Made by a program: the position numbers and the translations under genes | Assembly (NCBI GenBank): GCA_017617575.1 | Contig: JAFZVY010000020.1 | Coordinates: 1 to 39,036, forward strand | Reading direction: 5' to 3' | DNA length: 39,036 nucleotides | Source of the DNA: Bacteroidaceae bacterium | GTDB lineage: Bacteria; Bacteroidota; Bacteroidia; Bacteroidales; Bacteroidaceae | Notes under the pieces: generated by a model | Database searches by the model: none | What the model was told of the DNA's origin: nothing | What the model saw: only the letters and a program-made list of their open reading frames with translations | Shown: positions 1 to 39,036 of the stretch, one piece after another | Position numbering within the stretch: position 1 is the stretch's first letter | Layout of the letters: every line of letters starts with the position of its first letter

Positions 1-72
1 GACTACACCGACATAAGCAAGCAGATAGTCAGAGATGGCGTCGAAAAAATGAACTTTGCCATGGATTTCTAA
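1..72 (+). CDS. C-terminal tail of an unknown gene (partial)
   Basis: Frame 1 is open from the first base and ends at a TAA at 70-72, giving 23 residues that end in NFAMDF. A strong hairpin with a T-rich tail begins about 10 bases after this stop, which is what a real gene end would show. The fragment is too short to assign a family. It lies upstream of, and in the same direction as, the primase-like genes, so it may belong to the same module, but that is only inference. Confidence 0.5.
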   Translation, partial: DYTDISKQIVRDGVEKMNFAMDF

Positions 73-81
73 GTTCAAAAA

Positions 82-144
82 CTTCCGATTGCTTCCGATT
101 ACTTCCGATAAAAAAAACGGAAGTAATCGGAAGTTCTTTTTTTC
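82..144 (+). terminator. Hairpin terminator built from a 10-nt repeat
   Basis: CTTCCGATTN is repeated at a pitch of 10 nt (82-91, 92-101, 102-109). Its reverse complement follows at 118-133, after an A-rich loop. The perfect 16-bp stem pairs 92-107 with 118-133 and is followed by a T-rich run (134-143). It looks like an intrinsic terminator for the gene ending at 72. The region 145-288 holds only a weak ATTCAAG/CTTGAAT inverted pair (183-189, 224-230) and no clear promoter. Confidence 0.7.
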
Positions 145-288
145 TAATTTCCATAATAATAGCCCTAACTTTGCCATGTCTAATTCAAGTAGAGACGTGG
201 CCATTGCCATTTCTATTCCACCGCTTGAATAGACCGACAAGGTGGTGATCGTGAAGTGGAAAACGATTAAAGCGCACCTTCAAATATT

Positions 289-891
289 ATGATAAAAAAT
301 TGTATATTTTCTGTTTACCCTCATGGGTATATCAGTAACAAGACAGATGCACCTGTTCCAGCAAGCAAGCCAAATGGGACATGGAGCATAGAGGAAGCGT
401 ACAAGTACATAACAAGCGATGAAGCAAAGGATGCGACGCTGACACTCCGAAGCATCGAAGGCAAGGATGAGCGGAGACGATTCAAGGCTCTCAACTTCAC
501 CACGGCTACATTCGGCGGTGTGTTCAGCTATCGCAATGCGCAATCGCTTGCTATCAAGAGCGACCTCATGGTACTCGATGTGGACGACCTTAAAGACGAG
601 GAAGAGGCAAGGCACATCCAACAGGTGTTTATCAACGACCAGCGCATCAAGTCTGCCCTGTGCTTCGTAAGCCCAAGCGGATGCGGTGTCAAGTCAGTCG
701 CCATCATTCCAGACGAATGGAAGGAATGGCAGTTCCGCGACGTCTTCTCTGAGGCACGCAAGTACTACCTCTTTGAATACGGCATCGAGATAGACAAGTC
801 TGGCAGCGACATCTGTCGTGCTTGCTATCTGCCTTGGGACGCAATGTGTTTTGTCAATCCACAATTCTTAACTATTAATTACTCATTATAA
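289..891 (+). CDS. BT4734-like N-terminal (primase-like) domain protein
   Basis: This 200-residue protein resembles the BT4734/BF3469 N-terminal domain found at the front of Bacteroidales VirE-type primase-helicases. The middle carries LMVLDVDDL (around residues 95-103), a hydrophobic-D-hydrophobic-D pattern like the metal-binding motif of archaeo-eukaryotic primases, then the SPSGCGVK turn (about 128-135). The end, RACYLPWDAMCFVNP, matches the usual C-terminal border of this domain. In related proteins the chain normally continues into a PriCT and helicase region; here it stops and the next gene begins in the stop codon (TAATG overlap), so the two are probably translationally coupled halves of one enzyme. 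The last codons (NPQFLTINYSL) are A/T-rich and look like intergenic sequence. A role in replicating a mobile or plasmid-like element is inferred. Confidence 0.75.
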   Translation: MIKNCIFSVYPHGYISNKTDAPVPASKPNGTWSIEEAYKYITSDEAKDATLTLRSIEGKDERRRFKALNFTTATFGGVFSYRNAQSLAIKSDLMVLDVDDLKDEEEARHIQQVFINDQRIKSALCFVSPSGCGVKSVAIIPDEWKEWQFRDVFSEARKYYLFEYGIEIDKSGSDICRACYLPWDAMCFVNPQFLTINYSL

Positions 892-2462
892 TGAAAAATC
901 ACCATTCAGAGCTCCGTCATGCGGAGCTTGTGGTTGAGCGCATAGAAAGCTCCCACACAGACATCACGAGAGTGTATCAAGACTGGGTGAACATCGGCTT
1001 TGCCCTCGCCTCTCTGGGCGAGGAAGGCAGGGAACTGTTCCACCGTGTCAGTGCGCAGAATCCAAACTATACAAGGGAGGAAAGCGACAAGAAGTTTGAC
1101 AACTGCCTCAATACCGGCAAGGGTGAGGTACGCATTGCCACGTTCATGGATATTGCCAAGAACAACGGCATAGACATCAGCAAGCCTATGGGACGGCCAA
1201 GGAAGAACAAGGCTGACAGCCAAGAAGAGCAGTGCAATAAGATGCAGGTGATACAGGACACCCTCAACAGCTTCGGTCAGTTCCGTTTCAACACATGGAA
1301 ACAGCGTACCGAAGTATGCGAGAATGACGCATGGGAGGTTATCAACGACAGATTATTGCATACATACTATTGCAGGATAAAGAACACCATCAACTGCTCA
1401 GAAAAGGACATCAGCGCATTGCTACTGAGCAAGGACTTTGCAAGCGACTACAATCCTGTATGCAACTGGTTGAAATCTCTTCCAGAGTGGAATCCTGACA
1501 CCGACCCAGACTACATCCGTGAGTTCTTCATCGACCATATCACATTCAAAGACCCAGAAAACACTGAGTTCTACTATATGGTCTTCCGCAAATGGATTAT
1601 GTGCAACGTAGCACTGTGGCTCGAAATGATTGACGAGAACCCTATCATGCCAGTCTTATGCGGCGAGCAGCACCTCGGCAAGACATACTTTGCCAAGCAC
1701 ATACTGCCACCAGCCTTGCGTGATTACCTGTACTGTGCAAATCCTTCTGCAAGGATTGACAAGGACTTCACCATCAGCCTCTCCGAATTTGCGATAATGT
1801 TCCTCGACGAGTTCTCTTTCAGCACCAACGCCAAGAGCGACGCCTACAAGTACATCATCACTTCAGGCAAGAGCAACGAACGTGACGCATACGCCCAGTT
1901 CCGCGAACAACGCAAGCGCAGGGCAGGTCTCATAGCCGCTACCAACTACAAGCAATTCATCAAAGACCCCGAAGGATGCCGACGCTACCCAGGCATCGAC
2001 GTGGCTGGTACGGTGAACCTCGACGAACATCCTCTGCCTTATGAGGGTGCATACGCACAGGCTCTCTATCTTATCAATCATGGAGTGAACCCTAAGCCAA
2101 CACGAGAGGAGAGCCAACAAATCTCGGAGCACAACAGGGAATACATGGAACTGAACGACTGCGAAGAGGCAATTAAGACATTATTCAGAATACCAACTGA
2201 CAAAGGAAAGGCAACAGCAATGTCAGCATCTTCCATTCAACAGAAAATATGCGCATGCAATTTTCATATCAAGAATATAAACGTAGTCGAAGTCGGCAGA
2301 GCTATGAAGCGATTGATGTTCAAGTCCAAAGTCATCCACGGCAGCACAAAATACCTTGTAGAGCAGATTGACTTTGACACATTGAAAAAGGAGAATGACA
2401 GAGATGCAGTTGAGATAATTGGAGCAATACAACAGGAACAAAGGGATGACATGCCATTTTAA
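891..2462 (+). CDS. VirE-type primase-C-terminal/helicase ATPase
   Basis: This is a 523-residue virulence-associated E (VirE/D5-like) ATPase. Residues about 10-95 resemble a primase C-terminal (PriCT-2-like) helical domain: DWVNIGFALASLGEEGRELF, then a conserved pattern ending at ATFMDIAKNNGI. The P-loop is GEQHLGKT (258-265), Walker B is MFLDEF (303-308), the sensor-1-like ATN is at 350-352, and an arginine-rich RRYPG follows at 364-368. Family knowledge suggests DNA unwinding during replication of mobile elements or phages, acting with the primase-like domain encoded just upstream (1-nt overlap). A terminator follows at 2485-2520, and an iteron-like repeat array lies 245 bp downstream. No integrase, relaxase or partition gene is visible nearby, so the module may be a remnant or a domesticated piece. 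Confidence 0.85.
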   Translation: MKNHHSELRHAELVVERIESSHTDITRVYQDWVNIGFALASLGEEGRELFHRVSAQNPNYTREESDKKFDNCLNTGKGEVRIATFMDIAKNNGIDISKPMGRPRKNKADSQEEQCNKMQVIQDTLNSFGQFRFNTWKQRTEVCENDAWEVINDRLLHTYYCRIKNTINCSEKDISALLLSKDFASDYNPVCNWLKSLPEWNPDTDPDYIREFFIDHITFKDPENTEFYYMVFRKWIMCNVALWLEMIDENPIMPVLCGEQHLGKTYFAKHILPPALRDYLYCANPSARIDKDFTISLSEFAIMFLDEFSFSTNAKSDAYKYIITSGKSNERDAYAQFREQRKRRAGLIAATNYKQFIKDPEGCRRYPGIDVAGTVNLDEHPLPYEGAYAQALYLINHGVNPKPTREESQQISEHNREYMELNDCEEAIKTLFRIPTDKGKATAMSASSIQQKICACNFHIKNINVVEVGRAMKRLMFKSKVIHGSTKYLVEQIDFDTLKKENDRDAVEIIGAIQQEQRDDMPF

Positions 2463-2484
2463 TCATACTAAGCCTTAACCAAAT

Positions 2485-2520
2485 AGCACTTTATGGTACA
2501 TTTCCATAAGGTGCTTTTTT
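2485..2520 (+). terminator. Intrinsic terminator after the VirE gene
   Basis: AGCACTTTATGG (2485-2496) pairs with CCATAAGGTGCT (2504-2515) across a 7-nt loop, with one G-T pair, and is followed directly by a T run. Confidence 0.85.
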
Positions 2521-2531
2521 CTGCTCTGAAT

Positions 2532-2660
2532 GGGTGGAGATGATGGAGTGGATTCTTATATATCTACAAAAAAAAGTAATATATGTTCTATAATAAAACA
2601 CATCTTACTTTTTTTACTTTTTTTTCACAAACCATAGAAATAACCCCCACCTCTCCACCC
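2532..2660. repeat. Nested imperfect inverted repeat
   Basis: GGGTGGAGA near 2532 is mirrored by TCTCCACCC near 2652-2660. Inside, AAAAAAAGTAA (2569-2579) is mirrored by TTACTTTTTTT (2605-2615). This could form a long cruciform or hairpin between the VirE terminator and the ATGGTAGT array. No gene is visible here. The intergenic stretch 2463-2977 as a whole holds the terminator, this structure, the ATGGTAGT array and the CACAGAG element. Confidence 0.45.
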
Positions 2661-2707
2661 TTTTTGTTTGAGAGATGCAGAAACAACACGACCATTCCCA
2701 CATTTTC

Positions 2708-2781
2708 ATGGTAGTCAAAACTTTTTTAAATGGTAGTCTAAATTATTTTTCATGGTAGTTAAAAATAATTTTCATGGTAGT
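2708..2781. repeat. Iteron-like array: ATGGTAGT x4 at exact 22-bp pitch
   Basis: ATGGTAGT occurs at 2708, 2730, 2752 and 2774, exactly 22 bp apart, separated by A/T-rich filler that differs between units. Two helical turns between identical words put all four on one DNA face, as in plasmid iterons or a multi-site operator. It lies 245 bp past the VirE helicase gene. A looser 8-nt array of GAGTTTTT/AAGTTCGT type follows at 2787-2827. Confidence 0.7.
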
Positions 2782-2846
2782 TTTATGAGTTTTTAAGTTC
2801 GTAAGTTTTAAGTTTTTTAAGTTTTTGCGGAAAACGATTATTACGA

Positions 2847-2960
2847 AACACAGAGGTCACAAAGGACACAGAGTTTTTTCAATTAAAGGATTTGAATCCT
2901 CATTATGAATTTTGAATTATGAATTATGAATTTCTCTGTGTCCTCCGTGTTCTCTGCGTT
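2847..2960. repeat. Inverted CACAGAG array element (9-nt pitch)
   Basis: Three 9-nt units of CACAGAG type (2847-2855, 2856-2864, 2865-2873) are followed by an A/T-rich core and three inverted CTCTGTG-type units (2934-2942, 2943-2951, 2952-2960). The same layout recurs at 5626-5693, 17336-17417 and 34629-34795. It lies just past the 3' end of the minus-strand alpha-galactosidase gene. Confidence 0.7.
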
Positions 2961-2977
2961 TTATAATCCGTGAGAAT

Positions 2978-5482
2978 TTATAACTTTACATATTTATGTC
3001 CGTCACGGATGTACAGACCTGATGTAGGGTTCTGCACAGGACGACCTTGAAGGTCATACGTTACGGATGACTTTGCACCTGCACATCGTGACTGATCTGG
3101 CATGACGCATGATTCTATGCCTGTAGCAACGTTGTCGCCCAGACGATAGAGCTTCACACCATGACTTGGTACATCTGCCTTCAGAGTACCCATGACACTG
3201 CCTTCACTTTGCCTTGCCCAGATGTCATACACTGGCACTGATTCATTTGCGCCATAGCCAATCTGAGTAAGGTCGAAGTCAAATCCACCGCTTGGCTTAG
3301 TGACATAGAAGAAGAACTCCATCGTAGTACCACTTGTGGATGTGTTGTCGGTGTCGCAACTTGAGTCATAACCACAAAGTGCGCGGAAGGTCTTATACCT
3401 ATGACCTGCTGGCAAGTCATAGACGAGCGTACACTGAGCATTCATGCCAAGACCCGTGGTGTAGGACTGTCCATCCACTCGCAATGTTCCACCCTCTACG
3501 TTCTTGTTCTTGTGCAAAGAACTCCATTCGGATGTGTACGATGTCTGCTGAAGCGTTGTGAGCGAAGTCTCATTGCCGTCAGCATCAATCAGCACTGGAT
3601 TGATGAGGTTGGCACGGTCGTAGGCAAAGCCATCGCCATAATTGCTCACATATATCTTCAGTTGCTCGGCATCTGTCACGTCACATTCCATCTCCTTGCC
3701 CTTTACGCCTGTACGGCTGATGAGTCCAGAACGTGCTGCATAGTCGTCCTGCTCATTGGCAAGCGGATTGCTGTCGAACACCATGAAGCGGATGCTTGTC
3801 GTTGCACCAGTCTGTCCTATGCCTGAGTCGTCGGCGGCAGCCTTTGCCTTGAAGCGTACCACATCCATGTCATCTGGTATCTGGAAGAAGATGGCGGCAT
3901 TGGCATCAGTTGAGAATCCTCTGTCATAGCTTACGCCCATCACCTTCATCTTTCCACCATTATCTACATTCTTGTTCTCATATATGCGATTGAAGTAAGA
4001 AGCTGTGTAGCCTCGTGTCTTGTACGTTCCTGTCAGGGCAACCTCTGTACCGTCACGCAGTACAAGTGTTGGCTCTATCCAGTCGCCATGGTCGTAGTTG
4101 TAGTTGTCGCCACCATCATCTACCACAAGCACGAGAGTCTTTGAACCTTCAGGCCACTCCACATCCACATCGACGGCATGACCGTCAGTGGTGTATGCCA
4201 CTACCTCGGACTTGTACAGAGCCTTATTGCCAAGAATCCAACGTGTGTTGTCGCGCTGGAAGAGAGCAAGGTACTTATTGCCAGTTGCTGGGTCTTCGCT
4301 TACCCACGCAACATGGCCATTGTCCTCATCATTCATAACCTGATGGGCATTCACACCATGCTTGTGCATCTGATGATATTCCTCATTATTAAGCAACGAG
4401 AGGGTAAAAGCATCATTCTTTGTCATCTCGCCACCGAAGAACAAAGGAGAGTGGCATATACCCCAGAGCGTCATCATCGTCTGTTGCTCATTCTGTGTGA
4501 GATTAGTCCATCGTCCCTTATCTTCAGCAGTATAGCCTTTATCAGCTACAGTCATGGCAATCTGTCCGAGAGGAAGCATATCACAGTCGGCATAGTTACC
4601 CTGACGAGTAACCGTTTCCCATGCATGAGCCTCGTTGAACACTGCATCCACTGCACTCCAGTTGTCCCATAGGTCATCCATCATACGCCACATATTAGCA
4701 TTCTCAAGACAGTCCTGCGCATACTGATACTGCGTCTTACCCGGGCTCAATGAGAGCACCATAGGCCTTCCCGTCTGGTCGATAGCCTTGCGAATCATAC
4801 GTATCTCGTCCGTATAGAAAGGACGGCTCAGGTCATCCACCTTCAGGAAATCGACGCCCCACCCTGCATACAAATCCATGATGCTGTTGTAGTAAAGCTG
4901 ACCAGCCTCATTATTGCGCACAAGAAGATTATCCTTCAGCCAAGTACATGGCGACGTAGTTCCATTATACACCTGACTCCAAGCCTTATCCTCGCCACCC
5001 TTCAGCTTGTAGCTGCTTCCGACCACAGACTTAGGAACGCCACGCATGATATGGATTCCGAGCTTGAGTCCCATATCGTGCAACTTGTCAGCAATAGCCT
5101 TGAAACCTATGTTCCTGCCATCCTTCATACATGAAGGGAAACGAGTTGGCGAAGGTAGATAGCGACCATACTCATCAAGCACATAGTCCTGGTCGCCCCT
5201 CTGGTTATAGTTGCCAGCTCCCAATGACGGATGATTACAATACCAACGAATGTCAATAACCACATATTCCCAACCATAGCGCACAAGGTCATTATCCACC
5301 AGATACTGGGCATTCTGCATCACCTCCTTCTCGGTCACACTACTGTAATAGCAATCCCATGAGTTCCATCCCATCGGCGGAGTCATCGCCCAAGTACGGA
5401 AAGTAGCGACATCGTCCTGAGCCATAGCTCCCGGCATCGACATCAATAAACAAAACACTGAAGTTAAAATTTTTCTCATCAT
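2978..5482 (-). CDS. Secreted GH27 alpha-galactosidase with two NPCBM-like domains
   Basis: The protein is a glycoside hydrolase family 27 enzyme expected to remove alpha-galactosyl residues from plant or host glycans. The start at 5482 gives a signal peptide (MMRKILTSVFCLLMSMPGAMAQ). An in-frame ATG at 5545 would add 21 residues ahead of it and is unlikely. The catalytic domain opens with PPMGWNSWD (about residues 36-43). The nucleophile region is DFLKVDDLS (about 212-219) and the acid/base region is WRMMDDLWDNW (about 265-275). After it come two repeated beta-domains (WIEPTLVLRDGTE and LINPVLIDADGNE, each with an SYxxG turn) that resemble NPCBM carbohydrate-binding modules. The C-terminus, YDLQGRPVQNPTSGLYIRDG, is the short tail common on Prevotella secreted proteins and possibly a type IX sorting tail. 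The gene stands alone. Confidence 0.92.
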   Translation of the reverse strand: MMRKILTSVFCLLMSMPGAMAQDDVATFRTWAMTPPMGWNSWDCYYSSVTEKEVMQNAQYLVDNDLVRYGWEYVVIDIRWYCNHPSLGAGNYNQRGDQDYVLDEYGRYLPSPTRFPSCMKDGRNIGFKAIADKLHDMGLKLGIHIMRGVPKSVVGSSYKLKGGEDKAWSQVYNGTTSPCTWLKDNLLVRNNEAGQLYYNSIMDLYAGWGVDFLKVDDLSRPFYTDEIRMIRKAIDQTGRPMVLSLSPGKTQYQYAQDCLENANMWRMMDDLWDNWSAVDAVFNEAHAWETVTRQGNYADCDMLPLGQIAMTVADKGYTAEDKGRWTNLTQNEQQTMMTLWGICHSPLFFGGEMTKNDAFTLSLLNNEEYHQMHKHGVNAHQVMNDEDNGHVAWVSEDPATGNKYLALFQRDNTRWILGNKALYKSEVVAYTTDGHAVDVDVEWPEGSKTLVLVVDDGGDNYNYDHGDWIEPTLVLRDGTEVALTGTYKTRGYTASYFNRIYENKNVDNGGKMKVMGVSYDRGFSTDANAAIFFQIPDDMDVVRFKAKAAADDSGIGQTGATTSIRFMVFDSNPLANEQDDYAARSGLISRTGVKGKEMECDVTDAEQLKIYVSNYGDGFAYDRANLINPVLIDADGNETSLTTLQQTSYTSEWSSLHKNKNVEGGTLRVDGQSYTTGLGMNAQCTLVYDLPAGHRYKTFRALCGYDSSCDTDNTSTSGTTMEFFFYVTKPSGGFDFDLTQIGYGANESVPVYDIWARQSEGSVMGTLKADVPSHGVKLYRLGDNVATGIESCVMPDQSRCAGAKSSVTYDLQGRPVQNPTSGLYIRDGHKYVKL

Positions 5483-5516
5483 TAAAATAAATTGGTTAGT
5501 ATTAATATTTGCATGG

Positions 5517-5524
5517 CAAATATA
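5517..5524 (-). promoter_or_regulatory. Possible -7 box for the alpha-galactosidase
   Basis: Read on the minus strand this is TATATTTG, matching the Bacteroidetes TAnnTTTG -7 box, about 35 bp upstream of the chosen start. No good -33 TTTG is seen at the right spacing. Confidence 0.35.
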
Positions 5525-5625
5525 GGAACAAAAAATGACATTCACATATTACTCAGGCACGAAAAATCATTTTTTCACACGAAAAACCTTCATGTACAAC
5601 GTGCGACAAATGGAAATAGTTTTTC

Positions 5626-5693
5626 AGCACAGAGAAAGCAGAGTTTTTACTCTAAAACAATAAAATCTCTGAGTCCTCTGAGACCTCTGTGTT
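5626..5693. repeat. Inverted CACAGAG array element plus TTTTC element
   Basis: Two left units (5626-5634, 5635-5643) face three right units CTCTGAGTC, CTCTGAGAC, CTCTGTGTT (5667-5693) at 9-nt pitch. Immediately after, at about 5702-5731, lies a copy of the A/T-rich TTTTC repeat (three TTTTC words about 10 nt apart ending in TTTTCGTT). This pair occupies much of the 5483-5890 intergenic region. Confidence 0.65.
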
Positions 5694-5750
5694 TTGATAA
5701 AAATTTTCTTTATTTTTCTTAATTTTCGTTTCAAAAAAGCCTATAATCTC

Positions 5751-5781
5751 TTGGTTATCTGAAAATAAATTCGTATATTTG
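5751..5781 (+). promoter_or_regulatory. Bacteroidetes-type promoter for the HU-like gene
   Basis: TTG at 5751-5753 and TATATTTG at 5774-5781 are 20 bp apart, a good match to the Bacteroidetes -33/-7 consensus. It would start transcription near 5788, leaving a leader of about 100 nt. Confidence 0.6.
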
Positions 5782-5786
5782 TAACA

Positions 5787-5840
5787 GAAAGATAAGGGAA
5801 GGAGGAGGTCTTAGGAGGACATGATTCCGACCTATCTTTC
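5787..5840 (+). promoter_or_regulatory. Leader hairpin of the HU-like mRNA
   Basis: GAAAGATA (5787-5794) pairs with TATCTTTC (5833-5840) at the predicted 5' end of the transcript. Between them is a purine-rich stretch with repeated GGAGG words. It could protect the mRNA end or regulate translation; the function is unknown. Confidence 0.4.
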
Positions 5841-5890
5841 GACGGAGGACAACCGATTTTGTTCAACCTTAAATCTTATACTTTAGTATT

Positions 5891-6376
5891 ATGAGTACAG
5901 TAAAAGTAGCATCTTCAAAGCAGAAGGTGGCAGTCCTCAACAAGGAGGGCTATGTGAGCAGGGTGAAGACATACAGCACCCTCAGCGGTGATGAGTTCAT
6001 CGAACTGGCAGCCAAGAACAGCGGCGTGAACGAGAGCCAGCTCAATGCCGCAATGGCAACCATCAAGCATGAGTTTGAGAACTTCCTCGTTCGCGGTTTT
6101 GCAGTGACCATTCCGGGTGTCGGAATCTTCCGCATCGGAGTCAATGCCAAGATGGTGGACAAGGCTGAGGACGTGAGTGCAAAGCAGATTTACCGCCGTA
6201 AGATTCTCTTCCGTGCCAACACCAAGCTCAAGGCTCTCCTCGACCAAATCAACTTCTCTACCTCTGGCGAGGAGACTGATGCCATCGACAACGATGAGGA
6301 GGGCGACGACACTCACAACACGAACAACAACACAAACACAGGCGATAATGGTGGCAGTGAGAACGGAGGATTTTAG
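5891..6376 (+). CDS. HU-domain histone-like DNA-binding protein
   Basis: The 161-residue protein matches the Bacteroidales histone-like HU-domain family. After a short basic N-terminus, residues about 28-120 carry the HU pattern: DEFIELAAKNSGVNESQLNAAM, a long helix, the turn VTIPGVGIFRIGVNAKM, and a basic strand IYRRKILFRANTKLKALL. The C-terminus (about 125-161) is a low-complexity acidic, asparagine- and glycine-rich tail (DNDEEGDDTHNTNNNTN), longer than in classic 90-residue HU. It is expected to bind and bend DNA in the nucleoid. It is monocistronic, with its own promoter (5751-5781), a structured leader and a strong terminator (6461-6500). Confidence 0.85.
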   Translation: MSTVKVASSKQKVAVLNKEGYVSRVKTYSTLSGDEFIELAAKNSGVNESQLNAAMATIKHEFENFLVRGFAVTIPGVGIFRIGVNAKMVDKAEDVSAKQIYRRKILFRANTKLKALLDQINFSTSGEETDAIDNDEEGDDTHNTNNNTNTGDNGGSENGGF

Positions 6377-6460
6377 GAATTCATAATTCAAAATGCATAA
6401 TTCATAATTATGCCATCCGGAACATGTGAATCCCTATCAGACAGACGTACATCTACAAAG

Positions 6461-6500
6461 AAAGGCTAAAGGGCATAAACTCCCTTTAGCCTTTGTCTTT
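6461..6500 (+). terminator. Terminator after the HU-like gene
   Basis: AAAGGCTAAAGGG (6461-6473) pairs perfectly over 13 bp with CCCTTTAGCCTTT (6482-6494), followed by a T-rich tail. Confidence 0.9.
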
Positions 6501-6540
6501 TCTATCAAGCAATTATTCTTACACTTTCCAATACTGTTTT

Positions 6541-6712
6541 TTTGCCGCCAAGCGGCCAATTAGAACTTAGCGAAGCGGTCTCACTGACCAACGGGAAGTA
6601 AAAACAAAAGAAAACAGGAGAGTTAATAATTAACAATTAATAATTAACATGCATACTCTGCGTCCTCTGTGTTTGAATAAATTTTCTTTAATTTTCTAAA
6701 TTTTCGTTCTAA
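6541..6712. repeat. Composite repeat, copy 1 (left of udk)
   Basis: Order of parts: CCAAGCGGCCAATTAGAAC, then TTAGCGAAGCGGTC with TCACT and GACC (small palindrome GGTC-TCACT-GACC), then GGGAAGTA, an AAACAAAAGAAAAC tract, TTAATAATTAACAATTAA runs, ACATGCATAC, two CTCTGTG units (6656-6673) and a TTTTC element (6682-6708). A near-identical copy lies on the other side of udk (7486-7688), and a shorter one at 31880-31958. Nothing else is seen in the 6501-6741 gap. Confidence 0.75.
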
Positions 6713-6741
6713 AAAAACGCAAGCAAACAACAGACAGTCCG

Positions 6742-7371
6742 TTATTTGCCAACACGGTTCTTTCTTTCCTTGACAGCAGCAGTGATGTACATACGCATCA
6801 TCTCAATGGCCTGAACATTGTTGCCGCCATTAGGGATGATGATGTCCGCATACTGCTTGGTTGGTTCGATGAACTCGTCGTGCATAGGCTTGAGCACGTT
6901 GCGGTACTTGTCGATAAGCATCTCGAGTGGGTGTCCACGCTCCGCAATGTCACGTACGATGACACGAAGGAGACGCTCATCCGGAGCTGCATCAACGAAT
7001 ATCTTCAAGTCCATCTGGTCACGGATATTCTTGTCGTAGAGTGCCATGATACCCTCGACGATGATGACCTCCTTTGGCTCTACATGTACTGTGTCCTCAA
7101 GACGTGTACATGTGAGGTAAGAGTATGTTGGCTGCTCTATCGCCCTACCCGCCTTCAGTTCTGCAATATGCTTTGAGAGCAGTGACCACTCGAATGCATC
7201 AGGGTGGTCAAAGTTGGTCTTCTTACGCACATCAAGTGGAAGATGTGACTGGTCATTGTAATATGAATCCTGTGGAATAACTGCTACTGTGCTCTCCTCC
7301 AGACTCTCAAGAATCTTACGTACGACGGTGGTCTTACCTGAACCTGTTCCGCCTGCAATACCTATAATCAT
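6742..7371 (-). CDS. udk: Uridine kinase
   Basis: The 209-residue protein is uridine/cytidine kinase, phosphorylating uridine and cytidine in the cytoplasm in pyrimidine salvage. The start at 7371 gives MIIGIAGGTGSGKTT with the P-loop GGTGSGKT at residues 7-14. Other family marks are IPQDSYYNDQSHL, the NFDHPDAFEW motif, RLEDTVHVEPKEVIIVEGIM and the arginine-rich DERLLRVIVRDIAERG. An upstream in-frame ATG at 7425 would add 18 residues encoded by a G/C-rich intergenic palindrome (CCCCCGAAGGGGG at 7388-7400), so it was rejected. The gene is flanked by two copies of a roughly 170-200 bp direct repeat, which could allow its loss or duplication by recombination. Confidence 0.93.
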   Translation of the reverse strand: MIIGIAGGTGSGKTTVVRKILESLEESTVAVIPQDSYYNDQSHLPLDVRKKTNFDHPDAFEWSLLSKHIAELKAGRAIEQPTYSYLTCTRLEDTVHVEPKEVIIVEGIMALYDKNIRDQMDLKIFVDAAPDERLLRVIVRDIAERGHPLEMLIDKYRNVLKPMHDEFIEPTKQYADIIIPNGGNNVQAIEMMRMYITAAVKERKNRVGK

Positions 7372-7387
7372 AATCTTGGCCCCCCAT

Positions 7388-7400
7388 CCCCCGAAGGGGG
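7388..7400. repeat. CCCCCGAAGGGGG palindrome
   Basis: A perfect 5-bp G/C arm around GAA, part of a G/C-rich intergenic element abutting the udk start. A related G-rich piece seems to be embedded in the coding sequence at about 11700-11750. Confidence 0.5.
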
Positions 7401-7485
7401 CGTCCATCCGGAACGCCTGCCCCATAAATGGAGGTTGTGGGATATATTTATTTTTATTGTTTAACTTTTATTTCTTAATCAATAT

Positions 7486-7688
7486 TTTGCCACCAAGCGG
7501 CCAGTTAGAACTTAGCGAAGCGGTCTCACTGACCAACGGGAAGTAAAAACAAAAGAAAACATAGGAAAACAAAAGAAAACAGAATAATTAACAATTAATA
7601 ATTAATAATTAACATGCATACTCTGTGTTCTTTGTGCCCTCTGTGTTTGAAAATAAAATTTTCTTTAATTTTCTAAATTTTCGTGCCA
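7486..7688. repeat. Composite repeat, copy 2 (right of udk)
   Basis: Same order of parts as 6541-6712: AAGCGG, AGCGAAGCGGTC-TCACT-GACC, GGGAAGTA, an AAACAAAAGAAAAC tract (doubled here at 20-nt pitch), TTAATAATTAA runs, ACATGCATAC, three CTCTGTG-type 9-nt units (7621-7647) and a TTTTC element (7659-7684). This copy fills the gap between udk and the esterase gene and touches the 3' end of the latter. Confidence 0.75.
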
Positions 7689-8273
7689 CTAAGACTGTCT
7701 TATTTCCTCCACAAGTGGTAGGAGGTACTTTCTTACCACCTTGTCATTCAGCTGATGTTCGCCATCAAAACGGATGAGGTGGTCGGCGAGGTAGTTCTTC
7801 TTGAATATTGCCTCGGCATTCTTGACGGTGTCGTCGTGCATGCCGACGAGGCACCAGCATGTCTGTTGCTGTTCCTTCGTGATACCCTTGAACTGCTGAC
7901 GCTCCATCATGTTGTGGTGCTGTATGATGTCCTTCGTTATCTTAAACGTCTTGGCACCGTCATATCGTCCGTTGAAGAACTTATGCTCGCCAGTCTTCAA
8001 GCCCTTCGACATGGTGGACATGTTGAAGGCTGGGTTGACGAGTATGCGCCTGTAGTCGCGCATCTGCTGGGCGTACATGCCTCCCATACTAGTTCCGATG
8101 ATAAGGTCCGGCGCTTCGGTCTTGACATATTCCTGCAAGTAAGGCAACGCCTCTACTGGGTCAACAGGTATGTCTGGCGCTACAACCTCATCGTCAGGCA
8201 ACAGGTTACGCAGTATCTCCACCGTGCCACTGGCATGTGAAGAACCAAAACCATGGAAATAAACTATCTTCAT
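7689..8273 (-). CDS. YqiA/YcfP-type alpha/beta-hydrolase (esterase)
   Basis: The 194-residue protein is a small alpha/beta-hydrolase of the YqiA/YcfP/UPF0227 type. The oxyanion region is IVYFHGFGSSHASG at the N-terminus. The nucleophile elbow is GTSMGGMYA (about residues 59-67, serine at 61). The acid is probably the Asp in GMHDDTV (about 150), and the histidine is in DGEHQL (about 175). Substrate unknown; likely a cytoplasmic carboxylesterase or thioesterase. Its ATG overlaps the TAA of the upstream twin-ABC gene by one base (TAATG on the minus strand), so the two are translationally coupled. Confidence 0.85.
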   Translation of the reverse strand: MKIVYFHGFGSSHASGTVEILRNLLPDDEVVAPDIPVDPVEALPYLQEYVKTEAPDLIIGTSMGGMYAQQMRDYRRILVNPAFNMSTMSKGLKTGEHKFFNGRYDGAKTFKITKDIIQHHNMMERQQFKGITKEQQQTCWCLVGMHDDTVKNAEAIFKKNYLADHLIRFDGEHQLNDKVVRKYLLPLVEEIRQS

Positions 8274-9868
8274 TATTTGTTCTTTTTTAAGAAAATACTA
8301 TGGTCAATGCACTTAGGCAGTTCTTCCTGATAGTGAGTGACCATGATGAGAGTCTTGTTCTTGCGACGGCAGAAGGTCTCAATCACGTCCTTCACGAGAC
8401 GGCGGTTCTTCATGTCGAGTCCATGAAGCGGCTCGTCGAGGATAAGAAGCGATGGGTCCTTGACAAAGGCACGTGCAAGGAGTACAAGACGCTGCTCGCC
8501 CGATGAGAGCTTGAGGAACGTGGTATCCTTGTACTTCGCTATGCCGAACACATCCATCCAGAACTCACAGATGCCCATCTGCTCTGGCTTTGGCTTCTTG
8601 TAGAGCCCCGTGGCGTCGCTCAGTCCGCTTGCCACGATGTCGATGGATGGCAGGTCGCGAAGGAATGCTCGGTGCATCTCCGGCGATATGTATCCTATAT
8701 GTTTCTTTATGTCCCAGATGCTCTCACCCGTACCACGCTTGTAGTCGAAGAGCACTATGTTGTTGGCATAAGCCTGCGGATTGTCGGCACACACGACGCT
8801 GAGGAGCGTACTCTTGCCTGCTCCGTTCTCGCCACTGAGTGCCCAGTGTTCGCCGTTCATCACGCTAAAGCTGAGGTCCTTCAGGATGGTACGCTCGCCG
8901 TATCGGATATTGACGTTCTTGAAGTCGATAACATGCTGAGTGCCAACAGCTATATTCTCGTCAGAGCCTTCGGCGTATGGAAGCGAGAGGATGGCTTCTG
9001 CCTTGCTGTCCGTCAACACGTGGGACGGTGGTGCAGGCTGACTTGCCTTGTACTCCTCTATCGTCATCTTTGGCTTCATGTCCATATCCTCGACAGGTAC
9101 GACGTGAGTGACGAAGAGAGGTATGTCATCCGTCTTTGACAACACGAGTACGATGAGTATGTTCGTTTCCTTGGACAGTACCGTCAACAGCTCGTGCAGT
9201 TGCTGGCGCGCATTGACGTCGAGACCGATGAATGGGTTGTCCATGATGAGTACCCTCGGATTGGTGAGGAGCGTCTTGGTAAGCTGGAACTTGCGAAGCT
9301 CGCCACTACTGAGCATGATGATGCGCTTGTCGATGAGCTGGTCGAGGTGGAATATGTCGTAGAGGCGGTCTCTCATCGCCTCAAGCTCGGCACGAACCTG
9401 CGCCTTGTCAGCCTCCTCCCTTGCCACACGCTCGGCAGCCTCTGCCTCGCTCTCGTCACGCACAAGGAACTTGTCATATACGCTTGTGCGAGCTATGCCC
9501 TGCTCTGCCACGCTGAAAGCCTCGTCGAGGAGTTCGCCCACGGTAGGAGCCTCGTCCACGTCATTCTGGTTCCATCGCTGCTGATAGTAATAGCCCTTGT
9601 CGGATGTGCCATACGAATCGCGGAAAGTCATGTACTTGATGTTGTCGCTCACCATCTTAGCCTTGCTTGGTGCGAAGTCGTACTTCACCTCCGTCATGAG
9701 CAGTGCATGCTTGCCAGTGATGACGTCCACGAGCATACTCTTTCCCGAGCCATTATCGCCAACAATGGCAATCTGTTCACCAGCCAAGACCTCAAGGTTT
9801 ATCGGGTTCTTGAACCTGTAAATGGGGTGACGCGTAACGCCATTGTTTATCTCTATTATCTTTTGCAT
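8273..9868 (-). CDS. Twin-domain ABC ATPase (ModF-like)
   Basis: The 531-residue soluble protein contains two ATP-binding cassettes and no membrane segments. Domain 1 has the P-loop GDNGSGKS (about residues 37-44), the signature LSSGELRKF and Walker B VLIMDNPF. Domain 2 has GENGAGKS, the signature LSSGEQRLV and the full Walker B LLILDEPLHG with catalytic Glu. Domain 1 has Asn in place of the catalytic Glu (DNPF), so one site is probably weak. Layout and length resemble ModF/PhrA-type ATPases. Partner and role are unknown; molybdate transport would need a permease, which is absent here. It is coupled to the downstream esterase gene. Confidence 0.85.
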   Translation of the reverse strand: MQKIIEINNGVTRHPIYRFKNPINLEVLAGEQIAIVGDNGSGKSMLVDVITGKHALLMTEVKYDFAPSKAKMVSDNIKYMTFRDSYGTSDKGYYYQQRWNQNDVDEAPTVGELLDEAFSVAEQGIARTSVYDKFLVRDESEAEAAERVAREEADKAQVRAELEAMRDRLYDIFHLDQLIDKRIIMLSSGELRKFQLTKTLLTNPRVLIMDNPFIGLDVNARQQLHELLTVLSKETNILIVLVLSKTDDIPLFVTHVVPVEDMDMKPKMTIEEYKASQPAPPSHVLTDSKAEAILSLPYAEGSDENIAVGTQHVIDFKNVNIRYGERTILKDLSFSVMNGEHWALSGENGAGKSTLLSVVCADNPQAYANNIVLFDYKRGTGESIWDIKKHIGYISPEMHRAFLRDLPSIDIVASGLSDATGLYKKPKPEQMGICEFWMDVFGIAKYKDTTFLKLSSGEQRLVLLARAFVKDPSLLILDEPLHGLDMKNRRLVKDVIETFCRRKNKTLIMVTHYQEELPKCIDHSIFLKKNK

Positions 9869-9937
9869 AGTTTTACATTATCTCCTATTTACTATCGCCT
9901 TTTTCAAAAAAGGCCATAAGGACTGCCAAATTATGCG

Positions 9938-9945
9938 CAAAGATA
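9938..9945 (-). promoter_or_regulatory. Possible -7 box for the twin-ABC gene
   Basis: On the minus strand this reads TATCTTTG, an exact TAnnTTTG match about 70 bp upstream of the start at 9868. A -33 element is not convincing. Confidence 0.4.
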
Positions 9946-10008
9946 TAGATTTTCATATTAACATACCCTCTAATTCACGCAAAATTATTAAATTTGTAAG
10001 TAATTTTT

Positions 10009-10048
10009 GAGTTTGTGAGTTTATGAGTTTTTAAGTTTTTTAGTTCTC
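10009..10048. repeat. 8-nt pitch array GAGTTTGT-type, five units
   Basis: GAGTTTGT, GAGTTTAT, GAGTTTTT, AAGTTTTT and TAGTTCTC follow one another at 8-nt pitch and lead into GCGGAT. Shorter versions occur at 2787-2827 and 24738-24761, also followed by a CGG word. Confidence 0.6.
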
Positions 10049-10099
10049 GCGGATTAAGATGGAACCTAAAAACACAGAGTTCACACAAAAACAGAAGAA

Positions 10100-11335
10100 A
10101 TGACAAGAATCATCATATCAACCCTCTGCCTGCTACAAAGCGTATGCGGATTCGCACAGGAGAATGCCGTGTATGTGGAAAACCTCAAGTCTCTGCAAGT
10201 AAGTGCAAACGGAGAATGGGGCGAACCGCCATTGATGGTGCTGCACAGCAACAGCTACATGGAGATAAGCTTTGACGACCTCCAGCACAACTTCGTTCGC
10301 TACACCTACACCATCACCCACTGCAATGCCGACTGGACACCTTCGGACATCAACCGCAACGAGTACATGGACGGCTTTGCCGACAACAAGATTGAGGACT
10401 ACGAGCAGAGCATGAGCACCATGATGGACTACAACCACTACACGCTCTGCCTTCCTAACGACGACGTGAAGCTGCTCATCAGCGGCAACTACAAGGTCAC
10501 GATATACCAGGACGGAGAGGACGAGCCAGTGGCAGAGGCATGCTTCAGCATCATCGAGCCACGAGTGGGCGTTGACGTGTCGGTATCGGGCAACACCGAC
10601 ATAGACACATGGGCACAGCACCAGCAGCTGGAGTTCAACATCAACTACAAGGGCTACGAGGTGCGCAACCCCGTTGACGACTTCTATCCCGTCGTGGTTC
10701 AGAACCGCCGATGGGACAACCACGTGGAGGACTTGAAACCAACATACATGCGCACCAACCAAGTGACGTACTCGCACAACAAGAGCCTCATCTTCGAGGC
10801 AGGCAACGAATACCGCCGCTTCGAGATACTCGACGAGCACGTGCCAACCATGCGAGTGGACCAGATGGAGTATCACGACCCATACTACCACGCCACCATC
10901 TTCACCGACGAGCAGAGGACGCACTACCTCTTCGACAAGGACCAGGACGGCCGCTACTATGTTCGCAACAAGAACAACGTGGACAACGAGACGGAGAGCG
11001 ACTATTTCCTCACGCACTTCACGCTCAAGATGCCTCGCGTGACAGGTGGCGAGATATACATCAACGGTGAGCTTACCAACAACCGCATAGCGGAGGACTA
11101 CCGAATGGAATACAACAGCATCACCAAGGCATACGAGACGATGCTCCCTCTCAAGCAGGGTTCGTACAACTACCAGTACCTCTATGTCCGTGATGGCGAG
11201 ACAACGGGTCACACCCTTCAGACCGAAGGCAACTTCCACCAGACCGAGAACGAATACTACGTGTATGTCTATAGCCGTCCCTTCGGACTGAGATACGACA
11301 AGCTCGTAGGGTTTGGGAAGGTTAATGCTAATTAA
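10100..11335 (+). CDS. Type IX secretion Plug-family protein (DUF5103)
   Basis: The 411-residue protein starts with a signal peptide (MTRIIISTLCLLQSVCGFAQ) and matches the DUF5103 / type IX secretion Plug family: ENLKSLQVSANGEWGEPPLM, then YTITHCNADWTPSDINRNEY, a conserved core DDVKLLISGNYKVTIYQDG, and the C-terminal LKQGSYNYQYLYVRDG and YVYSRPFG segments. In Flavobacterium the Plug protein closes the periplasmic side of the SprA translocon pore when no cargo is engaged, so this is a periplasmic outer-membrane-associated partner. The gene appears monocistronic. Its stop codon runs straight into a 7-nt repeat array. Two proteins in this window carry tails that could be type IX cargo signals. 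Confidence 0.85.
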   Translation: MTRIIISTLCLLQSVCGFAQENAVYVENLKSLQVSANGEWGEPPLMVLHSNSYMEISFDDLQHNFVRYTYTITHCNADWTPSDINRNEYMDGFADNKIEDYEQSMSTMMDYNHYTLCLPNDDVKLLISGNYKVTIYQDGEDEPVAEACFSIIEPRVGVDVSVSGNTDIDTWAQHQQLEFNINYKGYEVRNPVDDFYPVVVQNRRWDNHVEDLKPTYMRTNQVTYSHNKSLIFEAGNEYRRFEILDEHVPTMRVDQMEYHDPYYHATIFTDEQRTHYLFDKDQDGRYYVRNKNNVDNETESDYFLTHFTLKMPRVTGGEIYINGELTNNRIAEDYRMEYNSITKAYETMLPLKQGSYNYQYLYVRDGETTGHTLQTEGNFHQTENEYYVYVYSRPFGLRYDKLVGFGKVNAN

Positions 11336-11375
11336 TGAAGAATGAAGAATGAAGAATGAGGAATGAGGAATGAGG
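11334..11375. repeat. 7-nt array: AATGAAG x3, AATGAGG x3
   Basis: Six perfect 7-nt units begin inside the stop codon of the Plug gene. The first three are AATGAAG (11334-11354) and the next three AATGAGG (11355-11375). Likely a slippage-prone microsatellite. Confidence 0.85.
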
Positions 11376-11423
11376 ACCCTCTCCCCTGCCCTCCCCCTCT
11401 ATGGGGAGGGTGACTAATGCAAG
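11375..11423. repeat. 49-nt repeat, copy 1 (hairpin CCCTCCCC/GGGGAGGG)
   Basis: A 49-nt sequence containing CCCTCCCC-CTCTAT-GGGGAGGG recurs at 14691-14739 with three mismatches. The pair brackets the golvesin-type gene in direct orientation. Confidence 0.8.
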
Positions 11424-11530
11424 AGCAACAGCAATAATGCAACAAGAGAGTGACTAATGCAAGAGCGACAGCAACAATGCAACAAGAGGGTGACTAATAC
11501 AAGAGCAAGAGCAACAGACGAATGCAAGAG
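11411..11530. repeat. 40-bp tandem repeat, three copies
   Basis: TGACTAATGCAAGAGC starts at 11411, 11451 and (with one change) 11491, a period of exactly 40 bp. The units also contain GCAACAAGAG. Some units are open in frame with the downstream gene, but the residues they encode (TNARARATDECKSNN) look like translated repeat, so a start upstream of 11586 is unlikely. Confidence 0.8.
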
Positions 11531-11585
11531 CAATAACGCGAATCCGTTTCTCAGCCGTCTTTGGCTGAGATTTACATATCGACAA

Positions 11586-14500
11586 ATGAGACTAAAGACT
11601 AACATACTAACAAAGATAAGAGCAGGCATCAAGGCCAAGACCGCGCCCTTCGCCGCATGGACGCCCCGCCGCTTCCCTGCGGTTAGCGCGACCGCTTCGC
11701 CAAGCATGGGGAGCGGATGGCTTTTAGGGGGCGCAAGGCTATCGGTGCTTTGGGGGCTTCTCCTGCTTTCCGCCTCTGCCTTTGCGCAGGACTACAAGAA
11801 GGATTTCAAGAATAGCATCACAAGCTACTTCGAGAACTATCCACACGCCAATGCCACCATCGACCGCATAAAGCTGCAGAGCCTTGAGGTGGATACTGAC
11901 AGCCAAAGCGTGAAGATTGTAGCAGGAGGAGGCTTTCAGGAGCAATGCTTCACATCAAGGACGGTTGACAGCATATACAAGGACATACGTTCACTGTTGC
12001 CAGAGGAGATAAAGTCATACAGCGTCTCACTCTACACGGAGAACCACCTCATAGAAGACCTCGTGCCTAACTTCTTCCGCAAGAAGAACAAGGACAAGTC
12101 ACGACTCATCAAGAAGGAATACACGGGTGCGCCATGGGTTACCAACGCCTCCAAGCCATACAAGGCAACGAAGGGACTGGAGGGAGCGCACATAGCACTC
12201 TGGCCAAGCCACGGACTGTACTACAAGCAAGCCACAAGGGAATGGTCATGGCAACGTCCCCGACTGTTCTGTACCAACGAGGACCTCTTCACGCAGAACT
12301 TCGTCAATCCGTACATCATACCGATGCTACAGAACGCAGGAGCCATAGTGTTCACTCCGCGCGAGAGGGACTGGCAAAGCAACGAGGTCATAATAGACAA
12401 CGACACTCCTAACACGGACGGCTACTACATAGAGCATACGAGCAGCAAGTCAAAGTCCAACTGGGCTTCGCCTAAGTCTGCTGGATTTGCCAACTACAAG
12501 CAGATATACGCCGTGACGGACACTCCCTTCGTGGACGGTACGTCAAGGTACATAGCATCGACCACGGACAAGGGCAACGCCTACGCACAGTGGGTACCAA
12601 ACATACCAGAGACAGGCAGGTACGCCGTGTATGTGACATACCACTCCTTTGGCAATAGCGTTCACGACGCCCACTACAAGGTGCTTCACAAGGGAGGAGT
12701 GACTGAGTTCAAGATAAACCAGAAGATGGGTGGAGGTACATGGGTCTATCTCGGTACGTTCGACTTCGACGCAGGAATAAGCGAGGATGCCATGGTCATC
12801 CTCTCCAACCAGAGCAGCGAGAAAGGCATAGTGTCAGCCGACGCCGTGAGATTCGGAGGAGGCAAGGGCAATGTGGTGCCACTGAGCAGGGACTCCATAC
12901 CAGTGAACCCAAGCGGATTCCCACGATGGGCAGAAGCTGCCAAGTACTCTACCTTCTGGTACGGCATGCCATACAGCATACACACGGGAGCATTCGGAAC
13001 GGATGACTACAGCAACGACATCAACAGTCGTTCACGTGCCATCAACTACCTTTGCGGCGGCTCTGTCTATAACAAAGAGAACGAGGGACTGAGAGTACCA
13101 CTTGAGGTCAACGTAGCCTTCCATACCGACGCAGGCTATTCAGTGGACGATAAGCTCATCGGTTCGCTTTCGATATACAGGACAACCAACACCAACGGAC
13201 TTACGGGCGCAGGACTTGACAGGTACGTCAGCCGCGACCTTGCAAGCATGTTGCTGTTCAACCTCAGGAGAGACCTCAACCAGTACAACTGGCAGATACG
13301 CCAGCTATGGAACAGGAACTACGGCGAGGCACGTGAGCCACTCACCCCTGCCTGCATCCTTGAGATGCTGTCGCACCAGAACTTTGCGGACATGCGCCTT
13401 GCATACGACCCGCACTTCAAGTTCGACCTCTGCCGTTCCGTATATAAGACCTTGGTCAAGTTCGTCGCAACGGAGCATAACCGCAGCTACGTCATACAGC
13501 CACTGCCTGTACACAACTTCAGCATCAGCCTCAATGAGCAGAAGAAGACGGCAGAGCTATCATGGGCACCGACAGCGGACAAGCTTGAGCCAACAGCCAC
13601 GCCGCACCAGTACATCATCTACACCCGTAAGGGCAACGGCGGCTTTGACAACGGTACTATCGTCAACGGCACAAGCCACTCCGTCACACTTCTGCCCGAC
13701 GTGCCATACTCATTCAAGGTGACAGCCGTCAACGCTGGTGGCGAGAGTTTCCCTTCGGAGATACTATCCGCTGGCATAGCATCCAACAACACGGGAACGA
13801 TACTCATCGTCAACGGCTTCACACGTCTCGAATCGCCAAAGGTCATCGACACTCCCACGGAAGCAGGATTTGACCTCGACGCCGACCCAGGAGTGCAATA
13901 CGGTGCATACGTCGGATTCTGTGGCAAGCAGTTGTCATTCGACCGTAGTAAGGCAGGCAAGGAGACACGCGACGGACTGGGCTACAGCAACGACGAGTTG
14001 GCAGGAAAAGTCATCATGGGCAACACCTTCGACTACCCATACCTCCACGGCAGGGCGATAATGACGACGCACCGCCACTCCTTCACCTCCACAAGCGAGG
14101 GAGCACTCGAGGCAGGACTGTACAACCTGTCGCACTTCAACGCCGTCGATGTCATATATGGTGTGCAACGCGAGTTCAGCAAGAACACGGCAAAGATACT
14201 CAGCGACTACCTCAAGAACAACGGTCACCTCATCATCAGCGGAGCGAACATAGCACCGATGCTGGACATGATGCAAGGCTTGGAGGTGGCAGGAGCTGAC
14301 ACCATCATGGACAAGTCTATACACAACATTGGTATGCGTAACCTCGACTTCGACATCCATCGCAACATGAATGACAAGAGCTACGCCGTGCCAAGCATCA
14401 CGACTCTCGCATCAAGTGGAAAGGCATTCCCGATGCTCACCTACTCCGACGGCAGGATTGCAGGAGTAGCCTACAGCGGACCTGACCACAAGACAGAAGA

Positions 14501-14687
14501 GCCAGTAGCACCAAAGGCAAAGACGAAGAAGGAGAAGAAGAAAAAGAAAGGTGCAGTCGTCACTCCACAGATAAAGAGTAACACTAACTCACGATACATC
14601 ATCCTCGGTTTCCCAATAGAGAGCATCACCGAGGACACAAAGATGAACCAGTTCACAAGAGCACTGGTGAAGTATGTGGAGAATTAA
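11586..14687 (+). CDS. Secreted golvesin C-terminal-like / amidase-like protein
   Basis: A large secreted protein (about 1033 residues from this start) of the Bacteroidales family annotated as golvesin C-terminal-like or xanthan-lyase-like. After the signal region comes QDYKKDFKNSITSYFENY, then HIALWPSHGLYYKQATREWS, RPRLFCTNEDLFTQNFV and FTPRERDWQ. A golvesin-like beta-domain follows (ETGRYAVYVTYHSFGNSVHD, then WVYLGTFDFDAG). VNVAFHTDAGY suggests an N-acetylmuramoyl-L-alanine amidase-like zinc fold. Near the end come a fibronectin III-like segment (SWAPTADKLEP, PYSFKVTAVNAGG) and a lysine-rich KTKKEKKKKKGA linker. Starts at 11457, 11586 and 11706 are all open; 11586 has the best A/T-rich start context. 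About 40 residues between it and the hydrophobic core are G/C-rich and resemble the intergenic repeats, as if a repeat entered the signal peptide in frame. Function is probably in the cell envelope. Confidence 0.8.
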   Translation: MRLKTNILTKIRAGIKAKTAPFAAWTPRRFPAVSATASPSMGSGWLLGGARLSVLWGLLLLSASAFAQDYKKDFKNSITSYFENYPHANATIDRIKLQSLEVDTDSQSVKIVAGGGFQEQCFTSRTVDSIYKDIRSLLPEEIKSYSVSLYTENHLIEDLVPNFFRKKNKDKSRLIKKEYTGAPWVTNASKPYKATKGLEGAHIALWPSHGLYYKQATREWSWQRPRLFCTNEDLFTQNFVNPYIIPMLQNAGAIVFTPRERDWQSNEVIIDNDTPNTDGYYIEHTSSKSKSNWASPKSAGFANYKQIYAVTDTPFVDGTSRYIASTTDKGNAYAQWVPNIPETGRYAVYVTYHSFGNSVHDAHYKVLHKGGVTEFKINQKMGGGTWVYLGTFDFDAGISEDAMVILSNQSSEKGIVSADAVRFGGGKGNVVPLSRDSIPVNPSGFPRWAEAAKYSTFWYGMPYSIHTGAFGTDDYSNDINSRSRAINYLCGGSVYNKENEGLRVPLEVNVAFHTDAGYSVDDKLIGSLSIYRTTNTNGLTGAGLDRYVSRDLASMLLFNLRRDLNQYNWQIRQLWNRNYGEAREPLTPACILEMLSHQNFADMRLAYDPHFKFDLCRSVYKTLVKFVATEHNRSYVIQPLPVHNFSISLNEQKKTAELSWAPTADKLEPTATPHQYIIYTRKGNGGFDNGTIVNGTSHSVTLLPDVPYSFKVTAVNAGGESFPSEILSAGIASNNTGTILIVNGFTRLESPKVIDTPTEAGFDLDADPGVQYGAYVGFCGKQLSFDRSKAGKETRDGLGYSNDELAGKVIMGNTFDYPYLHGRAIMTTHRHSFTSTSEGALEAGLYNLSHFNAVDVIYGVQREFSKNTAKILSDYLKNNGHLIISGANIAPMLDMMQGLEVAGADTIMDKSIHNIGMRNLDFDIHRNMNDKSYAVPSITTLASSGKAFPMLTYSDGRIAGVAYSGPDHKTEEPVAPKAKTKKEKKKKKGAVVTPQIKSNTNSRYIILGFPIESITEDTKMNQFTRALVKYVEN

Positions 14688-14690
14688 GGA

Positions 14691-14739
14691 GACCATCTCT
14701 CCTGCCCTCCCCCTCTATGCGGAGGGTGACTAATGCAAG
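14691..14739. repeat. 49-nt repeat, copy 2
   Basis: It matches 11375-11423 at 46 of 49 positions, in the same orientation, immediately after the golvesin-type gene. Confidence 0.8.
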
Positions 14740-14779
14740 TAATTATCAATCATCAATTGCCCCAAAGGGGCTACCGCCT

Positions 14780-15085
14780 ATGTACACAATTCAATCAAAC
14801 GCTTCCGGCACACGAAGCATCAACATAACAGAGGAGCATCTACATGCAATAGAGAAGTATTCACTCCTCAAGGGACTCATCCCAAGTAACGGTATGATAG
14901 ACGAGACAACGCTTGAGACTCTGAAGCATAACGTCAAGTCATACATACTCAACAACAATAACTGCGACGACCTCGTGGACTTGTGTACCAACGTCCTCTA
15001 CCACGACAACATGAAGGTATATGGACTCAAGGAACTCATCATCCTGTACGTGGGATGGAAGGAAAGAACACCTTCTGAGAATTAA
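14780..15085 (+). CDS. Small protein of unknown function
   Basis: No family recognised. From the ATG at 14780 the protein is 101 residues, soluble, with no signal peptide or membrane segment. It appears largely helical: ITEEHLHAIEKYSLLKGLIPSN, then DETTLETLKHNVKSYILNNN, then DDLVDLCTNVLYHDNM and KELIILYVGWKER. An in-frame ATG at 14717 would add 21 residues encoded by the 49-nt repeat and flanking sequence and was rejected. It lies between the golvesin-type gene and ygiQ on the same strand but is separated from ygiQ by a long inverted repeat. Codon use resembles the neighbours, so it is probably a real gene. Confidence 0.65.
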   Translation: MYTIQSNASGTRSINITEEHLHAIEKYSLLKGLIPSNGMIDETTLETLKHNVKSYILNNNNCDDLVDLCTNVLYHDNMKVYGLKELIILYVGWKERTPSEN

Positions 15086-15113
15086 AAGGTAAAACAAAAA
15101 GATATTTTTAGGA

Positions 15114-15261
15114 AACGAAAATTTAGAAAATTAAAGAAAATTTTTTTCTTTATTTCAAATCTATGATTTCAAATTTAGGTCTTCGGCTCAGAACGGGACG
15201 CATAGATTTGACATGATAAATTTGAGATTTAACATTTTCTTTAATTTTCTAAATTTTCGTT
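15114..15261. repeat. Palindromic element with 27-bp perfect inverted ends
   Basis: Positions 15114-15140 and 15235-15261 are perfect inverted copies of the A/T-rich TTTTC element (three TTTTC words ending in TTTTCGTT). A second pair, CAAATCTATG (15156-15165) and CATAGATTTG (15201-15210), is nested inside. Single copies of the end sequence lie at about 5702-5731, 6682-6708, 7659-7684, 24818-24842 and 36190-36216. No open frame is present, so it is MITE-like or a structured leader of ygiQ. Confidence 0.75.
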
Positions 15262-15300
15262 CAAAAAAGTTCAAAATAAGTAGAGCAAGAAAGGATAATA

Positions 15301-17157
15301 ATGACAGAAAACAAATTAACATGGCTTCCAACAACCAAGAAAGAGATGGAACGCCTCGGATGGGACGAACTCGACGTTATCCTCTTCTCTGGCGACGCAT
15401 ACGTTGACCACCCTTCTTTTGGAGCAGCCGTAGTGGGACGAATACTTGAGGCAGAGGGACTACGCGTAGCCATCGTTCCTCAACCAGACTGGCACGGCGA
15501 CTTCCGTGACTTCAAGAAACTGGGACGACCTCGCCTTTTCTTCGGCATATCACCGGGTTGCATGGACTCCATGGTTAACAAATACACAGCCAACAAGCGT
15601 CTCCGCTCGGAAGACGCCTACTCACCAGATGGCCGTCACGACTTGCGACCTGAGTACCCAACCATCGTATATACTCAGATTCTCAAGCAGCTATACCCTG
15701 ACGTGCCCGTGGTACTCGGAGGCATAGAAGCATCATTGCGACGCCTCACACATTATGACTACTGGAAGGATTCACTGGAGAAGTGCATCCTCTGCCCAAG
15801 TGGAGCCGACCTCCTCGTATATGGCATGGGCGAGAAACCTATGGTATCGCTTGCCCACCTTCTCATGGAGCAAGGACGCGAGATAGACACCAAGCTATTC
15901 CGCAACCTCATGCTACGATTCCCACAGAACCAGACGGTGATGCTCCTCAACAAGAAGGAGATACCGGGAGGTTTCCGTGAGGATGACATCATACTCCACA
16001 GTCACGAGGACTGTCTTAGGGACAAGAGATGTCAGGCAGAGAACTTCAGACATATAGAGGAAGAGTCGAACAAATACTCCGCACAGCGAATAATACAGGA
16101 GGTGGATGGCAAGTATGCCGTGGTGATGCCACCATACCAGCCTCTCACGCAGGACGAGCTTGACCGTTCCTTCGACCTTCCATACACACGTCTGCCCCAC
16201 CCTAAGTACAAGGGTAAGCGCATACCTGCATACGAGATGATTAAGTTCTCCGTATGTATGCACCGTGGCTGCTTCGGCGGTTGCGCCTTCTGCACCATAT
16301 CCGCACATCAGGGCAAGTTCATCACCTCACGAAGCAAGGAGAGCATCCTGAAAGAGGTGAAGGCAATGACGCAACTCCCAGACTTCAAGGGTTACCTCAG
16401 TGACCTCGGAGGACCGTCAGCCAACATGTATGCGATGCACGGCAAGAACCTTGACATCTGTCACAAGTGCAAGCGTCCGTCATGCATACATCCAAAGGTA
16501 TGTCCGAACCTGAACACCGACCACTCCAAGTTGCTTGAGATATATCACGCAGTGGATAAGATTCCGGGCATCAAGAAGAGCTTCATCGGTAGTGGTGTGA
16601 GATATGACCTCCTCCTTCACGACACAGGCGACGCACGTATCAACAAGGTCAACATGCAATACACCCGCGAGCTTATCACCAAGCATGTGAGTGGACGACT
16701 CAAGATTGCACCAGAGCACACGTCGGAGAAGGTGTTGAACCTTATGCGCAAGCCATCCTTCAAGTTATTCTATGACTTCAAGAGGATATTTGACAAGATA
16801 AACCGTGAGGAGCGACTTAACCAGCAACTCATACCGTACTTCATAAGTAGCCATCCGGGATGCACCGCCGAGGACATGGCGGAGCTTGCTGTCATAACCA
16901 AGGGACTTGACTTCCACCTCGAACAGGTACAGGACTTCACCCCAACCCCAATGACGGTAAGTACCGAGGCATGGTACTCAGGAGTACATCCATACACACT
17001 CGAGCCAGTGTTCTCTGCCAAGAGTCCAAAGGAGAAGCTCGCACAGCGTCAATTCTTCTTCTGGTATAAGAAGGAAGAACAGCAGAAGATAATAAAGGAA
17101 CTGCGACGCATAGGGCGAAATGACCTTATTGAAAAACTTTTCGGCAGAAAACTTTGA
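15301..17157 (+). CDS. YgiQ family radical SAM protein
   Basis: The 618-residue cytoplasmic protein is a YgiQ family radical SAM enzyme; the reaction is not established. The N-terminal part (about 1-300) is a B12-binding-like domain (WDELDVILFSGDAYVDHPSF, VVLGGIEASLRRLTHYDYW). The 4Fe-4S cluster motif is CFGGCAFC, with cysteines 324, 328 and 331. A second cysteine group, CHKCKRPSCIHPKVCPN (about 385-401), is typical of the family. Later motifs are SGVRYDLLL, RLKIAPEHTSEKVLNLM and FTPTPMTVSTEAWYSG. Length and motifs are complete. The start at 15301 follows an A-rich leader; the 148-bp inverted repeat lies just upstream. Confidence 0.93.
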   Translation: MTENKLTWLPTTKKEMERLGWDELDVILFSGDAYVDHPSFGAAVVGRILEAEGLRVAIVPQPDWHGDFRDFKKLGRPRLFFGISPGCMDSMVNKYTANKRLRSEDAYSPDGRHDLRPEYPTIVYTQILKQLYPDVPVVLGGIEASLRRLTHYDYWKDSLEKCILCPSGADLLVYGMGEKPMVSLAHLLMEQGREIDTKLFRNLMLRFPQNQTVMLLNKKEIPGGFREDDIILHSHEDCLRDKRCQAENFRHIEEESNKYSAQRIIQEVDGKYAVVMPPYQPLTQDELDRSFDLPYTRLPHPKYKGKRIPAYEMIKFSVCMHRGCFGGCAFCTISAHQGKFITSRSKESILKEVKAMTQLPDFKGYLSDLGGPSANMYAMHGKNLDICHKCKRPSCIHPKVCPNLNTDHSKLLEIYHAVDKIPGIKKSFIGSGVRYDLLLHDTGDARINKVNMQYTRELITKHVSGRLKIAPEHTSEKVLNLMRKPSFKLFYDFKRIFDKINREERLNQQLIPYFISSHPGCTAEDMAELAVITKGLDFHLEQVQDFTPTPMTVSTEAWYSGVHPYTLEPVFSAKSPKEKLAQRQFFFWYKKEEQQKIIKELRRIGRNDLIEKLFGRKL

Positions 17158-17183
17158 CAGATAAATTAAAAAATCTATCTTTG
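17153..17183 (+). promoter_or_regulatory. Bacteroidetes-type promoter downstream of ygiQ
   Basis: TTTG at 17153-17156 and TATCTTTG at 17176-17183 have exactly 19 bp between them, a textbook match. It overlaps the end of ygiQ and would start near 17190, about 420 nt upstream of fabD. Confidence 0.6.
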
Positions 17184-17335
17184 CGAATGAAAGAATAAAG
17201 AGTTAAGAAGTTAGTAACGAAAATTCAGAAAAAGAAAGAAAATTCTTTGTCTATGTTACGCTACAATGGTGTAATCGCTCCAGAGGAGCGGACGAAGAAA
17301 AAACAAATAAAAACAGACAAAAACCGTTTATTTGA

Positions 17336-17417
17336 AACACAGAGAACACTGAGAGCACAGAGTGAATAAACATAAGACTCTCCTTTTTCCCTCTGAGTCC
17401 TCTGAGACCTCTGTGTT
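17336..17417. repeat. Inverted CACAGAG array element (9-nt pitch)
   Basis: Left units AACACAGAG, AACACTGAG, AGCACAGAG (17336-17362) and right units CTCTGAGTC, CTCTGAGAC, CTCTGTGTT (17391-17417) flank a 28-nt core. A reversed TTTTC element sits nearby at about 17219-17245. A disrupted forward copy at about 17428-17485 is split by a short CACCTTACGGTGAG hairpin. Together these fill the 17158-17609 gap. Confidence 0.7.
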
Positions 17418-17516
17418 TAGAGAAAACAAAATTATCTTTAATTTCACCTTACGGTGAGAGAAGTTCTAACTTTTCGTTCTAAAAAAACAGCGAGCGGAGT
17501 AAATTTGATTTCTCAC

Positions 17517-17545
17517 TTTTGACTCCGTCGAGCTAAAGGTTCACT
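17517..17545. repeat. 29-nt dispersed repeat, copy 1
   Basis: A 29-nt sequence containing GACTCCGTCGAGCTAAAGG is identical to 28448-28476. Here it lies 65 bp upstream of fabD; the other copy lies just past the 3' end of the cytidylyltransferase gene. Confidence 0.75.
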
Positions 17546-17609
17546 ATTCACTCTCATTTCTTCACTTTTAACTTAGAAAAAATACTAACAAATAAAATAA
17601 CAAAACAAA

Positions 17610-18497
17610 ATGAAAGCATTCGTTTTCCCTGGTCAGGGAGCCCAGTTCACAGGAATGGGTAAAGACCTTTACGACACTAATCCAAAGGCAAAGGAACTAT
17701 TCGACAAGGCAAATGAAATCCTTGGTTTCGATATCACAAAGATAATGTTTGAAGGTACTGCTGACGAGCTCAAGCAGACTAAGGTTACTCAGCCAGCCGT
17801 GTTCCTTCACTCAGTAATCAGCGCCATCTGTCTCGGCGACGCTTTCGACGCAGACATGGTAGGCGGTCACTCACTCGGTGAGTTCTCTGCACTCGTTGCT
17901 GCTGGCGCACTCTCTTTCGAGGATGGTCTCAAGCTCGTTTCTAAGCGTGCTCAGGCTATGCAGAAGGCTTGTGAGGCAGCTCCATCAACAATGGCAGCCA
18001 TCATCGGTCTTGACGACGCAAAGATTGAGGAGATTTGTGCTGGTATCTCTAAGCCAGGCAACATAGTTGTTCCTGCAAACTACAACAACCCAGGACAGCT
18101 CGTTATCTCTGGTAACGTTGACGCCATCAACGAGGCTTGCGAGGCTATGAAGGCAGCAGGTGCAAAACGTGCCCTCCCACTTCCTGTAGGCGGCGCATTC
18201 CACTCACCACTCATGCAGCCAGCAAAGGATGAGCTTCAGGCAGCTATAGAGGCAACTACATTCTCAGCACCTAAGTGCCCAGTATATCAGAACGTGGACG
18301 CTCAGGCTCACACAAATCCTGAGGAAATCAAGAAGAACCTCATCGCTCAGCTTACAGCTCCTGTAAAGTGGACTTACGAGGTACAGAATATGATTGCCGC
18401 AGGTGCAACAGACTTCACAGAGTGCGGTCCAGGCAAGGCTCTTCAGGGTATGATTGCCAAGATTAACCGCGACGTTACTGCACACGGAATAGCATAA
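17610..18497 (+). CDS. fabD: Malonyl-CoA:ACP transacylase
   Basis: The 295-residue cytoplasmic enzyme transfers malonate from CoA to acyl carrier protein for fatty acid synthesis. The N-terminal FPGQGAQFTGMG (residues 6-17), the nucleophile elbow GHSLGEFSALVAAG (serine 88), the malonate-binding QAMQKA region with R113, and GGAFHSPLM (His 198) are all present, as is the C-terminal ECGPGKALQGM. Length is normal for the family. The A-rich leader before the ATG fits a strongly translated Bacteroidetes gene. No other fab gene is adjacent, so it is probably transcribed alone from the 17153-17183 promoter or a nearer one. Confidence 0.95.
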   Translation: MKAFVFPGQGAQFTGMGKDLYDTNPKAKELFDKANEILGFDITKIMFEGTADELKQTKVTQPAVFLHSVISAICLGDAFDADMVGGHSLGEFSALVAAGALSFEDGLKLVSKRAQAMQKACEAAPSTMAAIIGLDDAKIEEICAGISKPGNIVVPANYNNPGQLVISGNVDAINEACEAMKAAGAKRALPLPVGGAFHSPLMQPAKDELQAAIEATTFSAPKCPVYQNVDAQAHTNPEEIKKNLIAQLTAPVKWTYEVQNMIAAGATDFTECGPGKALQGMIAKINRDVTAHGIA

Positions 18498-18530
18498 TAT
18501 AAAGCAGACCTCGCTTTCGTTTCACTTTCT

Positions 18531-18634
18531 GGAGTAAAGAGGAGTAAAAAGACGTTACTCTTTTTCGGACAAAATGCGCAAACAGACTATCGTCTTTTTA
18601 CTACCTTTTACTTCTTCTAACTTCCTTTTACTAC
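18531..18634. repeat. Inverted GAGTAAAA array element, copy 1 (10-nt pitch)
   Basis: Left: GGAGTAAAGA, GGAGTAAAAA, then GACG (18531-18554). Core: 36 nt. Right: CGTC, then TTTTTACTAC, CTTTTACTTC, TTCTAACTTC, CTTTTACTAC (18591-18634). The arms are reverse complements with a strict 10-nt pitch. It lies between fabD and the amylase gene and could act as a terminator hairpin. Related copies: 20419-20462 (left arm only) and 30791-30964. Confidence 0.75.
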
Positions 18635-18707
18635 AAAAAGGAGCAAGTTGAAAACTTGCGAGGTTAAAATATATTATTTGTCTAACCTTACAAAACACAT
18701 CATTATT

Positions 18708-20393
18708 ATGGAGAAAATCGTCATTTATCAAGTCTTTACAAGACTCTTTGGAGCTAATGCCAACAAAAACAAGAGCAATGGTACAAAGAAAGAGAACGGA
18801 TGTGGACACATGGCAGACTTTACACAGGCTGCACTTGACAACATCAAGGCTCTCGGTATTACACATGTATGGTACACAGGAATAATTGAGCACGCCACAA
18901 AGACAGACTACTCTGCCTTCGGAATCAGACGTGACCACCCAGCCGTGGTTAAGGGTAACGCAGGAAGTCCTTACGCCATTAAGGACTACTACGACATCGA
19001 CCCAGACCTTGCGACTAAGGTGCCAGAGCGTATGAAGGAGTTTGAGAACCTCGTGGTACGCACTCACAAAGCTGACCTCAAGATGATTATAGACTTCGTA
19101 CCTAATCATGTATCACGTCAGTATGCCTCTGATGCAAAGCCAGAGGGAGTGAAGGACCTCGGTGAGGACGACATCAAGACTATGGTGTTCAACCCACACA
19201 ACAACTTCTACTACATCCCTCATAGCAAGTTCTCTCCTAACTTCGACCTCAACGACCCAGAAATGGGCGAATACATAGAGACACCATCCAAGGTGACAGG
19301 TAACGACTGCTTCAGCCAGTACGTGACACGCAACGACTGGTACGAGACAGTCAAGCTCAACTATGGTATTGACTACTTAGGATGCAACAACCTCACTACA
19401 TGGGGTACGCCTAACACATGGGAGAAGATGCGTGACATCCTCCTCTTCTGGGCAAGCAAGGGCGTTGACGGTTTCCGTTGCGACATGGCGGAGATGGTTC
19501 CTTGCGACTTCTGGGGATGGGTGATACCACAAGTCAAGAACAAGTATCCTGACATCATCTTCATTGCTGAGGTATATAACCCACACGAGTACCGCAACTA
19601 CATCAACCGTGGACGTTTCGACTACCTCTATGACAAGGTGGGACTCTACGACACACTCCGTTCTGTCATTGGAGGCAATAGCGCAACAAGCATATCAAGT
19701 TCATGGCAGAGCGTGGATGACATAAGCAGCCACATGCTCAACTTCCTTGAGAACCACGACGAGCAGCGTATTGCATCACAGTTCTTCGCTGGCAATGCTG
19801 AGAAGGGAAAGGCTGCCATGATTGTGGCTGCTCTCATGCGTACCAACCCTGTGATGATTTACTTCGGTCAGGAACTTGGAGAGCAAGGTATGTACTCAGA
19901 GGGCTTCAGCGGTCAGGACGGTCGTACCACAATCTTCGACTACTGGACAATAGACCTTATCCGCAGATGGAGAAACAACGGTAAGTTTGACGGTTCACTC
20001 CTCAACAAGGAGGAAAAGGAGCTTCAGTCATTCTACAGCAAGCTTCTCAACCTTGCAAACAAGGAGAAGGCTATCCGCGAAGGTCTCTTCTACGATGTGA
20101 TGTACGTCAACTATGGTCAGGGAATGAACGAGCATCGTCAGTTTGCGTTCCTCCGCAAGGCTGGCAAGGAGCTTATCCTCGTTGTTGCCAACTTCGACGA
20201 CAACCCAGCACGCTCATGGATTAAGATTCCTGCTCACGCATTCGATGTTCTCGACATCCCAACAAAGCAAGGCGTGGAGTGCAAGGAACTCCTCACTGGC
20301 AAGAAGGAGACAAAGTGCGACCTCATCCCAGACGGCACTATATACGTAGAACTTCCAGCAAACGGAGGAAAGGTTATCAAGTATAAGCTGTAA
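18708..20393 (+). CDS. GH13 alpha-amylase family glycosidase
   Basis: The 561-residue GH13 enzyme is probably cytoplasmic, since it begins MEKIVIYQVFTRLFG without a signal peptide. An in-frame upstream ATG at 18648 would add 20 residues and is less likely. The four GH13 regions are present: DFVPNH (region I), GFRCDMAEM with nucleophile Asp 259, FIAEVYNPHE with acid/base Glu 288, and NHDEQR with Asp 351. The C-terminal part is a beta-sandwich (AFLRKAGKELILVVANFDDN). It should cleave alpha-1,4-glucans or maltodextrins taken up or stored; exact specificity cannot be read. A strong terminator follows at 20552-20591. Confidence 0.9.
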   Translation: MEKIVIYQVFTRLFGANANKNKSNGTKKENGCGHMADFTQAALDNIKALGITHVWYTGIIEHATKTDYSAFGIRRDHPAVVKGNAGSPYAIKDYYDIDPDLATKVPERMKEFENLVVRTHKADLKMIIDFVPNHVSRQYASDAKPEGVKDLGEDDIKTMVFNPHNNFYYIPHSKFSPNFDLNDPEMGEYIETPSKVTGNDCFSQYVTRNDWYETVKLNYGIDYLGCNNLTTWGTPNTWEKMRDILLFWASKGVDGFRCDMAEMVPCDFWGWVIPQVKNKYPDIIFIAEVYNPHEYRNYINRGRFDYLYDKVGLYDTLRSVIGGNSATSISSSWQSVDDISSHMLNFLENHDEQRIASQFFAGNAEKGKAAMIVAALMRTNPVMIYFGQELGEQGMYSEGFSGQDGRTTIFDYWTIDLIRRWRNNGKFDGSLLNKEEKELQSFYSKLLNLANKEKAIREGLFYDVMYVNYGQGMNEHRQFAFLRKAGKELILVVANFDDNPARSWIKIPAHAFDVLDIPTKQGVECKELLTGKKETKCDLIPDGTIYVELPANGGKVIKYKL

Positions 20394-20418
20394 GGGGGAG
20401 TTCTTCTGAGTAATTATT

Positions 20419-20462
20419 GTAGTAAAAAGGAGTAAAAGGTAGTAAAGAGGAGTAAAAAGACG
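20419..20462. repeat. GAGTAAAA array, half element (10-nt pitch)
   Basis: GTAGTAAAAA, GGAGTAAAAG, GTAGTAAAGA, GGAGTAAAAA then GACG at exact 10-nt pitch, with no right arm. It lies in the 20394-20795 gap with the two terminators and a CTCTGTTCC-CTCTGTGTT pair at 20654-20671. Confidence 0.7.
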
Positions 20463-20551
20463 ATAGTACTTTCGCTCTTATCTTGACTCCAAAAGCGCGA
20501 AATTAAAGAAGTGTAAAAGATAATAGTTCTTTTGCTTCTATCATAAATAGG

Positions 20552-20591
20552 AAATCCCACTCGGCGATAATTGCCGAGTGGGATTTTTTTT
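20552..20591 (+). terminator. Terminator after the amylase gene
   Basis: AAATCCCACTCGGC (20552-20565) pairs perfectly over 14 bp with GCCGAGTGGGATTT (20573-20586), followed by a run of T. Confidence 0.93.
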
Positions 20592-20735
20592 GTTTAAAGG
20601 ATTCATAGCTCAAAGCTACGTTTCCAAATAAATCTTTTATATAAACCCTCCTCCTCTGTTCCCTCTGTGTTTAGATTTAAGTCCGCGAAGAAAAATACTA
20701 CTCCCCACCCTATTGGGAAGGAACGAAAGAGGAAC

Positions 20736-20775
20736 AGAAAAAAGGCATACCCCGATTGCTCAGGATATGCCTTTT
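20736..20775 (-). terminator. Terminator for the 1223-residue secreted protein gene
   Basis: On the minus strand AAAAGGCATA (20775-20766) pairs with TATGCCTTTT (20749-20740) and ends in T residues. It lies 20 bp past the stop codon. Confidence 0.8.
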
Positions 20776-20795
20776 ATCATTAGAGTAAGCAGATA

Positions 20796-23700
20796 TTACT
20801 TAACGTAAATCTTCTTAACTGTGTTACCATTCTTAACGATGTTAATACCCTTCTTGAGAGCGTTCTGACGAACACCAGCTACGTTGAAGATAGCAGAAGC
20901 AGAAGCATCTGTAGCAACCTCCTCAATAGCAGTTGGAGTCTTAGTGCTGTTAGTACCAAAGTACTGGAGACGGAAGTCATCAGCCTTGAACCAAGAAGCT
21001 GAAGAAACCTTGATAACTGCGCTCTCACCTTCTGCAACAGCGAAGATAACGCTTACGTCTGTACCAATATTCTTTTCTTCCAACATCTCTGTCTCAACAA
21101 CATCGTTATTTACGCTAACAGTAATCTTGTTACCCTTATCAGAAGCAACGAGTGCTGTAAGCTCGTATGTACCTGGCTTGAGGTCAGCAACTGTCTGAGT
21201 TACATAGAAGTCAACAGGAGAAGCATTCCATGTGTTGAACAAATAGTTACCCTCTGCATTTTCTACTACATATTTTTCATCTGCAGCTCCAACAATCTTA
21301 GTATCACCTGTTGCAGCTGTGTTATAAGTCCAACCTGTGAAGTCACCAGTCTCGAAGCTTGGGTTCTCAATCAATGAAGTACAGATAACTGGGTCTGCAT
21401 CTGTTGCTGTTGACATACCAGCAGGGAACTTCAACTCACGAATTGCAGCACGAACCTCTGCCAATAAAGCACTGATCTGTTCTGTAGTATATGAACGTCC
21501 ACCAAGCTTTTCGTCAATTTCGCCATGCAAGATTGTTGCATTATCACGAGCAACACCCTCAGCTGTAGAAAAATAAGTATTAATTGCATCAGCCAATGCA
21601 TCTAAGGCAGTAAACATTTCCTTGTAAGCAGCAACATTCTCCTTGAATGAAGCAAACTCCTTAGCAAGCCTGCTTGAAGCCTCTACAAGACCAGTACAAT
21701 GATCAACAGCATCATATGCTGCAGAGACAGCACTCTTCAAAGAAAGCTTAGCAGCTTCGCTACTAATATTATTTTCATCTCCAGCGAACTTATCTACCTC
21801 ATCAATAAAACCAGCAAGCTCTTTGACAAGAAGATCCTCGTCCAATGTATTGTAATCAATCTCGAATGAATACCATACAACCCATGAGTCACTAGACATC
21901 TCATCTGAGCAGATACCGAAGCTGAGGTCACCAGTTTCAGCAAGTACAGTCTTTACAGACTTAACAGTATAGATATCGAACTGCTCGTTTGTGAATACGT
22001 AGTTTGCTTCCTTCTGGTTGTTAGGAATAGTAAGCTCGTTAGTAAGCTTGCTTCCAATGTTCTCGTCGAGTCCAGCCAACTCAGCTACGTTGCAGAGAGG
22101 AGTCTTAGAGTGACCAGCCCAAAGGAATGCAAGATCCTGATTGGTACCAGAGTTATAGTTGTCGTAGTTTGTATCATTGTCTATTGTACGATAGAAAGCA
22201 CGAGTAGTGATAGTGTATGTACCAGCAGGCATGTCCTTGAGAGCACGTGTTACCTTGAATGGGCTCTTGTTCCAAACCTCGGCTGTACCATACTGAGTCT
22301 TGAAGCGATCACCAGCATCTGAAGTCCATTCCTTGTCAGGAATATTGTTTCCAGTTACAGCGTTCTCGCTATAAGTATATGAAAGTCCTTCAAGAATTGG
22401 AGTGATGTCAAGGTCATCGCCAGTGTAGCCACCAGCCTGAATAGTCTCAAATGCTTTCTGAACAGCCTTCTTATACTCTACAGGAACAGAAGCGATTGCT
22501 TCTTCAATCTGCTGAGTAGTCCAAAGATATTCACCTAAAGCATATTCACTAATATTATCAGACAACTCGCTAAGGAAAGTATAGAATTCGCTAAAGAGCT
22601 GATTATCTTTCAACTCATCAAGAACCACGCCCAACTCATCATTATAGAAATTATCAAGCTTTCTGTAAGCCTCGATATTTGCTTTTATCTCAGGAATGAG
22701 TGCCATGATAGCTTCCTTTGCAGCAAGGTTAGCCTCCTTGTCTGCACTTACAGAGCTAACGAGTTGCTGTCCTGCCTCAAGTGCATTCTCCATCTGTTCA
22801 GTCAATGCTGTATTGAAGTCGTTTTCATCAACAAGAACCTGACCAGAAGCAACAGCAGCCTGAAGAGCGAAGAGTGATGGGTCGATAGCTGTCTCACCTA
22901 CATAGTTGAGAGCGATACCATCGATAAAGAAGTGAGGCATGCTACCAGAACCAACATTCTTTGCCTGATAACCTACAGAGAACTTACCAGAAGTTGACTC
23001 CTCAAGTTCAAATGTGATAGTCATCTTCTGCCATGAACCTACCTGGAATGACTTAATCTCAGAAAGATACTCAGTACCATCATTAGTGATGAATCCCATA
23101 AGGTTCTTTTCAACCTCACCTGTACCACCAGTATTATAATAAGAGATTGTAAGAGTATATTTACCTGCAGGAATAGTAACATCCTGTGTATATTGTGTTG
23201 TTGCGCCCCAACAAGTAAGGAATCCAAGTACATTACCAGAAGTAGCACCGTCAGACATTGCCCTTGGAGCAATGAACTGGCTACCACCAAGCCATGTATT
23301 TGTACCAATACCAAAGATACCACATGCACGACCATTGTTCACACCTGTGTTCTTGTCAAGTGCGTTTTCCTCTATTGTAGCAGCAGGGGAGTTGGCTGTC
23401 CAACCGATGACAGGCTGCATACCATAGTAGTTCACACCATTCTTTGAACGGTCATAGTCGTATGTAGTGATACCCTGTCCATCTGGAAGAGCCTCATCCT
23501 GATTGAAGTGAGGATTCTTGATGAAGAACTCAGAAAGGTCAGAGAGAGAGCTTTCGTTGATAGCCTTCTGTGCTTCGATGGCAGCCTCTACCTCTTCGAG
23601 AGTAGCATTTGCATTGTCATAGACATTCTGTGCATCTCTTGTGTCTGCACCAATCTGCTCACCATAGTTAATCAACTCCAAAAGCGACTCCTTGGCAACC

Positions 23701-24467
23701 GCAATCTTGTCTGCAATAAGCGGAGCTGGGTCAATCTTGTAGAGACTCACATTACTATAAAAGAGGTGTGGAGAATCTTTACTACCCTGTCCTCCTGCAA
23801 TATAACCAAGAGAAATGCGGCCCTTTGTCTCCTTGTCAAGCATAAAGACAATCTGGTCAACAGTTGATGAATAGACATCAACTGGGAATGACTGTGTCTT
23901 TGAGAGATACTGCACGCCATCCTCTGAAATGAATCCATTGAGGTTTGTCATACCGCCACCACCGGCAGTATTGCATACTGGAATTTCGATGAGGTAAGCA
24001 CCTGCTGGCAGAGTAATCTCCTGAGTGTATTGTGCAGTTGCACCCCATACTGCCAAGACTCCAAGTCCACACGTAGCACCACCTTCACCAGTGTAAGGGA
24101 TGTTACCTTCGCCACCCAAGCCATAAGAAGGCGTTTCGTCATCTGTTACATACGACATGACGCCACACGCACGGGCATTGAGACCATTCTCCTCAGTAGT
24201 CATGATGTTGTCAGTAGGAGCAGATGCTGTCCAACCTACCACAGGTTGCATACCAAACAACTCCGTACCGCCAGCACCAAAACCAGCATCAGTAAGGTCC
24301 TTAGCATAAGTTTTAACGATTGCATTCACAGGCGTTCCTGCCGTGAAGTCTGCATTTGTAATCATTGAGGTAAGGTTCTCCAACTTAGTGTACTCAACAG
24401 TTTCCTGAGCCCACGATGAAGTGAATGCCATACCTACCCCAATCAAGGTGTAGAATAATTTTTTCAT
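20796..24467 (-). CDS. Large secreted modular protein with duplicated lectin-like domains
   Basis: The 1223-residue protein starts with a signal peptide (MKKLFYTLIGVGMAFTSSWAQ). Two homologous beta-domains share FGMQPVVGWTASAP / YGMQPVIGWTANSP, an ARACGVM / GRACGIF motif, WGATAQYTQEITLPAG / WGATTQYTQDVTIPAG, and a C-terminal FISEDG / FITNDG turn (about residues 25-255 and 310-545). Between and after them are helical spacers resembling FIVAR-like segments. A third beta-domain (about 720-890, KDMPAGTYTITTRAFYR) and a fourth (about 1020-1165, NPSFETGDFTGWTYN, DLKPGTYELTALV) resemble carbohydrate-binding folds. The tail ends FNVAGVRQNALKKGINIVKN, like Prevotella secreted-protein tails. No catalytic motif is recognised; it may be a surface glycan-binding protein. 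Confidence 0.8.
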   Translation of the reverse strand: MKKLFYTLIGVGMAFTSSWAQETVEYTKLENLTSMITNADFTAGTPVNAIVKTYAKDLTDAGFGAGGTELFGMQPVVGWTASAPTDNIMTTEENGLNARACGVMSYVTDDETPSYGLGGEGNIPYTGEGGATCGLGVLAVWGATAQYTQEITLPAGAYLIEIPVCNTAGGGGMTNLNGFISEDGVQYLSKTQSFPVDVYSSTVDQIVFMLDKETKGRISLGYIAGGQGSKDSPHLFYSNVSLYKIDPAPLIADKIAVAKESLLELINYGEQIGADTRDAQNVYDNANATLEEVEAAIEAQKAINESSLSDLSEFFIKNPHFNQDEALPDGQGITTYDYDRSKNGVNYYGMQPVIGWTANSPAATIEENALDKNTGVNNGRACGIFGIGTNTWLGGSQFIAPRAMSDGATSGNVLGFLTCWGATTQYTQDVTIPAGKYTLTISYYNTGGTGEVEKNLMGFITNDGTEYLSEIKSFQVGSWQKMTITFELEESTSGKFSVGYQAKNVGSGSMPHFFIDGIALNYVGETAIDPSLFALQAAVASGQVLVDENDFNTALTEQMENALEAGQQLVSSVSADKEANLAAKEAIMALIPEIKANIEAYRKLDNFYNDELGVVLDELKDNQLFSEFYTFLSELSDNISEYALGEYLWTTQQIEEAIASVPVEYKKAVQKAFETIQAGGYTGDDLDITPILEGLSYTYSENAVTGNNIPDKEWTSDAGDRFKTQYGTAEVWNKSPFKVTRALKDMPAGTYTITTRAFYRTIDNDTNYDNYNSGTNQDLAFLWAGHSKTPLCNVAELAGLDENIGSKLTNELTIPNNQKEANYVFTNEQFDIYTVKSVKTVLAETGDLSFGICSDEMSSDSWVVWYSFEIDYNTLDEDLLVKELAGFIDEVDKFAGDENNISSEAAKLSLKSAVSAAYDAVDHCTGLVEASSRLAKEFASFKENVAAYKEMFTALDALADAINTYFSTAEGVARDNATILHGEIDEKLGGRSYTTEQISALLAEVRAAIRELKFPAGMSTATDADPVICTSLIENPSFETGDFTGWTYNTAATGDTKIVGAADEKYVVENAEGNYLFNTWNASPVDFYVTQTVADLKPGTYELTALVASDKGNKITVSVNNDVVETEMLEEKNIGTDVSVIFAVAEGESAVIKVSSASWFKADDFRLQYFGTNSTKTPTAIEEVATDASASAIFNVAGVRQNALKKGINIVKNGNTVKKIYVK

Positions 24468-24574
24468 TGATAGGTCTTTTAAAGTTAATATAATGTACTT
24501 AATTTCTCTTTTATTTCACAGTTATCCTACTTATAAATTCCCATGATACCCTTATCCCGGGAAATATAGCAAGG

Positions 24575-24582
24575 CAAAAGTA
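24575..24582 (-). promoter_or_regulatory. Possible -7 box for the 1223-residue protein
   Basis: On the minus strand this is TACTTTTG, a TAnnTTTG match about 110 bp upstream of the start. The rest of the 24468-24870 gap is A/T-rich and holds an 8-nt GAGTTTAT-type array (24738-24761), a TCGCACC/GGTGCGA hairpin near 24783-24799 and a TTTTC element (24818-24842). Confidence 0.4.
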
Positions 24583-24870
24583 TATATAATATTTGACGAA
24601 AAAGAAAAAAAACGATAAAAAATATGATAAAATCATTCATTCCATCCACAAAACAATAGTTTTTGGACTATTTTACAAACTATGGTTAACAACGTCACAC
24701 CCCTTTGGTACGAGATTATCCAAGATTTTAAGGTTTTGAGTTTATGAGTTTTTAAGTTCTTACGGATAAATAGACCATCTTATCGCACCAAAGGTGCGAT
24801 TTCTCCTTAAACAAAAATTTTCTTTATTTTTAAATTTTCGTTTCGTTCTCTTCCGCAAGAACTTAAAAAC

Positions 24871-25866
24871 TTACCTTTTAACATCTTCAAGTGTAAGTGT
24901 AGTCAGTTCTTCCTTTGTGGCATTATCCATGCTTGACAGTCGATTGGCTTGCCTCTGTATGGACTTCTCAAACACGTTGCGGACGAAGCGAGCATTACCG
25001 AAGTTCTTGTCCTTATGCTCCACGGCATAGGTGAAGAATGACTTGACGTACTCAGCAGCCTCTGGTGTGAGCTGGTACTGGTTCTTCTTCACATACATGT
25101 TGAAAATGTCGTACAACTCCGCACCTGTATAGTCAGGGAAATCGATGTAACGATTGAAACGTGACTGAAGTCCAGGATTAGAGTCGATGAAACGCTTCAT
25201 CTCCTTTGGATAACCTGCTATGATAACGACAAGACTGTCACGATCGTCCTCCATACGTTTCAAAAGCGTGGATATGGCTTCCGCACCATAGTCGTCGTAA
25301 CTGTTATTAGGTACAAGGGCATAAGCCTCATCGATGAAGAGCACTCCATTAAGTGCAGAGTCGATGACGGCATTGGTCTTTGTAGCAGTCTGTCCCACAT
25401 AGTTGGCAACCAAGCCAGAACGGTCAACCTCCACGGTGTGTCCCTTTTTCAACACGCCCAAGTCCTTGTATATACGTGCCACGATACGAGCCACTGTAGT
25501 CTTACCAGTACCTGGGCTACCAGTAAACACGAGGTGGAGCGACATCTTAGGAGTCTTCAGTCCCTGCGCCTCACGTTGCTTCTGAACCTTCACGAAGTTG
25601 GCAAGCGAATGAACCTCCTCCTTAACCTGCTGGAGTCCAATTAACTCGTCAAGTTCCTTATATGGGTCACCCTCCAAAGGAGCATTGACAACCACGCTGT
25701 CCTTGTTCTCTACCTGCTGCTCCGTTGCCTGTTCCTCTGATTCGTCAACATCATCGCCATAGCAAATGCCTATAATGACGACCAAAAGTATCATTAACAC
25801 GAAGCCAATGGACAGACAGCCACAGCCCTTGAATATCTTGCCACCTAAATTCTCTGATAATTGCAT
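24871..25866 (-). CDS. Membrane-anchored AAA+ ATPase, CbbX/SpoVK-like
   Basis: The 331-residue protein has an N-terminal membrane segment (about residues 18-37, LSIGFVLMILLVVIIGI), a short acidic linker, then a CbbX/SpoVK-type AAA+ domain starting PYKELDELIGLQQVKEEV. Walker A is GSPGTGKT (116-123), Walker B is GVLFIDEAYAL (about 174-184), and the pore-loop region SGLVANYVGQT is typical of the family. Later come a sensor-1-like IIAGYPKEM and an arginine-finger region SRFNRYIDFPDY. CbbX-type ATPases remodel protein complexes; an N-terminal anchor is not a feature of classic CbbX and suggests work at the inner membrane. Last gene of a three-gene operon, 17 bp after the previous one. Confidence 0.88.
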   Translation of the reverse strand: MQLSENLGGKIFKGCGCLSIGFVLMILLVVIIGICYGDDVDESEEQATEQQVENKDSVVVNAPLEGDPYKELDELIGLQQVKEEVHSLANFVKVQKQREAQGLKTPKMSLHLVFTGSPGTGKTTVARIVARIYKDLGVLKKGHTVEVDRSGLVANYVGQTATKTNAVIDSALNGVLFIDEAYALVPNNSYDDYGAEAISTLLKRMEDDRDSLVVIIAGYPKEMKRFIDSNPGLQSRFNRYIDFPDYTGAELYDIFNMYVKKNQYQLTPEAAEYVKSFFTYAVEHKDKNFGNARFVRNVFEKSIQRQANRLSSMDNATKEELTTLTLEDVKR

Positions 25867-25883
25867 ATTTCTTCAGATATTAC

Positions 25884-26894
25884 TTACTTTACTTGTATTC
25901 CATCTATTGTTACCTTCTGTCCTGCCATATTGAACCTGTCAGGAGTAAGGAGCGACTTGGTGAACCACTTTGGTGCTTCGTGGCTGAGTAAGATGTTTGT
26001 CAGTTCAAACTCCTTCCTAGTGGTTGGATTTATCCACTTGCCACTCAACTTATAATCTGCGCAATCCTCCACCTGAATGTCTATGTCTATGATACCAGAG
26101 ACAGAGCCGTCAGACTGGTATTCCTCAAGGATGTAATGCTCCACACCACCCTGCTTGCTCATTCTTCCAGCAATCATGATAGGAGCTGGATTCTTTGCCT
26201 TGGGATAATAGATATATCCAGCCACGATGCCGTCACTCGTCTTTTGGTACGCAATAATAACAGGGATGCGTCCGTTGAGTTTGGCATCTATTCTCCAAAG
26301 TGGAAGGTTAAGCATTCCGCTAAAATCCACAGCATCACCATCATCGTCTATTCGCCACGTGTTACTGAGATACTCCTCAAGCTCGTTGCCATTCCAACGA
26401 TAGTAAGTAATGACTCTCTCGTCTGGTCCTGCACTCATGGCTGTCGTTATTACCTTCAACCCCGCATCCAGCTGTGGCTCACCTATCTCACCATAGCCCT
26501 TGGCAGGAACAAAACCATGCTGTTGCTGACTCCACAACAGAGCCTCATGCTGTACGTTGTTGGAGAAACCGCCCACATAGCCAAGATTGACATCCACATC
26601 AGGATAGCCGTCAAAGTTGATGTCATCTTCCGTGATGACTATCGTTTCACGAGCCATGTCCTCAGGCATTGGCGCACTCAGTTCAAAGGCATACTTATCA
26701 ATGAGTTTCTTGCCAACGTATGTACACAGATTAGCCACGCTGACCTCACCATCGGCATTCTTGTCCATGGCAATCTTGAAGCTGTAGTCCTTACGCTCTG
26801 CGCCCTTAGCCGACTTTTTATTGCGAGAAACCTGTGCCTGCACACCCACCAAGGCGTACAGACACAGGAATATTAGAATCAATCGTCTTTTCAT
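25884..26894 (-). CDS. Secreted protein resembling the XAC2610 family
   Basis: The 336-residue protein has a signal peptide (MKRRLILIFLCLYALVGVQAQ). The core has EDDINFDGYPDVDVNLGY (about residues 92-109), the Asp/Asn-rich loop of FG-GAP-like and XAC2610-like proteins, followed by HEALLWSQQQHGF. A lipocalin-like C-terminal half (IAGRMSKQGGVEHYILEEY, DYKLSGKWINPTTRKEFEL) can be seen. Function unknown; periplasmic or surface location inferred. Its start overlaps the end of the TMEM43 gene by four bases (ATGA), so these two are translationally coupled, and the AAA+ gene follows closely. Confidence 0.7.
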   Translation of the reverse strand: MKRRLILIFLCLYALVGVQAQVSRNKKSAKGAERKDYSFKIAMDKNADGEVSVANLCTYVGKKLIDKYAFELSAPMPEDMARETIVITEDDINFDGYPDVDVNLGYVGGFSNNVQHEALLWSQQQHGFVPAKGYGEIGEPQLDAGLKVITTAMSAGPDERVITYYRWNGNELEEYLSNTWRIDDDGDAVDFSGMLNLPLWRIDAKLNGRIPVIIAYQKTSDGIVAGYIYYPKAKNPAPIMIAGRMSKQGGVEHYILEEYQSDGSVSGIIDIDIQVEDCADYKLSGKWINPTTRKEFELTNILLSHEAPKWFTKSLLTPDRFNMAGQKVTIDGIQVK

Positions 26895-28219
26895 TCGTTA
26901 TTTGCTTTTGCCTTTGCAGCCAACTCCTTCAACTTATCCTTGCCCTTGAAGGCAAATACCCATACAAAGAAGCATGCTACTGCCAACAGGGTGATACCCA
27001 ACAAAGGACGATAGAACAGCCAAGCGAGTGCAATGACTATGAGCGACCATACAATACCGATGACGGTACAAACCACGCCAACGCCCCATCCAAAGATGCC
27101 AGCGATGAAAGGAACGACCTTGAGTATTGCCTCAATGAATCCGAGTATGCCCCTCAAACCTCCTATGACGAGCATGACACCTATCACACGGATAATCCAG
27201 AGCCACATAGAGTTAGCGTCATGCTCCGACTCAAAGATGTCACCAGCATCCTTCTTGCCCATCACAAGTGTCTGGAAACGCTTGCCATTGCCTGCCTTGT
27301 AAGGCTTGAACGTATCGCCATCAACCTCAGATATGATAGTGACCTTGGCAGGAACAATCTTCTCGAATGTCACGCGAATATCACCAACCTCTGGTGAACC
27401 AGGCACACGTCCATAGTACAACACATTACCTGCCTGATGCACGTACTCAAAGTCCTTCTTGTTGTCAGCACTTGCCATGGCAGCGTGAATGGAATCTTCC
27501 GAAGCCTTGACAGAATCAGGTACGGCAACAGTCTGTGCTGGTTGTTCCACAGTCTTCTTCACGCCATAGAAACGCTCATAGGCAACCTTTGCACTATTGT
27601 TGATTTGCTCAAGCGTGTTGTCGCTAATTGCCAAATCCATGCTTTCCCTTGAAGAGATGCTATGAATAAGGCTCTCATTAAGTCTGTAAGCACCAAAGGT
27701 AACATTCTCTGCCCATAGGTCTGCATCCTCCACGGTAGTAAGGACAAAGTTCTTTGAGCGATAAGCCTCATCCTTGAACTCACTTGAGTTGACAGGCTCA
27801 GACACCCACTCCTTGGAATACGTGTAAGTGGTAGTAGTAACCTCCTTACCGCCTAACTTATCCTCGGAATTGCTCTCTGAGTGTTCTACCCACTGGTAGT
27901 ACTCCACCTTGCGCTGAAGCGAGATGGCCTTTGCACCTATGCCATACTGCTGGTCGATAAGTGAATCCTCAGTAGTGGCAACAGCCGTTGCGCACACCAA
28001 CTCACCATCGAGAGTTGCATCCTTCTTGTTTGGATTCTCCATCTCGACATAGGCATTCTCTGCCTCGTCAAGCATCTTGTCTGTTTTCACGGCACGTCCC
28101 TCATTCCACCACAGCAATGCTGTAGCACCGAAGAAGAGAAGGAAACCTGTACCAATACCCTTGAAGGAACGACCTACGCGCGTTCCATAACCTGTTGTTT
28201 TAACTTCTTGATAAGCCAT
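26891..28219 (-). CDS. TMEM43 family membrane protein
   Basis: The 442-residue protein matches the TMEM43/LUMA family. It has an N-terminal membrane segment (GIGTGFLLFFGATALLWWNEGRA, about residues 20-42, with the conserved WWNEGRA end). A large extracytoplasmic domain follows (about 45-330; VEYYQWVEHSES, RVPGSPEVGDIRVTFEKI). Three C-terminal membrane segments (about 340-430) come next, with a lysine-rich end. Bacterial members are of unknown function. It is first in the operon with the secreted protein and the membrane AAA+ ATPase, suggesting a common envelope role. No promoter was recognised between it and the 9-nt CTAG array about 90 bp upstream. Confidence 0.88.
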   Translation of the reverse strand: MAYQEVKTTGYGTRVGRSFKGIGTGFLLFFGATALLWWNEGRAVKTDKMLDEAENAYVEMENPNKKDATLDGELVCATAVATTEDSLIDQQYGIGAKAISLQRKVEYYQWVEHSESNSEDKLGGKEVTTTTYTYSKEWVSEPVNSSEFKDEAYRSKNFVLTTVEDADLWAENVTFGAYRLNESLIHSISSRESMDLAISDNTLEQINNSAKVAYERFYGVKKTVEQPAQTVAVPDSVKASEDSIHAAMASADNKKDFEYVHQAGNVLYYGRVPGSPEVGDIRVTFEKIVPAKVTIISEVDGDTFKPYKAGNGKRFQTLVMGKKDAGDIFESEHDANSMWLWIIRVIGVMLVIGGLRGILGFIEAILKVVPFIAGIFGWGVGVVCTVIGIVWSLIVIALAWLFYRPLLGITLLAVACFFVWVFAFKGKDKLKELAAKAKANNE

Positions 28220-28306
28220 TTTTTCAATTAATTATTTTATTATATTTTGGAAAGATTTTATCTAAAGCTTTTTGAGGTTTTAGTTTTTTTGAGGTTTTGC
28301 AGAGGA

Positions 28307-28423
28307 CTAGGCTGACTAGAAAGTCTATATGTTCTAGTCTGTCTAGAAAAGCTAGTCTATATAGAAGTTCTATAGAGCCTAGAAGCCCTAGAGAGTATAG
28401 AATATCTAGAGCATCTAGACATA
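28307..28423. repeat. CTAG array: 13 units at exact 9-nt pitch
   Basis: CTAG or a one-base variant occurs every 9 nt: starts 28307, 28316, 28325, 28334, 28343, 28352, 28361, 28370, 28379, 28388, 28397, 28406 and 28415. Nine are CTAG, two CTAT, two ATAG. The other five bases of each unit vary. It lies between the TMEM43 gene and the cytidylyltransferase gene, upstream of the former. A 29-nt repeat (28448-28476) follows. Confidence 0.85.
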
Positions 28424-28447
28424 ACAGCGAAAAAGAGCCACATTTAT

Positions 28448-28476
28448 TTTTGACTCCGTCGAGCTAAAGGTTCACT
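28448..28476. repeat. 29-nt dispersed repeat, copy 2
   Basis: Identical to 17517-17545; here 14 bp past the stop of the cytidylyltransferase-kinase gene. Confidence 0.75.
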
Positions 28477-28490
28477 TTTTCACTTACCCG

Positions 28491-29654
28491 TTACCTTCTT
28501 ATGCTCAACTTTATTCCCTCGGCATGTGCCTTGCAGAACTCATCGGCATCCTTGACAACCATGGCGAGGTAGCCACCGCCACCAGCTCCAGGCATCTTCC
28601 ATGCAAGGACGTCGGAGAGTGCACCATACTTGTCGATGTACTCCATTACACCTTCTTGTATCATGGCTGGGAACATAGCCACCTGAGCATCAAAGCTTGC
28701 TTTGTATGCTGCAGCAAACGCGTCAAGGTTCTTTGACATTATAGCATTCCAGCAAGCATCAGCGGCATCAGCAAGTGCCTTGACCTTGACAGGAGTGATG
28801 TCCTTGCCCTCGACAACGGAGCATCCCGGACGACGTGGGAACATAGGCACCATGACAAGGTGCTGCTCAAGCCAACTGAGGATAGCCTCGTCACGACAAG
28901 TCTCTATCTTCTCAGGCCAGAAATGGCTGTCATAGTAATGGCGTGAGAGTCCCGGAATACATATACCTATTGAGTCCTGCGCACCACTCACGATGCCATC
29001 GTTGCGCTCTGGGTCGTTCTCAAAACAGAAGACAAGCTTGGCAAGCATCTCTGGGTCCATCTCAGGCAACTTGATAGGCCATATCTTCTTAATCATATTA
29101 CGAGTAGAAGTGGAGAGACCGCAACGCTCGCGCACCTCAAACGTAGGATGGAGCGAAATGGTGAGTGCCCATCCCGGTTGATGGCAACTCACGTATGGCT
29201 GGTCAATCCAAGTACCAGCAAGGTCGAGGCGAGTAGGAATCTCACATGTAGCAGCTTTGAGGTCTGTGCTCGAACGTGCCTTGAGTCCCTCGGCAGGGTC
29301 ACGCTTCAGCACCACATACTCAATGCCGTGTGACTCGCAGAACTGACGCTTCTCATCATTGCTGCCATCCTCATTCACAACAAACACATCTGGTTTGAGA
29401 GCCTCAACGGTAGGAATAAAATCCATGATTCCGCTACCTTGATTGATGACTGCATCCTTCACATAGCGTATGCTCTTAACCATAAAGAGGCGCTCATTCT
29501 CATCATACAGAGTCTGATGATTCTTATATTTCAATATCGTAGCATCAGAGCCAATGCCAACATACAAATCACCATACTGGCTTGCCTGACGAAAGAATTC
29601 CACATGACCACTATGAAGCAAGTCATAGCATCCACTTACAAAAACCTTTTTCAT
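28491..29654 (-). CDS. Cytidylyltransferase / GHMP kinase fusion
   Basis: The 387-residue cytoplasmic protein has two parts. Residues 1-135 are a nucleotidyltransferase of the cytidylyltransferase fold: VFVSGCYDLLHSGHVEFF with HSGH at 14-17, then ENERLFMVKSIRYV. Residues about 140-387 are a GHMP-type sugar kinase: PTRLDLAGTWIDQPYVS (motif 1), CGLSTSTR (short motif 2), GAQDSIG (like GkQDq in heptose kinases) and a clear motif 3, PGAGGGGYLAMVV. Heptose or fucose activation enzymes combine similar reactions, so it may phosphorylate and activate a sugar as an NDP-sugar. The substrate cannot be read from sequence and no sugar-synthesis genes are next to it. Confidence 0.8.
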   Translation of the reverse strand: MKKVFVSGCYDLLHSGHVEFFRQASQYGDLYVGIGSDATILKYKNHQTLYDENERLFMVKSIRYVKDAVINQGSGIMDFIPTVEALKPDVFVVNEDGSNDEKRQFCESHGIEYVVLKRDPAEGLKARSSTDLKAATCEIPTRLDLAGTWIDQPYVSCHQPGWALTISLHPTFEVRERCGLSTSTRNMIKKIWPIKLPEMDPEMLAKLVFCFENDPERNDGIVSGAQDSIGICIPGLSRHYYDSHFWPEKIETCRDEAILSWLEQHLVMVPMFPRRPGCSVVEGKDITPVKVKALADAADACWNAIMSKNLDAFAAAYKASFDAQVAMFPAMIQEGVMEYIDKYGALSDVLAWKMPGAGGGGYLAMVVKDADEFCKAHAEGIKLSIRR

Positions 29655-29689
29655 ATCTTATTTAGTGCGACTTTTATCATTTTTCGTGA

Positions 29690-29697
29690 CAAAGATA
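29690..29697 (-). promoter_or_regulatory. Possible -7 box for the cytidylyltransferase-kinase
   Basis: On the minus strand this reads TATCTTTG, 36 bp upstream of the start codon; the -33 box is unclear. Confidence 0.4.
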
Positions 29698-29733
29698 CAA
29701 CTTTTAAGTGAAAAGTGAAAAACAAAAATAAAA

Positions 29734-29770
29734 AATGCGCTTTCGATATAAACCGAAAGCGCATTATTTT
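29734..29770 (-). terminator. Terminator of the lipoprotein gene
   Basis: AATGCGCTTTCG (29734-29745) pairs perfectly over 12 bp with CGAAAGCGCATT (29754-29765). Both flanks are A/T-rich, so it could work in both directions; it lies past the stop of the minus-strand lipoprotein gene. Confidence 0.85.
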
Positions 29771-29799
29771 TATCTGCCTATGAGAAGGCAAAAGAATTA

Positions 29800-30219
29800 C
29801 TATACCTCTGTTGTGAGTGTCGTTGGAGTCCAAGTCTTTGAAGCCACAACCTCATTGTTTGCCAGATTTACAAGTGAAATAGTAAATGAGCATCTACCTG
29901 TAACAGAACCAGACAATTCGTTAACCTTATCCTGAACCTGAGAATCAAGTAATTTTACCGCTTCATTGAAGACTGTCTTTGCTGCAAGCTGATTAACATT
30001 AGTAAGCTGCTTGCTGTAGGATGTAAGCTGTGGTGCGAATGCATCAACCAGTAACTTCTGTGTTTCACCTTCTACATTTGTACTAACTTGCAACTCATAG
30101 TTACTAAAAGTTGTTGCATCTGTAACTGCTGTTGTTACATCATCCTCTCCACAACTTGTGAATACGAATGTAGAACAAAGCGCAAATACGAGCGCCATCA
30201 TTGTCTTTAAAGTTTTCAT
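29800..30219 (-). CDS. Small putative lipoprotein, unknown function
   Basis: The 139-residue protein begins MKTLKTMMALVFALCSTFVFTSCGEDD: a lipoprotein signal peptide with the lipidated cysteine near residue 23 followed by GEDD, an acidic start common on Bacteroidetes lipoproteins that are exported to the surface. The rest (TFSNYELQVSTNVEGETQKL, QVQDKVNELSGSVTGRCSFT) has no recognised domain. An upstream ATG at 30243 would add 8 residues and was not chosen. It ends in a strong terminator and seems monocistronic. Confidence 0.75.
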   Translation of the reverse strand: MKTLKTMMALVFALCSTFVFTSCGEDDVTTAVTDATTFSNYELQVSTNVEGETQKLLVDAFAPQLTSYSKQLTNVNQLAAKTVFNEAVKLLDSQVQDKVNELSGSVTGRCSFTISLVNLANNEVVASKTWTPTTLTTEV

Positions 30220-30286
30220 TGGTTTGTAAGTTTTATCCCTCATGCCATATCTGACAAAGAGGAGATTGGTTAATTATTAATTTTAT

Positions 30287-30772
30287 TTATTCATTATCAT
30301 CTTCATCCTCTGCTGTTTCCTCTGTAGGAGCAGCAGACTCTTCCGGAGCAGTGTAAGAAGTATCTGCCTTTAGGGTATCAGCGGCAATGGTGTCCTTCTG
30401 ATACACCACGATGTCCGGTGTCTCGTCGATGACGAAAGTATCTTCCTCTGCAATGGAGTCTGCACCTGCGCCCTCGAAGGCGTGCATCTTAGGACGTGCG
30501 TTCTTGTCGAACATTGTAAGAGCAACAAACGTCAGGAGAGATGCGACAAGGAATGCCGTGGTCGAAATGTTCAGGCTCTTGCCGTCTGGTTTCTTATAAA
30601 TGAAATAGTAGCTCAAGCACCAGTATGCCACGATAAACAACAGCCACACGATGGATGCCCAACTAAAACCGAATATGGCACTCTTAATCATAAGAACCAA
30701 GAACACACAGATTGAAACAAGCATTCCCATCTGAAAGAATGAACGCTTTGATTTATCCTTACCCTTTTGCAT
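30287..30772 (-). CDS. Small membrane protein, unknown function
   Basis: From the ATG at 30772 the protein is 161 residues. It has three hydrophobic segments (MGMLVSICVFLVLMIKSAIF, WASIVWLLFIVAYWCLSYYF and LNISTTAFLVASLLTFVALTM), then a long acidic, threonine-rich C-terminal tail (EETAEDEDDNE). No family recognised. A farther ATG at 30865 would read through the 10-nt GAGTAAAA array and add an implausible hydrophobic stretch; it was rejected. It is divergent from the DUF3298 gene and the array element lies in the shared upstream region. Confidence 0.7.
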   Translation of the reverse strand: MQKGKDKSKRSFFQMGMLVSICVFLVLMIKSAIFGFSWASIVWLLFIVAYWCLSYYFIYKKPDGKSLNISTTAFLVASLLTFVALTMFDKNARPKMHAFEGAGADSIAEEDTFVIDETPDIVVYQKDTIAADTLKADTSYTAPEESAAPTEETAEDEDDNE

Positions 30773-30790
30773 ATCTTTTTTATTATCCAA

Positions 30791-30964
30791 GGAGTAAAAG
30801 GAAGTAAAAAGAAGTAACAGGGAGTAAAAGGACGAATGTAAAATTTCCGCTCTATATTTATGCATTCCGGACTATTTCCGAAGGAATAAATCTAAGAGTA
30901 GAAACATGACATAGGTCATTCGTCTCTTTACTACTTTTTAATTCTTTTAACTACCATTTACAAC
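30791..30964. repeat. Inverted GAGTAAAA array element, copy 2 (10-nt pitch)
   Basis: Left units GGAGTAAAAG, GAAGTAAAAA, GAAGTAACAG, GGAGTAAAAG then GACG (30791-30834). Right CGTC, TCTTTACTAC, TTTTTAATTC, TTTTAACTAC, CATTTACAAC (30921-30964). GACGAATG and CATTCGTC border an 80-nt core. It fills much of the 30773-31137 divergent intergenic region. Confidence 0.75.
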
Positions 30965-31037
30965 TTACCAAAATTGATTTATTTTGACACAAAATTAGAC
31001 AAAGTTTATTGAATAGCATCAATGAACTTTACATTTT

Positions 31038-31068
31038 TTTGATTTTACCCCGAAATATACTAACTTTG
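31038..31068 (+). promoter_or_regulatory. Bacteroidetes-type promoter for the DUF3298 lipoprotein gene
   Basis: TTTG (31038-31041) and TAACTTTG (31061-31068) are separated by exactly 19 bp; the predicted start is about 60 nt before the ATG at 31138. Confidence 0.65.
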
Positions 31069-31137
31069 CAGCGCAAAAAACAAGCAAACAATAGTAAGTA
31101 AGTCTCAAAATAGGATTCGGATTACGATTATTCATTG

Positions 31138-31875
31138 ATGAAAAAATATATATATTTTCTCTTTCCTCTGCTCACTTTTTTAGGATGTAAGGAAAATGTA
31201 GGATGGAGCGGAATGGAATTTGTAAAGGTTCAGGACAGCATACAGGCACCATACGACATCGCTATCGACATGGAGTTTGCCAACGGCAAGAACCCAGAAC
31301 GCCAAAAGGTGGCAAACATCATAAACGCAAAACTACAGGACACGTTTCTTGAAAGAGTAGATACAGCCAATCTTCCTTCGTCCCTGAAGGAATACATCAA
31401 CAAGCTTTGTGACACATACAAGATGGAGGATGAGGAGCTTCACCTCAACCGCTTCGACCACCTATCAGGTCACTTTGAATATGGACTGAACGGCGTCATC
31501 AACTATATACTTACGGAAGATTATTTCGGCGGCGGCGCTCACCCTACGAGCAACACCACAATACTTTGTTTCAACGAGGACACTGGCGACCTCATCACCA
31601 CAGACAAACTGGTGGTGGATAGTTGCCGTCACAAGTTGATGGACAAGCTCACTCTCCGACTAATGGAGAACGTGGGTGCTCCTACCCTCGATTCACTCCA
31701 TGCCATCGGCTATCTTGACATGAGCGATATGTTCATTTCCGACAACATCAAGCTCGGAACTGATTCCATATCTTTCTTCTACAATCCATACGACATCGCT
31801 CCGTATGCACTCGGTAGCACTACCATTTCCTTTGCATACGATGAACTCAAAGGAATCATAATAATTAATAACTAA
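31138..31875 (+). CDS. DUF3298 (RsiV-like) putative lipoprotein
   Basis: The 245-residue protein begins MKKYIYFLFPLLTFLGC, a lipoprotein signal peptide with lipobox FLGC. The body resembles DUF3298/DUF4163 (RsiV C-terminal-like) proteins: a helical N-terminal part, then NYILTEDYFGGGAHPTSNTTI, the family's GGAHP motif, with CFNEDTGDLITTDKLV and a C-terminal SISFFYNPYDIAPYALGSTT. The start is the ATG at 31138; a TTG just before it was ignored. The last 46 or so codons are duplicated at 33477-33618, on the far side of the DUF1016 gene. The copy belonging to this intact gene differs from the distal one by successive synonymous changes, so this gene's end was probably supplied by the inserted cassette. 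Confidence 0.8.
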   Translation: MKKYIYFLFPLLTFLGCKENVGWSGMEFVKVQDSIQAPYDIAIDMEFANGKNPERQKVANIINAKLQDTFLERVDTANLPSSLKEYINKLCDTYKMEDEELHLNRFDHLSGHFEYGLNGVINYILTEDYFGGGAHPTSNTTILCFNEDTGDLITTDKLVVDSCRHKLMDKLTLRLMENVGAPTLDSLHAIGYLDMSDMFISDNIKLGTDSISFFYNPYDIAPYALGSTTISFAYDELKGIIIINN

Positions 31876-31879
31876 CAAG

Positions 31880-31958
31880 CAATTAACAATTAACAATTAA
31901 TAATTAACAACTAAGCGAAGCGGTCTCACTGACCGTAGGGAAGTAATTAACATGCATA
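31880..31958. repeat. Composite repeat, copy 3 (partial)
   Basis: TTAACAATTAATAATTAAC runs, then TAAGCGAAGCGGTC-TCACT-GACCG, AGGGAAGTA, and ACATGCATA. These are the same modules as the udk-flanking repeats in a slightly different order, without the CTCTGTG part. Confidence 0.65.
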
Positions 31959-32054
31959 TCCCCTGAATGGAGTTCTTCCATTTGGGGAGTTATGAGTTAT
32001 GGGGTATGAGCCAGCTTAACTTTTAATTTTTAACTTTTAACTCCGCAAGGCGGG

Positions 32055-32098
32055 CCAGTACGTAGCCGAACGGACTGGCAGTTCGTCGCCTACGTACT
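32055..32098. repeat. Four-unit 11-nt array forming a hairpin
   Basis: CCAGTACGTAG, CCGAACGGACT, GGCAGTTCGTC and GCCTACGTACT are four consecutive 11-nt units closely resembling units of the array at 38878-38965. AGTACGTAG (32057-32065) and CTACGTACT (32090-32098) form a hairpin with an inner GAAC/GTTC pair. It lies in the leader of the DUF1016 gene; the rest of 31959-32272 shows no gene. Confidence 0.65.
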
Positions 32099-32272
32099 CA
32101 GACAAAGAAACGAGAATACAACTCAAAAACTTTTAGTGGACACAAATAATGCCGAGATATGTGCGTATTAACATGCCACTTCAATATGCGATAGTAAATC
32201 AAAAAAATCTCAAAATGACGCATAAAAAGTATTTAGGACAGCTCATACCAGCTAAGATATGGAGATTTTTTT

Positions 32273-32280
32273 TATCTTTG
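32273..32280 (+). promoter_or_regulatory. Possible -7 box of the DUF1016 gene
   Basis: TATCTTTG matches TAnnTTTG and lies 18 bp before the ATG at 32299, which would give a very short leader of about 10 nt. No good -33 box is seen. Confidence 0.4.
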
Positions 32281-32298
32281 TGCTCAAAATGAGTGCAC

Positions 32299-33330
32299 AT
32301 GAAAAAAGAAGATACATCTTTACAAGTTCAGCAATTGGATACACTATATAGTGATGTCCGCAAAATCATAGAAACTTCACGCAATAATGCGGTGCGTAGT
32401 GTCGATTTCTGTCGTGTACAGATGTATTGGCACTTAGGACAACGTATATTCGAGGAAGAACAGCACGGAAAGGAGCGTGCTGACTATGGAGCATATCTCA
32501 TCAAGACCCTTGCCAAGCGTCTGGAACCTGAATTCGGAAGCGGATTTGGAGTACGACAATTGGAGCAAAGTCGTCAGTTTTATCGAACATATCCAATTGC
32601 GAACACACTGCGTTCGCAATTGAACTGGAGTCAATACAGAAAACTAATTCAAATAGATGACCCAGACAAGAGAGAATACTACGAATTAGAGTCTGTCAAT
32701 AACGCATGGACTGCACGCGAAACAGAAAGGCAAATCAATTCCATGCTCTATGAACGTCTGTTGATGAGCAACGACAAGGAGAGTGTGCTTGCTGTGGCTC
32801 GTAAGGAACGTATTCCTGAAAGTCCGACAGAAATCATCAAAGACCCTATGGTTCTGGAATTTCTTGGACTTCATAGGGAGAGTAGCTATTACGAGAAGGA
32901 TTTGGAATCTGCAATCATTACTCATCTGACAGATTTTCTCCTTGAAATGGGCAAAGGATTCTCTTTCGTTGCGCGTCAGAAGCGTATCCTGCTCGAAGAC
33001 GATGAGTTTTTTGCAGATCTTGTTTTCTACAACCGCCTGTTGCGTTGCCATGTCGTCATCGAGTTGAAAACAGGAAAACTGACACATCAGGATTTAGGTC
33101 AACTACAAATGTATGTCAATTACTATGACCGTAATGAGAAACTTCCAGATGAGAATCCGACCATTGGAATACTCCTTTGTACGGAGAAAAATGATACGGT
33201 TGTACGTATGACATTACCAGAGGACAGTCAAAACATTTTGGCAAGCGAGTACAAATTGTATCTTCCATCGTCAGAGCAACTTATTGAAGAAATCAATGAG
33301 GTAAAGAAATTGGCACAAAAGAAAGAATAG
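32299..33330 (+). CDS. DUF1016 (YhcG) PD-(D/E)XK nuclease
   Basis: The 343-residue protein belongs to the DUF1016/YhcG family of putative nucleases. The N-terminal half (about 1-160) is the helical DUF1016_N domain (YWHLGQRIFEEEQHGKERADYG, FGVRQLEQSRQFYRTYP, LNWSQYRKLI). The C-terminal half (about 180-335) is the PD-(D/E)XK fold: RQKRILLEDDEFFADLVFYN with Asp 240, then VVIELKTGK with Glu 255 and Lys 257, and Gln 268 in GQLQMYVNYYD. All likely catalytic residues are present. A GTG two codons upstream is possible; the ATG at 32299 is preferred. The gene is richer in A/T-ending codons than its neighbours and sits inside the duplicated gene-end structure, both signs of transfer. Members are widespread and linked by others to mobile DNA; the reaction here is unproven. 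Confidence 0.9.
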   Translation: MKKEDTSLQVQQLDTLYSDVRKIIETSRNNAVRSVDFCRVQMYWHLGQRIFEEEQHGKERADYGAYLIKTLAKRLEPEFGSGFGVRQLEQSRQFYRTYPIANTLRSQLNWSQYRKLIQIDDPDKREYYELESVNNAWTARETERQINSMLYERLLMSNDKESVLAVARKERIPESPTEIIKDPMVLEFLGLHRESSYYEKDLESAIITHLTDFLLEMGKGFSFVARQKRILLEDDEFFADLVFYNRLLRCHVVIELKTGKLTHQDLGQLQMYVNYYDRNEKLPDENPTIGILLCTEKNDTVVRMTLPEDSQNILASEYKLYLPSSEQLIEEINEVKKLAQKKE

Positions 33331-33412
33331 AAAAGTAACATATTTCCATCTAACAGCCAAAAGGAAAGACGAAAAATTAGTATGGTGTGTGGCTGACCAT
33401 AAAGAGAATACA

Positions 33413-33455
33413 ACGAGAGGCAAGCGCATCTAAGCACTTGCCTCTCGTATTTATT
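33413..33455 (+). terminator. Terminator of the DUF1016 gene
   Basis: ACGAGAGGCAAG (33413-33424) pairs perfectly over 12 bp with CTTGCCTCTCGT (33437-33448), followed by ATTTATTA, an imperfect T tract. It ends just before the duplicated gene end. Confidence 0.75.
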
Positions 33456-33476
33456 ACACCAGTTCAGGATATATAA

Positions 33477-33618
33477 TTCCGACAACATCAAGCTCGGAAC
33501 TGATTCCATATCTTTCTTCTACAATCCATACGACATCGCTCCGTATGCACTCGGTAGCACAACCATTTCCTTTGCATACGACGAACTGAAGGGGATAATC
33601 ATTCTTAACGAAAACTAA
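33477..33618 (+). pseudogene. Orphan 3' end of the DUF3298 gene
   Basis: This 142-bp fragment encodes the last 46 residues or so of the DUF3298 protein in frame (DNIKLGTDSISFFYN through DELKGIIILNEN) but has no start. It is identical to the intact gene for 84 nt and then carries synonymous changes ACA, GAC, CTG, AAG, GGG, ATA, ATC, ATT against ACT, GAT, CTC, AAA, GGA, ATC, ATA, ATA. Its stop codon overlaps the stop of the convergent pectate lyase gene, which suggests this is the original gene end and the one upstream is the newcomer. Confidence 0.85.
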
Positions 33619-34601
33619 TAAGAATTATTCACCACTCTTTCCGCTGAGTTTCCCAGCCATGAATAGCCATTTCGGCGTTCATAGCCTATATCTTCTATTC
33701 GTTTTCTTGGTATTCCGTCCCTGTCACAGAAGAATGGTTCTTCCGTTTCAAGGTCATAGTAACGTGCCCATAACAATGGAGCATTAGGTCTGTCAACAAG
33801 ACGGATGTCATATCTGCCGTCCTCAAGTTGGTAACGCTCTACAGCCTTACCATGGATGGCATGAGCTTCCAACCATTCCACGGCACAACGGATAGAGTTT
33901 CTCACTTCCTCAGAAGGATTAGGGATGCTTTTCAACAAAAGCACAATATCCACCGTCTCGCCATGCCCCGTGAGACTTGCAAGCTCAAATGCACGCGCCG
34001 GAGCAGGTAGGAGTGTCACCTCATCATGCTGCTGACACCATACGGTAGGCTTACCATTCTTGCGTACCTGACACGCCAAGATACAATCCACTCCCCTATT
34101 GAATGCAGCCATGGCACGTTTCCTCAACGACCGTCCAATATGCAAAGAAGAATACGCTTCCTTATTCTGCGCCACATCACAAAGAAGGAGCATGACATTC
34201 ACCATAGCATTATCATTGAAGGTAATCCTTGACGAATACTTGGCATCTTTCCTCGCAGGAAAGAACTGAGGCCATCCACCATTATCGTATTGCATATCCA
34301 AGAGATAATGCAATCCACGAATGAAAGCATCACGATAACGCTTATCGTGCGTCTCCGCATACGCCCCTGCAAGCACCTTCATCTCCGTGGTAGTAGCACC
34401 ATTGTCTATGGTAGAGCCAATGCCAGTCTTCATACACTTATTCATGTATGCTGCATCAACACCTTTCAGCCAGTCTTGGTTCTTAACCCAACCACCAGAC
34501 GGCATCTGATACTTGACAATGGAATCAGCAAGCGCCACGTTCTGTGCCTTCACCAATTGAAACGGAAGGGACATCAACAATATGAAAGGAACTATTTTCA
34601 T
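33615..34601 (-). CDS. pelA: Secreted pectate lyase, PL10 family
   Basis: The 328-residue enzyme has a signal peptide (MKIVPFILLMSLPFQLVKAQ) and matches polysaccharide lyase family 10 pectate lyases, which cleave polygalacturonate by beta-elimination with calcium. Recognisable motifs are YQMPSGGWVKNQDW, STIDNGATTTEM, YDNGGWPQFFPARKDAKYSS, TFNDNAMVNVM, WCQQHDEVTL and the C-terminal ARYYDLETEEPFFCDRDG. Length is normal. It is presumably periplasmic or exported. It is convergent with the DUF3298 remnant, the two stop codons overlapping. Confidence 0.92.
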   Translation of the reverse strand: MKIVPFILLMSLPFQLVKAQNVALADSIVKYQMPSGGWVKNQDWLKGVDAAYMNKCMKTGIGSTIDNGATTTEMKVLAGAYAETHDKRYRDAFIRGLHYLLDMQYDNGGWPQFFPARKDAKYSSRITFNDNAMVNVMLLLCDVAQNKEAYSSLHIGRSLRKRAMAAFNRGVDCILACQVRKNGKPTVWCQQHDEVTLLPAPARAFELASLTGHGETVDIVLLLKSIPNPSEEVRNSIRCAVEWLEAHAIHGKAVERYQLEDGRYDIRLVDRPNAPLLWARYYDLETEEPFFCDRDGIPRKRIEDIGYERRNGYSWLGNSAERVVNNSY

Positions 34602-34628
34602 TCTGCTTTTTTCAATGAGTATTTTTGA

Positions 34629-34795
34629 AACACAGAGAGCACAGAGAACACAGAGTTTTTATTCTTAGTTATCAGATTTATTTAGAGTTCACGGAGGTCG
34701 CTTGTGCTCCGTGTAGCTCTCAGAACAAACTCGCTGAGACGACAAGTTACTTTGCTTTTTCCGAACGGCTCTGTGTTCTCTGTGCTCTCTGCGTT
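34629..34795. repeat. Inverted CACAGAG array element, long core (9-nt pitch)
   Basis: Left units AACACAGAG, AGCACAGAG, AACACAGAG (34629-34655); right units CTCTGTGTT, CTCTGTGCT, CTCTGCGTT (34769-34795). The 113-nt core contains a further CACGGAG/CTCCGTG pair. It lies between the permease gene and the start of pelA and fills that gap. Confidence 0.75.
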
Positions 34796-34812
34796 TAAGA
34801 GATAACCAATTT

Positions 34813-36057
34813 TTACTCAAACTTCATTGTGCGTGCAGGAGCACTAATGCCGATGAAGAATGATGAGCCGAATATGACGAGGGATGATACGACAAGTGTC
34901 ATGATATTAAGGAATACGACCTGTAGCCAGTCAATATAGACAGGTACGGAGTCAAGGTAATATACAGCTGCGTCCAACTTAACAACAGAGAACTGCTGCT
35001 GGACGAAGCAGATGAGCAAGCCGAAGGCATTGCCAAGAACCATACCCTTGCCTACGAGTATGACGGCATAGTGGAAGAACACCTTGCGCACTCCCATGTT
35101 TGTCATTCCAAGTGCCTTGAGGAGTCCAATCATGTTGATGCGCTCAAGCATGACGATAAGGAGTCCTGACACAACGGTGAAGCTTGACACGAAGAGCATA
35201 AGGATGAGAATCATGACCACGTTCATGTCAAGAACAGAGAGCCATGAGAAGGTATGTGGCGACAGTTCCTTGATGGAGAAAGCACCATATATCACGCCAT
35301 TACTGTCACGTGAACCATATATCACGCTATGCATCTCGGCTGCCTTTTCCTGTACACGACTGAAATCGTTCACCTTCATCTCGATACCTGACACCATATC
35401 CTCTTCCCAGCCATTGAGACGGCGAACGGTATATATATCGGTAAGTACGTTTACCTTGTCATATTCCACAAGGTTGGTCTCGTATATACCATATACATTA
35501 AGGCGACGGGCACGCATACCTGTCTTTCCGTCGAGGAAATAGGCATAGACCTTATCGCCAAGGTGAAGACCAAGGTCGGATGCAATCTTCTTGCTAAGAA
35601 GGATATTGTTGGACGATTTCTTGCTGCTGAACTCTGGGACAGCACCTTCGACGAGGTACTTATGGAAGAAGGCTGTGTCGTAGTCCTCTCCCACTCCCTT
35701 GAACGTCACTCCGCAGAAATCTTCCTCGGTCTTGAGTATTCCGAGCTTTGAAGCGTATGTCTGCCTGCTCTCAATACCGTCAAACATATCGAGAACCTTG
35801 CGAAGGGAGTCATTATAGAGCACAGGCATCATCTCATACTGCTGTGTCTGAGTGAGACTGACCACCTGTATATGTGAGCCAAAACCTATGACCTTACTGC
35901 TCACCTCACGCTTGAAGCCAAGGACAACGGAGAGGCTGACAATCATCACGGCAAGACCTACAGCAATACCGAGCATTGCTATACGCACAGCAGGGCGAGA
36001 AAATCTTTTCTCGCCCTCCGTGTTTGAATATATCTTTCTTGCTATGAAACTGTACAC
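34813..36057 (-). CDS. LolC/LolE-type ABC permease (FtsX-like)
   Basis: The 414-residue inner-membrane protein has the lipoprotein-release permease layout. An N-terminal membrane segment after a basic start (SRPAVRIAMLGIAVGLAVMIVSLSVVLGF, about residues 22-50) is followed by a large periplasmic domain (about 55-270, GFGSHIQVVSLTQTQQYEM). Three C-terminal membrane segments with the FtsX pattern follow (VVMILILMLFVSSFTVVSGL, IGLLKALGMTNMGVRKVFF, and a final VVFLNIMTLVVSSLVIF). The ATPase and outer-membrane partners are not in this window. Family members move lipoproteins from the inner membrane toward the outer membrane. Confidence 0.85.
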   Translation of the reverse strand: MYSFIARKIYSNTEGEKRFSRPAVRIAMLGIAVGLAVMIVSLSVVLGFKREVSSKVIGFGSHIQVVSLTQTQQYEMMPVLYNDSLRKVLDMFDGIESRQTYASKLGILKTEEDFCGVTFKGVGEDYDTAFFHKYLVEGAVPEFSSKKSSNNILLSKKIASDLGLHLGDKVYAYFLDGKTGMRARRLNVYGIYETNLVEYDKVNVLTDIYTVRRLNGWEEDMVSGIEMKVNDFSRVQEKAAEMHSVIYGSRDSNGVIYGAFSIKELSPHTFSWLSVLDMNVVMILILMLFVSSFTVVSGLLIVMLERINMIGLLKALGMTNMGVRKVFFHYAVILVGKGMVLGNAFGLLICFVQQQFSVVKLDAAVYYLDSVPVYIDWLQVVFLNIMTLVVSSLVIFGSSFFIGISAPARTMKFE

Positions 36058-36128
36058 CTCTAAAAATTAAAAATTATAAATTAAAAATTATAAAACTTGT
36101 TCGCGTCAAAGTTATGCGCAGCACGTAC

Positions 36129-36216
36129 CAATTAGAAAAACAAAAGAAAACATAGGAAAACAAAAGAAAACACTTTTGAGAAACAAAAATTTTCTTAAAT
36201 TTTCTAAATTTTCGTT
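36129..36216. repeat. AAACAAAAGAAAAC tandem plus TTTTC element
   Basis: AAAACAAAAGAAAACA is repeated about 20 nt apart, as at 7546-7585, followed by a TTTTC element (36190-36216). Upstream (36061-36095) are A/T-rich 15-nt repeats of AAAAATTATAAATTA type. No gene is visible in 36058-36364. Confidence 0.55.
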
Positions 36217-36253
36217 AGCATCCAATAATCGAACAGACTATCTAAAAGCTCCT

Positions 36254-36315
36254 CCCCTCGGGCGAATGAGGGCATAGAAGAGAGACTGAATGTCTCTCTG
36301 CCCCGAAATGAGGGG
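36254..36315. repeat. Nested palindrome CCCCTC/GAGGGG
   Basis: CCCCTC (36254-36259) and GAGGGG (36310-36315) enclose AGAGAGAC (36279-36286) and GTCTCTCT (36292-36299), a REP-like stem loop just past the 3' end of the aminotransferase gene. It may act as its transcript end. Confidence 0.5.
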
Positions 36316-36364
36316 ATAGCAATTACTTGCTCGACGGTGGGCAAAGGTTGGGAGGGGGCCAGCC

Positions 36365-37564
36365 CTACTCCGTCCTTCCTGGGTATGCCTCAAGAGCCTT
36401 GCGGAGTACGAAGAGAGCACGCACAAGGTCTTCCTTCTTGAGAACGTATGCAATACGCACCTCGTTCTTTCCTGAACCCGGGGTTGTATAGAAGCCTGAT
36501 GCTGGAGCCATCATGACGGTCTCGCCTTCGTAGTTGAACTCAGAGAGACACCATGCACAGAACTTCTCACAGTCATCCACAGGAAGCTTTGCCACCGTGT
36601 AGAACGCTCCCATTGGTATTGGAGAATAGACGCCCGGAATACGATTGAGACCGTCAATAAGGCACTTACGACGTTCCACATATTCATCATATACCTCGCG
36701 GCTGTATTCTTCTGGTGCGTCAAGGCTTGCCTCCGCAACAATCTGTCCGATAAGTGGTGGAGAGAGACGTGCCTGACAGAACTTCATGACTGCCTTGCGA
36801 ATCTCCTCATTCTTTGTGATGAGTGCACCAATACGGATACCGCACTCACTATATCTCTTGCTGACAGAGTCAATAAGGACTACGTTATTCTCAATGCCCT
36901 CAAGGTGACACGCAGATATATAAGGTGAGCCAGTATAGATAAACTCACGATATACCTCGTCAGAGAACAGATAGAGGTCGTACTTCTTCACGAGGTCACG
37001 TATCTGGTTCATCTCACGGCGTGTGTAAAGATATCCCGTTGGGTTGTTCGGATTACAGATAAGGATGGCACGTGTGCGCTCGTTTATGAGTTCCTCGAAC
37101 TTCTCAACCTTTGGAAGAGAGAATCCTTCATCGATGGTAGTGGCTATTGTACGGATAACCGCACCCGCCGAGATGGCGAATGCCATGTAGTTGGCGTATG
37201 CTGGTTCTGGCACAATAATCTCGTCACCCGGGTTCAGACATGAGAGGAAAGCGAAGAGCACAGCCTCAGAACCACCACTTGTGATGATGATGTCGTCAGC
37301 AGTAAGATTGATATCATACTTCTTGTAGTAGCCAACAAGCTTTTCCCTATATGAACGATATCCCTGGGAAGGACTATACTCAAGAATCTTTCTGTCGATA
37401 TTCTTGATAGCATCAAGCGCAACCTGAGGAGTAGGAAGGTCAGGCTGTCCAATGTTCAAGTGATAAACATGGACACCACGCTTTTTTGCGTCTTCTGCAA
37501 GCGGAGCCAATTTTCGGATTGGCGAGCTTGGCATCTCTGTTCCGCGAATTGATATCTTTGGCAT
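36365..37564 (-). CDS. PLP-dependent aminotransferase (class I/II)
   Basis: The 399-residue protein is a class I/II aminotransferase. The N-terminal part carries HLNIGQPDLPTPQVALDAI, then the PLP-phosphate region SGGSEAVLFAF (about residues 95-105). It then has the ICNPNNPTGYLYTRREM motif (about 170-186), FSDEVYREFIY (Asp binding the PLP nitrogen) and the PLP lysine in SVSKRYSECGIRIG (about 235-248). The C-terminal arginine is probably in NEVRIAYVLKKEDL. Substrate not assignable: aspartate-type or a related amino acid. The gene is divergent from aguB. Confidence 0.9.
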   Translation of the reverse strand: MPKISIRGTEMPSSPIRKLAPLAEDAKKRGVHVYHLNIGQPDLPTPQVALDAIKNIDRKILEYSPSQGYRSYREKLVGYYKKYDINLTADDIIITSGGSEAVLFAFLSCLNPGDEIIVPEPAYANYMAFAISAGAVIRTIATTIDEGFSLPKVEKFEELINERTRAILICNPNNPTGYLYTRREMNQIRDLVKKYDLYLFSDEVYREFIYTGSPYISACHLEGIENNVVLIDSVSKRYSECGIRIGALITKNEEIRKAVMKFCQARLSPPLIGQIVAEASLDAPEEYSREVYDEYVERRKCLIDGLNRIPGVYSPIPMGAFYTVAKLPVDDCEKFCAWCLSEFNYEGETVMMAPASGFYTTPGSGKNEVRIAYVLKKEDLVRALFVLRKALEAYPGRTE

Positions 37565-37628
37565 TTAATTGTATTTTATTGCTGTATGTGTAGTTTAGAT
37601 GCAGGGGCTCCCCTGCGCATAAGTCGTG

Positions 37629-37636
37629 CAAAGATA
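37629..37636 (-). promoter_or_regulatory. Possible -7 box for the aminotransferase gene
   Basis: On the minus strand this reads TATCTTTG, about 65 bp upstream of the start; the -33 element is unclear. Confidence 0.45.
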
Positions 37637-37679
37637 AGGAATTTTATTGGGAAAGCGGTTATATATGAATAAAAAATCG

Positions 37680-37687
37680 TAATTTTG
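37680..37687 (+). promoter_or_regulatory. Possible -7 box for aguB
   Basis: TAATTTTG matches TAnnTTTG, 17 bp before the aguB ATG, giving a very short leader; no clear -33 box. Confidence 0.4.
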
Positions 37688-37704
37688 CCGAAAATTTTAA
37701 TAAA

Positions 37705-38580
37705 ATGAAAGTAGGAATAATACAGCAGTCTTGTTCAGGCGATGTAAACGCCAACAAGGAGAAACTTGCAAACAATATCAGAGAAGTGGCAAAGAAAGGT
37801 GCGGAACTCGTGGTACTTCAGGAACTTCACAACTCACTTTACTTCTGCCAGACAGAGAACACGCAACTATTCGACCTTGCAGAGCCAATACCCGGTCCTT
37901 CAACCGAGTTCTATGGCGCGATAGCAAAGGAATGCGGCGTGGTTCTCGTCACTTCACTCTTCGAGCGCAGAGCGGCAGGACTCTACCACAACACAGCCGT
38001 TGTCTTTGAGAAAGACGGCACAATAGCAGGAAAGTATCGCAAGATGCACATTCCTGACGACCCTGCATACTACGAGAAGTTCTACTTCACACCTGGCGAC
38101 ATGGGCTTCCACCCAATACAGACAAGCGTGGGCAAGCTGGGCGTACAGGTATGCTGGGATCAGTGGTATCCAGAGGGAGCACGCCTCATGGCACTTCAGG
38201 GAGCTGAGTTACTCATCTACCCTACTGCCATCGGATACGAGAGTTCAGACACTGAGGACGAGCAGGAACGTCAGCGCGAAGCATGGACAACAGTTCAGAG
38301 AGGTCATGCAGTAGCCAACGGCATACCTGTCATTGCCGTAAACAGGACAGGTCACGAGCCAGACCCATCAGGTCAGACAAACGGCATACAGTTCTGGGGA
38401 AGCAGCTTCGTGGCAGGTCCTCAAGGAGAGCTTCTCTATCGTGCACCAAAGGACGAGGAGGTGAACCAAATCGTCGAGATAGACATGAAGCGCAGCGAGA
38501 ACGTAAGACGTTGGTGGCCATTCCTCCGCGACCGCAGAATAGAAGAGTTTGGTGGATTGACTAAAAGATTCATTGATTGA
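37705..38580 (+). CDS. aguB: N-carbamoylputrescine amidase
   Basis: The 291-residue nitrilase-superfamily enzyme converts N-carbamoylputrescine to putrescine, CO2 and ammonia in polyamine synthesis. The catalytic triad is visible: Glu 40 in VVLQELHNSLYFCQ, Lys 113 in KYRKMHIPDDP and Cys 150 in VQVCWDQWYPEGARL. AguB-specific motifs are PGPSTEFYG, YYEKFYFTPGD, IYPTAIGYE and NGIQFWGSSFVAGPQGE. Length is normal. The usual partner, agmatine deiminase (aguA), would be expected next; none is in this window, and a strong terminator follows, so it is probably elsewhere or beyond the array downstream. Confidence 0.93.
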   Translation: MKVGIIQQSCSGDVNANKEKLANNIREVAKKGAELVVLQELHNSLYFCQTENTQLFDLAEPIPGPSTEFYGAIAKECGVVLVTSLFERRAAGLYHNTAVVFEKDGTIAGKYRKMHIPDDPAYYEKFYFTPGDMGFHPIQTSVGKLGVQVCWDQWYPEGARLMALQGAELLIYPTAIGYESSDTEDEQERQREAWTTVQRGHAVANGIPVIAVNRTGHEPDPSGQTNGIQFWGSSFVAGPQGELLYRAPKDEEVNQIVEIDMKRSENVRRWWPFLRDRRIEEFGGLTKRFID

Positions 38581-38590
38581 ACAAAAAACA

Positions 38591-38641
38591 CCCTGTATGG
38601 CTGGACGGAATAAGTCAGGCCGTACAGGGCGACTTTTTTTT
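38591..38641 (+). terminator. Terminator after aguB
   Basis: CCCTGTATGGC (38591-38601) pairs with GCCGTACAGGG (38619-38629), with one G-T pair, followed by GCGAC and eight T. Confidence 0.88.
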
Positions 38642-38714
38642 CAGAAGCCGCTCCCTTAAAAACTTGTGTTTTCCATGCTTCCATGGGATTATAAAATTAA
38701 ACCGTACAGGTCAC

Positions 38715-39036
38715 ATTTCGTTCATCTTCCGTTGTTCATTCGTAGTGACTTTTTTGTGTCTCTACTATTTCTCTGCTAATTCTCTACTATTTCTCCGCTA
38801 TAATAGTAGAGCCATAGTGGTGTCACTTCGGTGTCATAGCGAAGGCATGACGAAATCATGACATTAGTGGTTCGTAGCCAGTACGTACGGGTACGTACTC
38901 TCAGTACGTCCCCAACGTACTGGGAGTACGCTCGCCACGTACTACGAGTACGTTCGCGACGTATTTTCGCCCTTTCCCTTACCTTCCCCTTAGGTGTGCC
39001 TTATGTGTCTGTTCAGTTGCTAAGGGAAACTAAGGA
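38715..39036. repeat. Degenerate 11-nt pitch array running off the window
   Basis: From about 38715 to the end the sequence reads as consecutive 11-nt units that change gradually. Examples: TCTCTACTATT, TCTCTGCTAAT, TCTCTACTATT, TCTCCGCTATA (38759-38802). Next: ATAGTGGTGTC, ACTTCGGTGTC, ATAGCGAAGGC, ATGACGAAATC. Then CCAGTACGTAC, GGGTACGTACT, CTCAGTACGTC, CCCAACGTACT, GGGAGTACGCT, CGCCACGTACT, ACGAGTACGTT, CGCGACGTATT (38878-38965). Last: TTACCTTCCCC, TTAGGTGTGCC, TTATGTGTCTG, TTCAGTTGCTA. Alternate units make a 22-bp period with CGTACTnnnAGTACG palindromes at 38894, 38916 and 38938. No convincing gene is seen. Confidence 0.7.

What the first reader, a model, noticed from the sequence alone, without database searches (positions are those of the whole stretch)
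31737..33618. Nuclease cassette that seems to enter a gene end and rebuild it with a recoded tail
The DUF1016 (YhcG) PD-(D/E)XK nuclease gene lies between two copies of the 3' end of the preceding DUF3298 lipoprotein gene. 31737-31820 equals 33477-33560 exactly (84 nt). The next eight differences (31821, 31842, 31848, 31851, 31854, 31857, 31860, 31863 in the first copy) all fall at third codon positions and are all synonymous, so both ends were kept under selection in different lineages before being joined here. The orphan end overlaps the stop of convergent pelA, so it is probably the native end, and the end now used by the intact gene came with the nuclease. This is what a circle or linear donor carrying a gene-end homology arm and a nuclease would leave. 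No integrase is present, so the nuclease itself is the candidate driver (homing-like selfish gene). Insertion with long target duplication is known for restriction-modification genes; I know of no such report for DUF1016, though I cannot search.
Basis: partly seen in the sequence, partly recalled or inferred. Interest (0 to 1): 0.88.

Follow-up and report, generated by a model that had tools for sequence, protein, structure and literature searches.

The report
Duplicated gene end around passenger nuclease
A bacterial gene has two copies of its own end, one on each side of a DNA-cutting enzyme gene, most likely because foreign DNA was joined in by matching sequence on one side and a sloppy join on the other, with the enzyme gene along as a passenger.

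Summary
In detail: 31737-31820 and 33477-33560 are identical and the next eight differences are synonymous. The two ends come from two alleles. The orphan end is the native one (relatives G013 and G027 have the gene next to pelA, nothing inserted); the end now used belongs to a G019-like allele. Sister genome G019 has the same intergenic insert without nuclease and without a recognisable second gene end, so the nuclease is nested in it, between 11-bp direct repeats that are single in G019. The nuclease segment is a scrap of a type I restriction locus: a 27-codon relic of a tyrosine recombinase, then DUF1016 (PADLOC PDC-S02). Best model: homologous crossover at about 31820/31821 and illegitimate join at 33476/33477. 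Of 180 DUF1016 genes 25 have flanking direct repeats (3 of 576 displaced windows), but Fic (5 of 42) and RhuM (4 of 69) genes do so at rates not significantly different, and close relatives of the nuclease sit in unrelated places. The duplication is a general footprint of gene acquisition, known for restriction-modification genes and as homology-facilitated illegitimate recombination. The homing-like reading is not supported.

The parts
31138..31875 (+). DUF3298 gene, intact copy, with the end now used (…LKGIIIINN*)
31737..31820 (+). 84-nt repeat, copy 1; recipient-type sequence, 74% identical to G019
31821..31875 (+). imported gene tail, G019-like
   Evidence: agrees with G019 at 6 of 9 differences to copy 2; same protein end
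31876..32122 (.). left part of the intergenic spacer shared with G019 (31890-31998 is 106/109 identical); holds a repeat found many times in the genome
32112..32122 (.). left copy of the 11-bp direct repeat GAGAATACAAC
32158..32238 (+). relic of the last 27 codons of a tyrosine recombinase gene
   Evidence: tblastn E 1e-11, 74% identity to residues 304-330 of the L431 integrase; integrase profile PF00589 (L432)
32299..33330 (+). DUF1016/YhcG PD-(D/E)XK nuclease gene, open reading frame intact; PADLOC PDC-S02
33401..33469 (.). right part of the spacer with a hairpin (CGAGAGGCAAG…CTTGCCTCTCG) followed by T-rich sequence; 67 of 69 identical to G019
33404..33414 (.). right copy of the 11-bp direct repeat
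33470..33476 (.). right junction of the import with recipient sequence
33477..33560 (+). 84-nt repeat, copy 2
33561..33618 (+). orphan native gene end (…LKGIIILNEN*)
   Evidence: compare G013 and G027
33615..34601 (-). convergent pectic acid lyase gene (pelA); its stop overlaps the orphan end

Best explanation
The locus records a one-sided homologous import. A recipient whose DUF3298 gene ran straight into pelA took up DNA from a G019-like relative, in which the same gene has a different end followed by a spacer with repeats and a terminator-like hairpin. In that donor, or later, the spacer also received a 1.29-kb scrap of a type I restriction locus (integrase tail + DUF1016 nuclease). The left end recombined by homology inside the gene at about 31820/31821. 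The right end was joined with little or no homology to recipient sequence 84 nt upstream of that crossover (33477). This duplicates 84 nt of the recipient, gives the intact gene the donor's end and strands the native end beside pelA. The nuclease is a passenger. Shown: exact duplication, two-allele tails, empty sites in relatives, nuclease-free spacer in G019, 11-bp repeats single in G019, integrase relic. Inferred: the order of events, the donor, the illegitimate nature of the right join.
For: Identity to G019 falls .92.89.85.79.74 along the gene to 31820, then is .83 in the tail, 106/109 over 31890-31998.82 over 31999-32122 and 67/69 over 33401-33469. The copies differ at 0 of 84 nt before and 9 of 48 after 31821, which fits recipient DNA duplicated on the left and two alleles on the right. 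G013: gene end and pelA align with the window orphan end and pelA in one unbroken alignment (33478-34532). G019 has spacer but no nuclease. Patches of 95-100% identity between the two genomes nearby (27987-28346) suggest DNA exchange. Fic and RhuM genes show comparable flanking repeats, as expected if the cargo is a passenger.
Against: No genome with the proposed donor structure (G019-like end + spacer + nuclease, no orphan) was found; the family search at E <= 1e-75 found the gene only in the own genome and G019 (2 of 399). The contig is from a draft genome (162 contigs, 86% complete), so an assembly error at the 84-nt repeat cannot be excluded. The sequence following the spacer in G019 weakly resembles the gene end (anchored p 0.0045; unanchored p 0.205), which could mean an older, decayed duplication there. 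The spacer piece 31999-32122 is only .82 like G019.
Confidence: 0.66

Rival explanations
1. Homing-like selfish gene: the DUF1016 nuclease cuts the uninterrupted gene end and repair copies the cassette, with its gene-end arm, into the break.
For: The nuclease frame is intact and matches YhcG_C. 25 of 180 DUF1016 genes have a direct repeat across them against 3 of 576 displaced windows, and several repeats are gene ends. The excess over RhuM alone is p 0.08.
Against: G019 has the spacer without nuclease. Fic 5 of 42 and RhuM 4 of 69; DUF1016 against both together p 0.19, against Fic p 1.0. Close relatives lie beside hsdM-type, HSP70, Vsr, pyruvyl transferase, hsdS-type, AlkZ-related and Fic genes: no shared target. 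In L171 the repeat across the next gene (an AlbA_2 protein) is DUF1016's own tail.
Confidence: 0.07
2. Old vertical structure: the common ancestor with G019 already had gene + spacer + orphan end; G019 lost the orphan end and lacks the nuclease, and gene conversion made the 84 nt identical in the window.
For: Same spacer at the same place in G019; weak resemblance of the following sequence to the gene end (anchored p 0.0045).
Against: The orphan end is undecayed: 9 synonymous and 1 nonsynonymous codon differences in 44 codons. The non-coding spacer is 97% like G019 in two pieces where the gene is 74-92%. Divergence from G019 extends left of the 84 nt (31601-31736.79), which conversion from the orphan copy cannot explain.
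Confidence: 0.14
3. Circle integration: an excised circle carrying the gene end, spacer and nuclease entered by one crossover in the gene end.
For: Topology (direct repeats around the insert) is that of a circle integrated by one crossover.
Against: Predicts allele differences on both sides of the crossover; observed 0 of 84 and 9 of 48. Needs a donor that is recipient-like for 84 nt and G019-like after. No intact integrase in the segment (only a relic).
Confidence: 0.08
4. Assembly chimera of strain variants around the 84-nt shared sequence.
For: Draft genome, 162 contigs, 86% complete, 3.3% contamination; no reads available here.
Against: The junction of spacer and gene end at 33476/33477 must itself exist in reads, and similar repeats occur at other DUF1016 loci from other assemblies.
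Confidence: 0.05

Closest known systems
Insertion with long target duplication of restriction-modification genes (Nobusato et al. 2000, seen only as a reference in PMC3031569; idea read in passages of PMC3031569)
   Same: A mobile restriction-type gene lies between long direct copies of target sequence; relatives have an empty site with one copy.
   Different: A lone DUF1016 nuclease, no methylase; beyond the 84 nt the two copies are different alleles, so one end came with the insert; the nuclease is nested in an older spacer.
Homology-facilitated illegitimate recombination (abstract of PMC3240628 in the listing; passages of PMC5361080)
   Same: Homologous exchange at one end, illegitimate joining at the other; PMC5361080 uses it to explain effector-immunity modules that shift the old immunity gene and, in one step, an effector 3' end downstream.
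   Different: Here the illegitimate end joins upstream of the crossover, so recipient sequence is duplicated; inferred from sequence, not observed.
Variable segments flanked by direct repeats (PMC2884548, section 10 read)
   Same: 10-18% of variable segments in alignments of three species have flanking direct repeats, similar in size to 25 of 180 here.
   Different: Most of those repeats are under 30 bp and the definitions differ, so the rates are only roughly comparable.
Phase-variable type I restriction loci with a tyrosine recombinase (name recalled)
   Same: L432 has the integrase next to a Methylase_S (hsdS-type) gene; L430 has integrase then DUF1016. The window segment looks like a piece of such a locus.
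   Different: Only 27 integrase codons remain before the window nuclease; the neighbours in the window are not restriction genes.

Membership tests
Insertion with long target duplication | Long direct repeat flanks the inserted gene | tested here: met
   84 nt exact
Insertion with long target duplication | Related genome has the empty site with one copy | tested here: met
   G013 and G027, species-level relatives only, no strain of the same species
Insertion with long target duplication | Both copies are target sequence | tested here: inconclusive
   Met for 84 nt; beyond them the left copy is a second allele
Insertion with long target duplication | Insert is a restriction-modification system | tested here: not met
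   One nuclease gene; the ORFs between the copies include no other frame of 140 aa or more, and Pfam gives only DUF1016/YhcG for the long one
Homology-facilitated illegitimate recombination | One junction by homologous exchange | tested here: met
   Allele switch inside the gene at 31820/31821
Homology-facilitated illegitimate recombination | Other junction without long homology | tested here: inconclusive
   Only short patches at 33470-33490 against G019; true donor not known
Homing endonuclease gene | Close relatives occupy the same target | tested here: not met
   Different neighbours in the relatives examined (13 loci; 8 neighbour proteins profiled)
Homing endonuclease gene | Cleaves the uninterrupted site | not testable with these tools
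   Needs an assay
Integrase-driven cassette or element | Intact integrase | tested here: not met
   Only a 27-codon relic at 32158-32238
Integrase-driven cassette or element | Conserved ends of the unit | tested here: not met
   L101 and L184 keep other extents of the integrase; homology to L101 stops at the gene end, 33323
Transposon | Terminal inverted repeats, transposase, short target repeat | tested here: inconclusive
   No inverted pair of 20 nt or more at the ends; no transposase profile in the long frame; 11-bp direct repeats present, single in G019

The most novel reading that the evidence does not exclude
DUF1016/PDC-S02 nucleases actively promote their own one-sided capture: by cutting, or by binding broken ends, they favour joining of their flanking DNA into gene termini beside a homologous arm. 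This would explain why gene ends (DUF3298, hsdM-type, hsdR-type, RmuC, ABC transporter) recur as duplicated flanks, with Fic and other restriction-locus passengers riding the same process.
Probability: 0.07. Interest if true: 0.75.

Novelty: new member of a known kind. Interest (0 to 1): 0.35.

Why it matters
It gives a base-resolved example of how a gene's end can be swapped for another allele's end while foreign genes enter beside it, with both source alleles still readable. The survey shows that direct repeats around lone mobile genes (DUF1016, Fic, RhuM) are roughly 15 to 30 times commoner than around displaced stretches of DUF1016 loci, so they can be used to find gene acquisitions and their empty sites. 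It argues against reading such repeats by themselves as evidence of nuclease homing.

Tried and rejected
Rejected: chance repeat (84 nt exact); nuclease-specific duplication (Fic and RhuM controls); a fixed cassette with conserved ends (nucleotide homology of relatives to the window stops within the gene, except L101 on the left and the integrase tails); a conserved leader RNA before the nuclease (no Rfam match at gathering score; fold z-score 0.05): it is the integrase relic.

Led nowhere: E. coli K-12 yhcG shows one family of short repeats (27 nt, four copies; I read them as palindromic by eye) and no gene-end repeat; its locus varies between strains. DUF1016 relatives occur on 413 of 72,556 plasmid records and 13 of 50,697 phage records, all below 80% identity, so none is a close donor. 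The family search for the DUF3298 gene at E <= 1e-75 found the own genome and G019 only (2 of 399). Whole-genus search for the G019 spacer found its repeats in 9 of 45 genomes, but the whole spacer only in G019 and, in pieces, in the window.

Weak points of the survey: 199 nonredundant DUF1016 genes (of 214 found) are those in loci I fetched, not all in those genomes; 180 had 500 nt on both sides. The window is one of the 25 hits (24 of 179 without it). L191 and L192 are near-twins. Some hits look like repeat families or terminators rather than target duplications (L161, L139, L144, judged by eye). RhuM: 69 of 70 loci tested, 3 of 70 ORFs not confirmed by phmmer. Fic: 50 loci fetched, 44 with a frame, 42 tested, 3 of 44 not confirmed. 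Protein-level test: at its own threshold (score 42) DUF1016 16 of 170, RhuM 5 of 69, Fic 4 of 40, other ORFs of the same loci 22 of 358; counted by hand at score 55 or more, 11, 2, 4 and 9. At least L132 and L258 appear in both the DUF1016 and the 'other ORF' lists. DUF1016 against other ORFs at score 55 is p 0.047, against Fic + RhuM p 0.80.
Full report
Observation. The two copies are real and exact over 84 nt (31737-31820 and 33477-33560). The next eight differences are synonymous and the ninth is Ile/Leu. The upstream gene is DUF3298, the gene between is DUF1016_N + YhcG_C, and the convergent neighbour is a pectic acid lyase. The window is contig C85 of a draft genome of 162 contigs, 86% complete.

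Relatives at the same place. All 45 genomes of the genus have some DUF3298 relative, but besides the own genome only G019, G013 and G027 carry a close one (91, 76 and 65% protein identity; the next is 49% or less). In G013 the gene end and pelA align to window 33478-34532 in one unbroken alignment, and in G027 the pelA homology starts about 85 nt after the gene. Their ends (…LKGIINFSNGNE*, …LKDIITFGNNNK*) are of the long type of the orphan end (…LKGIIILNEN*); the end now used (…LKGIIIINN*) is identical in protein to that of G019.

G019. It has the same gene end, then a spacer homologous to window 31880-32122 and 33401-33469, then other sequence and pelA. It has no nuclease there and no recognisable second gene end. 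In the window the nuclease segment lies between two copies of GAGAATACAAC (32112-32122 and 33404-33414); 1292 nt separate their ends. G019 has one copy, with one base changed. The nuclease segment was therefore put into, or lost from, a spacer that exists without it; which of the two cannot be decided here.

Two sources. Identity of the window to G019 is .92.89.85.79 and .74 in successive pieces of the gene up to 31820, then .83 in the tail, 106/109 over 31890-31998.82 over 31999-32122 and 67/69 over 33401-33469. Nearby, 60-nt bins of the two genomes range from 57 to 100%, with a patch of 95-100% at 27987-28346, so DNA exchange between these lineages is likely. At the nine differences between the copies the end now used agrees with G019 six times, the orphan once, neither twice. 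The simplest reading is recipient sequence up to 31820 and G019-like sequence after it.

Why not a circle. One crossover of a circle would leave allele differences on both sides of the crossover. The copies differ at 0 of 84 nt before 31821 and at 9 of 48 after it. This fits a linear donor, homologous on the left, whose right end was joined to the recipient 84 nt upstream of the crossover. The right junction shows only a weak resemblance to the corresponding G019 sequence (anchored p 0.0045, whole stretch p 0.205); this could be the patch that guided the join or a decayed gene end in G019.

Origin of the nuclease segment. About 140 nt before the nuclease are shared with L101 from 32159 on and with four of the 398 other family genomes searched, from about 32157 on. 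In those four this DNA overlaps the 3' end of a 330-aa tyrosine recombinase gene (PF00589 in L432). In L432 the next gene is of the hsdS type (Methylase_S); in L430 the next is a DUF1016 protein, followed by a frame that I take for hsdS from memory; the neighbour in L433 gave no Pfam match. In the window, residues 304-330 remain at 32158-32238, up to 74% identical, best E 1e-11. Of 199 DUF1016 loci, three (window, L101, L184) have such a piece within 700 nt upstream, with different extents. So the segment looks like a scrap of a type I restriction locus without fixed ends.

Is the duplication a habit of DUF1016? I collected 199 nonredundant DUF1016 genes; 180 had 500 nt on both sides. A direct repeat of at least 50 bits across the gene occurs in 25 of 180, against 3 of 576 displaced windows in the same loci and 1 of 180 in inverted orientation (recounted; Fisher p 1e-13). 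Several are coding ends: N6_Mtase (hsdM-type) tails in L171 and L259, an HSDR_N start in L258, an RmuC stretch in L182, an AAA-ATPase/PDDEXK_9 tail in L226, an ABC-transporter tail in L081, and an hsdS-like start in L132 (name recalled). Over seven pairs scored, codon differences are 25 synonymous to 8 nonsynonymous in 149 codons; two more pairs (L258, L159) dropped out because the script could not place both copies. Two-allele ends are thus not unique to the window.

Controls. The same test gives 5 of 42 for Fic and 4 of 69 for RhuM genes of the same bacterial family; DUF1016 against both p 0.19, against Fic p 1.0, against RhuM p 0.08; Fic + RhuM against displaced windows p 8e-6. Protein-level gene-terminus test at score 55 or more, counted: DUF1016 11 of 170, Fic 4 of 40, RhuM 2 of 69, other ORFs of the same loci 9 of 358. 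In L171 DUF1016's own tail is repeated across the following AlbA_2 gene. A published survey found direct repeats at 10-18% of variable segments in three species (PMC2884548, section 10 read). The footprint therefore seems to belong to lone acquired genes in general. Close relatives of the nuclease sit beside N6_Mtase, HSP70, Vsr, pyruvyl transferase, Methylase_S, AlkZ-related and Fic genes, so there is no shared target.

Function. The nuclease matches PADLOC's PDC-S02 models, best E 4e-143: a candidate single-gene phage defence. That label says what it resembles, not what was tested. No defence test was made here.

Literature. 'DUF1016' occurs in 10 held papers, of which I saw listing and abstract beginnings; 'YhcG' with 'nuclease' in 8, likewise; 'PDDEXK nuclease domain-containing' with 'homing' in none. 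I saw nothing there about gene-end duplication, but did not read those papers. 'Long target duplication' occurs in 19; passages of PMC3031569 describe it for restriction-modification systems. Homology-facilitated illegitimate recombination is summarised in the abstract of PMC3240628 (listing; 49 papers hold the term, 20 listed) and proposed in passages of PMC5361080.

Verdict. A true and well-read observation, ordinary in its likely mechanism, with an informative two-allele record. A driver role of the nuclease is not supported by the controls, though a modest excess over RhuM is not excluded.

Noticed in passing
window 31890-31945: A repeat of about 60-70 nt with a small hairpin (CGGTC…GACCG) and AT-rich flanks; search with 31868-32122 gave 51 matches in the own genome, most of them to this repeat, and it is also frequent in G019 and found in G013. 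In the window and G019 it supplies the stop of the DUF3298 gene region.
   Followed up: partly
own genome G000:C142:15658-15765 (in L071): A 36-codon remnant 83% identical to residues 97-132 of the window nuclease, lying next to a CACAGAG…-type repeat like that at window 34620-34804 (by eye).
   Followed up: partly
window 34620-34655 and 34769-34804: Inverted pair of 36 nt, 89% complementary, around a 113-nt gap between pelA and the next gene.
   Followed up: no
window 27987-28346: Patch 95-100% identical to G019 amid 63-93% identity, a likely recent exchange between the two lineages.
   Followed up: no
L162:3662-8267: A DUF1016 gene and a following gene (Bro/KilA-like by memory) stand between what look like mraY and murD (names recalled), with a 36-nt duplicated stretch read in frame at both ends of the nuclease.
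   Followed up: partly
L171:1950-6733: Nested duplications: the N6_Mtase tail repeats across DUF1016, and the DUF1016 tail repeats across the next (AlbA_2) gene.
   Followed up: partly
L430 (G066:C59): Tyrosine recombinase gene followed by a DUF1016 gene and a frame that looks like hsdS, a possible source arrangement for the window segment.
   Followed up: partly
E. coli yhcG locus (L428:7828-8955): Coverage of the K-12 yhcG region varies between complete E. coli genomes: 1028 of 5426 cover 80% or more; some listed rows cover only the part from nanQ on.
   Followed up: no
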